Positions 1-64,000 of a DNA stretch of 64,000 nt are shown here, piece after piece. The number at the start of each line of letters is the position of its first letter. The stretch's first letter is position 1. This DNA comes from a bacterium (GTDB lineage Bacteria; Methylomirabilota; Methylomirabilia; Methylomirabilales; 2-02-FULL-66-22). The notes beneath the pieces are model-generated. The model searched no databases, was not told the origin of the DNA, and saw nothing but the letters and a program-made list of their open reading frames with translations. Made by a program: the position numbers and the translations under genes. The stretch is taken from NCBI GenBank assembly GCA_029580855.1, contig JAKPQH010000137.1, positions 62,001-126,000 on the forward strand. The letters run 5' to 3'.

Positions 1-439
1 GGAACATGCCGTGTTGCGTGGAATGATCGGCTACCCTCGCGGCGTCGGGGACGATTCCGGCTTGCACGATGGGTTGGAGTTCATCAGAGTAAACCGCCGC
101 GGCCAGGACGCCGCGCTGCTCGGTCAAATGATTGACGATCACCTCGAGCGTCAGGCTGTCTTCGGCCAGCACGGGTTCCTTGGCGACCTGGGCAAACTGT
201 TGGACGACGGTGCGGCTGGACTCGACCATTTGGCGCTCGAGAAGAACGCTTTGATCTCTCGCCACGACCCATCCGAGCACCCCCATGCCCGAGCCGATGA
301 CAAGCGTGAAAGCCAGCGCCAGCTTGTAGGCGATGGGTAACTTGCGCGGGAACCGGGACGGCCATCCGCGAGCCAGAAAGGCGCCAGCCTTGTGACGTAT
401 CGTGTCTGCCCCCGAGATGCGAGCCTCGACACCGCGCAT
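1..439 (-). CDS. N-terminal part of a membrane sensor/signal-transduction protein (truncated by window edge)
   Basis: Read by hand on the minus strand from ATG at 439: MRGVEARISGADTIRHKAGAFLARGWPSRFPRKLPIAYKLALAFTLVIGSGMGVLGWVVARDQSVLLERQMVESSRTVVQQFAQVAKEPVLAEDSLTLEVIVNHLTEQRGVLAAAVYSDELQPIVQ...; one TM helix followed by a periplasmic sensor-like region; open to the window edge, so missing from the ORF track. Confidence 0.75.
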   Translation of the reverse strand, partial: MRGVEARISGADTIRHKAGAFLARGWPSRFPRKLPIAYKLALAFTLVIGSGMGVLGWVVARDQSVLLERQMVESSRTVVQQFAQVAKEPVLAEDSLTLEVIVNHLTEQRGVLAAAVYSDELQPIVQAGIVPDAARVADHSTQHGMF

Positions 440-724
440 GACGCCGGCCCTTCTCCGTCGGCCTTTCTTCCGTTGGCGTGGCGATTTGCCGGGCGGACTG
501 CCAGGAGTCCGAATGCTACGACCCCGACCGCGGGAGTCAAGGGCAAAGTACGCGGCGACGTAGACCGCGGTCGGGGTCGGCGGAGCTGGTCGCCCGTTCG
601 TCGAGCTCGCCGCGGGCACCCGGCCGCGCCCGCCGCCTGCCTTGAGCGTTGACGGCGTTGCGCGCGCGTGTTACGAAATAGGCGTGGGTGCGGAACGGGC
701 AGCAGACGAGCAAGGAGGCGGAGC

Positions 725-1549
725 ATGACCATCGTGGCGATTTCCCGGGAGATGGGGAGCGGGGGCTACGAGATCGGCGCCGCGGTGGCCAGGGCGCTGA
801 ACTTCGAGTACGTGAATCGCCAGATCCTCCTCGAGGCCGCGCACGCCCACGGCGTGCCGGAGGCGACGCTCTTGGATGTGGTGGAACGCCGCCCGTCCCT
901 CTGGGAGCGCTTCGATGCGGAGCGCCGACGCTATCTCACGTTCCTGGAGGCGGCCTACTACACCTTCGCCGAGCGGGGGAATCTGGTCACCGCCAGCCGC
1001 AGCGGCCCCTTCTTCGTCCGGGACGTGCGGCACGCCCTGAAGGTGCGGATCATGGCCCCCGTCGAGGTACGCGTACGCCGGGTCATGGCGCAGGAGTCGC
1101 TGGACCAAAAGGCCGCCGCGGCCAAGGTCCGGGCCTACGACCGGGAGATGTCCGGCCGTATCGATTACCTCTTCGGGGTCGATTGGACGTTGCCCGAGAA
1201 CTACGACTTCGTGCTCAATACCAGCGACGACTCGTGGGACTACTACACGGACCTTTTGGTGGCGGCGGCGCGCCACCCCCGATACCAACCCACGCCGGCG
1301 TCCCTCCAGAAGGTCCGCGACCTCCGCCTCGCGGCGCAGGTCCGCGCCGCCATCGCCACGGACCCGGGGACCCAGCGTCTGAATGTCGAGGTCACCGCCC
1401 AGGAGGGCCGCGTGGTGCTGACGGGCATCGTGTTCAGCCCGGCCGTGCTGGACACCGCAGCCGACGTGGCCAGGCGCGTCCCGGGAGTCGTCAGCGTCTC
1501 CTGCGAGACGGTGGAGATCCCGCGGGTCTACCCGGGCCCGATCATGTGA
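725..1549 (+). CDS. Cytidylate kinase-like family protein with C-terminal BON domain
   Basis: MTIVAISREMGSGGYEIGAAVARALNFEYVNRQIL start resembles cytidylate kinase-like family; C-terminus LRLAAQVRAAIATDPGTQRLNVEVTAQEGRVVLTGIVFSPAVLDTAADVARRVPGVVSVSCETV is BON-like; likely start at internal ATG 725. Confidence 0.8.
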   Translation: MTIVAISREMGSGGYEIGAAVARALNFEYVNRQILLEAAHAHGVPEATLLDVVERRPSLWERFDAERRRYLTFLEAAYYTFAERGNLVTASRSGPFFVRDVRHALKVRIMAPVEVRVRRVMAQESLDQKAAAAKVRAYDREMSGRIDYLFGVDWTLPENYDFVLNTSDDSWDYYTDLLVAAARHPRYQPTPASLQKVRDLRLAAQVRAAIATDPGTQRLNVEVTAQEGRVVLTGIVFSPAVLDTAADVARRVPGVVSVSCETVEIPRVYPGPIM

Positions 1550-2063
1550 CCTGCCCCGGCACCGCTGCGCCGCGCGCGCCCGCGGGGTGTCGCGGGGCAG
1601 CTCGTCTGTTGGCCCGGCTCCGTTAGGGCACCACGCTCCTCCGGAAACCCGCGTGTACACCCAAGCCGACGATGCGAGGATTCCCTGGGAAGAGATGCGC
1701 GCCGCCGGACGACGGCGTTCGGCTTTTGCTCCCGCAGCCACTGAACTCGTCTCCGGCCCCTGGAGGTATCCAGTCTCCCGGCCCGAATTGACGAGAACGT
1801 TCACAGTGCTGCAACCCCGACGCCAGTCGCGCCGAAATACAACGTCCAGCTCAATCAACGGAGAGTCGAGACCGTGCGGGGTTTCCTCATGAAGCAGAGC
1901 GTGGAGCCACCGCGGATACACCCGGTCGGGCCGGGGCCGCTCCTCGACCCTGCCACCCCCAAAGCGAAGCAGCGCGGGGTGACGGCGAAACTCGTGCTCC
2001 CCGAATAGGCCCTGGCGTCCCGGTGCGCGCTCGGCGGCTCTGCGTGAAAGACTCGAACGGCGG

Positions 2064-2231
2064 TCAGTGGCGCGTGTGCGCCTCGCGACCCGCGCGCATC
2101 GTGCGGGAAACCGGGGGCGTGGATTCGGCCTGTGTCTCACAGGCAAAGGCGTCGTGCAGGCTCATGATCAGGCACCCCAAGCCTATCCCGATGGTCAAGG
2201 TGGCTCCGCTCGCCACGAGAAAGAACGTCAT
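2064..2231 (-). CDS. Small (55 aa) hypothetical membrane protein
   Basis: Hand-read: MTFFLVASGATLTIGIGLGCLIMSLHDAFACETQAESTPPVSRTMRAGREAHTRH*; GGAGGAA upstream; one hydrophobic helix; below the ORF-track length cutoff. Confidence 0.45.
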   Translation of the reverse strand: MTFFLVASGATLTIGIGLGCLIMSLHDAFACETQAESTPPVSRTMRAGREAHTRH

Positions 2232-2447
2232 GCGGGGTTTCCTCCGGTCCGATCGAGTGTGAACTTGACAGCCGGCATATTCCGGCGACCGTGGCGGACG
2301 ACAGCCAATTCCAACCCGTTTGCCGCAACGATGTGCGCCCTGGGCCTGGCAATGGGCCCGATCGCGACGCGGTATCCAAGGCGATCCTGCGCCCGATGTG
2401 TGCCCGGGGGACCCCCCACGCGTCCGCGGTCTGCCCCGGGAATCGCG

Positions 2448-2684
2448 TCAGTGGGACGTATCCCCCGAGTTGGGCTGCGGGACCACGATGAACCCCCGCT
2501 CCCGGAGGATCCGATCACGGTTCGACCGAGCGCGACGCTGGGGTCGGTCCCCACGACCGGTCCAGGGCTTCCCCTGCCGACGGTCGAGCAGGATCTCGAC
2601 GATGCCGTTCCGACTACAAGTGTCGACCAGAGTCTGAAAAAGTTCCGGCCGATCCCGCGAGACGATGATGAGTCCGTGCACCAT
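2448..2684 (-). CDS. Small hypothetical protein with DRRQG motif (paralogue of 3093..3509)
   Basis: MVHGLIIVSRDRPELFQTLVDTCSRNGIVEILLDRRQGKPWTGRGDRPQRRARSNRDRILRERGFIVVPQPNSGDTSH; resembles LLIVARDQGELYRVLQ...DEIIVLRDRRQGERRR of the neighbour. Confidence 0.6.
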   Translation of the reverse strand: MVHGLIIVSRDRPELFQTLVDTCSRNGIVEILLDRRQGKPWTGRGDRPQRRARSNRDRILRERGFIVVPQPNSGDTSH

Positions 2685-3092
2685 GTCCGCATCCCCCACC
2701 CAGCGCCGCAGCTTCGCGCATACCGGCCAGCCCTCACCGGCGCCGCGGGTGCGCGGCGGAAAACGGCGGGTGACCGGCAAGACGCAGGCCCACAGCTTGG
2801 CGAACCGAGCCGCCATGTCAAGCCCAATTCGGCTCGAATCGAACATCGCGAACCGCCGAGACAATTCCCGGCCGAGGTTCCGACGGTTTTTGGGGGTCCA
2901 CAATGCGCACGACGCATCCTGCGGTGGGCGCTGCGAGCCATCGCGATGACGCTCGGTGCGGGAAGGGACAGGGGCGGGTCCGGGTGGACGCGATGGGGGG
3001 TGCCGTTTTGGCGCCCAGAACCGCACGAGCGCCGCCGAGACCCGTCGACGCTGGACGCGCGCTGCCGCGCGTCTGCAGGGGCCGTCCCGGGC

Positions 3093-3509
3093 CTACTCGC
3101 GAGGGTCGCCGTGCGGGGCCGACGGCGGCGGGTCGGTCGGGGTACCGCCGCGTCGGCCGCGACGATCACGGAGGATGCGGAGAACACTCGTGCGCCAGCG
3201 CGACGCGTTGCGGTACGACGCCGTCGCCGCGGCGTCCGGCGGGTAGACCAGCGCGAACCGCTGGGAACTGAGCTCGGGTGCCAGGGAGGGGGCGCGACGC
3301 CGGTCTCCGTGACGCCGCTCCCGCGCCACCGACTCGCTGGCCCGCCGCCGTTCCCCCTGCCGCCGATCGCGGAGGACGATGATCTCGTCCGTCTCGCGGT
3401 ACGCGCGCTGGAGGACCCGATATAACTCCCCTTGGTCCCGCGCCACGATCAGCAGGGGCCTCGCAGGTTGCAGCGGTGGGATCCGACTCCTCTTGGGCAG
3501 TATCACCAT
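3093..3509 (-). CDS. Small hypothetical protein with DRRQGERRR motif
   Basis: MVILPKRSRIPPLQPARPLLIVARDQGELYRVLQRAYRETDEIIVLRDRRQGERRRASESVARERRHGDRRR...; similarity to 2448..2684 supports coding. Confidence 0.6.
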   Translation of the reverse strand: MVILPKRSRIPPLQPARPLLIVARDQGELYRVLQRAYRETDEIIVLRDRRQGERRRASESVARERRHGDRRRAPSLAPELSSQRFALVYPPDAAATASYRNASRWRTSVLRILRDRRGRRGGTPTDPPPSAPHGDPRE

Positions 3510-4282
3510 CCGCGCGCTCGCCAGGCGGATCCGGAGGAGGTGCGATGCGGTGCGTGAAGAATAAGGTATCGCGGGCAGCCTCCCATGTCAACGGCGACGC
3601 GCATCCTGTCCGTCGGACCTCACGCAATAGCCCCTGTGGCCGCCCCGCAGTTGAGCCGCTCCCCGCGCCTTGCGCACTCCCCGGCGGTTTGATATATACG
3701 GACGCCGCAGCGTACGGTGCCCCTCAGCCAGCGGCAAGGCCTGCAGATCGCCCGCGCCCGCCTAAAACCGCGCAGGCCCTACACGGTGGACCGCGTAGCC
3801 AAAGCCGGACAAGGCTTCGACGGGCTCTCCGCGGGCGGTGCGGGTGGCGCCCATCGGTGATTTCTCTCCTGATGACATGGGCCGGGCAACCCACCGAGCC
3901 CAACGGTCGGCGGCGATCACGGAGGCGCACCCCGAAGGGCAAGTCGGGGCGATGGCGGTGGTCGTGGCGGCATCCCTGGCGGCGGAGCCAACGCACCCGT
4001 CTGGACGTGACTTTCTGGAAGGGGCGGAGGAAGATTTCCGCGGCCACAGCGGAAAGCCGCGATGTCATGCCGGGTGGACTCTCCCACGGAAAACCCGTGC
4101 GGGCGGCCGGCGCCCGATGGGGCTTGCGCCCCGTCCCGAAAGCCGAAGGGAACGGAGGTGCGCTTGGCGCTTCGAGATCTTCGCTTCGAGGTTCTAGAGA
4201 CGTCCCGGCGGTCGTGTGGCAGGGTAAGCGTGCGCGGTAACACGGGAGAAACGGCCGCGGATAACCGAGGGAGGATTCTCCG

Positions 4283-4606
4283 ATGCTGCAAGCCGGGTTG
4301 TTGGTTGCTGGTGCCGGCACGGTGCTCCTGGCGCTGTCCAGCGTCCGGGGCGTCGTGACCGGTTTCATCGGGACCACCGTCTGGCCACACCCCGGCTGGC
4401 GACTCGCGAATCTGGTGGGGTGGCTTCTCCTGATCGGGGGCTTTTTCCTGCAGTATCTGCACGCGCGCCGCACGTCCCGCTCCGCCGAGCCGTCGAGGAC
4501 TGTGAATGCTCTGATCGCCGTGTTGGAACACAAGGGGCTGATCACGCAGGCGGAGGTCACGGAAGAGATCCGCAACCACAGACAGCCCCGCGGCCAGGGG
4601 CGGTGA
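4283..4606 (+). CDS. Small hypothetical membrane protein
   Basis: Two hydrophobic helices then a soluble tail (LIAVLEHKGLITQAEVTEEI); gggagga upstream of ATG. Confidence 0.6.
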   Translation: MLQAGLLVAGAGTVLLALSSVRGVVTGFIGTTVWPHPGWRLANLVGWLLLIGGFFLQYLHARRTSRSAEPSRTVNALIAVLEHKGLITQAEVTEEIRNHRQPRGQGR

Positions 4607-4904
4607 CGCGCATGCCGGTGGGTCGCCGCGCCTGGAATCGTCCGGACGGGCCATGAGTGTGGCGACCGGGCTCCCGGCGTTGGTTCCGCCCCGACGATGG
4701 CGCGGTTGCGGTCTTTGGGTGGTTCGACGCGGTGGGGACACAAGGGGATCGCCTTGCCGTCTTGACGTGCTATAGTGTCGAAACGAACACGACGGTGATC
4801 GACGTGCGGCGGGCTCGATACGGCCGCCGACGCTTCAGAGGCGGGCGGGACCCTGTCGGGCCGCGCCCTTCGGCGTGGCGAGGAACCGAGTGGAGGTGGC
4901 GGCG

Positions 4905-5396
4905 ATGACACGGCGACATTTTTTCGCCCGGATTGGCGGGCTCTCGGGCCTGGCTGCCGGGTCGCGGTGGGCGTTCAGCCCGACGGACGCACGCGCGGCC
5001 GGGGGGAGCTTCGAGATTACACGCCCGGAGGCCGAGTGGCGGGCGCTTCTCAGCCCTGAGCAATTCCATGTCCTCAGGCAGCACGGCACGGAACGGCCAT
5101 GGACAAGCCCGCTCAACAAAGAGTACAGACGGGGGACCTACGTGTGCGCCGGCTGCGAGCTGCCCCTGTTCTCGTCGGAGGCCAAGTTCGACAGCGGCAC
5201 CGGCTGGCCCAGCTTCTGGGCGCCGATCGAGGGGGCGATCGGCATCTCGGTGGACACGTCGTTTTTTATGAAGCGTACGGAGGTGCATTGCCGGCGATGC
5301 GGCGGGCACCTCGGCCACCTGTTCGACGACGGCCCCAAGCCCACGGGGCTCCGATACTGCATCAACGGGGTCAGCCTGAAGTTCCTCCCGGCTTGA
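4905..5396 (+). CDS. msrB: Peptide-methionine (R)-S-oxide reductase MsrB with Tat-like signal
   Basis: [17 protein letters not shown] signal, then [27 protein letters not shown]...[34 protein letters not shown]. Confidence 0.95.
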
Positions 5397-5417
5397 CCCG
5401 ACGTGGAAAGGAAAGCT

Positions 5418-6041
5418 ATGCGGACGATGGTGATGCTGGGGGCGATTGTCGTCGCGGCAGCGCTCGCCGCCGGAACCGCGGATGCCGCGACACCAACGGG
5501 CGGGCGGGCCATCGCCACCTTCGCGGGAGGCTGCTTCTGGTGCATGGAGCCCCCGTATGATGTGCTGGATGGCGTGATCTCGACCACCGCCGGGTACACG
5601 GGAGGCCACAAGCCGAATCCGACTTATGAGGAGGTATCCAGCGGCACCACCGGCCATACTGAAGCCGTCCAGGTGGTGTACGATCCGAAACGGATCAGCT
5701 ATGAGCGGCTGCTGGAGGTGTTCTGGCGTAACATCGATCCCCTGGCTCCGAACGCCCAATTCTGCGATCACGGCACGCAGTACAGATCGGCCATCTTTTA
5801 CCACGACGCGGAGCAACGGAAGCTTGCCGAGGAGTCCAAGCGGGCGCTGGAGTCCTCCGGGCGGTTCAAATCGCCGATTGTCACCGAGATCGTCGCCGCG
5901 GGAACCTTCTACCCGGCCGAGGAGTATCATCAGGACTATTACAAGAAGAACCCCATCCGTTACAAGTTTTATCGGGCGGCCTGCGAGCGCGATCAGCGGC
6001 TGGGGGAACTATGGGGCGACCCCGCTGGACGGACCAAATAG
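5418..6041 (+). CDS. msrA: Peptide-methionine (S)-S-oxide reductase MsrA with signal peptide
   Basis: AIATFAGGCFWCMEPPYDVLDGVISTTAGYTGGHKPNPTYEEVSSGTTGHTEAVQVVYDP; N-terminal hydrophobic signal. Confidence 0.96.
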   Translation: MRTMVMLGAIVVAAALAAGTADAATPTGGRAIATFAGGCFWCMEPPYDVLDGVISTTAGYTGGHKPNPTYEEVSSGTTGHTEAVQVVYDPKRISYERLLEVFWRNIDPLAPNAQFCDHGTQYRSAIFYHDAEQRKLAEESKRALESSGRFKSPIVTEIVAAGTFYPAEEYHQDYYKKNPIRYKFYRAACERDQRLGELWGDPAGRTK

Positions 6042-6310
6042 CAGGACGAGCCTTCGACCGGCTCCGATTCCCCGGATGGGCGCAGACGCGCGTGGACGGG
6101 CGCACGAGTTTCCTCCTTGGCGCTGCCCGTCTTCATGGTCCTCAGTCTCGTCCGCACGTCCGCAGTGTTGCCCACCTTGTGCGCGGGGATAAGAGGTGGC
6201 GGGATATGGACGCTGACGCGGCGCCAGACGCGGATCGGCGTCGACCGCACCGGCGCCCGGTACCCCGATTGAATGACAACGGCGGCTTCGACGGCCGCCA
6301 ATGCCGGCGG

Positions 6311-6610
6311 TCAGGGACGTTGCCAGAGTCGGGGGGTCCACGTGGCCAGGCGCAGATGCTCGAGGAGCATGCCGTACGCGATCAGCGTCAACGCTTCACC
6401 CTGTTTGGCTTCGGGTAGCGCCGCGACGTGTTCGAGCAACCCATCGAAGGCGTCGTTGGCGGCAGCGGTCAGCCGCGCCTCGGGGTGCTGGCCTTCCGTG
6501 CCGGGCGTCAACTCCGTGGCCTGCTTTCTGGCCTGCCGAAGCAGGCCGATTCCGAAGTACTGCTGCGCCTGCGCAAAGTCCCGGTCCGTCTCATCCCATG
6601 GCTCGTCCAT
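6311..6610 (-). CDS. Hypothetical protein
   Basis: MDEPWDETDRDFAQAQQYFGIGLLRQARKQATELTPG...; protein-like composition in the ORF 6311..6901, start at 6610 preferred. Confidence 0.5.
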   Translation of the reverse strand: MDEPWDETDRDFAQAQQYFGIGLLRQARKQATELTPGTEGQHPEARLTAAANDAFDGLLEHVAALPEAKQGEALTLIAYGMLLEHLRLATWTPRLWQRP

Positions 6611-6994
6611 TGCCGCCCCTTCCTCTTGCCCGGATGCTGACGTGATGCAAGAGAGACGTGGTGTCCGCGTATTCTCCGCGGCAAAGGGGCCCGTGTCAAT
6701 GCATCGGCAGTCGTTATGCCATCGGGTCGATGCGATCTTTTTTGGCCCGTCGCTTCGCTTTCGATCTGCTGCGTGCGGATTGTCCAGCCGGGCCAGAGCG
6801 GACCGCCGGGTGCCGTCCAGGCAGGCGCAGCCACCCGGCTGACCGTCAGGCTGCCCACCCGATCGGTCTGTTCGAGTTCCCGGATCTGCGCTCGGTGCCA
6901 CGCCAGACGCATGTGCGCCGAGTTACTTCGGGGGATCTGGAGCTTTGCGTGCGGTAGATACGTCATCCCCCTTGAGTCCGTACGGACTACGGAC

Positions 6995-7094
6995 ACGGCC
7001 CTTCAATCGCAATTCGTCGGGCGGCATTCACGCGAGTCCTTGTGTGCGCTCCATCACCGTCCTCCGGCAAGTTGTTTCCGCACCTACGTCCCCT
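6995..7094. repeat. Copy A of ~100-bp dispersed repeat
   Basis: acggcccttcaatcgcaattcgtcgggcggc...cctccggcaagttgtttccgcacctacgtcccct aligns end to end with 13539..13636 at roughly 80% identity by eye. Confidence 0.8.
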
Positions 7095-7202
7095 TTTATT
7101 CGCGCGCCCCGGTCCTTCTCCAGCTCTGTGGGGCCACCGCTCACCGTCGAGCGCGCCCTTTCCCGCACCCCGGGGTGGATACCCGACACTGGACGCGGCG
7201 GT

Positions 7203-8231
7203 CTATCCGATAGCGGCACGCAGCACCCTGAGCGTATTCTCGCCCAGGATCTTGCGGATGTCGCCCTCGCTGTAACCCCTCTGGATCAGGCCATCCACGA
7301 TCTGCGGGGTCTCGGCCGCGTCCTTCAGCAGCGTGCCGCCCCCGTCGAAATCGGAGCCGAGGCCGACCGTGTCGATCCCCGCCACCTTGACCACGTGGTC
7401 AATGTGATCGAGCAGCCGTGAAACAGTCGGCGCTTTTTCGTCCACGAACATGGGGACGTAGCTTATCCCGATGACCCCACCGTTCTTTGCCAGCGCCCGC
7501 AGCTGGTCGTCCGCCAGATTCCGAAAGTGGGGACAGAGCGCCTTCGCGTTTCCGTGCGAGAAGATCACCGGCTTTCGCGTCACGGCCAGGGCGTCGAAGA
7601 AACCGGCGGGGCTGATGTGGGCCAAGTCCACCAGCATGCCCAACCGGTTCATCTCGAGTACGAGTTCGCGCCCGAACCGGGTGAGGCCCACGCCGTCCCG
7701 GGGCTCAAGGCAGCCGTCGGCAGCGCAACTCGACACGTTGTGGGTGAAGCCGATGGAGCGCACGCCCAATTCGTAGAGCGCACGCAGCACGTGCACGCTC
7801 CGTTCGGTGCAGTCGGCGTGCTCGATGGCGAGGAGAAGTGCTATCTTGCCTGCGGCCTTAGCGTCCAGGATGTCTTGGGCGCGACGCACGATCAGGGCCT
7901 GAGCTCGGCTCTCCTCCAAATCGTTCAGCAGGTAGCCGAGACCATCCAGTGCGTAGCCAAGGTGGTTCTTCAAGGACAACGTGACGTCAACGGCGAAAAA
8001 TCCAGCGTCGATGCCTGCGGTACGCATCTTGGGAAAGTTAATCTGAATAAGGTCTGCGCCCGGTCGCGGGGCCTCCGGGCCGCGTAGGAAAGCGATCATG
8101 CCGTCGGCCCGGGCTTCGGCGCCTTCCCCTTCCCGCTCCAGGCTGTAGTTACCGCGGCGGATGTGGGCCACGATGGTGTCGTTGTGGCAGTCGATGTAGA
8201 GCGCTTGACGACAGAGCTCCAGGGCGTCCAT
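7203..8231 (-). CDS. Membrane dipeptidase (M19 family)
   Basis: ALYIDCHNDTI...LLAIEHADCTERSVHVLRALYELGVRSIGFTHN...LVDLAHISPAGFFDAL...PVIFSHGNAKALCPHFRNLADDQL...GLGSDFDGGG. Confidence 0.93.
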   Translation of the reverse strand: MDALELCRQALYIDCHNDTIVAHIRRGNYSLEREGEGAEARADGMIAFLRGPEAPRPGADLIQINFPKMRTAGIDAGFFAVDVTLSLKNHLGYALDGLGYLLNDLEESRAQALIVRRAQDILDAKAAGKIALLLAIEHADCTERSVHVLRALYELGVRSIGFTHNVSSCAADGCLEPRDGVGLTRFGRELVLEMNRLGMLVDLAHISPAGFFDALAVTRKPVIFSHGNAKALCPHFRNLADDQLRALAKNGGVIGISYVPMFVDEKAPTVSRLLDHIDHVVKVAGIDTVGLGSDFDGGGTLLKDAAETPQIVDGLIQRGYSEGDIRKILGENTLRVLRAAIG

Positions 8232-8255
8232 GCTCCTCCTTTCGAGGGCGAAACG

Positions 8256-9167
8256 TCACTGCGCGCGTTGCTGCGCCTCCAGACGCCGCGCCACGGAGGT
8301 GGGATCCAACCAGTCGCGGATCCCGTCGCCGATGAGGTTCAAACCAAGGATCGTGATCGAGAGCGCCAAACCGGGCAGCAACATCATGTAGGGTGCATCG
8401 CGGATGTAAACCCGAGCCTCACCGAGGATGTTGCCCCAACTTGGGATGTACGGCGGGGCGCCGACGCCCAGGAACGAAAGCGAGGCCTCGCCTAGCACCG
8501 CCAGGCCGAAGATAAACGTGCCCTGCACGATCAGCGGGGAGATGCAGTTCGGAAGAATGTGACGCAGCAGGATCCGGGTGTCGGAGACGCCGATGGCCCG
8601 TCCGGCCTCGATATACTGGGTGTGCACGATGTTGAGGACCACGCTGCGGACCAGGCGGGTCACGCGGGGAATCTGTACGACGCCGAGGGCGATGATGACA
8701 TTCTGCAGACGGGGTCCGATGGCCGCCATGATCGCCACCGCGAGGACGATGCCCGGGAAGGCCATGAGGCTGTCCATGACGCCCATGCACAGCGTGTCCA
8801 GGCGGCGGTAGAAACCGGCGATGAGCCCGATGAACGTGCCGAGCAAGCAGCTCATGAGCACGACGGAGGAGCCGACAAGGAACGAGTTACGCGCACCATA
8901 GACCGTGCGGCTGAAGAGGTCGCGACCGAAGTTGTCCGTGCCGAACAGGTGGACCGCGTTGGGCCGGATGAACTGGATCTCCGGCTTCACCATGTTCGGA
9001 TCGAACGGCGTAAGAACGGGCGCCAAAGCGGCCGCCACCAGCACGACGAGGAGCGTCGCGCCACCGATGAGGATGGCGTTCCGCTGCACGATTCCCGTAT
9101 ACCAGAGACTGCGCATGGGAGCGTCGGAACAGCTCGCCAGGTCCACGGGTGCGGCCGGAGGATTCAT
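8256..9167 (-). CDS. ABC transporter permease (DppC/OppC type)
   Basis: HLFGTDNFGRDLFSRTVYGARNSFLVG...EASLSFLGVGAPPYIPSWGNILGEAR; BPD_transp_1-type permease. Confidence 0.93.
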   Translation of the reverse strand: MNPPAAPVDLASCSDAPMRSLWYTGIVQRNAILIGGATLLVVLVAAALAPVLTPFDPNMVKPEIQFIRPNAVHLFGTDNFGRDLFSRTVYGARNSFLVGSSVVLMSCLLGTFIGLIAGFYRRLDTLCMGVMDSLMAFPGIVLAVAIMAAIGPRLQNVIIALGVVQIPRVTRLVRSVVLNIVHTQYIEAGRAIGVSDTRILLRHILPNCISPLIVQGTFIFGLAVLGEASLSFLGVGAPPYIPSWGNILGEARVYIRDAPYMMLLPGLALSITILGLNLIGDGIRDWLDPTSVARRLEAQQRAQ

Positions 9168-9174
9168 ACCCGTT

Positions 9175-10134
9175 CTAGGTGGTGCGGGACTCGGACCGAC
9201 TGATCCGTGGATCCAACACGCCGTACAGGATGTCGACACACAGATTGATCGCGACGTACAGCCCGGCGATCACCAGCACGATGCCCTGCACCAAAGCGTA
9301 GTCGCGACGCACCACAGCCTGGATCAGCAGGCGGCCTACGCCCGGGATGTTGAAGACGGTCTCGGTAACCAGCGCTCCACCCATTAGCCCCGCGAACATC
9401 AGCCCCACGATAGTCAAAAGGGGAATAAGTGCGTTGCGGAGCGCGTGCCGAAGCACGACGCGCCGCTCGGGAAGGCCGATCGACCGTGCCGTGCGCACGT
9501 AGTTCTCTTTCAGCACACCCAGCATCATGGACCGCGTCATGCGGGCAAGTAGGGCCGAGTCGTAAAAGCCGAGGGTGATCGCCGGGAGCAGAAGGTAACG
9601 CACGTTCTCCCACAGCCCGTCGCTGAGCGGCTTGTAGCCGGCGACGGGGAGCAGACCGAGGAACACGGCGAAGACCAGGATCAGGTTGAGACCGATCCAG
9701 AACGTGGGCATGGAGATCCCGGCCATGGAGATGAACATGGCCAGAAGGTCGGCCCATGTCCCGTGCCGGACGGCGGCTAGGACGCCGAGACTCAAGCCGA
9801 GGAGCACGGCGACGCTGAGCGACAGCAGCGTCAACATGAGAGTCGGCTCCGCCCGCTCCCAGATCGCCTGTACGACTGGACGGCGCAGGAAGATCGACTC
9901 CCCCAGGTCACCCCGCAGCACATGACCGAACCAGACCGCCCACTGCACGGGCAGCGGTCGGTCCAGCCCGAGATCCCGGCGTAGCTCGGCCGCCCGCTCA
10001 GGCGTGGCCTCGGGTCCGAGCAGCATGTCCGTCGGGTCACCCGGGGTCAAACGGAGCAGAAGGAACACGGCCGTGGCCACCAGCATCATGACCGGGACCG
10101 CCTGCAGGATCCGCCGCGCGATGTATCCGTACAC
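9175..10134 (-). CDS. ABC transporter permease (DppB/OppB type)
   Basis: YIARRILQAVPVMMLVATAVFLLLRLTPGDP...VLRHALRNALIPLLTIVGLMFAGLMGGALVTETVFNIPGVGRL; GTG start at 10134. Confidence 0.93.
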   Translation of the reverse strand: MYGYIARRILQAVPVMMLVATAVFLLLRLTPGDPTDMLLGPEATPERAAELRRDLGLDRPLPVQWAVWFGHVLRGDLGESIFLRRPVVQAIWERAEPTLMLTLLSLSVAVLLGLSLGVLAAVRHGTWADLLAMFISMAGISMPTFWIGLNLILVFAVFLGLLPVAGYKPLSDGLWENVRYLLLPAITLGFYDSALLARMTRSMMLGVLKENYVRTARSIGLPERRVVLRHALRNALIPLLTIVGLMFAGLMGGALVTETVFNIPGVGRLLIQAVVRRDYALVQGIVLVIAGLYVAINLCVDILYGVLDPRISRSESRTT

Positions 10135-10214
10135 GGAGCTTACCTCGAGTCGTCGGTGTATCGGCAAAAGAGCCCGGCGGTGCGGGGGCGGCCACCGGTC
10201 ACCCCTTCCCCTGT

Positions 10215-11846
10215 TTACTCCATCCAGACGTTGTAGAAAAAAGGCCGCAGCATACTTGCGTAGCCCTTCAGGCCCTTACGCGCGCCATGCAGGATGAAGT
10301 ACTCGCCGGTCTTCACCAGAGCCACGTCATCGTAGACCAAGCGCTGCAACTCCTCGACCAGAGCGTACGCCTTCTTCGGATCCCCTTCCGATAGGATCGC
10401 GTCCACCAGTTTGTCTTTCCGCTCGTTCACCCACCACCCCGGCCAACGCTCGTTCAGGAAGACGTGCATGACGGGGTGCTGCTGAGCCGGGTGGCCGGTG
10501 ATGAAGGCGTTCCACAGCTCCGGCTTCTCGCGGCGCGACCGCAGCGTGGGGGTATCCATCACTTGGAGGTCCACCGTCATCCCCGCCGCCTCCAATTGGC
10601 CCTTGAACGTCAGCGCGAGGTCGTAATTCGCCTGGGATTCCTTGTTTGTCATCCAGACCACCGGCTCGCCCTTGTAGCCCGCCTCCTTCAACAGCGCTTT
10701 GGCCTCGTCCGGGTTCGGCCGGTTGAACAGTTCTTTGCCGGCCTCAGAATACATGGCCGTCTCGCGACTGGTGATCCCGGGGTCAAGCCGGTAGAACTCA
10801 GGTGACTGGAAAGCGGCCCGGTTCGCCGGCTCCAGGTTCACAATCTTCTGGATGGCCTTCCGCATCTTGAGGTTGGTGAACATCCCCTGTTTTTTGTTCA
10901 GGTGGATAGCCAGCCACTCGTAGGGCTTGGTGAGGTGCAAGGCTAGGTTCGGATCCGCTTTCAGGCGAGGGTAGGAGCTCCAGCTGAGAATCCCGGCGAA
11001 GTCGTACTCGCCGGTCGCCAGGCCATCGGCTCGCACGGCAGCCTCGTTGGTGATGAGCCAGCGGACCTCGTCGAACCACGCAGTCTTCTTCCCCGCCATG
11101 CCGTCAGGCTCGTCCGAGCGGGCGGCGTAGTTCTCGAAGCGCACACCCTTGATGTGCCGGTCGGGGAGGTGTTCCACGAACTTGAACGGGCCTGTTCCGA
11201 TCATGTCCTTCATGGCTTGCTTGCCCGCGGCATTGGCGACCTCCTCGGGCATAATCGAGGCATCTGGCAGGGCCAGATAGGTCGGGAACAGGCCGGTCGC
11301 CTTGTTGAAGGCTACGGTGATGGTGTGCTTGTCCCTGGCCTTGATCTCGTCAATGCGCTTCGCAGCAATGGTGCCGTTGGCCCCGATCGCCGCCCAACGT
11401 TTCAGCGAGGCGAGGACGTCGGCGGAGGTCATCTCCTTGCCGTTGTGGAACGTGACGCCCTTGCGCAGCCCGATAGTGACAAGCTTGCCGTCCTTACTCG
11501 CCTCGTAGCTCGCGGCGAGCATGGGCTGCGGACTGTACTTTGCGCCGTCCGCGAACAGGCCCTCGAAGAAGTTGCAAACCACGTCCAGCGTCTGGTAGCG
11601 GGTCGTGAATACCGGGTCCAACACCCCCGGCTCTGACCAAAAGCCGACCTTAAGGAGCGGCGTCCTCGTGGGCGCCGCCGCGTGTACCACGCGTGGCAGG
11701 ATACCCACGTCGCCGAGCGTCGCGAGACCCGTAGCGCCCAGAAGCAGCCCCGCAGCCTCGACGAACTGGCGGCGGCTTAAAGCCCCGGAGTGAAATCGCT
11801 CCTGCAAGTTGCGGAGCTTTCCCTCGGTCATGTCGCGCCCGTCCAT
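10215..11846 (-). CDS. ABC transporter substrate-binding protein, SBP family 5, Tat-type signal
   Basis: LSRRQFVEAAGLLLGATG signal; LRKGVTFHNGKEMTSADVLASLKRW; LALPDASIMPEEVANA; family-5 SBP motifs. Confidence 0.92.
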   Translation of the reverse strand: MDGRDMTEGKLRNLQERFHSGALSRRQFVEAAGLLLGATGLATLGDVGILPRVVHAAAPTRTPLLKVGFWSEPGVLDPVFTTRYQTLDVVCNFFEGLFADGAKYSPQPMLAASYEASKDGKLVTIGLRKGVTFHNGKEMTSADVLASLKRWAAIGANGTIAAKRIDEIKARDKHTITVAFNKATGLFPTYLALPDASIMPEEVANAAGKQAMKDMIGTGPFKFVEHLPDRHIKGVRFENYAARSDEPDGMAGKKTAWFDEVRWLITNEAAVRADGLATGEYDFAGILSWSSYPRLKADPNLALHLTKPYEWLAIHLNKKQGMFTNLKMRKAIQKIVNLEPANRAAFQSPEFYRLDPGITSRETAMYSEAGKELFNRPNPDEAKALLKEAGYKGEPVVWMTNKESQANYDLALTFKGQLEAAGMTVDLQVMDTPTLRSRREKPELWNAFITGHPAQQHPVMHVFLNERWPGWWVNERKDKLVDAILSEGDPKKAYALVEELQRLVYDDVALVKTGEYFILHGARKGLKGYASMLRPFFYNVWME

Positions 11847-11908
11847 ATCGTCCTCCTCCGTGCCAGATGCAGTGTGGCCAGGATACGGTTGCGAGAGTCG
11901 GGGACAGG

Positions 11909-11936
11909 ATAACAGGCCAAGGATGGTGAGTGTCAA
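11909..11936 (-). promoter_or_regulatory. Putative sigma70-like promoter of the dpp/dipeptidase operon
   Basis: Minus strand TTGACA - 16 nt - TGTTAT upstream of the SBP start at 11846. Confidence 0.45.
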
Positions 11937-12044
11937 GATGAAACGACGGCTTCTCAGAGAGAACTGAACATTAGCCCCGATGGAAAGACCGATCGATCGC
12001 AGAATGCCGTGGGGCGTTTCAGGAGGAACAGCGCCACAGGCGAA

Positions 12045-12540
12045 AGGAGGCCGGTCGTGAACCAGGAAAGCATCGTTGGGGCCATGGACGACCGCACGCG
12101 TCCCCTGGTGATCGGAAGCCCGCGGCCGGGCAGTCAGGACCCGGCGGTCCGCGCGAGTCCCAACGAGCCGCGTTATCTCCGGCGTCGCCTCCCCCCGGCT
12201 CCAACGCGACGGCGACGTCTGGATGTGCTACGAGGCTGGGCCGTCCGGCTATGACGGCTATCGGCAGTGTACGGCCCTGGGGGTGGCGTGCCAGGGGATG
12301 GCCTTCTCGCGCACGCCCCGCATGCCCGGCGATCGCATCAAGATCGATCGGTGCGATGTGTGCAAGCTTGGGCACTTGTTCCAATCGGGGGACCTCACGC
12401 CAATCACCATCTCGGAACTCCGAGGACACCCTACTCATTTCCGCGGCCGTGCCGCCGGTTTTCCCGCTGGGTGATCTGGTGCGGGATGCCGGCCGCGATG
12501 CGCGCGATGGCTTCAGCAGCCCTCCCCGTCCCTCTTGAAA
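12045..12540 (+). pseudogene. IS110-family transposase remnant
   Basis: VWMCYEAGPSGYDGYRQCTALGVACQGMAFSRTPRMPGDRIKIDRCDVCKLGHLFQSGDLTPITI matches the IS110 pattern (CYEAGPxGY...PGDRxKTDRRDAxKLAxLxxAGELTPV); DLVRDAGRDAR continues in another frame. Confidence 0.75.
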
Positions 12541-12606
12541 ATCAGTATGGTGTCCCCGGGAATACTGAACGCGTTCGGTTCCATCGACCCACAAGGAAGC
12601 CCCACC

Positions 12607-12770
12607 TCAGGCCGCCTCCGCATGGAGTCGGACGCCTAGGGCGCGGGCGACCTTGAGGACGGTGGCGAAGCTTGGGTTGCCGTTCTCACTGAGCGCCTTG
12701 TAGAGACTCTCCCGGCTTAGCCCGGCGTCACGTGCCACCTGCGACATACCCTTTGCGCGGGCAGATCCGC
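12607..12770 (-). pseudogene. HTH antitoxin remnant (addiction-module antidote / HigA-like)
   Basis: Hand-read minus strand: SARAKGMSQVARDAGLSRESLYKALSENGNPSFATVLKVARALGVRLHAEAA*; an in-frame stop precedes it, so the N-terminal part is missing. Confidence 0.75.
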
Positions 12771-12934
12771 TGGCGGCGAAACAGGCTTCACGTCAGCCCC
12801 AGGGCGCAAAGGCCCGTCGAAGGCCGGGGCCGCCGGGACGCTGGACCGTCCCTTCCGGGAGGACAGCGCCTGATGCCGGGCCTCGCTGGGCACCCGGCCC
12901 AATCCGCGCTGGTATCTTGCCGTGTTCTGCCGGT

Positions 12935-13474
12935 AGGTCTACGGTCGTTGCTATTTCGTCGTAACCGTCATCAACGCTGACAGTCGGTGGATCATGGCCT
13001 TGGGATCTCTGCCGCCGGCCCACGGATGATGCCATGGCCCTGGTCCTCCGCACCACCTTGGATCGCACCCCCGGGGCCACCCTGGAAATCGTCACGGAGG
13101 CCGCCCCCGGGTTCATCGACCGGGACTTCTTTCTGGCGTGCGAGGCCGAGCGCCTGAAACGTATTCGCACCCGGATCTACCGCCCCCAGTCCTTCGAGAC
13201 CCTGGAGCGCTACCACTGGCCCTTCCGGGAGGCGGGCCGGGCCGCCCAGCAATCTGCCGATTACCCTGCGGCGCTGGCGCTCATCAGCGAGTGGGTGCAG
13301 ACCTCCAACACGATCCGCCTCCACAGTGCCCTTGCAGCACTCACCTTGTGGGCCTATTACCACGGCGACCCAACGCAGCGTCGTACCACCCGCCGGCCCC
13401 AACTCCCGCAGGCTCGCCTGCCCCGCCGGGAGGCTTGGGAGGTGCACGCCGCCACGGCCCCGACCACAGCCTGA
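12935..13474 (+). pseudogene. Frameshifted rve-type (IS3-like) transposase remnant
   Basis: VYGRCYFVVTVINADSRWIMALGSLPPA then frameshift to TDDAMALVLRTTLDRTPGATLEIVTEAAPGFIDRDFFLACEAERLKRIRTRIYRPQSFETLERYHW...ISEWVQTSNTIRLHSALAALTLWAYYHGDP. Confidence 0.75.
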
Positions 13475-13538
13475 ACCACCCAAGGTCGCACTGGTTCATT
13501 TCTGAACCCGGTTGTCTCGACGGATCGTGGACAGAACA

Positions 13539-13636
13539 ACGGCCCTTCAATCGCGCTTCGTCGGGCGGCACCCGCGAGTTCCTGCCGACACTCCACCAAC
13601 GTCCTCCCGCAAGTTGCTTCCGCACCAACGTCCCCT
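13539..13636. repeat. Copy B of ~100-bp dispersed repeat
   Basis: acggcccttcaatcgcgcttcgtcgggcggc...cctcccgcaagttgcttccgcaccaacgtcccct; partner of 6995..7094. Confidence 0.8.
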
Positions 13637-14335
13637 ACGTCAACTGAAGGAACGCGATGCTGTAGCAGACGCCCCGCTTGCCCTCGGAGTTCGATGAGAC
13701 GATTGACCCCGCACTGCACACCTACCGCCTGGAAAGCGGTAGGTTCGGACGGTCGGCGATTCGACATCGACGGTCGTCCGGACCCGGTTCCCCGTCTTGC
13801 GCGGCGATGGAGTGTGTGATCCGCGTCTCCGTGCGGGGCCCCGAGGCGACGGCGACGGAGCCGCGGCCCCAGCCCGGGTTGCGGAGGTGCGCGCACTCCG
13901 GGAGCTGATGCCCCTCCGCCACTGGACGATCTGGCTGATACTCTGGTGCGGGCGGTGGGCGCGCAGGAGGTGGACCTGGTCGCGTGCGCCCTGCCCGGAG
14001 CGAAGGTCGCATTCCGGCCCCCTCGCGCTCTCGCGGCGGAGGTCGCCGACCCGGCGGGCCACCGGTCCGCCGCGGCCCCTCCGTGCGGGACCTTCGGGCT
14101 CCAGCCCCGGGAGCTCGTGAGATCACATGGGCCGTGCGGTCCGGTCCGGAAGATTCGCACGCGCCCAGTCGACCCCACCCCGGGGCACTCGCCTGCCGGC
14201 GAGGGGTATCCCCCATCCCTGAGAGGGAGACTAATCACGGGCCGGGCGGAAATGCGCTGAGCGAATCTGGGGCTTATCAAGTCCTGTCGGACGGGCGAGG
14301 TTGGCGATAGGCTTGGGTTCGCGTGTTAAGCGCGG

Positions 14336-14746
14336 CTACTTGAAAAGATCATCGAAGGCCTGCCGACCGGACCGGGGGGCGGCGGCCTGCGTCTCGCGCT
14401 CCACGGTCGTGCGCGGCTTCCAGAGCGGGCAGTCGTTACGCGCATCCTTCACGGCAATCCTCACCGCAATCGGCTGCCGGCACTGCAGCCGGGCACCCGG
14501 ATCGAAGAACGTGCACTGCGTGCAGGCGTGGAGGTCGGCGCCGCACTTGCTGCACCGCGCGGTGCGCACGTCCGCGGTGGCCAGTTCGCCCGCGCAGCGC
14601 GCACACCGGATGACCTCTCGCCACTGCATCAGGTTCACGGCGCGAGGCCCCTCGGGCTGGTCGGTAGGCGGACGCCGACGGGGCGCCCGCGGCGTGTTTC
14701 GGTCGTCGTCCTGATATCCGCGCTGTCGGTACTTGCGATCTGCCAT
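14336..14746 (-). CDS. Zinc-ribbon hypothetical protein
   Basis: CARCAGELATADVRTARCSKCGADLHACTQCTFFDPGARLQCRQPI...DARNDCPLWKPRTTVERET; several CxxC pairs. Confidence 0.75.
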   Translation of the reverse strand: MADRKYRQRGYQDDDRNTPRAPRRRPPTDQPEGPRAVNLMQWREVIRCARCAGELATADVRTARCSKCGADLHACTQCTFFDPGARLQCRQPIAVRIAVKDARNDCPLWKPRTTVERETQAAAPRSGRQAFDDLFK

Positions 14747-14917
14747 CGCCCCGTCTCGCCCTCGGTCGCGCACTCCGCGCCATCTGGCTGGCGCTCGGCC
14801 GCAGGCCGCTTTTTACGATTTCCGAGACCAGCCCCGGCGCCGCGATGGCCGCGCCGATCGGGGAGGCGATCGGACCGGGTGCCTAAGCCCAAGCTGCTGC
14901 CCAACGTTGGTATGAAA

Positions 14918-14995
14918 TGGTGTCCCCAGCGGGATTCGAACCCGCGTTATCGGCTTGAAGGGCCGACGTCCTAGGCCGGGCTAGACGATGGGGAC
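14918..14995 (-). tRNA. tRNA-Glu (anticodon TTC), CCA encoded
   Basis: Reverse complement GTCCCCATCGTCTAGCCCGGCCTAGGACGTCGGCCCTTCAAGCCGATAACGCGGGTTCGAATCCCGCTGGGGACACCA folds as a cloverleaf; anticodon loop CCTTCAA. Confidence 0.93.
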
Positions 14996-15389
14996 ACGAA
15001 ATCTCTCGAACCATGAGGAGCCATTGGCGGATCGGACGGTTTTTTATAACACAGAAGACGCCCGGTGCCAAGCGCGACCCGCTTTCTCCTGCCGCCGTAG
15101 GGGCAGGCCGCCCGGCACCGAATATTTCCGTTGACGCCGAATGAATTGGACACTAGGGTAAGTCCCGATCGTCGGCGGAGAGATCGGCCCTGAGCCGAAC
15201 GGATCGTTTCACCGCTAATCTTGTCACGGGTCTCACACCGGGGCCGCCGGGATCGGCAACCGCCGAGATGCGGGCCGTACCTTTCCGGCGCGCCTGCGAT
15301 GAGGCGACGGCGTTCGGGGGTGCGCCCGGGGTCGTGACGCTTCGAAGGATTTCGAAAGGGGGTAGCATCCCCGACGACGAGGCGATGGG

Positions 15390-15866
15390 ATGCGTTGTCG
15401 GCACACGGTGCCGGACTGGCACCGGCAGGTGGCCGCCGGAGAGGTAACCCGACCCATCTTCGCTGCGTGTCGCTTGCTGGTCAAAGAGACAGAGCGCGCG
15501 GCGGACTCGCAGAAGATCGCCTGTGCTTACTGGGGGCGCCAGCGCGAGTGCCCCTCGTACGAGGGACCGGATTCGAGTTCGAGCGAGAGGGTTCGCTCCA
15601 GAGATGCCGCGGTGGCCGGTGCGCCCGTCACGCCGGACGCCGTTTGGCCGGTTCGACGGTCCGGCGGCGCCGACGGCCAACGCATCCTGTTGATGGCGCT
15701 CGGCGGTCTGTCCGTCGTCCTCCTGGGAGGGGTGGTTGCCATAAGCGTGGCGGCCCTTCTGGGACGTCGGCTCCGGACCGATTACGTGGTCGTTGCGCTG
15801 GCCGGCGCCTCGGTGTCCTTGATCGCGCACACGCTGACCCTGCTTCGGCGGTGGGCGAAGCGGTGA
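15390..15866 (+). CDS. Hypothetical protein with Cys-containing N-terminus and two C-terminal TM helices
   Basis: AADSQKIACAYWGRQRECPSYEGP; ILLMALGGLSVVLLGGVVAISVAALLG; YVVVALAGASVSLIAHTLTLL. Confidence 0.6.
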   Translation: MRCRHTVPDWHRQVAAGEVTRPIFAACRLLVKETERAADSQKIACAYWGRQRECPSYEGPDSSSSERVRSRDAAVAGAPVTPDAVWPVRRSGGADGQRILLMALGGLSVVLLGGVVAISVAALLGRRLRTDYVVVALAGASVSLIAHTLTLLRRWAKR

Positions 15867-15940
15867 CCGCGGCCATCCGGGCGGAGCGCCGGCTGCCCGC
15901 CGTCCACGTGGAGCGGGACGAAAACCGAAAGGAGACACAC

Positions 15941-16282
15941 ATGCGAACGGGGTGCGGACATGCTCTGGTTGTTGGCTTGCTGCTGGCCGGCCTCCTGAGC
16001 GGCTGCGCGACGACCGTTGGTCGCCAGGAAAGCGTGGGCCTCCCGACGGCGGAGAACCCGGAGTATCTGGGCCACCCTTTCCGGTTGGTGGCGCTTCCTC
16101 TCCACGCGACCGGGAACATCCTCCGCTACGGCCTGGTGGAGCCTTTCTACTTCCTGATGAACACGATGCCGGACTTCGTGGGCCTCAGCCTGGAGGAGCA
16201 GCAGCACCTTCGAGATCGCCAGGATACATGGGCGCACTGGTACAAGGCCAACATCGCGGACTACAATCCGCCTGCGAAGTAG
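15941..16282 (+). CDS. Hypothetical lipoprotein
   Basis: MRTGCGHALVVGLLLAGLLSGCATT lipobox; aaaggaga upstream of ATG. Confidence 0.8.
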   Translation: MRTGCGHALVVGLLLAGLLSGCATTVGRQESVGLPTAENPEYLGHPFRLVALPLHATGNILRYGLVEPFYFLMNTMPDFVGLSLEEQQHLRDRQDTWAHWYKANIADYNPPAK

Positions 16283-16410
16283 GCTGTAGTTTCGCGCGGA
16301 CACGGGCGCGGCCGTCGGGTCGCGCGTGAAAGGCATTCGAGCGAGCCGCGCGACAGCTGGCCCCCGCGCACCGCGCGGACGCTCGCGCGCGCAGGGGTCG
16401 GGACGGGAAC

Positions 16411-16740
16411 ATGAAAAGCGTCGGCAAAGTCCGTAAGCGCCGCGCACGCGGGCGACCCGCCTCGACGGCTGCGCGCCGGGTTGCGGGTGATGCCCGCCTC
16501 CGGGGGGCCGCCGCCTCTTTGGACGCCGAGGACATCGCGTTGGCCCGTTTGCAGGCGCATCTGCGCCGGACAGAGACCATTCACGCCGCGGTACCGTCCG
16601 CCGCTCCCGCCTCGCGACGGACGACGGTTCGGCTGCCGGCCGCACTCCTCGACCGCCTGCGCGAGCGGGCCAAGCGCGACGGTGTGACACCGTCCAAAAT
16701 CGTCGAGCTGGCCCTGGAACGCCTCCTGCGCCCGCGCTGA
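16411..16740 (+). CDS. Ribbon-helix-helix (CopG-like) DNA-binding protein
   Basis: RRTTVRLPAALLDRLRERAKRDGVTPSKIVELALERLL. Confidence 0.7.
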   Translation: MKSVGKVRKRRARGRPASTAARRVAGDARLRGAAASLDAEDIALARLQAHLRRTETIHAAVPSAAPASRRTTVRLPAALLDRLRERAKRDGVTPSKIVELALERLLRPR

Positions 16741-17429
16741 ACACCGGGATTTTTTGTTCGTGCGCGCGCACCCAGCCTCTTCAGAAACAGTCGAGGACAC
16801 AGGCTCGAAACCCGGGGCGTGGGCGCCGTGGGTTTTCGCACCACGGGCCTCGGCGCGGGCGTGCGACGCAGGCGGTGCGCCGGGACGTGCCGGGAGCGAG
16901 GATGGCGCGCGCCGGTCCCGAGGGGGCGTTCGCACGTCCGTTCTCTCCCTCGTGACGCTGGTCGTCCTGGCGGCGATCGTCGTCGTGGTCCTGGCCGGAA
17001 ACCTGGGTCCGCCCGAACAGCCTCCGCCTCCAGGCGTCCCATCCTCGCCCGAGCCAACCCACCGCGAACCCGCCGCCGACGCGCCGGAGATCGCCGCCCC
17101 GTGCGGCCCTCGGTGAAAAACTCGGGCCGAGGCGCCCCGGCGGCGATGCCGCGATGTCGCTCTTGCATCGAGGACCCGGGCGCGCTATATAAGGCGTGCC
17201 CGAGAGGTGCAGCACGGCGGTGCGGGCGCGGGGAAAACCCCGGACCGGCATCCCCAAGATCTTTCCGTACGGGTGGAAGCGGATCCGCAGTGCGTCTGCT
17301 GCGGCCACCCGGTTCCGGATCACCCTCGAGGGTACAAACGGCTATGCCCCCACGGCGGTTTTTTTGTATCGCCTGGGCGGTTGCTCGGACCGGGCGCGGC
17401 CTGCGGGCCGGCGCGAACAGGAGGACCTG

Positions 17430-17618
17430 ATGCCCATCGTCACCATCGTTTTGCGGGAAGGCCGGACTGTGGAGCAGAAGCGCGAAATGGTCAAGGCGGT
17501 CACCGAGGCCATCGTGCGCACGACCAACGCCAAGCCGGAGGCGGTCCACATCGTGGTGCACGACGAGCCGGCCACGAACATCGGAAACGGCGGACAGCTC
17601 CTCGCGGACAAGCGCTGA
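17430..17618 (+). CDS. 4-oxalocrotonate tautomerase family protein
   Basis: 62-aa MPIVTIVLREGRTVEQKREMVKAVTEAIVRTTNAKPEAVHIVVHDEPATNIGNGGQLLADKR with Pro after Met. Confidence 0.92.
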   Translation: MPIVTIVLREGRTVEQKREMVKAVTEAIVRTTNAKPEAVHIVVHDEPATNIGNGGQLLADKR

Positions 17619-18011
17619 CGCAACCGGCGGCGACCCCGCGGCGGGCCCGGCACCCGGTTCCAGGTCATGGCGGCAGCGGACGGCGGGACCGGACGCCTGG
17701 CGGATCGGTCGGCCGCCGGGTGTCGCCCGGGGTTGCCACCGCTGCCTCGCGGAGGGGTTGCCGTCCTGACGGGGGCGCCATCGCGTACCGGTTCGGCGCG
17801 GACCGGGGGTTGCGAAGCCCCCCTATCGGTAGATTCTCGCGGTCCAGCGGCAAGAAGTCCTCACCGCGGCCAGAAAGGTAAGCACGGGGAGCCGCCCGAG
17901 GGGCCCGACTCCCCGCCGCTGTTCCGCGTGCCGCTGCACCGGTTAGACGCCAGAGGAGACGTGCGCGCGGGAAGCGCTGTGGGGGCCGGCCCTCCGGACG
18001 GTGGACAACTC

Positions 18012-18809
18012 ATGGACGAGCGCAAGGTCGCCGCATTTTACGATGTGGTGGGCAATACCTACGATCAGTCCCTCTACTTCCTCGCGTGCGAAGCCCCCTA
18101 CCGCTCCGAGATACGACGACTTTCGGCGGGACGGCGATTCCGACGGCTGGTGGACCTGGGCTGCGGGACCGGAAAGCAGACGGTCATGCTGGCGCCCCTG
18201 GCCGACGAGGTCGTGGCCGTCGATATCTCCCCGTCCTCGCTCCAGCAGGCCGAGGCGCGCTGCGCCGGCGCCAATGTCCGGAACGTCCGCTTCCTCCACG
18301 AAAGCATCGTCGCCCTCTCGCTCGAATCGGGATCCGTGGATGGAATCTTCTCCTACGGTGACGTGATCTCGCACGTTCACGACGCCTACCGACAGGTGTT
18401 TCGCGAAAGCGCCCGCGTCCTTCGACCCGGCGGTTTCCTGGCCTGCGAGGTCGACGGGAAATGGGAACTGGACATGCTTCTGCACGACCCACAGGAGCGG
18501 GCGCGGGCGCGGGCGGCCCGCGGAGTAGGCCATCTGCGCGTGTGGCGAGACATCCCGTGCAAGACCTTCACGGATCGCGAGCTCCGGGGCGACCTGGCGG
18601 CGGCCGGACTGCGCCCCGTCAGCATGCGGGGCGTGAACATCCTGCACTGCCTACTCCCCCCATCGGTGCTGATGGGGCTGCCGCATAGCGTGGGCGCGGG
18701 CTGGCGGGCGATCTCGACCGCCCTGCGGGGGTTGGACGCGGTGGTGGCGAGGCTGCCGTGGTTTTACCGGCTGGCGTCGACCCGGCTTGTGGTGGCGGTC
18801 AGAGAGTGA
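18012..18809 (+). CDS. Class I SAM-dependent methyltransferase
   Basis: LVDLGCGTGKQTVMLAPLADEVVAVDISPSSLQQAEARC...VLRPGGFLACEV. Confidence 0.9.
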   Translation: MDERKVAAFYDVVGNTYDQSLYFLACEAPYRSEIRRLSAGRRFRRLVDLGCGTGKQTVMLAPLADEVVAVDISPSSLQQAEARCAGANVRNVRFLHESIVALSLESGSVDGIFSYGDVISHVHDAYRQVFRESARVLRPGGFLACEVDGKWELDMLLHDPQERARARAARGVGHLRVWRDIPCKTFTDRELRGDLAAAGLRPVSMRGVNILHCLLPPSVLMGLPHSVGAGWRAISTALRGLDAVVARLPWFYRLASTRLVVAVRE

Positions 18810-18974
18810 ACTCCGGGCGGGGCCGATCGTCGGGTGAGGCGGGTGAGCCGGGCGCCCCAAGTTCCTCGGCGCCCGTTTGATCACCGCGGGCGCGTCCAGG
18901 GCGCTCTAAGAGGGTTCCCCGGCCCCTCCGACGCATCGGACGTTACAGACCTCCAGACAGGCGATACTTCGGGG

Positions 18975-19190
18975 TCAGCTTCGGATCGCTTGTCTCTTGA
19001 GGACCTGTACCTGCACCTTGAGGGCATCCTCGACGAGGGGCAGTCTCAGGTTGTAGCGCTCGTACAGCATGTTGAGCGCCGTCACGTTCCCGGCCCGGGC
19101 GTTCTGAATGAGTTTTGTTCGGGTCAGCGACTCGGCAAGCTCGAAGTCGTCGATGCGTCGTTTGATCGCCAGGTACTCGCGGGTCTTCAT
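18975..19190 (-). CDS. Small hypothetical protein (71 aa)
   Basis: MKTREYLAIKRRIDDFELAESLTRTKLIQNARAGNVTALNMLYERYNLRLPLVEDALKVQVQVLKRQAIRS; regular helical composition. Confidence 0.55.
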   Translation of the reverse strand: MKTREYLAIKRRIDDFELAESLTRTKLIQNARAGNVTALNMLYERYNLRLPLVEDALKVQVQVLKRQAIRS

Positions 19191-19467
19191 GGGGTCCCTC
19201 CAAGTCAACGCCAACGACGATGGTACGACCGATTCCGGGGCGCTCCACGATTGTGTCGTGCATGATGCACAAACTGGACCATCTATAACTATTGATTTTT
19301 AAACGGTTTTTCTTTTTAAACGACTGACAAAAAGACAGCCGGAAGCTGATCGCCCTGTCATGCCGGCGCGCAAACGGGGCTGGGCTCGATCGGTCGGTCC
19401 GTCGTGATCGCGGAAAACGAGCAGGTCCTGCAGCCCCGGTCGGAATGACCACAGAGAGGGAATCGCG

Positions 19468-20013
19468 ATGTGTCCCCGTGGCACACTTCCCCGTCTTCGG
19501 CCGGATCGCCTCCGGCAATTGGCGTTCTTCCGAGAATTCGCGCCCCAAGAAATTGGTCGTCTCCTCGACGTCGGGGTCGCTCGCACGTACGACGACGGGG
19601 AGCTTCTGGCGACCGAGGGGACGCGAAAGCAGCGACGCGTGCTCTACGTGGTTCTGGACGGCGAACTCCACTACGTAAAACGCATCCGTGCCGGGTGTGC
19701 CCGGGTCGTGATGGTGTTGCGGCCCGGCGAGGTGGGTGGATTTCTGACCTTCTTGAACGACGATCCATCGCCGGTCACGGTTCGCAGCGCGGGGCGGACG
19801 ACTGTCTTCGAGATCGGGCGGCGGGAAATGCAGGCGCTCGGAACCGCGGAGGCGGCTCTCACCGTCAAGCTCCTTCGCAACCTTCTGGGGAGCACCGCCA
19901 GACGCCTGGAGACCCTGCTGGACCGCGTGGCGGCCACGTCCGCCTGGGCGCTGGACCTGGAGCGCCATCTGCGCGCCCTCCCGCACTTGCCCGAGACGAC
20001 CGAGGGACGCTAG
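19468..20013 (+). CDS. Cyclic nucleotide-binding domain protein, no obvious C-terminal HTH
   Basis: LAFFREFAPQEIGRLLDVGVARTYDDGELLATEGT...LYVVLDGELHYVKR...VVMVLRPGEVGGFLTFL. Confidence 0.75.
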   Translation: MCPRGTLPRLRPDRLRQLAFFREFAPQEIGRLLDVGVARTYDDGELLATEGTRKQRRVLYVVLDGELHYVKRIRAGCARVVMVLRPGEVGGFLTFLNDDPSPVTVRSAGRTTVFEIGRREMQALGTAEAALTVKLLRNLLGSTARRLETLLDRVAATSAWALDLERHLRALPHLPETTEGR

Positions 20014-20153
20014 GTCACCGCCGGCGTTCCCGGGCCGACGCCCGGCGCGACCCTGGCGATCCTGGAGCGCGCCGGCGATCTCCGGGGCGAGGCGCAGCCG
20101 GTGTCCCGCTTCCTCGTGGTGCGGTGAACCGCACCGGGACTTGCGGAGGGGGC

Positions 20154-20375
20154 ATGCCTACGGTGAGCGTGGACTCGGATCTTCTTCGCGAATTGCTGGT
20201 ACGACGGGACGAGCTCGTCCGCACCATCACGGCCGGGATGCAGTCGGACGACTGGGATCCGGTCATGGGCGCGTTCGACGGTCTGCTCGCGACGATCGCG
20301 CGGCTGGAGGACAGCCTCTCCCGGGCCCCGGGGGATAGCGCGGCCGGGTCGGGAGGACCGTGGGGATACGCTTGA
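20154..20375 (+). CDS. Small hypothetical protein
   Basis: MPTVSVDSDLLRELLVRRDELVRTITAGMQSDDWDPVMGAFDGLLATIARLEDSL; gcggaggggg upstream. Confidence 0.5.
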   Translation: MPTVSVDSDLLRELLVRRDELVRTITAGMQSDDWDPVMGAFDGLLATIARLEDSLSRAPGDSAAGSGGPWGYA

Positions 20376-20399
20376 CAACGGAAATCGTGTCGCTAGGCT
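20372..20399 (+). promoter_or_regulatory. Putative sigma70-like promoter
   Basis: TTGACA - 16 nt - TAGGCT upstream of the small membrane ORF at 20465. Confidence 0.4.
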
Positions 20400-20464
20400 A
20401 CCCGCAGGCACACCGCGGTGTCGGCCCGGACCCGTTCACGGCGGGCGGAACAAAGGAGGTAGGA

Positions 20465-20650
20465 ATGGCCGAGGCAAAAACCAAAAACAGTCTCCCGCGG
20501 ACCCTGTCCCTCTTCGTCGCGCTTATCGGATGCGTGATTACGTCGATGCCGTTCCTCTTCGGCGTGGGCGGCGATCCGGTGCCGCTCATCCTCATCGGTT
20601 CCGGCGTGACCGTCATCGCGCTCGGCCTCTTCCTGTTCTTCTCGATCTGA
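20465..20650 (+). CDS. Small two-helix membrane protein
   Basis: MAEAKTKNSLPRTLSLFVALIGCVITSMPFLFGVGGDPVPLILIGSGVTVIALGLFLFFSI; aaaggagg upstream. Confidence 0.7.
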   Translation: MAEAKTKNSLPRTLSLFVALIGCVITSMPFLFGVGGDPVPLILIGSGVTVIALGLFLFFSI

Positions 20651-20755
20651 CCGGCCGGCTCCGCGCGCCGACGGAGGACCGGGCTCGATGCGGCCGCGGC
20701 GGGCGGGCTCCGACACCTCCGCTCCGTATCGCGCCGGCCGCCCCTGCCGGGGCCG

Positions 20756-22573
20756 TCACGGTCGTGGGGACGGGAACGCCAGCGACTCCACGAAGATGTC
20801 CTCGAAGCTGGGGTGCTTGGACAACTCGAAGTAATCGACCCTGCGGGCCAGGGTCTCGGCGCGCCGGCGAATCGATCGCGAAAGAAGAGTCATGCGAGAG
20901 CCCTGTCCGGCGGCGTTGCCGACGCCTTGGATGCGGCCCATCGGAATGGTCGCGGGCAGCATCCCGATCCCGAGGGCGCTCCGCTTGTCGATGTAGTTCC
21001 CGAAGGCGCCCGCCAGCGCCACCGCGGCAATCTGCGAGCCGTCGATCCCCAGCTCGTCCATGAGGATGCGCACCCCGCACAGGATCGTCCCCTTGGCCAG
21101 CTGCAGCTGGCGCACGTCGTCCTGCGTGATGACGATGCGCGGCTCCCACGTCAGGACGAATTCCCACGTGTGATCCTGCCCGACCACCCGTTCCAGGACC
21201 CGGGCCGGGATCTTCCCCGCCAGCCTCGGGCGGGGCAGCAGTCGCCCGCCGGGATCGACGATGCCCTGTCGCACCAGCTGATCCAAGGCGTCGACCAGAC
21301 CCGAACCGCAGACCCCGCGCGGCGGCATATCGCCGACGGTCCAGACCCGGACGTCCTCCCGGATCCGAACCCGGTCGATCGCCCCCGCCGTCGCCCGCAT
21401 GCCGTGACGGATCTCCGCCCCCTCGAACGCCGGGCCCGCGGGGGCCGAACATGCCAAGATCCGTTCGCGCGAGCCCAGGGCCATCTCCCCGTTGGTCCCG
21501 ATGTCCACCGCCAGACGGATATCCTCGGATTCGTCGAGCCCGGTCGCCATGATCACCGCCAGGGTGTCCGCCCCCACGTACGCACCGATGGGAGGAAGAA
21601 AATAGACCCACGCGTTAGGCAGCCCGATCCCCAGATCCGTCGCCTTCACCTGCAAAGGGTCGCGGCTGACCGCGACATAGGGGCTCGCCGTGATGGTGGC
21701 GGGCGTGATCCCGAGCGCCAGGTGGTGCATGAGCGAGTTGCCGACCACGGTCGCGTAGTAGATCTCGCCGGGATCGACGTCGGCGCAGCAGTCGGCCAGG
21801 ATCTGGTTTAGGGTCCCGATCACGGCCGCTTGCAGCTCCTCCAGCCCGCGCGGCGCCTCCAGCGCGTGGGTCGCCCGCGAGATGACGTCGGCGCCCCACG
21901 GCTGCTGGCCGTTCAGGCGCGAGGAGCGTGCAACCTCCCGCCCCGTGAAGAGGTCGATGAGATAGCCCACGACGCTGGTCGTCCCGATGTCGAAGGCAAC
22001 GCCAAAAGCCCGCTCCCGCGTGTCGCCGGCCTCCACCGCCAGGAGCTCTTCGCCAGCCGCCCCGTGATCCCAGACCGTCGCCGTGGCGTGAAACCCCGCA
22101 TTGCGCAGGGCGGCGGGAAGGGCGCGCAGCACGGGAGGTGCGGCCCACACCGGGACGCCGAGCCTCTTGCGGAGTCGCTCGACATCCGCGAGGTCGTCGT
22201 GCGGGGCCGGCACCGGCAGGTCGACGAAGGCCTTCCGCACGAGCGGCTCCGGGGCCACGCGGATCTCGGTGTAGCCCCCCTTCTCCAGAACTTCCTCCTC
22301 GATGGCAACCTCGACCTCTCCCAGGGGGCGCGCCTGGCAGGCCAGCCTGACCCCGCCGTCGAGCTCGTCGGGCGACAGCAGCTCTGCCTCGAGCGGGGTC
22401 GGCTCGGTGACGGGGCCACGAGGGTGGCAGCGGCACTTTGCGCACTTGCCGCGGCCGCCGCACAGCGACGGCAGATAGAGGCCGACCCCGCGGGCCAGGT
22501 CGAGGAAGGTCCCCTCCTGCTCGATGCGGTACGTTCCGCCGTGCGATGTGAAGGTGGTGCGAGGCGATGCCAT
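20756..22573 (-). CDS. 2Fe-2S ferredoxin/ASKHA-domain protein (DUF4445; corrinoid-activation RACo/RamA-like)
   Basis: LPSLCGGRGKCAKCRC 2Fe-2S motif; AFGVAFDIGTTSVVGYLIDL; LAVDIGTNGEMALGS; VALAGAFGNYIDKRSALGIGMLP. Confidence 0.9.
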   Translation of the reverse strand: MASPRTTFTSHGGTYRIEQEGTFLDLARGVGLYLPSLCGGRGKCAKCRCHPRGPVTEPTPLEAELLSPDELDGGVRLACQARPLGEVEVAIEEEVLEKGGYTEIRVAPEPLVRKAFVDLPVPAPHDDLADVERLRKRLGVPVWAAPPVLRALPAALRNAGFHATATVWDHGAAGEELLAVEAGDTRERAFGVAFDIGTTSVVGYLIDLFTGREVARSSRLNGQQPWGADVISRATHALEAPRGLEELQAAVIGTLNQILADCCADVDPGEIYYATVVGNSLMHHLALGITPATITASPYVAVSRDPLQVKATDLGIGLPNAWVYFLPPIGAYVGADTLAVIMATGLDESEDIRLAVDIGTNGEMALGSRERILACSAPAGPAFEGAEIRHGMRATAGAIDRVRIREDVRVWTVGDMPPRGVCGSGLVDALDQLVRQGIVDPGGRLLPRPRLAGKIPARVLERVVGQDHTWEFVLTWEPRIVITQDDVRQLQLAKGTILCGVRILMDELGIDGSQIAAVALAGAFGNYIDKRSALGIGMLPATIPMGRIQGVGNAAGQGSRMTLLSRSIRRRAETLARRVDYFELSKHPSFEDIFVESLAFPSPRP

Positions 22574-22691
22574 CCGGTATCCTATTTTCGCCCGGCGCAC
22601 ATCGACGAACCCCCGCGGCCCCACGTTCCGCGGGCTACCCACGCCGCTGGCGCCGGGGGAGAGCGTCGCGCGGTGGCGCCGGCGTCGCGTC

Positions 22692-23477
22692 TCACGGCCT
22701 GTGCCGCGTCGTCCGCGGCGCGTCCTGCCCGGCACCGGCGGTGTGACGTCGGCGAAGCCATTGGAAAATACTCTCGCGGTAGATGTACGCCAGAAGGGCG
22801 GCCGTCGCCGCGACGGCGAGGAAGATCACGAATTCTCCGTAGTGGGCACCCCGCACCTTGGCGCCCTGGATCGAGAGGAGCCACGTCCCCGGCAATCTCC
22901 CAAAGGTCGAGATGATCAGGAACGTTCCGAACGGTATGGGGCTGACACCCAGAAGAAAGCAGAGATAGTCCTTTGGAAAACCCGGGATGAGAAAAAACAG
23001 CAGAGCCACCAAGGCGCCGCTGGTACGGGCGACGAAGTCGAACTTGTGATAGACGCCATCGGAGATCAATCGGCGCACCACGTGCGACCCCAGCCATCGC
23101 CCCAGCCCGAAGGCGGCGGCGGAGCCGAGCGTCAGCCCGATCGAGGAGTACAGAAAGCCCAGCCAGGTCCCGAACACGTACCCGCCCAAGAACCCCGTCA
23201 CCTCCCCCGGAATCGGCGCGAACACGACCTGTAGGGCCTGCAGCACCACGAACGGAATCGGGGCATACGGGCCGAAGCTCGCCAGAAAGAGCTTGACCTC
23301 TTTTCGGCTGGAGTAGAACCGCACGAAGTCGCGGTACTTGGCCACGACGGGGTTGGCGGAGAAACAGACATACAGTGCCGTGGCGATCAGCAGAGACCCG
23401 AGGACCCCGAGGCACGCCAGGACGGCAACCCACCGCCCCGGCCGTTTGTCAACCGACGTCTGCTTTGTATCGCCCAT
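22692..23477 (-). CDS. TVP38/TMEM64 (DedA-like) membrane protein
   Basis: VFAPIPGEVTGFLGGYVFGTWLGFLYSSIGLTLGSAAAFGLGRWLG...RTSGALVALLFFLIPGFPKDYLCFLLGVSPIPFGTFLIISTFGRLPGTWLLS. Confidence 0.88.
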   Translation of the reverse strand: MGDTKQTSVDKRPGRWVAVLACLGVLGSLLIATALYVCFSANPVVAKYRDFVRFYSSRKEVKLFLASFGPYAPIPFVVLQALQVVFAPIPGEVTGFLGGYVFGTWLGFLYSSIGLTLGSAAAFGLGRWLGSHVVRRLISDGVYHKFDFVARTSGALVALLFFLIPGFPKDYLCFLLGVSPIPFGTFLIISTFGRLPGTWLLSIQGAKVRGAHYGEFVIFLAVAATAALLAYIYRESIFQWLRRRHTAGAGQDAPRTTRHRP

Positions 23478-23584
23478 TGCGCTCGGCATTTCCGCTGCGC
23501 CATCCGGTTTCGGCCCGAGGTAGTATACCGGACCGGGCCACTCCCGCAACCGGAAAACACGATCGGGGCCGTTGTTCGACCAAA

Positions 23585-24997
23585 CTACGTGCCCCCTTTG
23601 ACCCGGCGGACGTGAAGTAGGTTTGTCGTTCCCCGAACAAACAGCGGCGAGCCGGCGGCGAACACCAGGGTGTCTCCTTCCGCAACGGCGCCCTCGGAGA
23701 CCAGGACGTCTTCCATGTCCTCGACCACCTGGTCGGTATTCTCGGCGCATCGAATGAGCTTGGGTATGACCCCCGAGTGCAGGCTCAAGCGGCGCCGCAC
23801 CGCCTCGGACGGCGAGAAGGCAAAGATCGGCGCCCGCGGTCGGTATTTCGACAGCAGCCGCGCCATAAATCCGGTCCGTGTGAAGGCGACGATGGCGCGG
23901 GCTTTCACCTCGCTGGCGGCGCGGCAGGCGGCCTCGCTGATCACGTCCGGAAAGGTCGCGGCGCTCGGAATCGACGTTTCGTGATCCGGCAGAGCGGTCT
24001 CGGCGTTTTCGGCGATTCGCGCCATCACCTCCACCGTCTCGACCGGGTATTTGCCCGCGGCGGTTTCGGCCGACAGCATTACCGCGTCGGTCCCGTCCAG
24101 GATGGCGTTGGCCACATCCGACGCCTCGGCGCGCGTCGGCCGGGGACTGTTCACCATGGATTCGAGCATCTGGGTGGCGGTGATGACGGGGATGGCGCGC
24201 AGGCGCGCCTGGCGGATGATCTCCTTCTGGACCAGCGGAACCTCCTCCAGGGGCAGCTCCACGCCCAGGTCCCCGCGCGCCACCATCACACCGTCCGTCA
24301 CGTCCAGGATGGCCTCCAGCCGCTGCACGGCCTCCGGCTTCTCCATCTTGGCCACGACGGGGAGATCCCCGCCCAGGTCGGCGATCAACTCCTTCACCTC
24401 GAGGACGTTCTCAGGGCCCCTGATGAACGAGACCGCGACGGCATCCACGCCGTGGGCGATGCCGAACCGCAGATCCTCCCGATCTTTGGGGGTGATGGGT
24501 CCGGCGCTCACCGCCACGCCGGGAAGATTGATCCCCTTGTGATCTCCGATGTCGCCTCCCGTCACGACGCGACACCGGACCGTGCCCCCGACGATCTGCA
24601 GCACCCGCAACTCGATCAGCCCGTCCACCAGCAGAATGCGATCGCCGGGCTTGACATCGGAGGCCAGGCGGTCATACGTGGTGCTGGCCAGCGCCTCCGT
24701 CCCCTCCACCGGACGCGTGGTCAACGCGAATTCCGAGCCCGCCGCCAGATGTGCGCGGCCCCCGCGGAAGGTGCCGAGCCGGATTTTCGGCCCTTGCAGA
24801 TCCTGGAGGATCGCCACGGGAACCCCCATCTCCCCGGCGATCTCCCTGATGCTGGCAAGCACCCGGCCGTGTTCCTCGTGCGTCCCGTGCGAGAAATTGA
24901 GCCGGGCGACGTTCATCCCCGTACGGATGAGTCGCCGCAGGGTGTCGGACGATGACGATGCCGGGCCGATGGTGCACACGATCTTGGTCCGCCGCAT
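23585..24997 (-). CDS. pyk: Pyruvate kinase
   Basis: RRTKIVCTIGPASSSSDTLRRLIRTGMNVARLNFSHGTHEEH...GVMVARGDLGVELPLEEVPLVQKEII...ATQMLESMVNSPRPTRAEASDVANAILDGTDAVMLSAETAAGKYPVE. Confidence 0.98.
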   Translation of the reverse strand: MRRTKIVCTIGPASSSSDTLRRLIRTGMNVARLNFSHGTHEEHGRVLASIREIAGEMGVPVAILQDLQGPKIRLGTFRGGRAHLAAGSEFALTTRPVEGTEALASTTYDRLASDVKPGDRILLVDGLIELRVLQIVGGTVRCRVVTGGDIGDHKGINLPGVAVSAGPITPKDREDLRFGIAHGVDAVAVSFIRGPENVLEVKELIADLGGDLPVVAKMEKPEAVQRLEAILDVTDGVMVARGDLGVELPLEEVPLVQKEIIRQARLRAIPVITATQMLESMVNSPRPTRAEASDVANAILDGTDAVMLSAETAAGKYPVETVEVMARIAENAETALPDHETSIPSAATFPDVISEAACRAASEVKARAIVAFTRTGFMARLLSKYRPRAPIFAFSPSEAVRRRLSLHSGVIPKLIRCAENTDQVVEDMEDVLVSEGAVAEGDTLVFAAGSPLFVRGTTNLLHVRRVKGGT

Positions 24998-25018
24998 ACG
25001 CTTCTCCCGGTCCGACTC

Positions 25019-25648
25019 CTAGAGGGATCGCAGCGCGACCCGTGCCGGCGCGCCGTCTCCGCCCAGGAGCTTCAAGGGCAGGCACAGCAGCTCGTACGTC
25101 CCCGGCGGCACCGCGGAGAGATCCAGGCCCTCCAACACGATGACACCGGCGTCGAGCAGCGTTCGATGCGCCGCAAAATCCACCGCACCGGGCGGATCGA
25201 TCGATGCGCCATCGACCCCGACCAGACGGACGCCGGCGTCGACCAGCGCCCGCGCCGCCTCGGCGGTCAGTCCCGCGGACGCCGCCCAAAAACGGCGACC
25301 GTCCCGGCCCTCGGCGCCCCGCGTCTTGAAGAGGACCCGGGGGCATGCGCCGAGGTCCAGTCCGCTCAGCGCGACGGCATCGATACCCTCACGGACGGCG
25401 ACAAACTCATGCACGCGGGCCGGACCGATGAGGATGTCCAAGGGTATCTCGTCCACTCCCGGACCTCCCTCGCGGAAATGCAGCGGGGCGTCCACGTGCG
25501 TCCCGGTGTGCGTGCCCACGCACACCTCGGATACATTCGCGACCGCGCCATCCACGACCGACGCGACCCTCCGGACAACCACACGGGGATCGCCGTCATA
25601 GACATCCATCCCGCCATAGATGGGCCGGGTGATATCGAAAAGTCGCAT
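25019..25648 (-). CDS. Cyclase family protein (kynurenine formamidase-like)
   Basis: FDITRPIYGGMDVYDGDPRV...VGTHTGTHVDAPLHF...LVGVDGASIDP...LLDAGVIVLEGLDLSAVPPGTYELLCLPLKL. Confidence 0.9.
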   Translation of the reverse strand: MRLFDITRPIYGGMDVYDGDPRVVVRRVASVVDGAVANVSEVCVGTHTGTHVDAPLHFREGGPGVDEIPLDILIGPARVHEFVAVREGIDAVALSGLDLGACPRVLFKTRGAEGRDGRRFWAASAGLTAEAARALVDAGVRLVGVDGASIDPPGAVDFAAHRTLLDAGVIVLEGLDLSAVPPGTYELLCLPLKLLGGDGAPARVALRSL

Positions 25649-25674
25649 CGCCTAAAAGCCGGCCATTCGGCACA

Positions 25675-25754
25675 CGGGCGACTCGGCAATTCGGCGATTC
25701 GGAAGACCGGGGAGGTCCGCGCTGATCCGAGTCGCCAAATTGCCCAGTTGCCCG
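25675..25754. repeat. Imperfect inverted repeat (28-nt arms, 24-nt loop) directly after the SDR stop
   Basis: CGGGCGACTCGGCAATTCGGCGATTCGG (25675-25702) versus reverse complement of 25727-25754 CGGGCAACTGGGCAATTTGGCGACTCGG: 24 of 28 positions match by hand. Confidence 0.75.
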
Positions 25755-25755
25755 G

Positions 25756-26553
25756 TCAGGTTTCGTCTGCGGCAATAGGTCGAACCTTGTACCCCGCCAG
25801 CATTCCGCCGTCCACGTAGATCACCTGGCCGGTCACGTAGTCCGACGCGCGCGAGGCCAGGAACACCGCGGCGCCCGCCAGGTCCTCGGGGGTCCCCGTG
25901 CGGCCCCAAGGAATCAACGCCGTCGCGCCGCGAGCCCAGGCCTCGTTGCGGAACAGGTCGTCGTTGAGCGGAGTCCGGAACCACCCCGGCCCGATGGCGT
26001 TGACGTTGATCCGGTACGGCGCCAGTTCCAAGGCCAGTTGCATGGTCAGCATCCGCACGCCGGCCTTGCTCGGCGAATAGGCGGACTGATTTGTCGACGC
26101 GATGGCACTCGAGAGCGAGGCTGTGTTGATGATCTTGCCCCCGCCGCGCTCTTTCATGATGCGCGCCGCCGCCTGGCAGCAGAAGAACACCGCCTTGAGA
26201 TTCAGATTTACCACGGTGTCCCAGTCCTGCTCGGTGTACTCCAGGGCCGGGTTTCGGCGGTTGGTCCCCGCGTTGTTGACGAGGATGTCCAACCCGCCGT
26301 GGCGGTCGAGGATGCCGTCGAAAAACGCGGGAAGCCCCTGGATCCGCGTGACGTCCACGAACACGCCTTCCGCCGTCCCCCCGGTCGCCCGGATGTCCGC
26401 GGCCGCGCTCTCCACAACGTCCCGGCGACGGCCGGCCAGGACGACCATGGCGCCGGCGCCGGCCAGCCCCGCGGCCATACCCTTCCCCAGCCCTGTGCCG
26501 CCCCCGGTGACCACCGCCACCTTTCCGCTCAGATCGAATGGATTTGCGACCAT
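25756..26553 (-). CDS. SDR family oxidoreductase (gluconate 5-dehydrogenase-like)
   Basis: VAVVTGGGTGLGKGMAAGLAGAGA...DILVNNAGTNRRN...SAYSPSKAGVRMLTMQLALELAPYRINVNAIGPGWF...YVTGQVIYVDGG. Confidence 0.93.
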   Translation of the reverse strand: MVANPFDLSGKVAVVTGGGTGLGKGMAAGLAGAGAMVVLAGRRRDVVESAAADIRATGGTAEGVFVDVTRIQGLPAFFDGILDRHGGLDILVNNAGTNRRNPALEYTEQDWDTVVNLNLKAVFFCCQAAARIMKERGGGKIINTASLSSAIASTNQSAYSPSKAGVRMLTMQLALELAPYRINVNAIGPGWFRTPLNDDLFRNEAWARGATALIPWGRTGTPEDLAGAAVFLASRASDYVTGQVIYVDGGMLAGYKVRPIAADET

Positions 26554-26705
26554 CTGCCGTCCTCCGTGTGATGAGCCCAGGACCGGGCCCGAGGTCTTGC
26601 ACATACCAGGAAAGATCGACCTCTGTCCAGCGTTTTCTCCCGGCACGACGATTTGCGGTCGAGACCGGCATTTGTTCCGTCAGCGATACATTTGCACCCG
26701 GCGAC

Positions 26706-26734
26706 TTGGCAGGCGCCGCGGCTGGCGCTATATT
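26706..26734 (+). promoter_or_regulatory. Putative sigma70-like promoter
   Basis: TTGGCA - 17 nt - TATATT; points towards the REC-PilZ gene. Confidence 0.45.
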
Positions 26735-26985
26735 GGCGCCATCGCGGGCGAGTCCTGATCCTCCTGTGTATCCTTGCCCGCGTCGCGACGGTCGGGAATT
26801 TGTGGAAACCCTCCCCCTCCCCGCCACAAGGTCCCGGCCGTCGTGCTTTTTCCGTAGACCTCGCGCGGAGCCGCAGGTCTGGATGGGCTCCGCCACTTGA
26901 CAGGCCCCTGACCCGTGCGCTAGTTTCGCCGCCAGGGAACCAGCCCTGAACGCGTGTCCCCATCGCTCTTGCGGGAGGAACGGTC

Positions 26986-27819
26986 GTGTCGGTCGCGCCG
27001 AAGTCCCCCGATGATCTGGAAGCCAGGCCGCCGGCCCGCGCTCGCTTCGAAGCCACGGAATCCACGGGGACGGCGCTGGTGGTGGACGACGAGCGTTTTT
27101 TCCTCACCATCCTCGGCGACTTCATCGCGCAGCATCTCGGCATGCGCCCCGTGCTCGTTCAAGACGCCACGAGCGCCCTCGGGCTGCTGGACACGGAGCC
27201 GATCGACCTCGTGCTCCTGGACATCCTCATGCCCGGCATGGACGGTCTGGAGGCCCTCCGGCGGATCAAGGATCGGCGTCCGGCGCTGCCGGTGATCATG
27301 GTGACCGCGACCTCGACGATCGACCATGTCATCGCCGCCCTGCGCGAAGGCGCCGACGACTTCGTCAGAAAGCCGGTGGACCTGGATGAGCTGGCGCTGT
27401 GTGTCCACCGCGCCCTCAATAAGGGGCGAATCGCCAGGCTGCCCCCTCCCCCGCCTCGTGATCCGGCCACCGAGCGCCGGCGTGGGCCCCGCGCCCGCCT
27501 GCGCGCGCGAACACCCGCGCAGCTGCAGCTCCGGGATGTGAACCTGATCGACCTCAGCCTGGCGGGAGCGCTCGTGGAACACATCGAGCCAGTCCGGCCG
27601 GGTGAGATCTACCGTCTGGCTCTGACCCTCGACGGCCAGAACGTGCAGGTCCTCGCGCGGGCCATGCGCGTGTTCGCGAGCCACCGAGTCACCGTGGCCG
27701 GGGGTGAGCGGCAGGTGGTCTATCGCACCGGACTGGAATTCGTGGGGTTGAAGAAAGAGGCGGCCAACCTCATCACCGAATTCGTCGAGAATCTGCTCCA
27801 AAAGAAGCCGTCCCAGTAG
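26986..27819 (+). CDS. Response regulator with REC domain and C-terminal PilZ-like domain
   Basis: TALVVDDERFFLTILGDF...IDLVLLDILMPGMDGLEALRRIK...VMVTATST...VRKPVDLDEL; then ERRRGPRARLRARTPAQLQLRDVNLIDLSLAGALVEHIEPVRPGEIYRLAL; GTG start. Confidence 0.85.
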   Translation: MSVAPKSPDDLEARPPARARFEATESTGTALVVDDERFFLTILGDFIAQHLGMRPVLVQDATSALGLLDTEPIDLVLLDILMPGMDGLEALRRIKDRRPALPVIMVTATSTIDHVIAALREGADDFVRKPVDLDELALCVHRALNKGRIARLPPPPPRDPATERRRGPRARLRARTPAQLQLRDVNLIDLSLAGALVEHIEPVRPGEIYRLALTLDGQNVQVLARAMRVFASHRVTVAGGERQVVYRTGLEFVGLKKEAANLITEFVENLLQKKPSQ

Positions 27820-28135
27820 CCGCAGGTGCCGGGGGGCGCAGGACCGCGGGCACTCCGGCACACGATCTGGCCGGTCCCCAAGCGGATGCCCCAGCCGCGG
27901 GACGGATCGGCCTGGCCGCCGTCTCCGCGGGGTCGCCGTACCCTCGGGGAGGCGTCCGCGCCCCCGGCTTTTGTCCAGGTTCGAATTCTCCCGTCGCGGC
28001 GGGGGCGCCGCCGTTTGCCGCGGTCTACGCCCGGCGGCGGACGGACCGGTTATCCTGGGGACGGATCCCGTGGTTTGCCGGGCTCGCCAGTCGTCGCCCG
28101 GTGCCTGGACCCGGAGAGGATCGCGGGAATCCGAC

Positions 28136-30274
28136 ATGGACCGCACCACGTTGCGACGCGCGCTGCTGTTGACCTTGGCGTGGCTCGTGGGCGGCGGTTG
28201 CGGCCGGTTCGGCGGCTCGGACCCGCTGCACGAGGAGAAATCGACGATGCCTGTATTGCCCCCCCTCATCCCCCGCGAAACGCTCTTCGGCAATCCGGAC
28301 AAGGCGGCCTTGCGGGTGAGCCCGGACGGCACGCGCATCGCGTACCTGGCCCCCCGCGACAACGTCTTGAACGTGTGGGTGGCACCGGCCGACAGACCCG
28401 AGGCGGCCAGACCGGTCACACGCGACACAGGACGCGGGATCCAGATGTATTTCTGGGCGTACACCAACCAACACGTGCTGTACCTGCAAGACGAGGGCGG
28501 AGACGAGAACTGGAAGGTCCACGTCGTGGATTTGGCCACGGAGACGTCGCGCGACGTCACGCCCTTTGACACGATCCCGGGACCCGACGGCCAGCCGATC
28601 CGCCTTCCCAACGGTAAGCCCCTGCGCCCGACGGCCCAGATCGAGAATGTCAGCCATCATTTTCCCGACACCGTCCTCGTCGGCCTGAATACCCGTGATC
28701 CGCGCTATCACGACCTCTACCGGCTCCACATCCCGACCGGCGCCCTCACCCTGGTACAGCGCAACCCCGATTTTGCGGGCTTCGTCACGGACGACGAGTA
28801 CCGCGTTCGCTTCGCCACCCGCGTGACGAAGGACGGGGGCACCGAGATCCTCAAGGCCGCCGGGCCGCCCGCCGGTCCGGACGGGATCCGCGAGTGGCAG
28901 CCGTACGCAACCGTCAGCATGGAGGACGCCCTCACCACCTATCCGCTCGGGTTCGATCGGTCGGGCCGGGTGCTCTACATGAAGGACAGCCGCGGCCGCG
29001 ACACCGCCGCCGTGACCGCCGTGAACCTCGACACCGGCTCCACGCAGGTCCTGGCCGCCGACCCCCGCGCCGACGCCTCGGGTGTCCTGGTCCACCCCAC
29101 CGAGGGCACCGTCCAGGCCGTGTCGTTCGACTACACCCGCACCGAGTGGACCGTCGTGGATCCCGCCGTCCAGGCCGACCTCGACTATCTGAAGACCGTG
29201 GCCCCGGGGGACGTGGCCGTCACCAGCCGGACGCTCGACGACCGGGTCTGGACGGTGGCGTTTCTCCTGGACAACGGTCCCGCGCGGTCGTACCTGTACG
29301 ATCGCGTCACGAGACGGGCCACCTTCCTCTTCACCAACCGCAAGGCCCTGGAGGGCCTGCCGCTGGCCCGGATGCACCCCGTCATCATCCGCAGCCGCGA
29401 TGGGCTGAACCTGGTCTCGTACCTCACCCTGCCGCGCGAGGCCGATCCGGACGGGCAGGGGCGGCCGCGTCGGCCGGCGCCGCTGGTCCTCTCCGTCCAC
29501 GGCGGTCCGTGGGCGCGCGACGGATGGGGGCTGGACCCGGAGCACCAGTGGCTCGCCAACCGCGGCTACGCCGTCCTGAGCGTCAACTTTCGCGGCTCCA
29601 CCGGTTTCGGCAAGGCGTTCGTCAACGCCGGCAACCGGGAGTGGGCGGCGAAGATGCACGACGATCTGCTGGACGCGGTGGAGTGGGCGGTCCGCGAGGG
29701 GGTCGCCCGGCGCGATCGCGTGTGCATCATGGGCGGCTCGTACGGCGGATACGCCACCCTCGTCGGCCTGACCTTCACCCCCACCGCTTTCGCGTGCGGC
29801 GTGGACATCGTCGGCCCGTCCAACCTGATCACGCTGCTCAGCACCATCCCGCCGTACTGGGAGCCCGGCATCGCGCAATTCACCAGCCGCGTGGGGGACC
29901 ACCGCACCGACGAGGGGCGGAACTTCCTGGAGAGCCGCTCGCCGCTCACCTTCGCGGACCGCATCCAGCGGCCGCTGCTCATCGGCCAAGGGGCCAACGA
30001 TCCCCGCGTCAAGCAGAGCGAGTCGGATCAGATCGTGGCCGCCATGCGGAAGAAGGGCATCCCCGTCACCTATGTCCTGTACCCCGACGAGGGCCACGGA
30101 TTCGTGCGCCCCGAAAATCGCCTCGCGTTTTATGCCGTCGTGGAGGCGTTCCTGAGCCAGCACCTCGGCGGGCGGATCGAGCCGGTGGGCGACGATTTCC
30201 GCGGTTCCACCATCACGGTCCCGAGCGGCGCGGACGAGGTGCCAGGTCTCGCCGCCGCCATGAAAAGCCGGTAG
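28136..30274 (+). CDS. S9 family peptidase (prolyl oligopeptidase / acylaminoacyl peptidase type), lipoprotein signal
   Basis: LAWLVGGGC lipobox; [17 protein letters not shown]...[38 protein letters not shown]...[16 protein letters not shown]...YPDEGHGF. Confidence 0.93.
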
Positions 30275-30385
30275 GGAAGCCGCGGATTGCACCGTTTGGC
30301 CGAGTTCAAGATCAACCAACAGGAGCGACGGTCGGTTTCGAAGAATCTGTGCACTCTGTGGTACCCGTGCGTCCCTAGGGAGAAG

Positions 30386-31561
30386 ATGATGGCGGAGTTC
30401 CCGATCGACCGCGACTACTTGGTTTCCGCCCTGAGCGATCTCGTGCGGATCGATTCGGTGAATCCCAGCCTGGTCTCGGGGGGCGCCGGCGAGGCGAGGA
30501 TCGCCGCCCAGGTCGCCGCGAAGATGCGGAGGCTGGGGTTGACGGTCACAACGCTGGAGGCCGTGCCCGGACGGCCGAGCGTTGTCGGGAGGCTCAAGGG
30601 ATCGGGGGGCGGCCGCGCGCTGATGCTCAACGCGCACCTGGATACCGTGGGGATCGAGGGGATGACCGATGCGCTGGCGCCCGCGATCCGGGACGGCCGC
30701 CTTTACGGCCGCGGCGCCTACGATATGAAGGGAAGCCTCGCGGCCTGCCTCGCCGCGGTCAAGGCGCTGGTGGACGCCAAGACGGCCCTGTCGGGCGACG
30801 TCGTTCTCGCGGCGGTCGCCGACGAGGAATACGCCAGCATCGGCACGGCGGAAGTCGTCCGCCGGATCCCCGTGAGCGCCGCCATCGTAACCGAGCCCAC
30901 GGAGCTGGACATCTGCGTCGCGCACAAGGGCTTCGTGTGGCTCGAAGTCGAGACGGTGGGGCGCGCGGCCCACGGGAGCCGCTTCTTCGATGGACTCGAC
31001 GCCAACATGCGCATGGGCCGGTTCCTCGCCCGGCTCGACCGACTGGAGCAGCAGCTTCGCGCCCGGCCGCCCCACCCGCTGGTCGGCCCGCCGTCCCTCC
31101 ACGCCCCGCTCCTTCGCGGCGGCACCGAGCTGAGCACCTACGCCGCGTCCTGCCGCCTGGGGATCGAACGCCGGACCGTGCCGGGCGAGACCCAGGCGGG
31201 CGTCCGGGCCGAGATCGAGGCGCTTATCGAAGAGACGCGGGCCGCCGATCCCACCTTCACGGCCACCGCGCGCTGCCTCTTGGCCCGCAGCGCCTTCGAG
31301 GTCTCGCCGGAGGCCGCCATCGTGCGCGCCGTCCGGGTGGCCGCGACCCGCCGCCTGGGCCGCCCGCCGGCCCTGATCGGGAAACCGTTCTGGATGGACT
31401 CGGCCATCCTGGCCGACGCCGGCGTGGAGACCGTCGTCATCGGCCCCGCCGGCGCCGGCGCCCACACCTCCCAGGAGTGGGTGGACCTGCCATCGCTCGA
31501 AACGCTGGCCGGCACCCTCGCGGGTGCGGCTACGTCCTTTTGCGGCGTGCGAGACCCATAG
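30386..31561 (+). CDS. M20 family metallopeptidase (ArgE/DapE/ACY1-like)
   Basis: ALMLNAHLDTVGIEG...GRLYGRGAYDMKGSLAACLAAVKAL...VVLAAVADEEYASIGT...GRAAHGS. Confidence 0.92.
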   Translation: MMAEFPIDRDYLVSALSDLVRIDSVNPSLVSGGAGEARIAAQVAAKMRRLGLTVTTLEAVPGRPSVVGRLKGSGGGRALMLNAHLDTVGIEGMTDALAPAIRDGRLYGRGAYDMKGSLAACLAAVKALVDAKTALSGDVVLAAVADEEYASIGTAEVVRRIPVSAAIVTEPTELDICVAHKGFVWLEVETVGRAAHGSRFFDGLDANMRMGRFLARLDRLEQQLRARPPHPLVGPPSLHAPLLRGGTELSTYAASCRLGIERRTVPGETQAGVRAEIEALIEETRAADPTFTATARCLLARSAFEVSPEAAIVRAVRVAATRRLGRPPALIGKPFWMDSAILADAGVETVVIGPAGAGAHTSQEWVDLPSLETLAGTLAGAATSFCGVRDP

Positions 31562-31672
31562 GTACGTCGGGTAGGAACATCCATTCATCCGGAACGGTTC
31601 CACCGGTATCCCGCGAGGCCCGACACGGGTCGGAGGGGGATGGCACGGAAGCCGGTCATCCGGCGGACCCGC

Positions 31673-31701
31673 TTGACACGCGGAATCCCGTTCGCTAGCC
31701 T
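31673..31701 (+). promoter_or_regulatory. Putative sigma70-like promoter of the hybrid histidine kinase
   Basis: TTGACA - 17 nt - TAGCCT; lies inside the 5' part of the ORF starting at 31640. Confidence 0.5.
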
Positions 31702-31813
31702 GCGGTCTGCTCTGAACGCCGTTGCCGGGGGCGTCCAAAACGTTCGGGCCTTGCCCGGACGATGCCACCCGCCGGCCCTTGGACGGCTGGCGCAGCCTCG
31801 GAGAAGACGGACG

Positions 31814-34807
31814 GTGACGACTCGCCAGGGAGATCTTGCTGCGCCGAAACGACCGGACCGCCCCCTCACGACGACGGAAGACGCTGCAGAGGCGGACACT
31901 GGAGTGCGCCCACGAGCCGCCGGGCGGAACCGGCTTCGGCCTCGAACGCCGACGGACGGCGGACCGCTCGGCCTCGACATCGACGCCAGCCTGCTCCCGT
32001 GCGACGCCGGCCGCCTCTCGCCCCGTCTACACGAAACCCCCGGTCCGGCGCAACCCGCGCGCCCGCCCCAACGACACGCCCGGCAAATCGCAACGCTCCG
32101 CGCCATTGCCGACGGGATGGCGCACGAGCGGGACCTCTCGCGGCTCCTCGACCTCGTCGCGCGCGGGGCGGTGACGCTGGTGGGGGGCGCCGGGAGCTGT
32201 CTGTACCTGTGGAGCGACGCGGATCGGTGCCTCATCCCGCGGGCCTGGACTGACAGTGGGGATCGGATCCCGCGGCATCGGCTGGGGTTCGACGAGCGCC
32301 TGGCCGGCACGGTGGCCGCCCGGCGGGAAGGGCTCATCGTCAACGACTACCGCCATTGGCCGGCGGCCAGCCGCCACGTCCTGGAGCGCACCCGTATCAC
32401 CGCGGTCATCGCCGAACCCCTCGTGTGTCGCGAGAGTCTCGTCGGTGTGCTCCTCGTCGACACGGAGCAGACCGGGTGCCGCTTCGACGGGGAGGACCTC
32501 GACGCGCTGTCCCTCCTGGCGTCCCATGCGGCCATCGCCGTCGAGAACGCCCAGCTCCACCAGACCGCGGAGCACAAGGGGGAAGAGCTGGGCGCACTCC
32601 TCAGGGCCACCCACTCGGTCATGGCGGGTATGGGCCTCCAGCACACGCTGGAGGTGATCGCCAGCGAGGCGGCCCGGATTGCCCACTGCGAACACGTCAA
32701 GCTCTTGCTGGTGGACCGGGATGCGCGGCTGCTGCGGATCGGGGTGCTCCGCGGCTTGGAGGCCCCGGACGGATTCCCGCTCCCCCTCGGGACCGGCCTG
32801 TCGGGGATCGTGGCGCAGAGCGGGCAGCCGCTCTACATCGCCGACACGCAGAACGACCCGCGCAGTCTCCTGGCCGCCTTCGACCGGGCGCTCGGCCTGC
32901 GTACCTACCTGGGTCTCCCCATCAAGGTGCGGGACGAAATCCTCGGCGTGCTCACCTTCAACACGTCGGAGCCTCGCCAATACGCCGCGGACGAGCTTGC
33001 GTATCTCGCCTCCTTCGCCGACCAGGCCGCCCTGGCCATCGAGAGCGCCAGACTCCACGAGGCCGCCAATCGCCGGGCCGAGCGCTTGGCGACGCTGAAC
33101 ACGCTGAACCGCACCCTCACCACGACCACGGAGCCCGCGCAGGTCGCACAGCAGATCCTGGCGGCGCTCGAGGTCCTGATCCCGGGGGCAGCGGCGCGGC
33201 TCTGGCTGTGGGATTCCAGACAGCCCGACGCCCTCCGCCTGGCGGCCAGCGCCGGCCTGCGAGACCAGGCGGCGGCCCGGGCGCTGGTGGTTCGACCCAC
33301 GGAAGGACTGGTGGGCCTCGCCCTCACCACCCGGCAAGCCGTGGCCAGCTCGGACCTGGCCACCGACCCCCGCGTCGTCCACAAATCCTGGGCCGAGGCG
33401 GAGGGTCTGCGCTCGTCGGTCACCCTTCCGCTGATCTGCGGCGACCAGGTCCACGGCGTCCTGGCGGTGTCGACCCGGGTCCGCCACGCGTTCGACGCGG
33501 AGGCGGTCGAGCTTCTCTGGTCCTTTGCCGCGCAGGCCGCCACCGCCCTCGAGAACGCCCGGCTGTTCGCCGAGCTGAAACGCGCCTACGAGGAATTGAG
33601 TCGCGCGCAGGATGAGCTCGTCCGCTCGGAGAAGCTTCGCGCCCTCGGCCAGATGGCGGCCAGCATCGCCCACGACCTGAACAACATCCTGGCCGCCATC
33701 CTGGGTCAGACCGATCTCCTCCGTCTGCGCGCGGCCGGCCTCCCGGTTCACGACGCGCTGAACAGGCTGGAACTGGCGGCCACCGACGCCGCCGAGATCG
33801 TCCGGCGGCTTCAGGATTTCTCCCGACAGCAGGCCAGCCAACCCCTTGTCCCTGTGGATCTGGCCGCCACGGTCCGGGACGTCCTGGAGATCACCCGGCC
33901 GCGCTGGGAAAACGATCCGCAACGGCGAGGGGTGGCAATCGAGGTCCGCCTTGCCCTGCCGGAGCTTCCCCCTGTCCTCGGACACGCCCACGAGATTCGG
34001 GAGGCCCTGACGAATCTCATCCTGAACGCGTTGGACGCCATGCCCGAGGGGGGCATCCTCGCCATCGGCGCGTGCGAGCGGGCCGCACCGAGCGGACCGC
34101 CCAAAACGCGCCGCGCGACGCCCGGTGACCCGCAGGGGGGCGCCGTAGAGGGCCGCGCCGTGGAGCTCACGGTGGCGGACACGGGCGTGGGCATGACGGC
34201 GGAGGTGCGCCAACGGATTTTCGACCCCTTCTTCACCACCAAGGGGGCCAAGGGCAGCGGGCTGGGCCTCTCCGTGGTTTACGGCATCATGCAGCGCCAC
34301 GGCGGCGCCATCGACGTGGCGTCCCGCCGCGACCGGGGAACCACGTTCACGCTGCGATTCCGCGTCGCCGCGGGGCCGGTCGTGGCCCCATCGCCGTCCG
34401 CCGGCGGCCGCGCGCTGCGGCCGCGCCGGATTCTCTTGATCGACGACGACCCCACGGTCCGCCAGGCCATGGCGGAGCTGCTGCAGGAGGTTGGGCACAG
34501 CGTGGTTGTCGCCGAAGGAGGCGCCGAGGGGTTGGCGCATCTTGGCCAGAGCCGCGTGGATCTTGTGATCACCGACCTCGGCATGCCGGGGATGACGGGA
34601 TGGGAGGTGGCGCGCGCCGTCAAGCTGGTCACCTCACATCCGCCGGTAATGCTGCTGACCGGCTGGGGCGAGCATCCGGCGAGTCATTCGGAGCACGCGG
34701 GCCTGGTCGATCGGATCCTGGGCAAGCCGGTCCGCCTCGACGAGCTTCTCTCCGCCATCCGCGACCTGACCCGGTCAACCGACGAGCCCGGCGACGCGCT
34801 GCCGTAG
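31814..34807 (+). CDS. Hybrid sensor histidine kinase: multiple GAF domains, HisKA, HATPase_c, C-terminal REC
   Basis: GAF-like repeats (VGVLLVDTEQTG; LGVLTFNTSEPRQ; HGVLAVSTRVRH); MAASIAHDLNNILAAILGQTDLL; ELTVADTGVGMTAEVRQRIFDPFFTTKGAKGSGLGLSVVYGIMQRHGG; RILLIDDDPTVRQAMAELLQE. GTG 31814 preferred as start. Confidence 0.92.
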   Translation: MTTRQGDLAAPKRPDRPLTTTEDAAEADTGVRPRAAGRNRLRPRTPTDGGPLGLDIDASLLPCDAGRLSPRLHETPGPAQPARPPQRHARQIATLRAIADGMAHERDLSRLLDLVARGAVTLVGGAGSCLYLWSDADRCLIPRAWTDSGDRIPRHRLGFDERLAGTVAARREGLIVNDYRHWPAASRHVLERTRITAVIAEPLVCRESLVGVLLVDTEQTGCRFDGEDLDALSLLASHAAIAVENAQLHQTAEHKGEELGALLRATHSVMAGMGLQHTLEVIASEAARIAHCEHVKLLLVDRDARLLRIGVLRGLEAPDGFPLPLGTGLSGIVAQSGQPLYIADTQNDPRSLLAAFDRALGLRTYLGLPIKVRDEILGVLTFNTSEPRQYAADELAYLASFADQAALAIESARLHEAANRRAERLATLNTLNRTLTTTTEPAQVAQQILAALEVLIPGAAARLWLWDSRQPDALRLAASAGLRDQAAARALVVRPTEGLVGLALTTRQAVASSDLATDPRVVHKSWAEAEGLRSSVTLPLICGDQVHGVLAVSTRVRHAFDAEAVELLWSFAAQAATALENARLFAELKRAYEELSRAQDELVRSEKLRALGQMAASIAHDLNNILAAILGQTDLLRLRAAGLPVHDALNRLELAATDAAEIVRRLQDFSRQQASQPLVPVDLAATVRDVLEITRPRWENDPQRRGVAIEVRLALPELPPVLGHAHEIREALTNLILNALDAMPEGGILAIGACERAAPSGPPKTRRATPGDPQGGAVEGRAVELTVADTGVGMTAEVRQRIFDPFFTTKGAKGSGLGLSVVYGIMQRHGGAIDVASRRDRGTTFTLRFRVAAGPVVAPSPSAGGRALRPRRILLIDDDPTVRQAMAELLQEVGHSVVVAEGGAEGLAHLGQSRVDLVITDLGMPGMTGWEVARAVKLVTSHPPVMLLTGWGEHPASHSEHAGLVDRILGKPVRLDELLSAIRDLTRSTDEPGDALP

Positions 34808-35031
34808 CCGCCCCGCCCCTCCGACCCGCGCACGCCTCCTCCGCGCCCCCTCCGTCTCCGCTCGATCCTCGCGCCGCCGCCGCGCCGTCCCGCCGGGCTT
34901 TCTCCTTGACACGGACCGGGGGGACGGGAGATGCTGTGAAACCACAGCCCGCACGGACCCGCGGAGCCCCGTCGAGGGAACGCGCCGTAACGGTTCGTGT
35001 CTCGAGACGGTATCCAAGGAGGAGGCGGATC

Positions 35032-36597
35032 ATGCGACGGAACACGAAAGCCAGCCTGGTTGTTGCCCTGCTCGTGCTCGGCATGCTTGCGGTGAATTCT
35101 CCCGCGCCCGCGGGGCAGGCGGTGGCCGCCGTCCCCCAGGGCGGCACGCTCAAGGTGGCCACCATCGGCGAGCCGCCGAACCTGGACGTCATGACCTTGC
35201 CCGCCGACCTCGTGACCATGATCGGTCAGCACATCTTCGAGCAGATGTTCGCGTTCGACGAGGCGTACGATGTCAAGCCCATGCTGGCGGAATCCTACAC
35301 CGTCAGCCCCGACGGCAAGACGTACACCATCAAGCTCCGAAAAGGCGTCAAGTTCCACAACGGCCAGGAGATGACCTCGACGGACGCGCTGGCGTCCATC
35401 AACCGGTGGGGTAAGGTCTCCAGCCGCGGCAAGATCGCCTTCAACTCGGTCGAGAGTGTCGCCGCCCCCGACGCGTCCACCGTGGTCATCAAGCTGAAGA
35501 CGCCGTTCGCCCCGCTGCTCTCGTTCCTGGCCTTCCAGAACACCGCGGCGGCCGTCATGCCCAAGGCGATCGTGGATAAGTTTGGCGACAAGGTCGTGAC
35601 CGAGTACGTGGGGACGGGCCCGTACCGGTTCGAGGACTGGCGGCCCGATTTTCGCATCCGGCTGACCCGTTACACCGAGTATGCGGCGCGGACGGACGCC
35701 CCCAGCGGCTTCGCGGGCAAGAAGACCGCCTATCTCGACGCTCTCGAGTTTTACCCCGTCACCGAGGCCGGGGCCCGCATCGCGGGCGTGGAGGCGGGCG
35801 ACTACCAGTACGCCTACACGGTGAGCAAGGAGGCGTACCCGCGGCTCTCCAAGAACGCCAATTTGATGACGCTGGTCATCAGCCCGGGGCAGTGGGGCTG
35901 GATCATCTTCAACAACAAGCAGGGCATTGCGGCGAACCAGGGCGTGCGGCAGGCCGCCCTCGCGGCGCTGAACATGGAGCCGATCCTCCGCGCGGCGTAC
36001 GGCCTCACCGATTTCTACCAGATGGAGCCGAGCTACTACCCCAAGGGCACGGCCTGGTACTCGACGGGCGGCGCCACGTACTACAACCAGAAGAACCCCG
36101 CACTCGCCAAGCAGCTGCTGGCCAAGGCCGGCTACAAGAACGAGCCGCTCCGCATCATCTGCACCAAGGAATACGAGTACATGTACAACATCGGCGTGAC
36201 CGCCGCGGCCCAGCTGAAGGAGGCGGGCTTGAACGTGGATCTCCAGGTCTTCGACTGGGCGACCGTCCTCGACCGCCGCGGAAAGCCCGACATGTACGAC
36301 GCCTTCGTCACGGGCCACGGCTTCGTCCCGGATCCGTCCCTCATCACCATCCTGAGCTCGCAGTACCCCGGGTGGTGGGACAGCCCCGAGAAGAACGCAC
36401 TCGTGGCGAAGCTCAACAGCACCACGCAGACCGCGGCCCGGAAGCAGGTCTGGGACAAGATGCAGGAGCTGATCTACACGCAGGTCCCGGCCATCCGGAT
36501 CGGTCAGGAGAAGCTCTTCGACGTCGCCACCGCCAAACTCGTGAACTACTGGCCGTCCGTCTGGCCGAACTTCTGGAACGTCGGGCTGGCCAAGTAG
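35032..36597 (+). CDS. ABC transporter substrate-binding protein, SBP family 5
   Basis: Signal peptide; QGGTLKVATIGEPPNLDVM...LRKGVKFHNGQEMTSTDALASINRW; aaggaggagg upstream. Confidence 0.95.
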   Translation: MRRNTKASLVVALLVLGMLAVNSPAPAGQAVAAVPQGGTLKVATIGEPPNLDVMTLPADLVTMIGQHIFEQMFAFDEAYDVKPMLAESYTVSPDGKTYTIKLRKGVKFHNGQEMTSTDALASINRWGKVSSRGKIAFNSVESVAAPDASTVVIKLKTPFAPLLSFLAFQNTAAAVMPKAIVDKFGDKVVTEYVGTGPYRFEDWRPDFRIRLTRYTEYAARTDAPSGFAGKKTAYLDALEFYPVTEAGARIAGVEAGDYQYAYTVSKEAYPRLSKNANLMTLVISPGQWGWIIFNNKQGIAANQGVRQAALAALNMEPILRAAYGLTDFYQMEPSYYPKGTAWYSTGGATYYNQKNPALAKQLLAKAGYKNEPLRIICTKEYEYMYNIGVTAAAQLKEAGLNVDLQVFDWATVLDRRGKPDMYDAFVTGHGFVPDPSLITILSSQYPGWWDSPEKNALVAKLNSTTQTAARKQVWDKMQELIYTQVPAIRIGQEKLFDVATAKLVNYWPSVWPNFWNVGLAK

Positions 36598-36634
36598 CCC
36601 GGCGCTTCCGAGAGCCGCGAAGCTGTCGAAGGCC

Positions 36635-37606
36635 ATGCTCGCGTACATCCTGCGACGGTTGATCCAGCTCGTGCTGGTCCTCGTGGTTGTCGGCGTCGTG
36701 GCGTTTCTGCTCATCCACCTGGCGCCGGGCGACCCCGCCGCGGTGATGCTGGGCTCCAACGCGACGCAGGACCAGGTGGACCGCCTGCGCGAGCAGCTGG
36801 CCCTCGACCGGCCGCTGCCGGTCCAGTTCGCCGCCTGGTCCTCCAGGGTCATCCGGGGCGATCTGGGCATCTCCCATTTTGCGCAGAAGCCGGTCTTGCA
36901 GGTCCTCGCCCAGCGGGCCGAGCCGACCCTCGTCCTGGCGGCCATGTCCATTCTCGTCGCCGTGATCATCGGCGTGCCGATCGGGATCGTCGCCGCCATC
37001 CGGCGGGGAACCATCGTGGACCAGGCCGCCCTGGCCCTGGCCTTGCTGGGGGCGTCCGTGCCCTCCTTCTGGCTGGGGCTCAGCCTGATCCTCTATTTTG
37101 CGGTCCGGCTCGGCTGGTTCCCGTCCTCGGGCATCGTGCCGCTGGCAAGCGGCGGGCTGGAGAGCCTGCGCTACTACGTGCTTCCCGCTCTGGCGCTGGG
37201 GTTCCCCAACTCGGCCCTCATCACACGCATCACCCGATCGAGCATGCTGGACGTGCTGCAGCAGGATTACGTCCGGACGGCGGCCAGCAAGGGCCTGTCG
37301 TCCCTGCGCGTCATCGTCCGGCACGCGTTGCGGAACGCCCTGGTGCCCATCATCACCGTGGTGGGACTCACCATCGCCTCCCTCATGGGGGGCGCCGTGG
37401 TGACCGAGACGGTGTTCAGCATCCCCGGCGTCGGCCGGCTGGTGGTCCAGTCGGTCCTCCGGCGCGACTATCCGGTGATCCAGGCGGCCATCTTGCTGGT
37501 CGCCGCCATCTACGTCGTGGTGAACCTGGTCGTGGACCTGATCTACGCCTGGGTGGATCCGCGCATCCGCTACCTGGAAGAGAAGATGCAGGTCAAACCG
37601 GCATGA
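36635..37606 (+). CDS. ABC transporter permease (DppB type)
   Basis: MLAYILRRLIQLVLVLVVVGVVAFLLIHLAPGDPAAVMLG...VTETVFSIPGVGRLVVQSVLRRDYPVIQ. Confidence 0.95.
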   Translation: MLAYILRRLIQLVLVLVVVGVVAFLLIHLAPGDPAAVMLGSNATQDQVDRLREQLALDRPLPVQFAAWSSRVIRGDLGISHFAQKPVLQVLAQRAEPTLVLAAMSILVAVIIGVPIGIVAAIRRGTIVDQAALALALLGASVPSFWLGLSLILYFAVRLGWFPSSGIVPLASGGLESLRYYVLPALALGFPNSALITRITRSSMLDVLQQDYVRTAASKGLSSLRVIVRHALRNALVPIITVVGLTIASLMGGAVVTETVFSIPGVGRLVVQSVLRRDYPVIQAAILLVAAIYVVVNLVVDLIYAWVDPRIRYLEEKMQVKPA

Positions 37607-38511
37607 GCGCCGACACGCCGACTCCCAAGGATCCGCCCGGACCGCGCGGTCAGGGGAACCCGGGCCGCGGCGGGCGGCGCTCGCGCCTCTCCCGCCTCGT
37701 GCGGAAGGGGCGCCTGATCATCCTCGGGGCGGTCCTCACCATCGTTCCCCTCCTGACGGGCGTCCTGGCGCCGTGGGTCGCGCCGGATTCCCCGGCGCGG
37801 CTCGACCCCATGCGGCGCCTCTCGGCGCCGAGCGCCGAGCACGTCTTCGGCACCGATGAGCTCGGCCGCGACCTGCTCACACAGGTCATCTACGGCGGGC
37901 GCCTCTCGCTCCTCGTGGGCTCGCTGGTCGTCGCGATCGCGACGGTTCTGGGAACGGCGTTCGGCTTGTCGGCGGGCTATCTGCGGAACCTGGACGCGCT
38001 GCTGATGCGCACCATGGACGGCCTCCTGGCGTTGCCGGACCTCCTCCTCGCCATCGCCCTCATGGCCGCGCTGGGCCCCAACGTGGCCAACGTGATTCTG
38101 GCGCTGGGGATGGTGTACACGCCGCGGATCGCCCGCCTCGTGCGGGGATCCGTCCTGGTCGTCCGGGAGATGGAATACGTCCAGTCCGCGCGGGCGCTGG
38201 GGGCCGCGGCGCCGCGGACGATGTTCCGGCACGTGTTGCCCAGCAGTCTCTCGCCGCTTATCGTCCAGGCCACCTTCGTGTTCGCGTTCTCGATCCTGGG
38301 CGAGGCGGCGCTCAGCTTCCTGGGGGTCGGCGTGCCGCCGTACATCCCGAGCTGGGGCAACATCCTGGCGGGCGGCCGCCAGTTCATGGTCGAGGCGCCG
38401 TGGGTGACCATGTTCCCCGGTTTGGCGATCGTGGTGACCGTCCTGGGGATCAATCTGCTGGGCGACGGCTTGCGCGATATCCTGGACCCCCGCCTGCGGC
38501 GGCTGGTGTAG
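37603..38511 (+). CDS. ABC transporter permease (DppC type)
   Basis: HVFGTDELGRDLLTQVIYGGRLSLLVG...EAALSFLGVGVPPYIPSWGNILAGGR; ATGA overlap with the upstream gene. Confidence 0.95.
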   Translation: MSADTPTPKDPPGPRGQGNPGRGGRRSRLSRLVRKGRLIILGAVLTIVPLLTGVLAPWVAPDSPARLDPMRRLSAPSAEHVFGTDELGRDLLTQVIYGGRLSLLVGSLVVAIATVLGTAFGLSAGYLRNLDALLMRTMDGLLALPDLLLAIALMAALGPNVANVILALGMVYTPRIARLVRGSVLVVREMEYVQSARALGAAAPRTMFRHVLPSSLSPLIVQATFVFAFSILGEAALSFLGVGVPPYIPSWGNILAGGRQFMVEAPWVTMFPGLAIVVTVLGINLLGDGLRDILDPRLRRLV

Positions 38512-38514
38512 CCC

Positions 38515-38547
38515 GCCGGATTCGCGACGACGCGTCGCGAATCCGGC
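38515..38547. terminator. Perfect 15-bp-arm hairpin after the dppC-like stop
   Basis: GCCGGATTCGCGACG-acg-CGTCGCGAATCCGGC; no T tract. Confidence 0.7.
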
Positions 38548-38637
38548 GAGAACGACCAAAGAACGCGGAGCAGCGTGTGCCCCTGCCGCGATCGGTCATT
38601 GGAAATTGGTCATTGAAACCATCTTGAGGTGCGGTGC

Positions 38638-40242
38638 ATGGACTTCGACCTGATCATCGCCAACGGCGCGCTGGTAGATGGAACGGGGCAGCCCCCGCGT
38701 CCGGCGGATGTCGGGATCAGCGGCGGGCGGATCGCCGCCATCGCCGACCTCACGTCGGCCGCGGCCGCCGCACGGCTGGACGCCTCGGGGTGCGTCGTCA
38801 GTCCGGGCTTCATCGACATCCACAATCACTCCGACATCGCGCTCCTCGCCGACGGGCGGGCGGAGAGCATGATCCGTCAAGGCGTCACCACCCAGGTGAC
38901 CGGCAACTGCGGCCTGACGGCGGCGCCGGTCCACGACGGCGTCCGCACGGACCTCGTGCGCACGCTGGCCGGTCTGGAGTACGGGCAACCCTGGCCCTGG
39001 AACAGCTTCGGCCAGTTCCTGCAGGCGCTGCGCGCGGCGCCGAAAGCGACGCACGTGGCCCCGCTGGTCGGGCACGGCGCCATCCGCGCGTGTGCCATGG
39101 GCTTCGCCGATCGCGCGCCCACCCGAGGCGAACAGGACGTCATGCGGCGCCTGGCCGTCGAGGCCATGGAGGCGGGCGCCTTCGGTATGTCGTCGGGTCT
39201 GGTCTATCCGCCGGGGCTCTACTGCGCAACCGACGAGCTGGTGGACCTGTGCCGCGTCGTGGCGCGGCACGATGGCATCTACGCTTCCCACGTTCGCGGC
39301 GAGGCGAACCCGGTGGTGGAGTCGGTGCGGGAGGCGCTGCGGATCGCGCGCGAGGCGGACGTGCCGGTGGAGATCTCGCACCACAAGGCGGCGGGACGCG
39401 AAAACTGGGGCAAGGTGCGGACCACTTATGCCATGATTGCAGAGGCGGCCCGGACCCGGGACGTGACCTACGATATCTACCCGTACACCGCGGGCAGCGC
39501 CGCTCTCAGCCAGCTCGTGCCGCCTTGGGCCCACGCGGGGGGAGCCGAAGCGATGCTGGCCCGCCTGCGCGATCCCGGGGTCCGGCCGAAGATCCACCAC
39601 GACGTGATCCACGGGACGCCGGAGTGGAACAACTTCTTTGTCATCGACTGGCGGGACATCCGGTTGGCCTACATCCACACCGAACCCCACCGATGGATGA
39701 CGGGGCTCTCGGTGCATGCGGCGGCCGAGAAGCTCGGCCGCGAGCCGGTGGATCTCGCCCTGGATCTCATCGTCGAGGATGGGAACCGGACGACCATGGT
39801 GAACTTCGTCATGGCCGAGGAGGACGTGAACTTCCTCTTGCCCAAGCCGGAATCCATCATCGGCTCCGACGGTTGGTCCATCAGTCCGGGCGGCCCGACG
39901 GCGGAAGGCCGGCCGCACCCGCGTTCGTACGGCGCCTTCGCGCGCGTCCTGGGGAAGTACGTCCGCGAGGATCGCCTCCTGTCCCTGGAGCAAGCCGTCC
40001 ACAAGATGACGGGGAAACCGGCACGGAAGCTCCGGCTGGCCCGCCGGGGCGAGCTGCGGGAAGGCTTTTTCGCCGACGTGGTGGTCTTCGATCCGGCCGC
40101 GATCCGGGACCGCGCGACGTTCGAGAATCCGCATCAGTTTGCCGAGGGCGTCCGCTGGGTCATCGTGGACGGCCACATCGCGCTGGATCGCGGCCTCCTG
40201 TCCGACCGACTCGTCGGCCAGGTGCTGACGCCCGCGCCGTAA
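38638..40242 (+). CDS. N-acyl-D-amino-acid deacylase / D-aminoacylase family amidohydrolase
   Basis: DLIIANGALVDGTGQPPRPADVGISGGRIAAI...VVSPGFIDIHNHSD...GVTTQVTGNCG...EISHHKAAGRENWGK...IIGSDG...RPHPRSYGAFARVLGKYVRE. Confidence 0.94.
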   Translation: MDFDLIIANGALVDGTGQPPRPADVGISGGRIAAIADLTSAAAAARLDASGCVVSPGFIDIHNHSDIALLADGRAESMIRQGVTTQVTGNCGLTAAPVHDGVRTDLVRTLAGLEYGQPWPWNSFGQFLQALRAAPKATHVAPLVGHGAIRACAMGFADRAPTRGEQDVMRRLAVEAMEAGAFGMSSGLVYPPGLYCATDELVDLCRVVARHDGIYASHVRGEANPVVESVREALRIAREADVPVEISHHKAAGRENWGKVRTTYAMIAEAARTRDVTYDIYPYTAGSAALSQLVPPWAHAGGAEAMLARLRDPGVRPKIHHDVIHGTPEWNNFFVIDWRDIRLAYIHTEPHRWMTGLSVHAAAEKLGREPVDLALDLIVEDGNRTTMVNFVMAEEDVNFLLPKPESIIGSDGWSISPGGPTAEGRPHPRSYGAFARVLGKYVREDRLLSLEQAVHKMTGKPARKLRLARRGELREGFFADVVVFDPAAIRDRATFENPHQFAEGVRWVIVDGHIALDRGLLSDRLVGQVLTPAP

Positions 40243-40314
40243 CCGCGGATCGGCCACGGCTCCGTGCGTCATTGCCGAATCCAACCCGCCGTAACCCCAA
40301 AGGAGGGAACAGCC

Positions 40315-40926
40315 ATGGAACGTATCCCCATCAACCCGGGTCGCGTGGACTGGTCCGGAGAAAACCCCGGCATGTACCTCAAGGAAGCCCCGGACGGACC
40401 GTTCGTGACGTTGATCAGCTTTTTCCGGGTGGTGCTGTCGCCGCACGGCCGAGGCCACGCGGCGTTTCTCCTTCTGGACCCGTACGGGGACGGCACGGCC
40501 GCCGGCAAGCCCAACCTGTGCATCACGGACAACGAACCGCTGGCGCGGTATCTGCAGAACGACTTCGTCCCCCACTTCGGCGCGTTCCGGGACGCCCGCG
40601 GACTGGCGGGATGCCGGTTCGAGACGGGGTCGCAGTTCGCCGCATCCGGGGACGCGCGCACGACCTATACCGAGCGCTTCCGCGGCTCGAGCGGAGAGGT
40701 CGTCCTGACCTGGGAGCCGTTGACGGAGGCGTTCATGGTGGAGCTGCCCAAGGAAAAATCCGCCACCGGACGGCACGAGATGTTCTCGCTGTTCGTCACC
40801 GCCGGGGGCGCCCGGGCGACCATCGACGGCAAGGGTGTGGCGGGCCGTCCCGTGCCCCGCGACATGGTCGGCAAGCAGACCAGCACGGCGTTCCTGGCTT
40901 TCTCGGAAACGTGGGTCCGCCGGTAA
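40315..40926 (+). CDS. Conserved-looking hypothetical protein
   Basis: MERIPINPGRVDWSGENPGMYLKEAPDGPFVTLISFFRVVLSPHGRGHAAFLLLDPYG...; aaaggaggg upstream. Confidence 0.75.
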   Translation: MERIPINPGRVDWSGENPGMYLKEAPDGPFVTLISFFRVVLSPHGRGHAAFLLLDPYGDGTAAGKPNLCITDNEPLARYLQNDFVPHFGAFRDARGLAGCRFETGSQFAASGDARTTYTERFRGSSGEVVLTWEPLTEAFMVELPKEKSATGRHEMFSLFVTAGGARATIDGKGVAGRPVPRDMVGKQTSTAFLAFSETWVRR

Positions 40927-40970
40927 CCGATTCGGGCGGGTCCGCACACGTGCGACGGAAAGGAGACGGA

Positions 40971-41411
40971 ATGGACGCGAAGAAGATGTCGGAGACGATC
41001 AAGACGAAGAGGCTCGCCAAGAAGGTGACGCTCGCCGAGGTCGCCAAGGCCGTGGGGAAAAGCCCGACGTACGTGGCCGCGGCGCTGACCGGCAATCACC
41101 GCCTGACCGTCGACGAGGCGAAGAAAACGGGGGAGCTGCTCGAACTGGACGCAGAGACCGTCGGCGCGCTCACCAGGTTCCCGGTCCGGACGGATTTCCC
41201 CATCACGACCGACCCGTTCAAGTACCGGCTCCTGGAGATCATCGGCGTCTACGGCGACGCTCTGCGCGAGATGGCCAACGAGATGTTCGGCGACGGCATC
41301 ATGAGCGCCATCGACTTCACCGTCGATATGGAGAAAGTGACCGGCGACCACGGCGAGGATCGCTGCAAGATCACGCTGAACGGGAAGTGGCTGGAGTACA
41401 AGCGCTTTTGA
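40971..41411 (+). CDS. cynS: Cyanate hydratase (cyanase)
   Basis: PTYVAAALTGNHRLTVDEAKKTGELLEL; FPITTDPFKYRLLEIIGVYGDALREMANEMFGDGIMSAIDFTVDMEKV...KITLNGKWLEYKRF; Arg/Glu of the YRxxE segment and Ser of GDGIxSAI present. Confidence 0.93.
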   Translation: MDAKKMSETIKTKRLAKKVTLAEVAKAVGKSPTYVAAALTGNHRLTVDEAKKTGELLELDAETVGALTRFPVRTDFPITTDPFKYRLLEIIGVYGDALREMANEMFGDGIMSAIDFTVDMEKVTGDHGEDRCKITLNGKWLEYKRF

Positions 41412-41428
41412 CGAGCCGAGGAGCGGAC

Positions 41429-42106
41429 ATGACAGCGCTGGAGGAGGCCATCGCCGAGGGGCAGGCGTCCCTGACCGAGCACGCCGCGAAACGGTTTCTG
41501 GCGGGCTACGGCATCCCGATCCCCCGGGAAGCGCTCGTCTCCGGTGCGGAGGCGGCCGCGGACGCCGCCGCCCGCATCGGTTTTCCGGTGGTCGTGAAAG
41601 CCTCGGGGGCGCGCTTGCAGCACAAGACCGAGGTGGGGGGCATCGCGCTGCACCTGCGGAGCGCGGAGGAGGTTCTCCGGGAGAGCCGCCGCCTGGCGGC
41701 GCTCCCCGGGTGCGAGGGTTTGCTCGTCGCGGAGATGGTGCGGGGGGATCGCGAGCTGGCCTGCGGGCTGACCCGCGACCCGCAGTTCGGACCGTGCGTG
41801 ATGGTCGGCGTGGGGGGGGTCCTCACCGAGGCGCTGGCGGACGCGGTATTTCGTGTGGCTCCGCTCACCCCGCCGGACGCCCAGGAGATGCTCCGGGAGA
41901 TCCGTGCGGCAAAACTCCTCGGGCCTTTTCGCGGAGAGGCCGCCGCGGACCGCGAGGCGCTGGCCGCCATCCTGATCGCGCTGGGCGAGATCGGCCTGCG
42001 CCACCCCGAGATTCGCGAGATCGACCTGAACCCCGTCAAGATCCGGCCGGACGGCGCCCCCGTCGCCGTGGACGCGCTCATCGGCCTCGCACCGCGGTGC
42101 GGGTGA
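41429..42106 (+). CDS. ATP-grasp acyl/acetyl-CoA synthetase (ADP-forming) beta-type subunit
   Basis: LTEHAAKRFLAGYGIPIPREALV...FPVVVKASGARLQHKTEVGGIALHL...VMVGVGGVLTEALADAVFRVAPLTPPDAQEMLREIRAAKLL...EIDLNPVKIRPDG. Confidence 0.92.
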   Translation: MTALEEAIAEGQASLTEHAAKRFLAGYGIPIPREALVSGAEAAADAAARIGFPVVVKASGARLQHKTEVGGIALHLRSAEEVLRESRRLAALPGCEGLLVAEMVRGDRELACGLTRDPQFGPCVMVGVGGVLTEALADAVFRVAPLTPPDAQEMLREIRAAKLLGPFRGEAAADREALAAILIALGEIGLRHPEIREIDLNPVKIRPDGAPVAVDALIGLAPRCG

Positions 42107-42146
42107 CGGCGCGTTGGAGAACCGTGACCGTTCGAGGAGGCTCGAG

Positions 42147-43550
42147 ATGGTCGACACCCAGGGCGGCCTGACCCCGTTCTTCGAGCCGAGGAGCGTGGCG
42201 ATCGTCGGGGCGTCCGCCGTGCCGGGGAAGGCCGGCCATGAATTGATCCGGAACATCCAGGCCAACGGCTATCCCGGACGCCTCCACCCCGTGAATCCGA
42301 AGGGCGGGGAAATTCTCGGCCTTCCCGTCTCGGCGTCCATCGCGGGCCTCCCCGACGGGGTGGACCTGGCGCTGGTGGTCCTGCCGGCCGAGGGCACGCC
42401 GGCGGCCGTTCGCCAATGCGCGGCCAGGGGCATCCGTCACATCGTCCTCATGGCCGGCGGCTTTGCGGAGGTCGACGACGCGGGAACACGCATCCAGCAC
42501 GAACTGATCGAGATCGTGCGCGAGACCGGGGTGCGCCTCATGGGCCCTAACATCTCGGGCCATACCTCGACGCCGGCTGCGTTCACCTCGGCCTTCTTCC
42601 CGCTGGGGAGGATCCGGCGCGGGACGGTGTCCATCGTGGCGCAAACCGGAAACTTCGCCACGCACACGATGAAGTACATCCTGAGCGCGGAGCACTACGG
42701 CGTTTGCCGGGTGATCGGTCTCGGAAACAAAGTGGACATCGACGAGACCGATGCGCTGGAGTACCTGGCGGACGACCCCGAGACGGCCGCCATCCTGCTC
42801 TACCTGGAGAGCTTCAAGCGGCCGGCGCGGTTTCTCGAGGTCGCCCGCGCCGTGACCAGACGAAAGCCCGTCGTGGCCTTGAAGAGCGGCGCCACCGAGG
42901 CGGGCCGGCAGGCGGCCGTCGCCCACACCGCGGCCCTGGCTTCCGAGGACCGCGTGGTGGACGGCCTGTTGCGCCAGGCGGGGATCGTGCGGGTCGCCGA
43001 CTATACGCACCTCCTCATCGCCCTGAAGGCGTTGTCCATGCTCCCGCTGCCGGCCGGCAATCGCCTGAGCTTCCTGGCGCCCTCGGGCGCCCTGCTCGTC
43101 GTCCTGTCCGACCTGTGCGTGCGACTCGGGCTGGAGGTCCCGCCGCTCCTCCCCGAGAACGTGCGGCGCTTGCAGGACATCAGCCCGCCGTACATCCGGA
43201 TGCGGAACCCCGTGGACATCTGGGCCGCCGCCACGGTCCGCGGCGTCGAGTTCGGCTACCGGGAAGGTACGGAGGCCGTCCTCCGCGATCCCAACATCGA
43301 CGCCGTCGTTCCCGTGTTGATGCTGACCAAAGAGATCGGGGTGCCGTCGTTCGATTTCCTTCTCGACCTTCGCGCCCGGTATCCTCAGAAGCCGATCCTC
43401 GTCGGCTTCAGCGGAGACAAGGACTGCATGGAGCAGTGCAAGGCGTACCTCGAGCCGCGGGGCATGCCGACCTTCTCCGAGATCGAGTATCCCTTTATCG
43501 CGCTGTCCATCCTGGTCCGCTGCGCTCGAGCCATGGCCCGAGCGCGCTGA
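42147..43550 (+). CDS. Acyl/acetyl-CoA synthetase (ADP-forming) alpha-type subunit
   Basis: FEPRSVAIVGASAVPGKAGHELIRNIQANGYPGRLHPVNPKGGEILGLPV...GPNISGH...SIVAQTGNFATHTMKY. Confidence 0.92.
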   Translation: MVDTQGGLTPFFEPRSVAIVGASAVPGKAGHELIRNIQANGYPGRLHPVNPKGGEILGLPVSASIAGLPDGVDLALVVLPAEGTPAAVRQCAARGIRHIVLMAGGFAEVDDAGTRIQHELIEIVRETGVRLMGPNISGHTSTPAAFTSAFFPLGRIRRGTVSIVAQTGNFATHTMKYILSAEHYGVCRVIGLGNKVDIDETDALEYLADDPETAAILLYLESFKRPARFLEVARAVTRRKPVVALKSGATEAGRQAAVAHTAALASEDRVVDGLLRQAGIVRVADYTHLLIALKALSMLPLPAGNRLSFLAPSGALLVVLSDLCVRLGLEVPPLLPENVRRLQDISPPYIRMRNPVDIWAAATVRGVEFGYREGTEAVLRDPNIDAVVPVLMLTKEIGVPSFDFLLDLRARYPQKPILVGFSGDKDCMEQCKAYLEPRGMPTFSEIEYPFIALSILVRCARAMARAR

Positions 43551-43639
43551 TCCGCCTGGCGTCACCCGCGGCCGTCGCGTCCGACGACCGACGTTGCCTC
43601 GACAACCGGACGATAGCCGCCGGTCTCGGTGTCATGTTC

Positions 43640-43667
43640 TTGCCTGGCTGGAGAACCCGCGTATAAT
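43640..43667 (+). promoter_or_regulatory. Putative sigma70-like promoter of the NHL-repeat gene
   Basis: TTGCCT - 16 nt - TATAAT about 75 nt upstream of 43742. Confidence 0.5.
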
Positions 43668-43741
43668 GCGTTACCGCGGTCCGCTGCCGAGGCGGCGGCG
43701 ACGGCTTTTATTTCCCGCATGACGACAGGAGGCACACGGCG

Positions 43742-44716
43742 ATGGCGGTGGTTCCGAAGTTCAAGGTGCTCGAAGGGTGGGAGAAGCTGCCCCCGGGGTA
43801 CGTCCACAAGGACGTGGACGGCGTGGCGACCGACTCCAAGGATAACGTCTACCTGATGACCCGGATGGACGCCCGGCTCATCGTGTACGACCGCGAGGGC
43901 AATTTCCTCCGCTCGTGGGGGGAGGGTCTCTTCACGCCCCGGACCCACGGGATCGCCATCGGCCCGGACGACATGGTGTACACCGTGGACGACGGCGATC
44001 ACACGGTCCGGAAGTTCACCCCGGACGGCAAGCAGCTCATGGTGCTCGGCACGCCCGGGACGGCCTCGGATACCGGCTACGACGGCAAGACCCACGGCAG
44101 TGTCCAGCGCGGCGGTCCGCCCTTCAACCGGCCGACCGATGCGGCCGTGGCGGCCGACGGAGAACTGTACGTGTGCGACGGCTACGGCAACGCCCGCGTC
44201 CACCGCTTCCGGGCCGACGGCACCCTGATCCAGTCCTGGGGCGAGCCGGGCAGCGGGCCCGGCCAGTTCCGCCTCCCGCACGGCATCGGGATCGCGCCCG
44301 ACAACCGCGTCTTCGTGACCGACCGGGAGAACGATCGGATCCACATCTACACCCGCGACGGCCAGCTCCTCGACCTGTGGACCCACGTGCAGCGCCCGAC
44401 CGACATCGCTTTCGGCAAGGACGGCTACGTCTACGTGTCGGAGCTCTGGTGGCGCGTGGGCCAGTCGTCGTTCGTCCACGGCAAGATCAAGTGGGACCTG
44501 CCGGGTCGCGTCAGCATCTTCGATCTCCAGGGAAACGTCATCACCCGGTGGGGCGGCGCCGATCGCGAGGCGCCGGGCTACTTCGTGGCGCCCCACACGC
44601 TATGCCTGGATTCCCGCGGCGACCTGTACGTGGGCGAGGTGACCTGGACCTTCGGCGTCTCGCGCGGCGGCGTCCGCGAGGATGCGCATACGTTTCAGAA
44701 GTTTGTCCGGCAGTAG
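43742..44716 (+). CDS. NHL-repeat beta-propeller protein (peptidyl-alpha-hydroxyglycine alpha-amidating-lyase-like)
   Basis: DGVATDSKDNVYLMTR...HGIAIGPDDMVYTVDDGDHTVRKFTPDGK...PTDAAVAADGELYVCDGYGNARVHRF...FRLPHGIGIAPDNRVFVTDRENDRIHIY. Confidence 0.88.
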   Translation: MAVVPKFKVLEGWEKLPPGYVHKDVDGVATDSKDNVYLMTRMDARLIVYDREGNFLRSWGEGLFTPRTHGIAIGPDDMVYTVDDGDHTVRKFTPDGKQLMVLGTPGTASDTGYDGKTHGSVQRGGPPFNRPTDAAVAADGELYVCDGYGNARVHRFRADGTLIQSWGEPGSGPGQFRLPHGIGIAPDNRVFVTDRENDRIHIYTRDGQLLDLWTHVQRPTDIAFGKDGYVYVSELWWRVGQSSFVHGKIKWDLPGRVSIFDLQGNVITRWGGADREAPGYFVAPHTLCLDSRGDLYVGEVTWTFGVSRGGVREDAHTFQKFVRQ

Positions 44717-44795
44717 CAGGCTGCCGCGTACCCAGCCCAGGGGTGGGTACGGGCCCATCTGCGGGCGCCCATCCCTCTGGGTGGGTGTCCCGGCG
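44717..44795 (+). repeat. Post-stop two-hairpin element, copy 1
   Basis: CAGGCTGCCGCGTACCCAGCCCAGGGGTGGGTACGGGCCCATCTGCGGGCGCCCATCCCTCTGGGTGGGTGTCCC; matches the element after the LivK stop at 60682. Confidence 0.7.
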
Positions 44796-45036
44796 TGCGG
44801 CCCGCCGCCGCGCGCCTCGACTTCGCCGGGGGTCCTGAGCCCGGCGAAGGACATCCGATCTTTCTGGGCAGCCCGGGAAGCGGCGAGGACTTGGAAAACC
44901 GATTGGGCACCACCGACGCACGACGGCCTCGGGGCGGCTTGTACCGTCCCGAGGCCGTTTGGTCCGTGGCGCCACGTGCTCGGGCAAAATCGACGCGCTC
45001 GAGGCGAATCCCCCGGCGACTACGGATGCGTGTCCA

Positions 45037-45447
45037 TTACGCGGCCCGGGCAAGCGGACGGTTCTGCTGCTTCCACTTCACGATACCTTCGTTCATGTGC
45101 AGGATCGAGCGGAAGCCAAGCGCCTCCATGGCGATGGTGGCCATGCGGGACCGGTTTCCTGTCCGGCAGTAGACGAGATAGCTCTTGTTCCGGTCCAAGG
45201 CGCGAAGCCTCTTCTCGAAATCTTTGGCCCGGACGTCCAGGTTCACCGCGCCGTCGATATGGCCCTCGGCAAACTCTTCGGGCGTCCGCACATCCAGGAT
45301 GACGAACTCGGCATTGCCGGCTCGCTCCTTGATCAACGCTTGGGCCTTCCCGACCGTCACGTTCGTGACCGCCGACCCGGCCGTGGCCGCCGTGACCAAG
45401 ATCAACGCAAGAAGGGTTGCCCAGACAGTTCGAACCATCCGCTCCAT
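45037..45447 (-). CDS. Exported rhodanese-domain protein
   Basis: VWATLLALILVTAATAGSAV signal; FVILDVRTPEEFAEGHIDGAVNLDV...YLVYCRTGNRSRMATIAMEALGF. Confidence 0.92.
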   Translation of the reverse strand: MERMVRTVWATLLALILVTAATAGSAVTNVTVGKAQALIKERAGNAEFVILDVRTPEEFAEGHIDGAVNLDVRAKDFEKRLRALDRNKSYLVYCRTGNRSRMATIAMEALGFRSILHMNEGIVKWKQQNRPLARAA

Positions 45448-46009
45448 TGACGCCGTCCTCCACCCCAAGAAGGTCGCTTGAGAGCAGTGCGCATCGTTGC
45501 CGCCGCCCCGCCGCCGGCCGCGGCAGCGTGCGCATGGCATTCTACCGCCCCAACGCGCAAAAGAGGAGCCTTGTCGTAGAAATATTACGACGAGCGGCGG
45601 GCGCACGCTGGCCGTGACGCCTGATCATTTCGGCGCGGTCTTGGGGGCCATCGCGACCGCGGAAATCCTGCCAAAAACCACCCCGTTTCGAGCCGCCCAC
45701 GAACCCCGCCTCGGGGTTCGGGCGGTATCCCGTTGCCGGGCGGGATGATCCGCCGGTCGGCGTGCCGGAACCCCGCGGCCGACACCTCGGCGGCCGCCCC
45801 GCCGTATCCCGTGACCACGCTGAGGTCCCCGGGGGAAGACCTCTGCCGGACGGCCATCGGCGCCCGACGGTGCCGGTCTTGGACGACGTGGCGGGCGGCC
45901 TCAGCTTTCCGGACCCGGTCGGCCGCTGTCGTGCGCGGGATCCAACCGCGGGTCGGGGCGCACATGACCGCGCGGCCGGGGGGACACGCGTATCGAGACA
46001 AAACCGATC

Positions 46010-46325
46010 GGCCCCGGAGAAGGCCGGGGTGAAGGCGCAGAACCCCCCCGGCGTCGGCCGTGAGGCGCGCGCGGTGGATACCGAGAATCGTCACCACGGC
46101 GACGAATGCCGTCGGCGTGTTCCCGTCGAGGAGCGGCCGGATGTGCGAAAGGTTTCCCCAGAGCGCGGCGGCCTCGTCGATGAGGTCGGCGTCAGGCTCG
46201 GTCTGGGGTCGAGAGCACACGGGGGCCGGGAGTCCGGGGCCCCGAACGCCGGAGAAGCCGTCCAAGCGGGCGATCTGATCGGTGCGAACGGCCAGCGTCT
46301 CCGCCGCGGGAAGGCGGTCGCTCGG
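46010..46325 (-). pseudogene. Fic/Doc-family (death-on-curing) toxin remnant
   Basis: Hand-extended minus strand: RLPAAETLAVRTDQIARLDGFSGVRGPGLPAPVCSRPQTEPDADLIDEAAALWGNLSHIRPLLDGNTPTAFVAVVTILGIHRARLTADAG; matches Doc layout (DQIARYGG...GVRD.GLLESAL..PQ...AAA....NHPFVDGNKRTAF.A...FL..NG..LTAD) with a degenerate Fic motif. Confidence 0.7.
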
Positions 46326-46476
46326 TTCGCCAGCGGCGTGCAGACCGCGGCGAATTTCCCGCGGACCGGGGCCGCGCCACCCTCCCTTTTCGTTCTCCTG
46401 GTCCAGGTCGAATTGTGATGACAGATCGCGAAATCTCGACCGGCCGGCGCGGGGCGCCTTGCCCGTTTGTCCGGCG

Positions 46477-47637
46477 CTACAATGCTTTCTCCAGGATGGC
46501 GCGGGCGTCCTCGGACCGCACCTGCCGCGGGTTGTTGGCCCACAGGCGCGTCTGCTTCATGGCCTCCTCCACCAAGACGCCGATATGCTCGGGGCGGATG
46601 CCCACCTCGCTCATCCGTTGGGGGATGCCGACGTCCAGCGAGAGCAGCCGGCAGGCCTCCGCACTCTTGGCGGCGGCCGCGCGCGGCGACAGCCCAACGA
46701 CGGGCTCACCCAACGCTTCGGCGATGGCGCCAAACTTGCGGAGATTGCTCAGCGCATTGAATTCCATCCCGTACGGCAGGAGCAAGGAGTTTGCGACCCC
46801 GTGGGTGATCCGGTGCTGCCCCTGCAGCGGATAGGCCAACGCGTGCACGATGTTGGTCCCCGCGTTGCCGATGGCGATGCCGGCGTAGAAGCTGGCCTTG
46901 GCCATGCCCTCCCGCGCAGCAAGGTCGTTCCCGTTGGCCACGGCGGTCCGGAGATGGGTGCCGATCAGCCGGACGGCCTCCAGCGCGTACAGATCGGTCA
47001 TGGGCGACGCGTTCTGCGATGTGTAGGCCTCCACCGCGTGACTCAGCGCGTCCATCCCCGTGGCCGCCGTCACGCCCGGCGGGACGCTGAGCGTCAGCAG
47101 CGGATCGATGATGGCCACGTCGGGAATCGTGTGCGGGCTGACCACGGCCTTCTTCTCCTTGAGCGCCGGAACGTAAAACAGGGAGTTGGGCGTGATCTCG
47201 GCGCCGGTGCCCGACGTCGTGGGAACGAGGATGGCCGGAACGCCGCGCTGCTTGACCAGGCCGATGCCGAAGTAATCCTCCAGCGATCCCGGATTTTTCG
47301 TGAGCACGACGGCCGCCTTCGCGGTGTCCAGGGCGCTCCCGCCGCCGATCCCCACCAGGACATCGCCGCGGTATTCCTTGGCCGCCGCCGCGGCGGCGGT
47401 TACGCTCTGCACCGACGGCTCCGGCTCGACATCGACAAACAGCCTCGCCTCGATCCCCTGGCCCTGCAGGGAAGCCATGAGCCGGTCGGGAATACCGGCC
47501 TTCTGCAGGTTCGGGTCGGCGACGACGAATGCCCGGGACCCGCCCAGTCGTTTCGCCTCCACCCCTACCGTCTCGATCGCACCGCATCCGTAGGAGATCT
47601 GCGCGGGAACTCTGAAGGTCCTCACCGTGCCGGTCAT
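46477..47637 (-). CDS. Iron-containing alcohol dehydrogenase
   Basis: VGIGGGSALDTAKAAVVL; VPTTSGTGAEITPNSLF; ATGMDALSHAVEAYTSQNASPMTDLYA; GNAGTNIVHALAYPLQGQHRITHGVANSLLLPYGMEFN. Confidence 0.95.
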   Translation of the reverse strand: MTGTVRTFRVPAQISYGCGAIETVGVEAKRLGGSRAFVVADPNLQKAGIPDRLMASLQGQGIEARLFVDVEPEPSVQSVTAAAAAAKEYRGDVLVGIGGGSALDTAKAAVVLTKNPGSLEDYFGIGLVKQRGVPAILVPTTSGTGAEITPNSLFYVPALKEKKAVVSPHTIPDVAIIDPLLTLSVPPGVTAATGMDALSHAVEAYTSQNASPMTDLYALEAVRLIGTHLRTAVANGNDLAAREGMAKASFYAGIAIGNAGTNIVHALAYPLQGQHRITHGVANSLLLPYGMEFNALSNLRKFGAIAEALGEPVVGLSPRAAAAKSAEACRLLSLDVGIPQRMSEVGIRPEHIGVLVEEAMKQTRLWANNPRQVRSEDARAILEKAL

Positions 47638-47822
47638 GTTCGTCCTCCCTCTCATCGTCAAGGCGTCGCCGCCCGTCTTATTCGCCGTCTACCCCATGGG
47701 GCGCAACATGGACGCGTCGTGCGGGCGCCGTTTTCCGCGCGGCGGCCCGCCTCGTACCGCGGAATCTTCGCGCACTCTCAACAGCGTGTCAAGACAGACG
47801 TGCCCCACGGGCGAGCCCTTGC

Positions 47823-47851
47823 TTGACATCGGAAGTGCACATGGATATTGT
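47823..47851 (+). promoter_or_regulatory. Putative sigma70-like promoter of mscL
   Basis: TTGACA - 17 nt - TATTGT, ~85 nt upstream of mscL. Confidence 0.5.
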
Positions 47852-47936
47852 TTCGTCGGACGGTAGGCGCGCGGGTGCGAATCACGGCGGTCACCGCGCT
47901 CTCAACAGACCTTGGAGCTCGAAAAGGAGGTTCGCT

Positions 47937-48305
47937 ATGTTCGAAGGCTTTAAGAAGTTTATCGCCCGCGGCAACGTCATGGACCTGGCGGTCGGCGTCA
48001 TCATCGGCGCGGCCTTTGGCGCCATCGTGGACTCGCTGGTGAAGGACATCCTCACCCCGATCATCGGCCTGATCGGCGGCCAGCCCGATTTCTCTGCCAT
48101 CAAGCCCGCGGGCATCGGGATCGGCAGTTTCCTCAACAGCGTCATCGCCTTCCTGATGAAGGCGGCCGCCCTCTACTATTTCATCGTGATCCCGTTCAAC
48201 CGGTTCGCCGCCAAGTTTATGGCGCCCCCGCCGCCCCCGCCGCCCGGCCCCACGCCGACCGAGAAACTCCTCGGCGAGATCCGGGACGCCATCAAGGCTC
48301 GCTAG
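47937..48305 (+). CDS. mscL: Large-conductance mechanosensitive channel
   Basis: MFEGFKKFIARGNVMDLAVGVIIGAAFGAIVDSLVKDILTPIIGLIGG...FLNSVIAFLMKAAALYYFIVIPFNRF. Confidence 0.98.
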   Translation: MFEGFKKFIARGNVMDLAVGVIIGAAFGAIVDSLVKDILTPIIGLIGGQPDFSAIKPAGIGIGSFLNSVIAFLMKAAALYYFIVIPFNRFAAKFMAPPPPPPPGPTPTEKLLGEIRDAIKAR

Positions 48306-48504
48306 GCCCCCAACGAGCCACCGCCCCCTCGGTCGGCCGGCTTCTTCTCGGATGCGCCCGAGGGGGCCGTACCTTCTCTTGCCCACCCGGATCCCCGATG
48401 CCTGGCGGATCGTGGAGCGACCGTCGACGCCGCGATCGGAGGTGCCGCTGGATATCGCGCGCTGAACAGCGCCGGGGCGTGGTGGTGAGATGCCGGGCGG
48501 GGAT

Positions 48505-49710
48505 TCAGAGCCGCGCCTGGACCACGCCGCGTCTGCCGTTGATCAGCCAGGTGGGATCCTCGGCGTCGAGCCGCTCCGCTTCGCCGGGTCCCAGACCCAC
48601 GATGATCTCCGCCTTCAACGTGCGCAGCGCGACCAGGGGGGCGGGAAAATACCCGGCGGCCTGTGCGAAGGGCGTGGGCGGTGGCCAGTGCGCGTCGCCG
48701 AGCAGCCGGCGGTAATTCACGTCCCCTTTGGCGATGACGAGATCCGCTCCGGCCAGCAGTTCCCGTAGGTCGTCGGGTAATTGAAAGTAGAACAGGCTCG
48801 TGCCGTAGTACCAGTGACTGCGAAGTTGGAGGTCGCCTCTGCGGACCTGCGCTCGGACCCGCTCGGCCATCTCTTGCGCCGGCCCGCCGGCCGCTTCCAG
48901 CGCCGTCAGGCCCGCCCACACATCCGCCGCCATCGCGTCCGACACGAAAAACGGGTGCGGCTTCAGGTGCAGCTGCACCTCCTCGACCAGGTCCTGGCAG
49001 AGCAGGTAATCCGCGAGGGCCAAATCCATCAGAAGTTCGGTCCCGGCGTTGTCGACCAACACCGCAAGCCGCGAGCATCCCTTGGTCCGCAGCAGATCCC
49101 ACAACCGGCCCGAGTCGTCCACGAGCAGGTTGGCGCGCTCCTCCGGGGCGCCGGTGGGGCGGCCCAGGCGTCGCGCGACCTCGTAGCTGAGATCGCTCCG
49201 ATTTCCCCACAGGCTGGCCAGCAGCAGCATCTCGAACCGCGCGCGCGGGTCTTCGGGCAGTCGCCCGAGGAGCGCGCTCACCGCGTGCGGGGCGGCGTCG
49301 GGCGCTAGCTCGGTCGCCTTCTTTAAGGCGAAGGGATCCGCCTGACATCCCGGACCCGGCTGGAAATATCCGGTCGCTTCCAGCAGCCGTCGATAAAAGA
49401 ACGCCTCGCCCCAATACCAGGGGATGTCCAGCCAGCTTCTCCCGACGTGCGGGGAGGACACCACGTTCCAGAACGTCGTGTCCGGCGCCTCCTCTTGCAG
49501 CTTGCGCACTCGCCCCCGAGTGATCTCCGCGTGCAGCGCCCGGAGCGCGCCGCGTGTATCGTCAGGCAAATCGTCCTGGGCGAGCACGTCGCGCAGGATC
49601 TCGGGTACGCGCTCCACAAACGTGTATCGGGCGAACGAGCCCGCGTCCGAGGTGCGGATCGGCGGCGGAAGGTCCGCCGGCTCAACCGAGGAACGGGGAA
49701 CGATGAACAT
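48505..49710 (-). CDS. DUF89 / ARMT1-like damage-control phosphatase family protein
   Basis: LAVLVDNAGTELLMDLALADYLL...VQLHLKPHPFFVSDAMAADV...LLAGADLVIAKGDVNYRRLLGD...LRTLKAEIIVGL; N-terminal WNVVSSPHVGRSWLDIPWYWGEAFFYRRLLEATGYF. Confidence 0.88.
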   Translation of the reverse strand: MFIVPRSSVEPADLPPPIRTSDAGSFARYTFVERVPEILRDVLAQDDLPDDTRGALRALHAEITRGRVRKLQEEAPDTTFWNVVSSPHVGRSWLDIPWYWGEAFFYRRLLEATGYFQPGPGCQADPFALKKATELAPDAAPHAVSALLGRLPEDPRARFEMLLLASLWGNRSDLSYEVARRLGRPTGAPEERANLLVDDSGRLWDLLRTKGCSRLAVLVDNAGTELLMDLALADYLLCQDLVEEVQLHLKPHPFFVSDAMAADVWAGLTALEAAGGPAQEMAERVRAQVRRGDLQLRSHWYYGTSLFYFQLPDDLRELLAGADLVIAKGDVNYRRLLGDAHWPPPTPFAQAAGYFPAPLVALRTLKAEIIVGLGPGEAERLDAEDPTWLINGRRGVVQARL

Positions 49711-49852
49711 GGGTCCGGTACTCCTATACCGCGAAACTCCGCGCCCCCGCCTGACGGGCCCCCATCCGTTCGGACGGCCCAAAAAGGAGCGCCCCGGGTC
49801 AAGACTTTACGACAGACCCGAGGCGCTGGCAAACGCATACCGAGTGGGACGA

Positions 49853-50827
49853 CTAGATGCGGAACTCCCCGCCTTCCAGGGCGACCGTGTCGTCAAGCGT
49901 GAGCGTCGGCCGGTACATCATGCCGTCGAAGTGGCACGCCGCTTTGGTGGTGCCTCCGAGGTTGGCGCTGGTGCCGATGCCGATGTGTACCGTCCCGAAG
50001 GCCCCGTGATCCTGGGCCCAGACGCCCGTCAACATGTAGATCGCGGGATTCATGCCGATGGCCAACTGCGCGATGTTGTAGACGGCCGCATCCCCCATCT
50101 CGGCCCAGACTTTCCTGATCATGTCGGCCTCGGGTCCGCCCTCGACTTTGACGATGGTCCCCCGTTTCACCGTACACACCACGGGCGTCCGCATCGGTCC
50201 GATCCGGAGGTTGGGGATACTGCCGTCGAAGACGATGGTCCCCTCCGCGGTGCCGTCCACCGGCGAGGTGTTGGCCTCGATGTTGGGAAACGCCGAGAAC
50301 TTCCCCGGGCGGTCCAGGATGCAGTCATGCGCGTTGCCGGGCCGCCCGCTGAGCTGGAACCGACAATCGGTCCCCTTGGGCGTGGTCAGATGCGCCGATG
50401 ACGCCTTGCCCAGCAGTTCGGCCATCTGTCGTACCTTCGGTGAGGCCGCCTCGAAGTCCGCCTCCGCCCCCCCGCGTACGAGCTGGTCGGGCGTCGTGGC
50501 CGGAAGCGACAGGACCCGCGTCCCCTGTTCCAGCGCCTTGCGTGTCGCCGTGGAGTGGCTGATGGAATAGCTCACGGGGAGCAGGGCGACGTCGGCGGAA
50601 CGCATCGCCGCACCCACGATGGCGGGCGGCTCTGCGCCGTCGTTCGCGACCGGCCGCATCACCGTGGTGACGACTTCCGGCGTGATCTCCAGGGCCGCCA
50701 CCGCCAACGCCTCCGCAACCGCCATCGTGTCCGTATCCGCGACGATGGCCACCCTTTCGCCCGGCTTGACCCGCGCCAGGATGCGCACGACCTTCCGCGC
50801 GCCCGCGATGATCCCCGAAATCTGCAT
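49853..50827 (-). CDS. Aminopeptidase T / M29-like (leucyl aminopeptidase-type) protein
   Basis: ILARVKPGERVAIVADTDTMAVAEALAVAALE...LTTPKGTDCRFQLSGRP...HGAFGTVHIGIGTSANLGGTTKAACHFDGMMYRPTLTLDD. Confidence 0.8.
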   Translation of the reverse strand: MQISGIIAGARKVVRILARVKPGERVAIVADTDTMAVAEALAVAALEITPEVVTTVMRPVANDGAEPPAIVGAAMRSADVALLPVSYSISHSTATRKALEQGTRVLSLPATTPDQLVRGGAEADFEAASPKVRQMAELLGKASSAHLTTPKGTDCRFQLSGRPGNAHDCILDRPGKFSAFPNIEANTSPVDGTAEGTIVFDGSIPNLRIGPMRTPVVCTVKRGTIVKVEGGPEADMIRKVWAEMGDAAVYNIAQLAIGMNPAIYMLTGVWAQDHGAFGTVHIGIGTSANLGGTTKAACHFDGMMYRPTLTLDDTVALEGGEFRI

Positions 50828-50909
50828 GGACCGCGACCTCCCGTGTGCTTCAACCTGTTGGGGCGTGGTCATTCCTGTCGTTTTTCGCACACCCGTTGAC
50901 GAAAAATCG

Positions 50910-52418
50910 CTATGAGATCTCCACCACCTTCTTCCGCCAGTCCATGACGCCACGCAGCAAGGGCGCGAAGACGGAGATCAGCGCAATGGCGATCAGGACC
51001 GCGGAGATCGGTCGCGTGAAGAAGATCGTGATGTCGCCGTGCGAGATCGTCAGCGACTGCCGGAGCGTCCGCTCCACCATGGGCCCGAGGACGAGCGCCA
51101 AGACGACAGGGGCGGCGGGGAATTTCAGCTTGCGCATCAGGTAGCCGATGACTCCGAACACAAACATCACCCACATGTCGAAAACGTTGTTGTCCGTGGT
51201 GAAGACGCCGACGGCGGAGATGGTCACGATGAGCGGCATAAGAATCTTGTACGGCATGCGCAGCAGGCTGGCCCAAAAGCCGACCAGCGGCAAATTCAGG
51301 ATCAGCAGCATGATGTTGGCGATGTACATGCTGGCGATGAGACCCCAGACGAATTCCGGGCTGGTCTGGAAAAGCAGCGGGCCGGGTTTGAGCCCGTGAA
51401 CCATCAGCGCCCCCAGGAGGACCGCCGACGTCGCGGAGGACGGGATGCCCAGGGCCAGGAGCGGCACCATGGACCCGCCGGCAGCGGCGTTGTTGGCCGC
51501 CTCGGGCGCCGCCACTCCCTCCATGACGCCGGTACCGAATTTCTCGGGGTGCTTGCTCAGCTTCTTCTCCATGGCGTACGCCAGGAACGATGCGATCGTG
51601 GCCCCGGCGCCCGGAAGGTTCCCCAGAAAGAACGCCATGAACGAGGAGCGGGTGATGGGCAGCAGAGAATCCTTCCAGTCCTGCCGGTTCGGGAAGAGGC
51701 TGCGGAGGGTGAACTTTGCGTGGAGGAACACCTGCTCCATCGACTCCTCGAGGTTGCAGAACACCTCGGCCACGGCAAAGAGCCCCACCGCCACGCCGAT
51801 GAAGCCTGCCCCGTCCAGCAGCGAGAGGAAGCCGAAGGTGAATCGCTCCTCACCGCTGATGGCGTCCACCCCGACGCAAGCCACGATGAGGCCGAAGACG
51901 CCGCTCATCAGCCCTTTCACCATGGACTCGCCCGCCAGGCTGGTCACCAGCGTGAGACCCATGAAGGCCAGGGCGAAGTATTCCGGCGGGCCGAACGAGA
52001 GCGCAAAACCGGAAAGCGGCGGCGCGATGAACGTGAGCAGGACGACGGCCAGCGTGCCGGCGAAGTAGGATGCCAGGGCGGCCATGCCCAGCGCGGGCGC
52101 CGCGCGCCCTTTTCTGGCCAAGGCGTATCCGTCCAGACAGGTGACGACCGAGGCGGACTCGCCGGGCACGTTGATGAGGATCGAGGTCGTCGATCCACCG
52201 TACATGGCGCCGTAGTAGACGCCGGCCATCGTGATGATGGCGGTGGTGGCATTCAGCCCGAAAGTGACCGGGATCAGGATGGCGACGCCGACGACGGGGC
52301 CGATTCCCGGCAGGACGCCGATCAGCGTGCCGTAGGTCGTCCCGATGAGACAGAAAAGAAGATTCTGCCACGACAGCGCGATCTGGAAGCCCATGAGAAT
52401 GTTGTCGAAAATGCCCAT
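50910..52418 (-). CDS. tctA: Tripartite tricarboxylate transporter permease TctA (set 1)
   Basis: [69 protein letters not shown]...[43 protein letters not shown]. Confidence 0.96.
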
Positions 52419-52466
52419 ACCATCCCTTCCTGAGCGTCGGGCGGAGGCCGCGCCCTCCCGCGGCCC

Positions 52467-52961
52467 TCAGAAACCGAGGATGTTCTTCGGAAGGCTCACC
52501 CCGAGCAGCATCTGGAAGACGACGTATAATCCCGCGGCGTTGGCGATGGCAACCGTGACGGTCGTCGGCCAGCCCATCCGCTCGACGATTCGCAAGAGGA
52601 AGGCGGTGAGCAGCGCGATCGACAGCAGGAAACCGAGCGTCTCCAGCAGCAGGATGAAGGCGGCCAAGGCGCCCGCGGTTTTCAAGATGGCGACGATGGC
52701 GTGACCCCGCGGGAACGGCGAAGCCTCCGAGACCTGAACGGGCCCCCGCGTCGCGTTGATCAGCAGGGCGATGGATAAGATGGCCATGGCGACCCCGAGC
52801 CAGAACGGGAGGAAGCCCGCGCCCGGTCCAAAGGTGCCGCTGGGCGGCATCCGCCGCGCCCCTTCCATGACCGCCAGAGAAAAGACGAGCATCACGATTC
52901 CGGTTACCTGATCCGCCCTGCGCATGTGCCGATCCCCACGGGCTACGACGTGACGGCCCAC
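52467..52961 (-). CDS. tctB: TctB-family small subunit (set 1)
   Basis: Four-TM protein between TctC and TctA; FGPGAGFLPFWLGVAMAILSIALLI. Confidence 0.88.
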   Translation of the reverse strand: MGRHVVARGDRHMRRADQVTGIVMLVFSLAVMEGARRMPPSGTFGPGAGFLPFWLGVAMAILSIALLINATRGPVQVSEASPFPRGHAIVAILKTAGALAAFILLLETLGFLLSIALLTAFLLRIVERMGWPTTVTVAIANAAGLYVVFQMLLGVSLPKNILGF

Positions 52962-53016
52962 ATCCCGGGCGGACGGTGCCCTGGCCCCGCCCGCCCCAAT
53001 CGCACGCGATCGCCGT

Positions 53017-53991
53017 TCATTTGAGCAGGCCCATCTCCTTCAGCAGCACGGTGTACCGGTCGTGCTCCTTGGCCAGCCACGTCCCAAAGGTCGGCCCATC
53101 CATCCACGCTTCGGAGAGCATGTTCTCGCCGACATACTTGTTGAACGTGTCCGACTTCATGTATTTGAGGAGCGCCTCCTCCAGGGTCTTCCGGGCGTCT
53201 TCCGGGATCCCGCCAGGCGCCACCAGGCCGCGGTTTTGGACGTACAGAGCGTCGATTCCTTGTTCCTTCAGGGTCGGAACGTCCGGCGCGCCCGCCAAAC
53301 GTTTCTCCGCGTAGACCCCCAGCAACCGGACCTTCTTGGCCTTGGCCAGCTCCAGCGCTTCGCCCGGATTGGAGACGGCGGCGTCGACGTGGCCGCCCAT
53401 CAAGGCTGCGTTCACCTCTCCCCCGCTGTTGAAGACGATATAGTTGAGCTGGATGCCTGCCGCCTTCTCCAGCAGGTAGGAGCAAACGGAGTCCGAGGAT
53501 CCGAGCTGCGTCCCGCCCACCGTGATCTTCTTGGGGTTCGCCTTGGCAAAGGCCACCAGGTCCTTCACCGTCTGGAACTTCGAATCGCCCTTCACCATGA
53601 GCATGTACTCGTCGAAGGCGAAGTTGGCGAGCGGCGTGAAGTCCTTGTAGTTGCTGGTGGATTTCCGCAGGATGGGGGTGGTAAGGAAGCTGGTCACCGC
53701 GGTGAGCATAAAGTACGGGTCGCCTTTCTTGCCCGCCACATAGGCAAAGGCGATGGCTCCGCTTCCTCCGGGCTTGTTCTCCACCACGATGGGCTGCGGC
53801 AGATATTTCTCCTTGTCGTTGGCCGCCGCCAGGGTGCGGGAAAAGATGTCGCTCCCGCCGCCCGCCCCCGCGTGGACGATCAACTGGATCGGCTTCTCGG
53901 GGAACTTGGCGGCCTGACCGGTACCCGACGGCGCAAGCGAAAGGGCGACGGCAACCAGCGAGGCCAGAGCCAACGTTTTCCGTGTTCGCAT
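53017..53991 (-). CDS. tctC: Tripartite tricarboxylate transporter substrate-binding protein (TctC/Bug), set 1
   Basis: FPEKPIQLIVHAGAGGGSDIFSRTLAA...PQPIVVENKPGGSGAIAFAYVAG. Confidence 0.94.
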   Translation of the reverse strand: MRTRKTLALASLVAVALSLAPSGTGQAAKFPEKPIQLIVHAGAGGGSDIFSRTLAAANDKEKYLPQPIVVENKPGGSGAIAFAYVAGKKGDPYFMLTAVTSFLTTPILRKSTSNYKDFTPLANFAFDEYMLMVKGDSKFQTVKDLVAFAKANPKKITVGGTQLGSSDSVCSYLLEKAAGIQLNYIVFNSGGEVNAALMGGHVDAAVSNPGEALELAKAKKVRLLGVYAEKRLAGAPDVPTLKEQGIDALYVQNRGLVAPGGIPEDARKTLEEALLKYMKSDTFNKYVGENMLSEAWMDGPTFGTWLAKEHDRYTVLLKEMGLLK

Positions 53992-54092
53992 GACGTTCCT
54001 CCTCTACACCACCGGATCATGAAAAATGAGACGCTCGCCGTCGTGCGCGGCCTCCGCCACAAGGGCCCGCCAGAGCGCCAACGGACCGGCGC

Positions 54093-55628
54093 TCACCGAC
54101 TCCGCTTCGGTGCCGTCCCCGCCCCCGTCGTGCGGGTCGCCGGCCGGGGCGCCCGCCCGGGCGCGACGGTCCGCGTCGCGCGCGGCGCGGCGCGGCCGGC
54201 GGACCCCACCGTGCCGGCGTCGCGGGAGAGCAGTCCCGTCAGCTCCCGCACATTCGTCAGCGATTCGAGATTCCTGACGAGTTCGACGACCGGCTCGGCC
54301 TTTTTCTTCGGCCACCGGCTGTAGGCGGCGCACTCACGGAACTTGTCGGCCACCTCGTCATAACTCATCGGGTTTGCGGGGCTCCCCTTCCCGAAATCGG
54401 CCCGGTCGCGGATCGCCCGGCCGTCGGTCAGGGCGATTTCCAGGAACGTGGTCATCTTGTCGTAACCCGCCGCCTCCGCCTCGGGATGGACGCCGAATTC
54501 CACCTTCCGCATCATGGCCTGGACATCGGGGCGGTTCACGGTCTCGTCGGTGAACTCGGTCAGGCCGCCCCTGCGCTCCAGGAGCAGGATGGCCATGCAA
54601 AACTCCATGCTGAACTTGGCCTGCAGCGCCGTGGTGGGACGATGATGGATCAACGCATTGGGCATGTTTTGATTCGTCCCGACCTTCACGGACACCACCT
54701 GGTCCGGCTTGATGTCGTGCTTCCGGATCAGCTCCAGCATCGTGGTCATGCCCGGATGCGTCAGCGACCCGGAGGGATGGGGTTTGATGGACACACCGGG
54801 ATCGGCGAATGTCCACGGTTTCCCCAGCTTGCCCAGGATAGCCGACTCGTCGTAGCCGCCCCCCGCCGCCCGGAAAAAGCCGCGTCCCGCTTCCAGGACG
54901 ATGGGTGTGGCCGTGAGACCGAGTCGGGCGAACTCCGCGGCGATCACGCCGCCCTCCGCCGCGCGACCCGCGTGGAACGGCTTCATCATCGTTCCGAAGT
55001 TCTCCCGGACGCCCGCCGCCAGGCTTCCGGCGATCCCCAGACATGTCCGCGCCTGGTCGGCCGTAAACCCCAGAAGGTTGGCCACGCCCGCCGCCGCGCC
55101 CAGCGTCCCGCATGTGGCCGTGGAGTGAAACCCGTGCTGGTAGTGGCGGGGGTTGATCGCCTCCGCGATCTTGCATTCCACTTCCACGCCGACGTGGTAT
55201 GCCGCGAGAAGATCCTTGCCCGATCGGCCGTCGCGCTCCGCCACGGCCAGGGTCGACGGGAGCGCCGGCGCCGTCGGGTGGGTCAGCAAACCGTACACCC
55301 GATCCGTGCCGACGGCGAGCTGCGTGTCGTCGTAGTCGTCGGCGTGCACCCCGATTCCGTTGGCGAATGCCGCAAAGCGGGGCGGTACCCGCAGCGTCGA
55401 ACCGATCACGCTGGCCCGGCCTTCTCCCACGCCGAGGCTCTGAAGGTGCCGCCGCACGATGCCGCCGCTTTTGGCCACGGAGCCCGCCAGCGCCAGCCCG
55501 AGCCCGTCCAGGATGGACTTCTTGCCCAGGGCCACGACCTCCGTCGGGATATCGGCGTAACGCGTCGAAGCGATGAACTCCGCCACGTACCCCGTCAGCG
55601 ACCCGCTTCCCGCCCTCTCCGTCGTCAT
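54093..55628 (-). CDS. MmgE/PrpD family protein
   Basis: FIASTRYADIPTEVVALGKKSILDGLGLALAGS...FANGIGVHADDYDDTQ...HPTAPALPSTLAVAERDGRSGKDLLAAYHVGVEVECKIAEAI...HSTATCGTLGAAAG; ATGA overlap with the GntR gene. Confidence 0.93.
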   Translation of the reverse strand: MTTERAGSGSLTGYVAEFIASTRYADIPTEVVALGKKSILDGLGLALAGSVAKSGGIVRRHLQSLGVGEGRASVIGSTLRVPPRFAAFANGIGVHADDYDDTQLAVGTDRVYGLLTHPTAPALPSTLAVAERDGRSGKDLLAAYHVGVEVECKIAEAINPRHYQHGFHSTATCGTLGAAAGVANLLGFTADQARTCLGIAGSLAAGVRENFGTMMKPFHAGRAAEGGVIAAEFARLGLTATPIVLEAGRGFFRAAGGGYDESAILGKLGKPWTFADPGVSIKPHPSGSLTHPGMTTMLELIRKHDIKPDQVVSVKVGTNQNMPNALIHHRPTTALQAKFSMEFCMAILLLERRGGLTEFTDETVNRPDVQAMMRKVEFGVHPEAEAAGYDKMTTFLEIALTDGRAIRDRADFGKGSPANPMSYDEVADKFRECAAYSRWPKKKAEPVVELVRNLESLTNVRELTGLLSRDAGTVGSAGRAAPRATRTVAPGRAPRPATRTTGAGTAPKRSR

Positions 55629-56353
55629 TGCGCCCTCCTCCGCTGGTGCGCCCCCGTACCCGCCGAACCCCGCGCCCGCCGTTTTGTGGATCCGGGGACC
55701 GTCCGTTTCAGCACGCCGTACGCCGCCTCGATGTGTTCCCGCATGGCCCGCTCCGCCTCCGCCCCGCGTCCGCGCAGGATTGCCGCGGCGATGCGCCGGT
55801 GTCCTCGCAGCGAAATCTTGGGTCGCCCTCGGACCGCCAGGGACACCGTCCGCAACCGGGAGACGTGCTGAGCCAGGCTTTGATAGATCCCCTGCAACCG
55901 CCGGTTGCCCGAGAGTTCGACGATGACGTCGTGAAACCGTCCGGAGATCTCGTGGTATTGCCGGTAGTCGGCGGTCCGCTTGGCCAGGTCCGAGAGGATG
56001 CCGCCCAGGACGACCCGTTTGGCGTCATCCTGGCTCTCCGCGGCCTGCCGCGCCGCCAGCCCCTCGATGACGCTCCGGATGGCGTAGAGGTCTTCCGCAT
56101 CCTGGGGCGTGATCTCGCTGACGAACGAACCGAACCGGGGGACGGTGGTGACAAAGCCCTCGGCCTCCAGTTGGCGGATGGCCTCGCGGAGCGGCGTCCG
56201 GCTCACGTTCAGTTGTCGGGCCAGTTGGGGTTCGATCAGGCGGGACTTCGGAGCCAGGTCGCCGGTGATGATGGCCCGGCGCAACCGCGCCACGATCCGC
56301 TCCCGGAGGGATCGATGGTCGGCCAGCGATCGGACGACGACCTGTTCGGCCAT
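55625..56353 (-). CDS. GntR-family regulator with FCD domain
   Basis: LRERIVARLRRAIITGDLAPKSRLIEPQLARQLNVSRTPLREAIRQLEAEGFVTTVPRFGSFV. Confidence 0.93.
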   Translation of the reverse strand: MAEQVVVRSLADHRSLRERIVARLRRAIITGDLAPKSRLIEPQLARQLNVSRTPLREAIRQLEAEGFVTTVPRFGSFVSEITPQDAEDLYAIRSVIEGLAARQAAESQDDAKRVVLGGILSDLAKRTADYRQYHEISGRFHDVIVELSGNRRLQGIYQSLAQHVSRLRTVSLAVRGRPKISLRGHRRIAAAILRGRGAEAERAMREHIEAAYGVLKRTVPGSTKRRARGSAGTGAHQRRRAQ

Positions 56354-56368
56354 GCCGCGGCTCCTGAT

Positions 56369-56388
56369 GTATACAGCATACTGTGTAT
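56369..56388. promoter_or_regulatory. Putative GntR/FCD operator
   Basis: GTATACAG-cata-CTGTGTAT just upstream of the gntR start; 6 of 8 arm positions symmetric. Confidence 0.45.
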
Positions 56389-56536
56389 TCCTATCCGACC
56401 TCGCGTGTCAAGCGGAAAGGTGATACGGGCGGCCACCGCTCCGCGGCGCGGGGCCTTCCGGCGGGTGTGCCCTGCGGGCGGACAACGTGGGTCGTGCCGA
56501 CCGAGAAAAGCGGCAAGGCTCGCGCAACGGCGCCCG

Positions 56537-58036
56537 CTATTCCGGCAGCGCTTCCTCGCGCTTTTTGCGGATCACCGGGAAAACGAGCACAACGAGCAGG
56601 ATGGCGGCCACGGCCAGGAGGGCGGCGCTGATCGGTCGCTGCACGAAGACCGCCGGGTCTCCCCCGGAGAGGAGCATCGCTCGGCGGAAGTTCTCCTCCA
56701 GCAGCGGCCCCAGGACAAACCCCAGGACCATGGGGGCGGGTTGCACGCCGATCTTGTTGAAGAAGTATCCCAGGGCACCCCAGCCGAGCATCAACCAGAC
56801 CGAGAACACGCTGTTGCCGCTGGCGTAGGCGCCGATACAGCAAAACAGGATGATGGCGGGAAACAGGAGCCGGTAGGGCACGCGGAGCAACGCGACCCAG
56901 ATGCCCACCAGGGGCAGATTGATGATCACCAGCATCAGATTGCCGATCCACATGCTGGCCACCACGCCCCAATACAGGGCCGGCTGCTCGCGGATCACGG
57001 AAGGACCGGGCTGAATCCCCTGGATCATCAGCGCCCCGATCATGAGCGCCATGAGCGGGTTTGTCGGGATGCCCATGGTGAGCAGCGGGATGAAGCTGGT
57101 CTGGGCGCCGGCGTTGTTCGCCGACTCGGGCGAGGCGACCCCCTCGATGACGCCGGTCCCGAACCGCTCCGGGTGCCGCGATACCTTTTTTTCCAGAGCG
57201 TACGCCGCGAACGGCGGCAATGCCGCACCCCCGCCGGGCAGAATGCCGAGTATCGTCCCGACGCAAGTCCCCCGGAGTATCGCTGGGAATGACGCTTTGA
57301 GGTCCGGCCACGTCGGCATCAGATTCCTGATCTTGCCCGCCAGGATGCTGCGGTCCTGCGCGCTCCCCAGGTTGGCGATCACCTCGCCGATCCCGAAGAG
57401 CCCGACCACGACCGGCACGAAGTCCATGCCGTCGGCGATGTCGGGGATGCCGAATGTGAGCCGCGGCTTGCCCGAATTCACATCGATCCCCACGAGGCCG
57501 ACCAGCACGCCCATCAGCACCATGGCGATGGCCTTGAAGGGAGAACCGTGCGCCAGGACCACCGCGGCGATCAAGCCCATGACCAGGAGGCTGAAATATT
57601 CCGGGGCCGTGAATTTCATCGCCAGCGTCGCCAGCGGCGCGCTGAGCACGGCGATCACGAGGGTCGCCACCGTCCCCGCGAAGAACGAACCCACGGCGGC
57701 GATGGCCAGGGCCGGACCGGCCCGCCCCTGCCGGGCCATCTGATACCCGTCCAGGCACGTGACGACGGCGGAGGTCTCCCCCGGCACGTTGACCAGGATG
57801 GCCGTGGTGGAACCGCCGTACTGGGCGCCGTAGAAGATGCCGGCCAGCATGATCATGGCCGACGCGGGCGGGAGGCCGAACGTGAACGGGAGGAGCATGG
57901 CCGTGGTGTTGAGCGGCGAGATGCCCGGCAGGACCCCGACCAGCGTCCCGATGATCACGCCCAGGAAACAGAAAAGGAGATTCTGCAGCGACAGGGCCGT
58001 TGAGAAACCCAGCGCGAGGTTGTCGACGAGGTTCAC
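56537..58036 (-). CDS. tctA: Tripartite tricarboxylate transporter permease TctA (set 2)
   Basis: [84 protein letters not shown] start 58036. Confidence 0.95.
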
Positions 58037-58046
58037 GGGCGGGGCC

Positions 58047-58514
58047 TCACCACCGCGGCCAGACGGCCAGCGGGAGCCCCAGGCCGTTGACAAACAGGAG
58101 CACGGTGAAGGCCGTGAGAATCACGGCAAAGACAAAGCTCTCGCGCCACCGGAAGTCGGACACGGCGAACGTCGAGCAGGCCATCGTCGCAAAGGTCGCC
58201 AGGGCCAGGCCGCCCTTCGGGAGGAGCAGGGCGAAGACAGCCAGGGACAGCAGCACCATCACAAACGACCGGAGATCGAAGCCCGGCAGGGGCCGGTGGG
58301 TGGCCCGAAATCCGCTCGCCGCAAAGGCGAGGCCGAACCCCATGAGGATCCACGCCAAGGCGCGCGGCACGTATCCCGGGCCCATATCGGCCGCGGTCCC
58401 GATGGCGAGTGCCCGTGTCTCCCAGAGAGCCACCGTGGCCAGGATGATCAGGAACGCCCCAAACGCGATGTCGGGGGCGTTCCCGTGCTGGTTGCGTGCG
58501 GCAGATTCCGGCAT
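58047..58514 (-). CDS. tctB: TctB-family small subunit (set 2)
   Basis: Four-TM protein between TctC and TctA; TAADMGPGYVPRALAWILMGFGLAF. Confidence 0.88.
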   Translation of the reverse strand: MPESAARNQHGNAPDIAFGAFLIILATVALWETRALAIGTAADMGPGYVPRALAWILMGFGLAFAASGFRATHRPLPGFDLRSFVMVLLSLAVFALLLPKGGLALATFATMACSTFAVSDFRWRESFVFAVILTAFTVLLFVNGLGLPLAVWPRW

Positions 58515-58523
58515 CCGGCGGTC

Positions 58524-59507
58524 CTACTCCAGCTTGATGTTCGCCTCGCGGACGACCGCGCCCCAGCTCTTCATGTTGGCCTTCATCCAGGCGGCGAAGT
58601 CCTCCGGCGAGCCGATCTCCACGTCGCCGCCCAGTTCGGTGATCTTTTTCTCGATCTCCGGTATGGCCAGGATCTTCTTCAACTCGGCGTTCAGGCGCGC
58701 CACCATGGGCGTCGGCGTGCCCGCCGTGGTCATGACGCCCTGCCAGGTGCCGCTGTCCACCGCGGGAAGACTCAGCTCCTTGAAGCTCGGTAGATCCTTC
58801 AACGCTTCGAGGCGCTTGGCGCCGGAGACGGCCACGCCCTTGAGCTGGTTCTGCGTGACAAAGGGCTGGGTGGCCAGCGCGCCGTTGATGATGACGTTGC
58901 TCTCGTTGGCCACGACGGCGCGAATGGCCGCGGCGCCTCCCTTGTAGGGGACGTATTTCCAGTCGATCGCCCAGTGCTTTGCCAGGACGATGCCGGTCAA
59001 GTGGTTGGCGTTGCCGACACCGGAGTGTCCCAGCGCCAGCTTGCCCGGATTGGCCTTCGCGTAGGCGACCAGTTCGGCCACGGTCTTCACGGGAAGCGAG
59101 GGGTGAACGGCCAGGATGTACGGCGCGAACATGATCATCCCGACACCCGTGAGATCCTTCTCGGGATCGTAGGTCAGCTTGGAGAAGAGGCTTGGCGCCG
59201 CCGCCACCGCCCCCATGTCCGCGAGCAGCAAGGTGTGCCCGTCCTTCTCCGCCTTGGCCACGAGGTCGGCGCCGATGTTGCCGGTCGCCCCGGGCTTGTT
59301 CTCGACGATCACCGGCTGCCCGACGGCCTTGGACAGGTGCGGACCGATCAGACGGGCGAGGATGTCCGAGGAGCCGCCGGGGGCGTACGGAACAATGATG
59401 CGGACGGGCTTGGTGAATTGCGGATCCGCGGCCTCCGCAAGCGAACCGGCGGCCAGGCCGGCGGCCAGAACCGACAACGCCACGAGAACGAAACGACGGC
59501 TACGCAT
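58524..59507 (-). CDS. tctC: Tripartite tricarboxylate transporter substrate-binding protein (TctC/Bug), set 2
   Basis: FTKPVRIIVPYAPGGSSDILARLIGPHLSKAVGQPVIVENKPGATGNIGADLVAKAEKDGHTLLLA. Confidence 0.95.
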   Translation of the reverse strand: MRSRRFVLVALSVLAAGLAAGSLAEAADPQFTKPVRIIVPYAPGGSSDILARLIGPHLSKAVGQPVIVENKPGATGNIGADLVAKAEKDGHTLLLADMGAVAAAPSLFSKLTYDPEKDLTGVGMIMFAPYILAVHPSLPVKTVAELVAYAKANPGKLALGHSGVGNANHLTGIVLAKHWAIDWKYVPYKGGAAAIRAVVANESNVIINGALATQPFVTQNQLKGVAVSGAKRLEALKDLPSFKELSLPAVDSGTWQGVMTTAGTPTPMVARLNAELKKILAIPEIEKKITELGGDVEIGSPEDFAAWMKANMKSWGAVVREANIKLE

Positions 59508-59600
59508 GGGACACGTCCTCCGGTGCATGACAAAAGCGCGCCCCTCGTCGGCCCCTCTCTGAGACCGTGCGGGACTACACAGGCGGCAAAGTGCGTCGGC

Positions 59601-59629
59601 AGTAAATAAGAAAGGCGGAGCCGTGTCAA
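59601..59629 (-). promoter_or_regulatory. Putative sigma70-like promoter of tct set 2
   Basis: Minus strand TTGACA - 17 nt - TTTACT. Confidence 0.45.
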
Positions 59630-59696
59630 TCGGAAACGAAACCGCGAGGCGCTCTCGAGTACATTCTCGAGGAGCCCGGCCCTTCCCGCCGCCACC

Positions 59697-60485
59697 TTAC
59701 GGCATGAACGGCACATCGCACTTGGAGCCGCCCACGCGCCCGACCCGGTCGGCCCAGGCCTCGGACGGCCCTTGCAACAACTCTCCCGCATACGCCTCCG
59801 CGTCGTCTCGCGGCTCGTAGCCAAGCGCCTGTTGGGCGCGGCCGAGATCCCACCACCGCCGGGTGTTGTTGGAGATGCCGTAGACGATCTCGAAACGAAC
59901 GGCGGGCGCCTCGATCGCGCACCGGACCAGCCGCCCCATGTCGCCGGGGCTTATCCAGACGGCCAGATGCCGCTCCTCCAGCGGCCGGTCCCGGAAGAAG
60001 CCGATCCGAAGACAGATCACCTGCAATCCGGCCTTGTCGGCATAGAGACGGCCGGTCGCTTCGGCGAAGCACTTCGTCACGCCATACATGCTGCTCGGCC
60101 GATAGGGGACGTTCTCGTCGATGCGCCGGCCCGCTGGGTAGTACCCGACCACGTGGTGCGTGCTCGCGTACACGACCCGCGGCACCCCGGCGACACGCGC
60201 CGCCTCGAAGACATTGTACGTCCCCAGGATGTTGGTCGGCAGCAGCCGCTCGCGGAAGGGCGCCATATCCGAGACCCCCGCCATGTCCACGATGACGTCG
60301 GCGCCCCGGGCCGCCGCTTCGATCGCCGCGGCATCCGTGGTGTCCCCGCGGATCAAGGTCTCAGACCGCCCGAGATCGTCCAGGACCGACCGATTGAACA
60401 GCACCAGCCGGTAGTCGTCCCGCAGCGCATGCCGCAGGCACCGCCCGATCCGTCCGCTGGCCCCCGTGAGAAGGATGGTCTTCAT
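59697..60485 (-). CDS. NAD-dependent epimerase/dehydratase family protein (uronate dehydrogenase-like)
   Basis: TILLTGASGRIGRCLRHAL...ADVIVDMAGVSD...NILGTYNVFEAARVAGVPRVVYASTHHVVGYYPAGRRIDENVPYRPSSMYGVTKCFAEATGRLYADKAGLQVICLRIG. Confidence 0.9.
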   Translation of the reverse strand: MKTILLTGASGRIGRCLRHALRDDYRLVLFNRSVLDDLGRSETLIRGDTTDAAAIEAAARGADVIVDMAGVSDMAPFRERLLPTNILGTYNVFEAARVAGVPRVVYASTHHVVGYYPAGRRIDENVPYRPSSMYGVTKCFAEATGRLYADKAGLQVICLRIGFFRDRPLEERHLAVWISPGDMGRLVRCAIEAPAVRFEIVYGISNNTRRWWDLGRAQQALGYEPRDDAEAYAGELLQGPSEAWADRVGRVGGSKCDVPFMP

Positions 60486-60619
60486 CGGCCGCGCGTCCCC
60501 CGAGTTGGCCGGCTTGCGGCCGTGGTGTGGCGGAAGCCGGCCAACCCAGCCTCCTCAAAAAGGACCGGAGACCAGGCGCCGTCACCCGGCTGCGATGGGT
60601 GCCCGGATCGCGGGGGCAC

Positions 60620-60682
60620 CCACCAGGCGGGTCGCCGGAGTTGGGCCTGCACCCAGGCCTCCAGCGGGTATCCGGCAGCCTG
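60620..60682 (-). repeat. Post-stop two-hairpin element, copy 2
   Basis: Minus strand CAGGCTGCCGGATACCCGCTGGAGGCCTGGGTGCAGGCCCAACTCCGGCGACCCGCCTGGTGGG; begins right after the LivK-type stop; matches 44717..44795. Confidence 0.7.
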
Positions 60683-61843
60683 TTACTCCGCCGGGACGAA
60701 CTTCCCGGCCTTCACCTGCACCATGACCAGCGAATCCACATCCAGGCCGTTGTGGTCCTCGGCGGTGAGGTTGTAGATTCCCGACACACCCACGTACCCC
60801 TTCGTCTGCTCGATGGCCGCACGCAGCGCCTTCGGGTCGGTCCCCACCTTTTTCATCGCGTTGGCCACGATCATGATGGCATCCCACGCATAACCCGAGT
60901 GTGTGTTGATGGGGAACTCTCTGTCATACTTGTACACGTCCTGGTAGAGGTGGATGAATTCGGCGATGACCTTCTTCTGGGGATCCGAATCGGGAAGCGC
61001 GCTCCCCACCATGAGCTTGGTCGCCGGCATGCGGTCGCCCTCCGAACCCTTGCCGGCCAACTCGATGTACTTCGGGTCGGGGAGTCCGTGGCACTGAAAG
61101 AGCGGGATGGTGATGCCAAGCTGAGCCTTGTTTTTGGCCACGATGGACCCCACGGGGCCAATCGTCCAGACCACGATGGCCTGGGGCGCGGCGTTCCTGA
61201 TCTTGGTGAGTTGGGCGGTCATGTCGGTGTCCGAGGGCCCGAAGGACTCCTTCGCCGCAAAGTGGATCCCGAACTCCGGCGCGAGTTTCTCCAGCCAGCC
61301 CAGGCCGTCCTTCCCGAATGCGTCCGAATTTGTAAAGAGCGCCACCGTGGTCAGTCCCTTGGCCTTCAGGTACCCGTAAAGCTTTCGTGCTGCCGTGGAC
61401 GACCGCTGCGGCGATTTGAAGACGTACGTGTACGGGCCGAAGTTGCCGCCCATGATCACCGGATCGCCCCCCACGGTCATAAAGGTCGGGACCCCGGCCT
61501 CCTCGACGATCCGCTTGACGCTCATCCCCTCGCTGGTTTGCGTCGGGCCGATGATGGCAGCCACCTTGTCGCTGAAAATGAACTTCTTGGCGATGACCGC
61601 CGCCTTGGCCGGATCGCTTTCGTTGTCGCCGATGATCAGCTCGATCGGTCGCCCGTTGATGCCTCCCTCTTTGTTGATCTTGTCCACGACCATCTCGGCC
61701 ACCAGCTTCGTCGGTGTGCCGATGTTGGCCGCCGGCCCCGACAGGGCGAAGAACGCCCCGATCCTGATGGGCTCCCCGCCGAAGGCCGCCGGAGCCGCGA
61801 CGCCGAGAACCAGCGCAACGATGACGACCCATCTCGTTTTCAT
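60683..61843 (-). CDS. ABC transporter substrate-binding protein (branched-chain amino acid type)
   Basis: EPIRIGAFFALSGPAANIGTPTKLVAEMVVDKINKEGGINGRPIELIIGDNESDPAKAAVIAKKFIFSDKVAAIIGPTQTSEGM. Confidence 0.95.
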   Translation of the reverse strand: MKTRWVVIVALVLGVAAPAAFGGEPIRIGAFFALSGPAANIGTPTKLVAEMVVDKINKEGGINGRPIELIIGDNESDPAKAAVIAKKFIFSDKVAAIIGPTQTSEGMSVKRIVEEAGVPTFMTVGGDPVIMGGNFGPYTYVFKSPQRSSTAARKLYGYLKAKGLTTVALFTNSDAFGKDGLGWLEKLAPEFGIHFAAKESFGPSDTDMTAQLTKIRNAAPQAIVVWTIGPVGSIVAKNKAQLGITIPLFQCHGLPDPKYIELAGKGSEGDRMPATKLMVGSALPDSDPQKKVIAEFIHLYQDVYKYDREFPINTHSGYAWDAIMIVANAMKKVGTDPKALRAAIEQTKGYVGVSGIYNLTAEDHNGLDVDSLVMVQVKAGKFVPAE

Positions 61844-61984
61844 GATCGACCCCCCTCTGCATTTCATTGACAACGATGACGAACAGGAATCATCCATCCA
61901 CAGATTACGCAGATTGGCCGATGTCACGAGCGGGAATTTGAAATCTGCGCTATCTGTCTAACCTGTGGATCCCTCGATCCTCGA

Positions 61985-64000
61985 TCAGACGATCGAATCC
62001 TGGATTCGATCGTCGAACACCCGCTTCGTCTTGCGCTCGGAGCGCGGCAGCGAGCCGTAGTCTACCACTTCCACGTCGGCGGTCACGATGACTTTGCGCT
62101 TGATCGTGTGGACGATCTCGCGCTGAAGCTCGTCGGTCCGCCTTGACTCGACCCCCGCTCCGCGCTCCACGACCAGACGCATGCGGTCGCGTACCTGCGC
62201 GTCGCGGGTGAGATGGATCTGGTACTCCGAGCCCAGCCCGGGGATGGCGGAGAGGATCGCGTCGATGGTGGAGGGGTAGATGTTCACCCCCCGGAACTTG
62301 AACACGTCGTCGGTGCGCCCCCTGATCCTCGAATGCCGCGGCAGGATCGAGCCGCACGTGCACGGCCCCGGGATGACGCGGGTGATGTCCCGCGTCCGGT
62401 AGCGGATGAGGGGCGCCGCCTCCTTCGCCAACGTCGTGACCACCATCTCGCCCCATTCGCCGTCGGGCAGCGGCGTGAGGGTCTCGGGGTCGACGATCTC
62501 CAAGATGTAGTAGTCGGCCCAGTAGTGGATACAATCGTGGTCGGAGCACTCGATCCCCGTGCCGGGGCCGTAGAGCTCTGTGAGGCCGGGGATGTCGAAC
62601 AGCTCCGCCCCGCCCAGCAACTCGGAGATTCGCTTGCGCATCGACCGAGACGATCGCTCCGATCCGTAGATGACCTTCTTGAGGTTGATCTTCTCCGCCA
62701 GGCCGCGCTTGTGCACCTCCTCCGCCAGGAGGAGCCCCATCGAAGCGGTGCAGCAGTAGACCGTCGACTGGAGATCCAACAGAAACTCGCACTGGAGATC
62801 GAGGTTCCCCGGGCCGGTCGGAACGGCCAGGGCGCCGATTCGCTCGCATCCCGCCTGGAACCCGACGCCGGCCGTCCACAGACCGTACCCCACCGCGATC
62901 TGTACACGATCCAGCGGCGTCACACCCGCCATCTCGTAGCAACGAGCGAACATGTTCGCCCAGTCGTCCAGATCCTTTTGCGTGTAGCCGAGGATCTTCC
63001 GCTTCCCGGTGGTTCCCGAGGACGAGTGGATTCGCACGATCTGCTCATACGGAACCGATCGCAACGGGAACGGGTAGTCGTCTCGGAGGTCCTCGGCCGT
63101 CGTGAAAGGCAGCTTCCGGATATCCTCCAGCGCGCGCACATCGTCGGCCCCGACACCCGCGGCGTCCAGACGCGCGCGATAGAACGGCGAGCCCTGCCGG
63201 GCGTGGCGCACGGTCCACCGCAGGCCGTTGAGTTGATGGGCCGCAAGCTCCTCGTGGGATGCGAACGACGGCAAGAAGGTCAGCTTACTCATATCCGGCT
63301 TCTCCAGTCTGACGTTGGTAAACCCGGCGGCCCCCAGACGGCTTTGGCCGGGGCTCCCTCTCGACGCCGCCCCCAGGAAGGCGCGGCGCAGCTCCGGGTG
63401 CACGAGCAGCTCGTCGCTCTTTCCCGAATGGACGATCCGACCATTCGCCAGCAGGTACGCCGTGGCGGAGGCGCTGAGGGCGCGCGCCGCGTTCTGCTCC
63501 ACCAGGAGGATGGTCGTCCCCGCCCGGCCGAGCCGGTGGATGATATCGAAGATCTCGTCCGTGACCAGAGGGGCCAGACCCAGGCTGGGCTCATCCAGCA
63601 AGAGCAGACGGGGGCGGGCCATGAGGGCTCGCCCGATGGCCACCATCTGCTGCTCCCCACCCGACAGGGTGGCGGTGGCCTGCGCGGACCGCTCGCGGAG
63701 TCTCGGGAACCGCGCAAAGACCTCCTCGAGCCGGCGCCCCACCTCGGCCTTGCCGGGCTTGCCGGCCACGGCCCCCAGCACCAGGTTCTCCTGCACGCTG
63801 AGGTCGCCGAACATCTCCCGCCCTTCCGGGGAGAGGGCCACACCGAGCGCCGCCATGCGCGCCGCCGGTTGGCCCGTGACGGCCCGGCCGTCGAGGAGGA
63901 TGCGCCCGCCCGACGGCGCAACGATGCCTGCGATGGCCTTCAAGAGACTCGACTTGCCCGCACCGTTGGCCCCGACGATGGCCACCGTCTCCCCCTCCGC
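61985..64000 (-). CDS. LivF-type ABC ATPase fused in frame to a phenylacetate-CoA-ligase-like AMP-forming enzyme (5' end beyond window)
   Basis: VAIVGANGAGKSSLLKAIAG...ATLSGGEQQMVAIGRALMARPRLLLLDEPSLGLAPLV...LLVEQNAARAL; then SFASHEELAAHQLNGLRWTVRHARQGSPFYRARL...RIHSSSGTTGKRKILGYTQKDLDDW...GLTELYGPG...RGRTDDVFKFRGVNIYPSTIDAIL; no stop between them. Confidence 0.9.
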   Translation of the reverse strand, partial: AEGETVAIVGANGAGKSSLLKAIAGIVAPSGGRILLDGRAVTGQPAARMAALGVALSPEGREMFGDLSVQENLVLGAVAGKPGKAEVGRRLEEVFARFPRLRERSAQATATLSGGEQQMVAIGRALMARPRLLLLDEPSLGLAPLVTDEIFDIIHRLGRAGTTILLVEQNAARALSASATAYLLANGRIVHSGKSDELLVHPELRRAFLGAASRGSPGQSRLGAAGFTNVRLEKPDMSKLTFLPSFASHEELAAHQLNGLRWTVRHARQGSPFYRARLDAAGVGADDVRALEDIRKLPFTTAEDLRDDYPFPLRSVPYEQIVRIHSSSGTTGKRKILGYTQKDLDDWANMFARCYEMAGVTPLDRVQIAVGYGLWTAGVGFQAGCERIGALAVPTGPGNLDLQCEFLLDLQSTVYCCTASMGLLLAEEVHKRGLAEKINLKKVIYGSERSSRSMRKRISELLGGAELFDIPGLTELYGPGTGIECSDHDCIHYWADYYILEIVDPETLTPLPDGEWGEMVVTTLAKEAAPLIRYRTRDITRVIPGPCTCGSILPRHSRIRGRTDDVFKFRGVNIYPSTIDAILSAIPGLGSEYQIHLTRDAQVRDRMRLVVERGAGVESRRTDELQREIVHTIKRKVIVTADVEVVDYGSLPRSERKTKRVFDDRIQDSIV
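61988..62014. terminator. Palindrome overlapping the last codons of the PaaK-like ORF
   Basis: GACGATCGAATCC-t-GGATTCGATCGTC, 13-bp perfect arms. Confidence 0.6.

Follow-up and report, generated by a model that had tools for sequence, protein, structure and literature searches.

A LivF-type ABC ATPase and a PaaK-type aryl-CoA ligase in one conserved reading frame with a predicted internal start

We analysed a 64 000-nucleotide stretch of DNA (here called the window) from contig JAKPQH010000137.1 of a Methylomirabilota genome and found that a LivF-type ABC ATPase and a PaaK-like ligase are encoded in one uninterrupted frame. From comparison with the same frame in relatives, it is very probable that a covalent LivF-PaaK protein is produced and that selection maintains it. 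Judged from its nucleotides, the likeliest reading is that this one gene gives two in-frame products, LivF-PaaK and free PaaK.

On the reverse strand, window positions 61985–64000 form a single open frame with zero stops. The window edge cuts livF, and flanking DNA from the same contig was added (C137:123985-126099). The full frame begins with an ATG at C137:126099, 99 bases past the window edge, and ends with the stop at C137:123985 (window 61985). It comprises 704 codons without an internal stop (G000:C137:123985-126099, 704 aa), divided into LivF (residues 1–245), a linker (246–269) and PaaK (270–704; Table 1). The first-pass annotation had described both the uninterrupted frame and a GGAG 9 nt upstream of the PaaK ATG, and both were confirmed. 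The openness of the frame in one genome is weak evidence, as 34% of shuffled 32-codon junctions are also stop-free in this GC-rich genome. Thus, the case rests on the relatives.

Table 1. Features of the fused gene and its neighbour, in window positions.
Feature	Position	Strand	Basis
livF-linker-paaK fusion gene, part in window	61985..64000	(-)	One open frame; same layout in 62 loci
LivF-type ABC ATPase half, residues 34-245 in window	63365..64000	(-)	Pfam ABC_tran, NCBIfam LivF model, structure 1ji0
24-residue linker, residues 246-269	63293..63364	(-)	88% modal identity, 62 loci
Linker core motif, residues 252-267, consensus ASRLGAAGLTNIRLEK	63299..63346	(-)	97% modal; fused frames only
Internal Shine-Dalgarno GGAG within codons 265-266	63302..63305	(-)	Codon bias and anti-SD pairing
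Internal PaaK start codon ATG, fusion Met270	63290..63292	(-)	Start kept across loci
PaaK-type AMP-forming aryl-CoA ligase half, residues 270-704	61988..63292	(-)	AMP-binding and AMP-binding_C_2; PDB matches
livK-type periplasmic binding protein gene, next in operon	60683..61843	(-)	ATG and SD-like run at 61843

A scan of genome contigs matched 154 relatives, of which 80 were retained for analysis. Counted with the window genome and a congener (G006), LivF, linker and PaaK lie in one frame at 62 loci; the other 60 are in mostly Desulfobacterota genomes, isolates included. The congener is 80% identical over residues 6–404, through the junction and without a stop, on a contig that terminates within PaaK. 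The other carriers belong to about 60 species, mostly sulfur- and metal-reducing, a count that does not represent independent events. Carriers known from isolates or complete genomes are Malonomonas rubra, Desulfosarcina alkanivorans and widdelii, Desulfopila, Desulfofustis glycolicus and Desulfuromusa kysingii. Linker and PaaK anchor are 75 or 78 nt apart in 60/60 loci, so only whole codons were gained or lost; of the other two junction frames, +1 contains a stop in 60/60 loci and +2 in 45/60. Openness over 62 loci, combined with a constrained linker and indels of whole codons, is far beyond chance and indicates a genuine fusion. Stops between the halves in all close relatives had been named as the result that would speak against a covalent join; we found the opposite, with zero stops across the 62 loci.

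The statement that the two genes are adjacent but separate elsewhere also holds. In Methylomirabilota, we found 11 separate livF/paaK neighbours, including a pair in the genome that the window comes from. All 11 have a stop, the gaps fall in all three phases, and the linker is absent from 11/11. Three candidates for fusions of a second origin (L006, L039 and L040) were rejected: their frames are long, but LivF and PaaK are out of phase, with a stop. Three closely related Desulfobacterota MAGs are broken at the same place, by a deletion that shifts the halves out of frame (L106:7850-7915), an N run (L052:430-450) or the start of the contig (L047:1). This shared break could be either a spot that is hard to assemble or a natural split.

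The core of the linker is more conserved than either half of the fused protein. This core, residues 252–267 (SRLGAAGLTNIRLEK), has 97% modal identity over the 62 loci, compared to 78–84% in LivF and 71–88% in PaaK. Similarly, pN/pS is 0.09 in the linker core, 0.32 in LivF and 0.21 in PaaK. The third positions of codons 253–260 are free to vary, and the constraint there thus acts on the protein. We observed the motif only in fused frames when searching 24 chosen genomes, a 395-genome sample from the Malonomonas phylum and 95 genomes of Methylomirabilota. In the Malonomonas-phylum sample it occurs in 17/395 genomes, the centre genome itself among them, and always in frames of fused length except for one frame of 391 residues near a contig start, the length expected of a fusion that was apparently cut by the contig end. 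Among the 95 Methylomirabilota, only the window genome and the congener carry it. That the linker is the ordinary C-terminal tail of a free LivF was rejected, as the searched genomes yielded no standalone LivF that carries the motif. AlphaFold2 predicts two confident halves (mean pLDDT 88) with residues 244–266 lacking a fold, and neither of two structure models gives the linker a confident fold. A linker that is strictly conserved yet predicted to be unfolded suggests a docking motif for a partner. An Rfam search for an RNA element in the region gave no match.

The LivF half matches Pfam ABC_tran (E=8e-30), its best ABC model is NCBIfam LivF (E=1e-66), and its closest solved structure is 1ji0. 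It stays below the LivF equivalog cut-off (224 vs 441 bits) and is thus a family member and not an ortholog call. The Walker A, signature and Walker B columns are largely invariant over 43 fused proteins. Its ATPase domain, its motifs and its operon with livH, livM, livG and livK are those of LivF in LivKHMGF branched-chain amino acid importers of the HAAT family, and the operon of the fusion also encodes LivG, a binding protein and two permeases; however, an ordinary LivF ends at about residue 245, whereas this one continues into a conserved linker and a whole ligase. The PaaK half contains both Pfam domains, AMP-binding and AMP-binding_C_2, like the full-length AMP-forming phenylacetate-CoA ligases PaaK of PDB entries 4r1l, 2y4o and 2y27, which it matches with E=5e-104 to 3e-96. 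It is clearly divergent from these solved enzymes and, in addition, joined to LivF. The PaaK equivalog cut-off is missed (395 vs 646 bits), which places it in a PaaK-like class without a substrate assignment. In the fused proteins, the SSGTTGKRK P-loop columns are invariant and K690 is conserved at ≥90%. The half aligns with 4r1l through to RSExK, and K690 is the predicted catalytic lysine according to this alignment.

A start codon for PaaK is present at or beside the same site in 61/62 loci (ATG in 56, TTG in 4, an ATG one codon upstream in L105, lost in L109), whereas the residues flanking the PaaK Met are free to vary. Upstream of it, the bases YTGGAGAAA of codons 265–267 are kept beyond what the peptide needs. 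E266 is encoded by GAG in 56/59 loci (94.9%), where the codon usage of these genes predicts 29.8, and GAG reaches at most 70% in the next best of 29 conserved Glu columns. K267 is AAA in 87% (next column 52%), and YTG at L265 ranks first of 65 comparable columns. Each of the three codons thus ranks first for bias among comparable columns; the counts ignore relatedness, which makes their z-values too large, but equally related columns of the same alignment lack the bias. Furthermore, the anti-SD energy is −6.0 kcal/mol compared to −3.7 kcal/mol in synonymous shuffles, of which 0/200 are as low. A Shine-Dalgarno sequence and a start codon are hence conserved at the nucleotide level inside the longer frame. 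The first-pass annotation had allowed for two genes with a lost livF stop or for translational reinitiation. Reinitiation after a lost stop does not fit, as there is no stop to reinitiate from, whereas initiation at an internal PaaK start appears to be conserved. The only fused locus among the 62 without an internal start codon is the deep-branching, long-branched L109 (L109:8080-8140), and free PaaK is thus not universal. Nested in the fused clade is a free PaaK (L108:8001-9305) that starts at the internal Met without a Shine-Dalgarno sequence; no livF lies within 8 kb, an apparent loss of the LivF half.

How these observations bear on other explanations can be weighed as follows. A false fusion could stem from an indel introduced during sequencing or assembly, or from a contig that is itself a contaminant, and the window's assembly is 9% contaminated. 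However, the same frame occurs in the congener and in dozens of independent assemblies, and the complete genomes of Desulfosarcina alkanivorans, D. widdelii and Desulfopila sp. IMCC35008 share it. These independent genomes rule out an assembly or frameshift artefact, whose probability we regard as negligible. A single bifunctional chain, with the Shine-Dalgarno-like bases and the Met being incidental or serving interdomain pausing, would agree with L109, which retains the fusion without the start codon, and with a linker core that is kept at the amino-acid level while its third positions (253–260) are free. It agrees poorly with codons 265–267, the most biased among comparable columns at a distance of 9 nt from the start codon, and with a start that can be ATG or TTG or move by one codon but is lost at only one locus, in a place where the residues near the Met vary. 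We thus consider it unlikely that the fusion is the only product.

It is more doubtful still that LivF and PaaK act as two separate proteins, either because a protease cuts the linker or because free PaaK is the sole functional enzyme and the long form a by-product. In its favour, both models show a disordered linker and the internal start has been kept; proteolytic cutting would leave the same DNA signature as an intact fusion. But read-through as a by-product would hold neither a linker pN/pS of 0.09 nor in-frame indels over 62 loci. Moreover, no separate LivF was seen in the fused operons, and LivF must thus come through the fused frame. The covalent reading proposed at first pass is therefore supported by the stop-free junction in 62 loci and the strong amino-acid constraint on the linker. 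Taken as a whole, the explanation by a conserved bifunctional gene with two products and importer-coupled activation of aryl acids is, in our judgement, probable.

The operon gives indications of the function. The order livH-iorA-iorB-livM-livG-fusion is found in 26 loci, usually followed by livK, which lies downstream of the fusion in most related loci with enough flank. The livK-type gene had no NCBIfam model match. IorA and IorB match their models, with IorA just below the cut-off (634 vs 651 bits). The iorAB genes are missing or inverted at some fused loci (Desulfomicrobium and Desulfosarcina types), and the link to IOR is thus not obligatory. Some loci have inserts between livG and the fusion, which by eye are unrelated genes or a RAYT-like transposase. 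Genes similar to those of REP-associated tyrosine transposases are found upstream of the fusion at L045:578-1231 and L106:5515-6159, the latter between livG and the fusion. At L053:5848-7155, a divergent regulator (by eye a KaiC-like ATPase, XRE helix-turn-helix and cupin) lies directly upstream of the fusion. Elsewhere in the window (56537–59528) are TctA/TctB/TctC-like tripartite transporter genes, and for the TctC-like gene no close counterpart was found in the six other genomes of the genus.

From these neighbours, we infer that the operon serves uptake and CoA activation of aryl acids. In Bacteroides, IOR adjoins an AMP-forming arylacetate-CoA ligase and has been proposed for aromatic amino acid synthesis (PMC13285125); a genetic link of such a ligase to iorAB is common to both systems. 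Methanogens salvage aryl acids in an IOR-dependent way (Porat et al., as cited in PMC4162585). Ligase and IorAB, encoded in one operon, could likewise turn aryl acids into arylpyruvates here, in a system that differs in being bacterial and in having a dedicated ABC importer with the ligase attached to it. We prefer aryl-acid salvage over other functions at about even odds only, since some fused operons lack iorAB. The fusion could instead serve catabolism, in which energy is gained by oxidising aryl acids or aromatic amino acids, or act on a non-aromatic substrate; this alternative concerns only the function and overlaps with the readings of the fusion given above. It is in line with the operons in which iorAB is not adjacent and with an oxidative role of IorAB, which Desulfococcus multivorans forms in phenylpyruvate degradation (PMC5109826). 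On the other hand, the preference of AMP-forming ligases for acyl-CoA synthesis speaks for salvage (PMC13285125), and the part of the operon that was read showed no genes for ring degradation. We consider a catabolic or non-aromatic function a serious possibility, yet clearly short of an even chance.

In the PaaK tree, the fused proteins group with a clade of 13 free ligases, most of them from Desulfobacteraceae, and this group is distant from the separate pairs of Methylomirabilota. Depending on the order of its deepest forks, the free clade may be either a sister or a reversion. We rejected the adjacent separate livF/paaK genes of Methylomirabilota as the direct precursor: their PaaK is distant in the tree and they lack the linker. 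As the fusion occurs in two Methylomirabilota only, horizontal transfer is suggested, with Desulfobacterota as the inferred source.

Under the preferred explanation, the LivF-type ATPase of a branched-chain/aromatic-type ABC importer (HAAT family) would be joined through a short, near-invariant linker to a PaaK-type AMP-forming aryl-CoA ligase, and one mRNA would give a LivF-PaaK protein of about 75 kDa and a free PaaK of about 48 kDa. LivF-PaaK would pair with LivG on LivHM and keep the ligase where the importer opens into the cytoplasm, which would tether uptake to thioesterification. The flexible linker may dock on a partner, and free PaaK may complete a PaaK dimer or add capacity. An imported arylacetate-like acid would be trapped as aryl-acetyl-CoA, from which IorAB may form arylpyruvate by reductive carboxylation, to be used in the synthesis of aromatic amino acids. 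More tentatively, and with somewhat less than an even chance in our view, the gene within a gene might build a transport metabolon of a docking-linked ATPase-ligase and an inner ligase, initiated from the Shine-Dalgarno sequence within the linker codons, that completes mixed PaaK dimers on the transporter and sets the enzyme:transporter ratio.

We found no paper on a LivF-PaaK fusion in the literature searched, which included only a minority of subscription journals. Both halves are of known kinds; what is new, as far as could be searched, is that they are joined, that the linker is invariant and that a start is embedded in it. Genes within genes with in-frame internal starts are described for Cas11b (PMC11899642) and Rpn antitoxins (PMC10327210). 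There, a start inside a longer frame yields a C-terminal product, as predicted here, whereas in our case the inner product would be an entire metabolic enzyme and the outer product a fusion with a transporter ATPase. Peroxisomal ABCD transporters and acyl-CoA synthetases (PMC4900756) offer an analogy in working, with transport coupled to CoA activation; they are separate proteins in contrast to the one chain here, and we claim no common origin of the coupling.

Coupling of importers and enzymes is usually argued from gene neighbourhoods. Here, it would be built into one polypeptide that is kept in at least two phyla, which makes vectorial uptake and activation by an ABC importer directly testable. 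In the linker region, adjacent bases appear to be under constraint both for the peptide and for ribosome binding. The family is also flagged here since automatic annotation may give a name to just one of the two halves. Lastly, the fusion gives a concrete lead on the cargo of an orphan LivKHMGF system.
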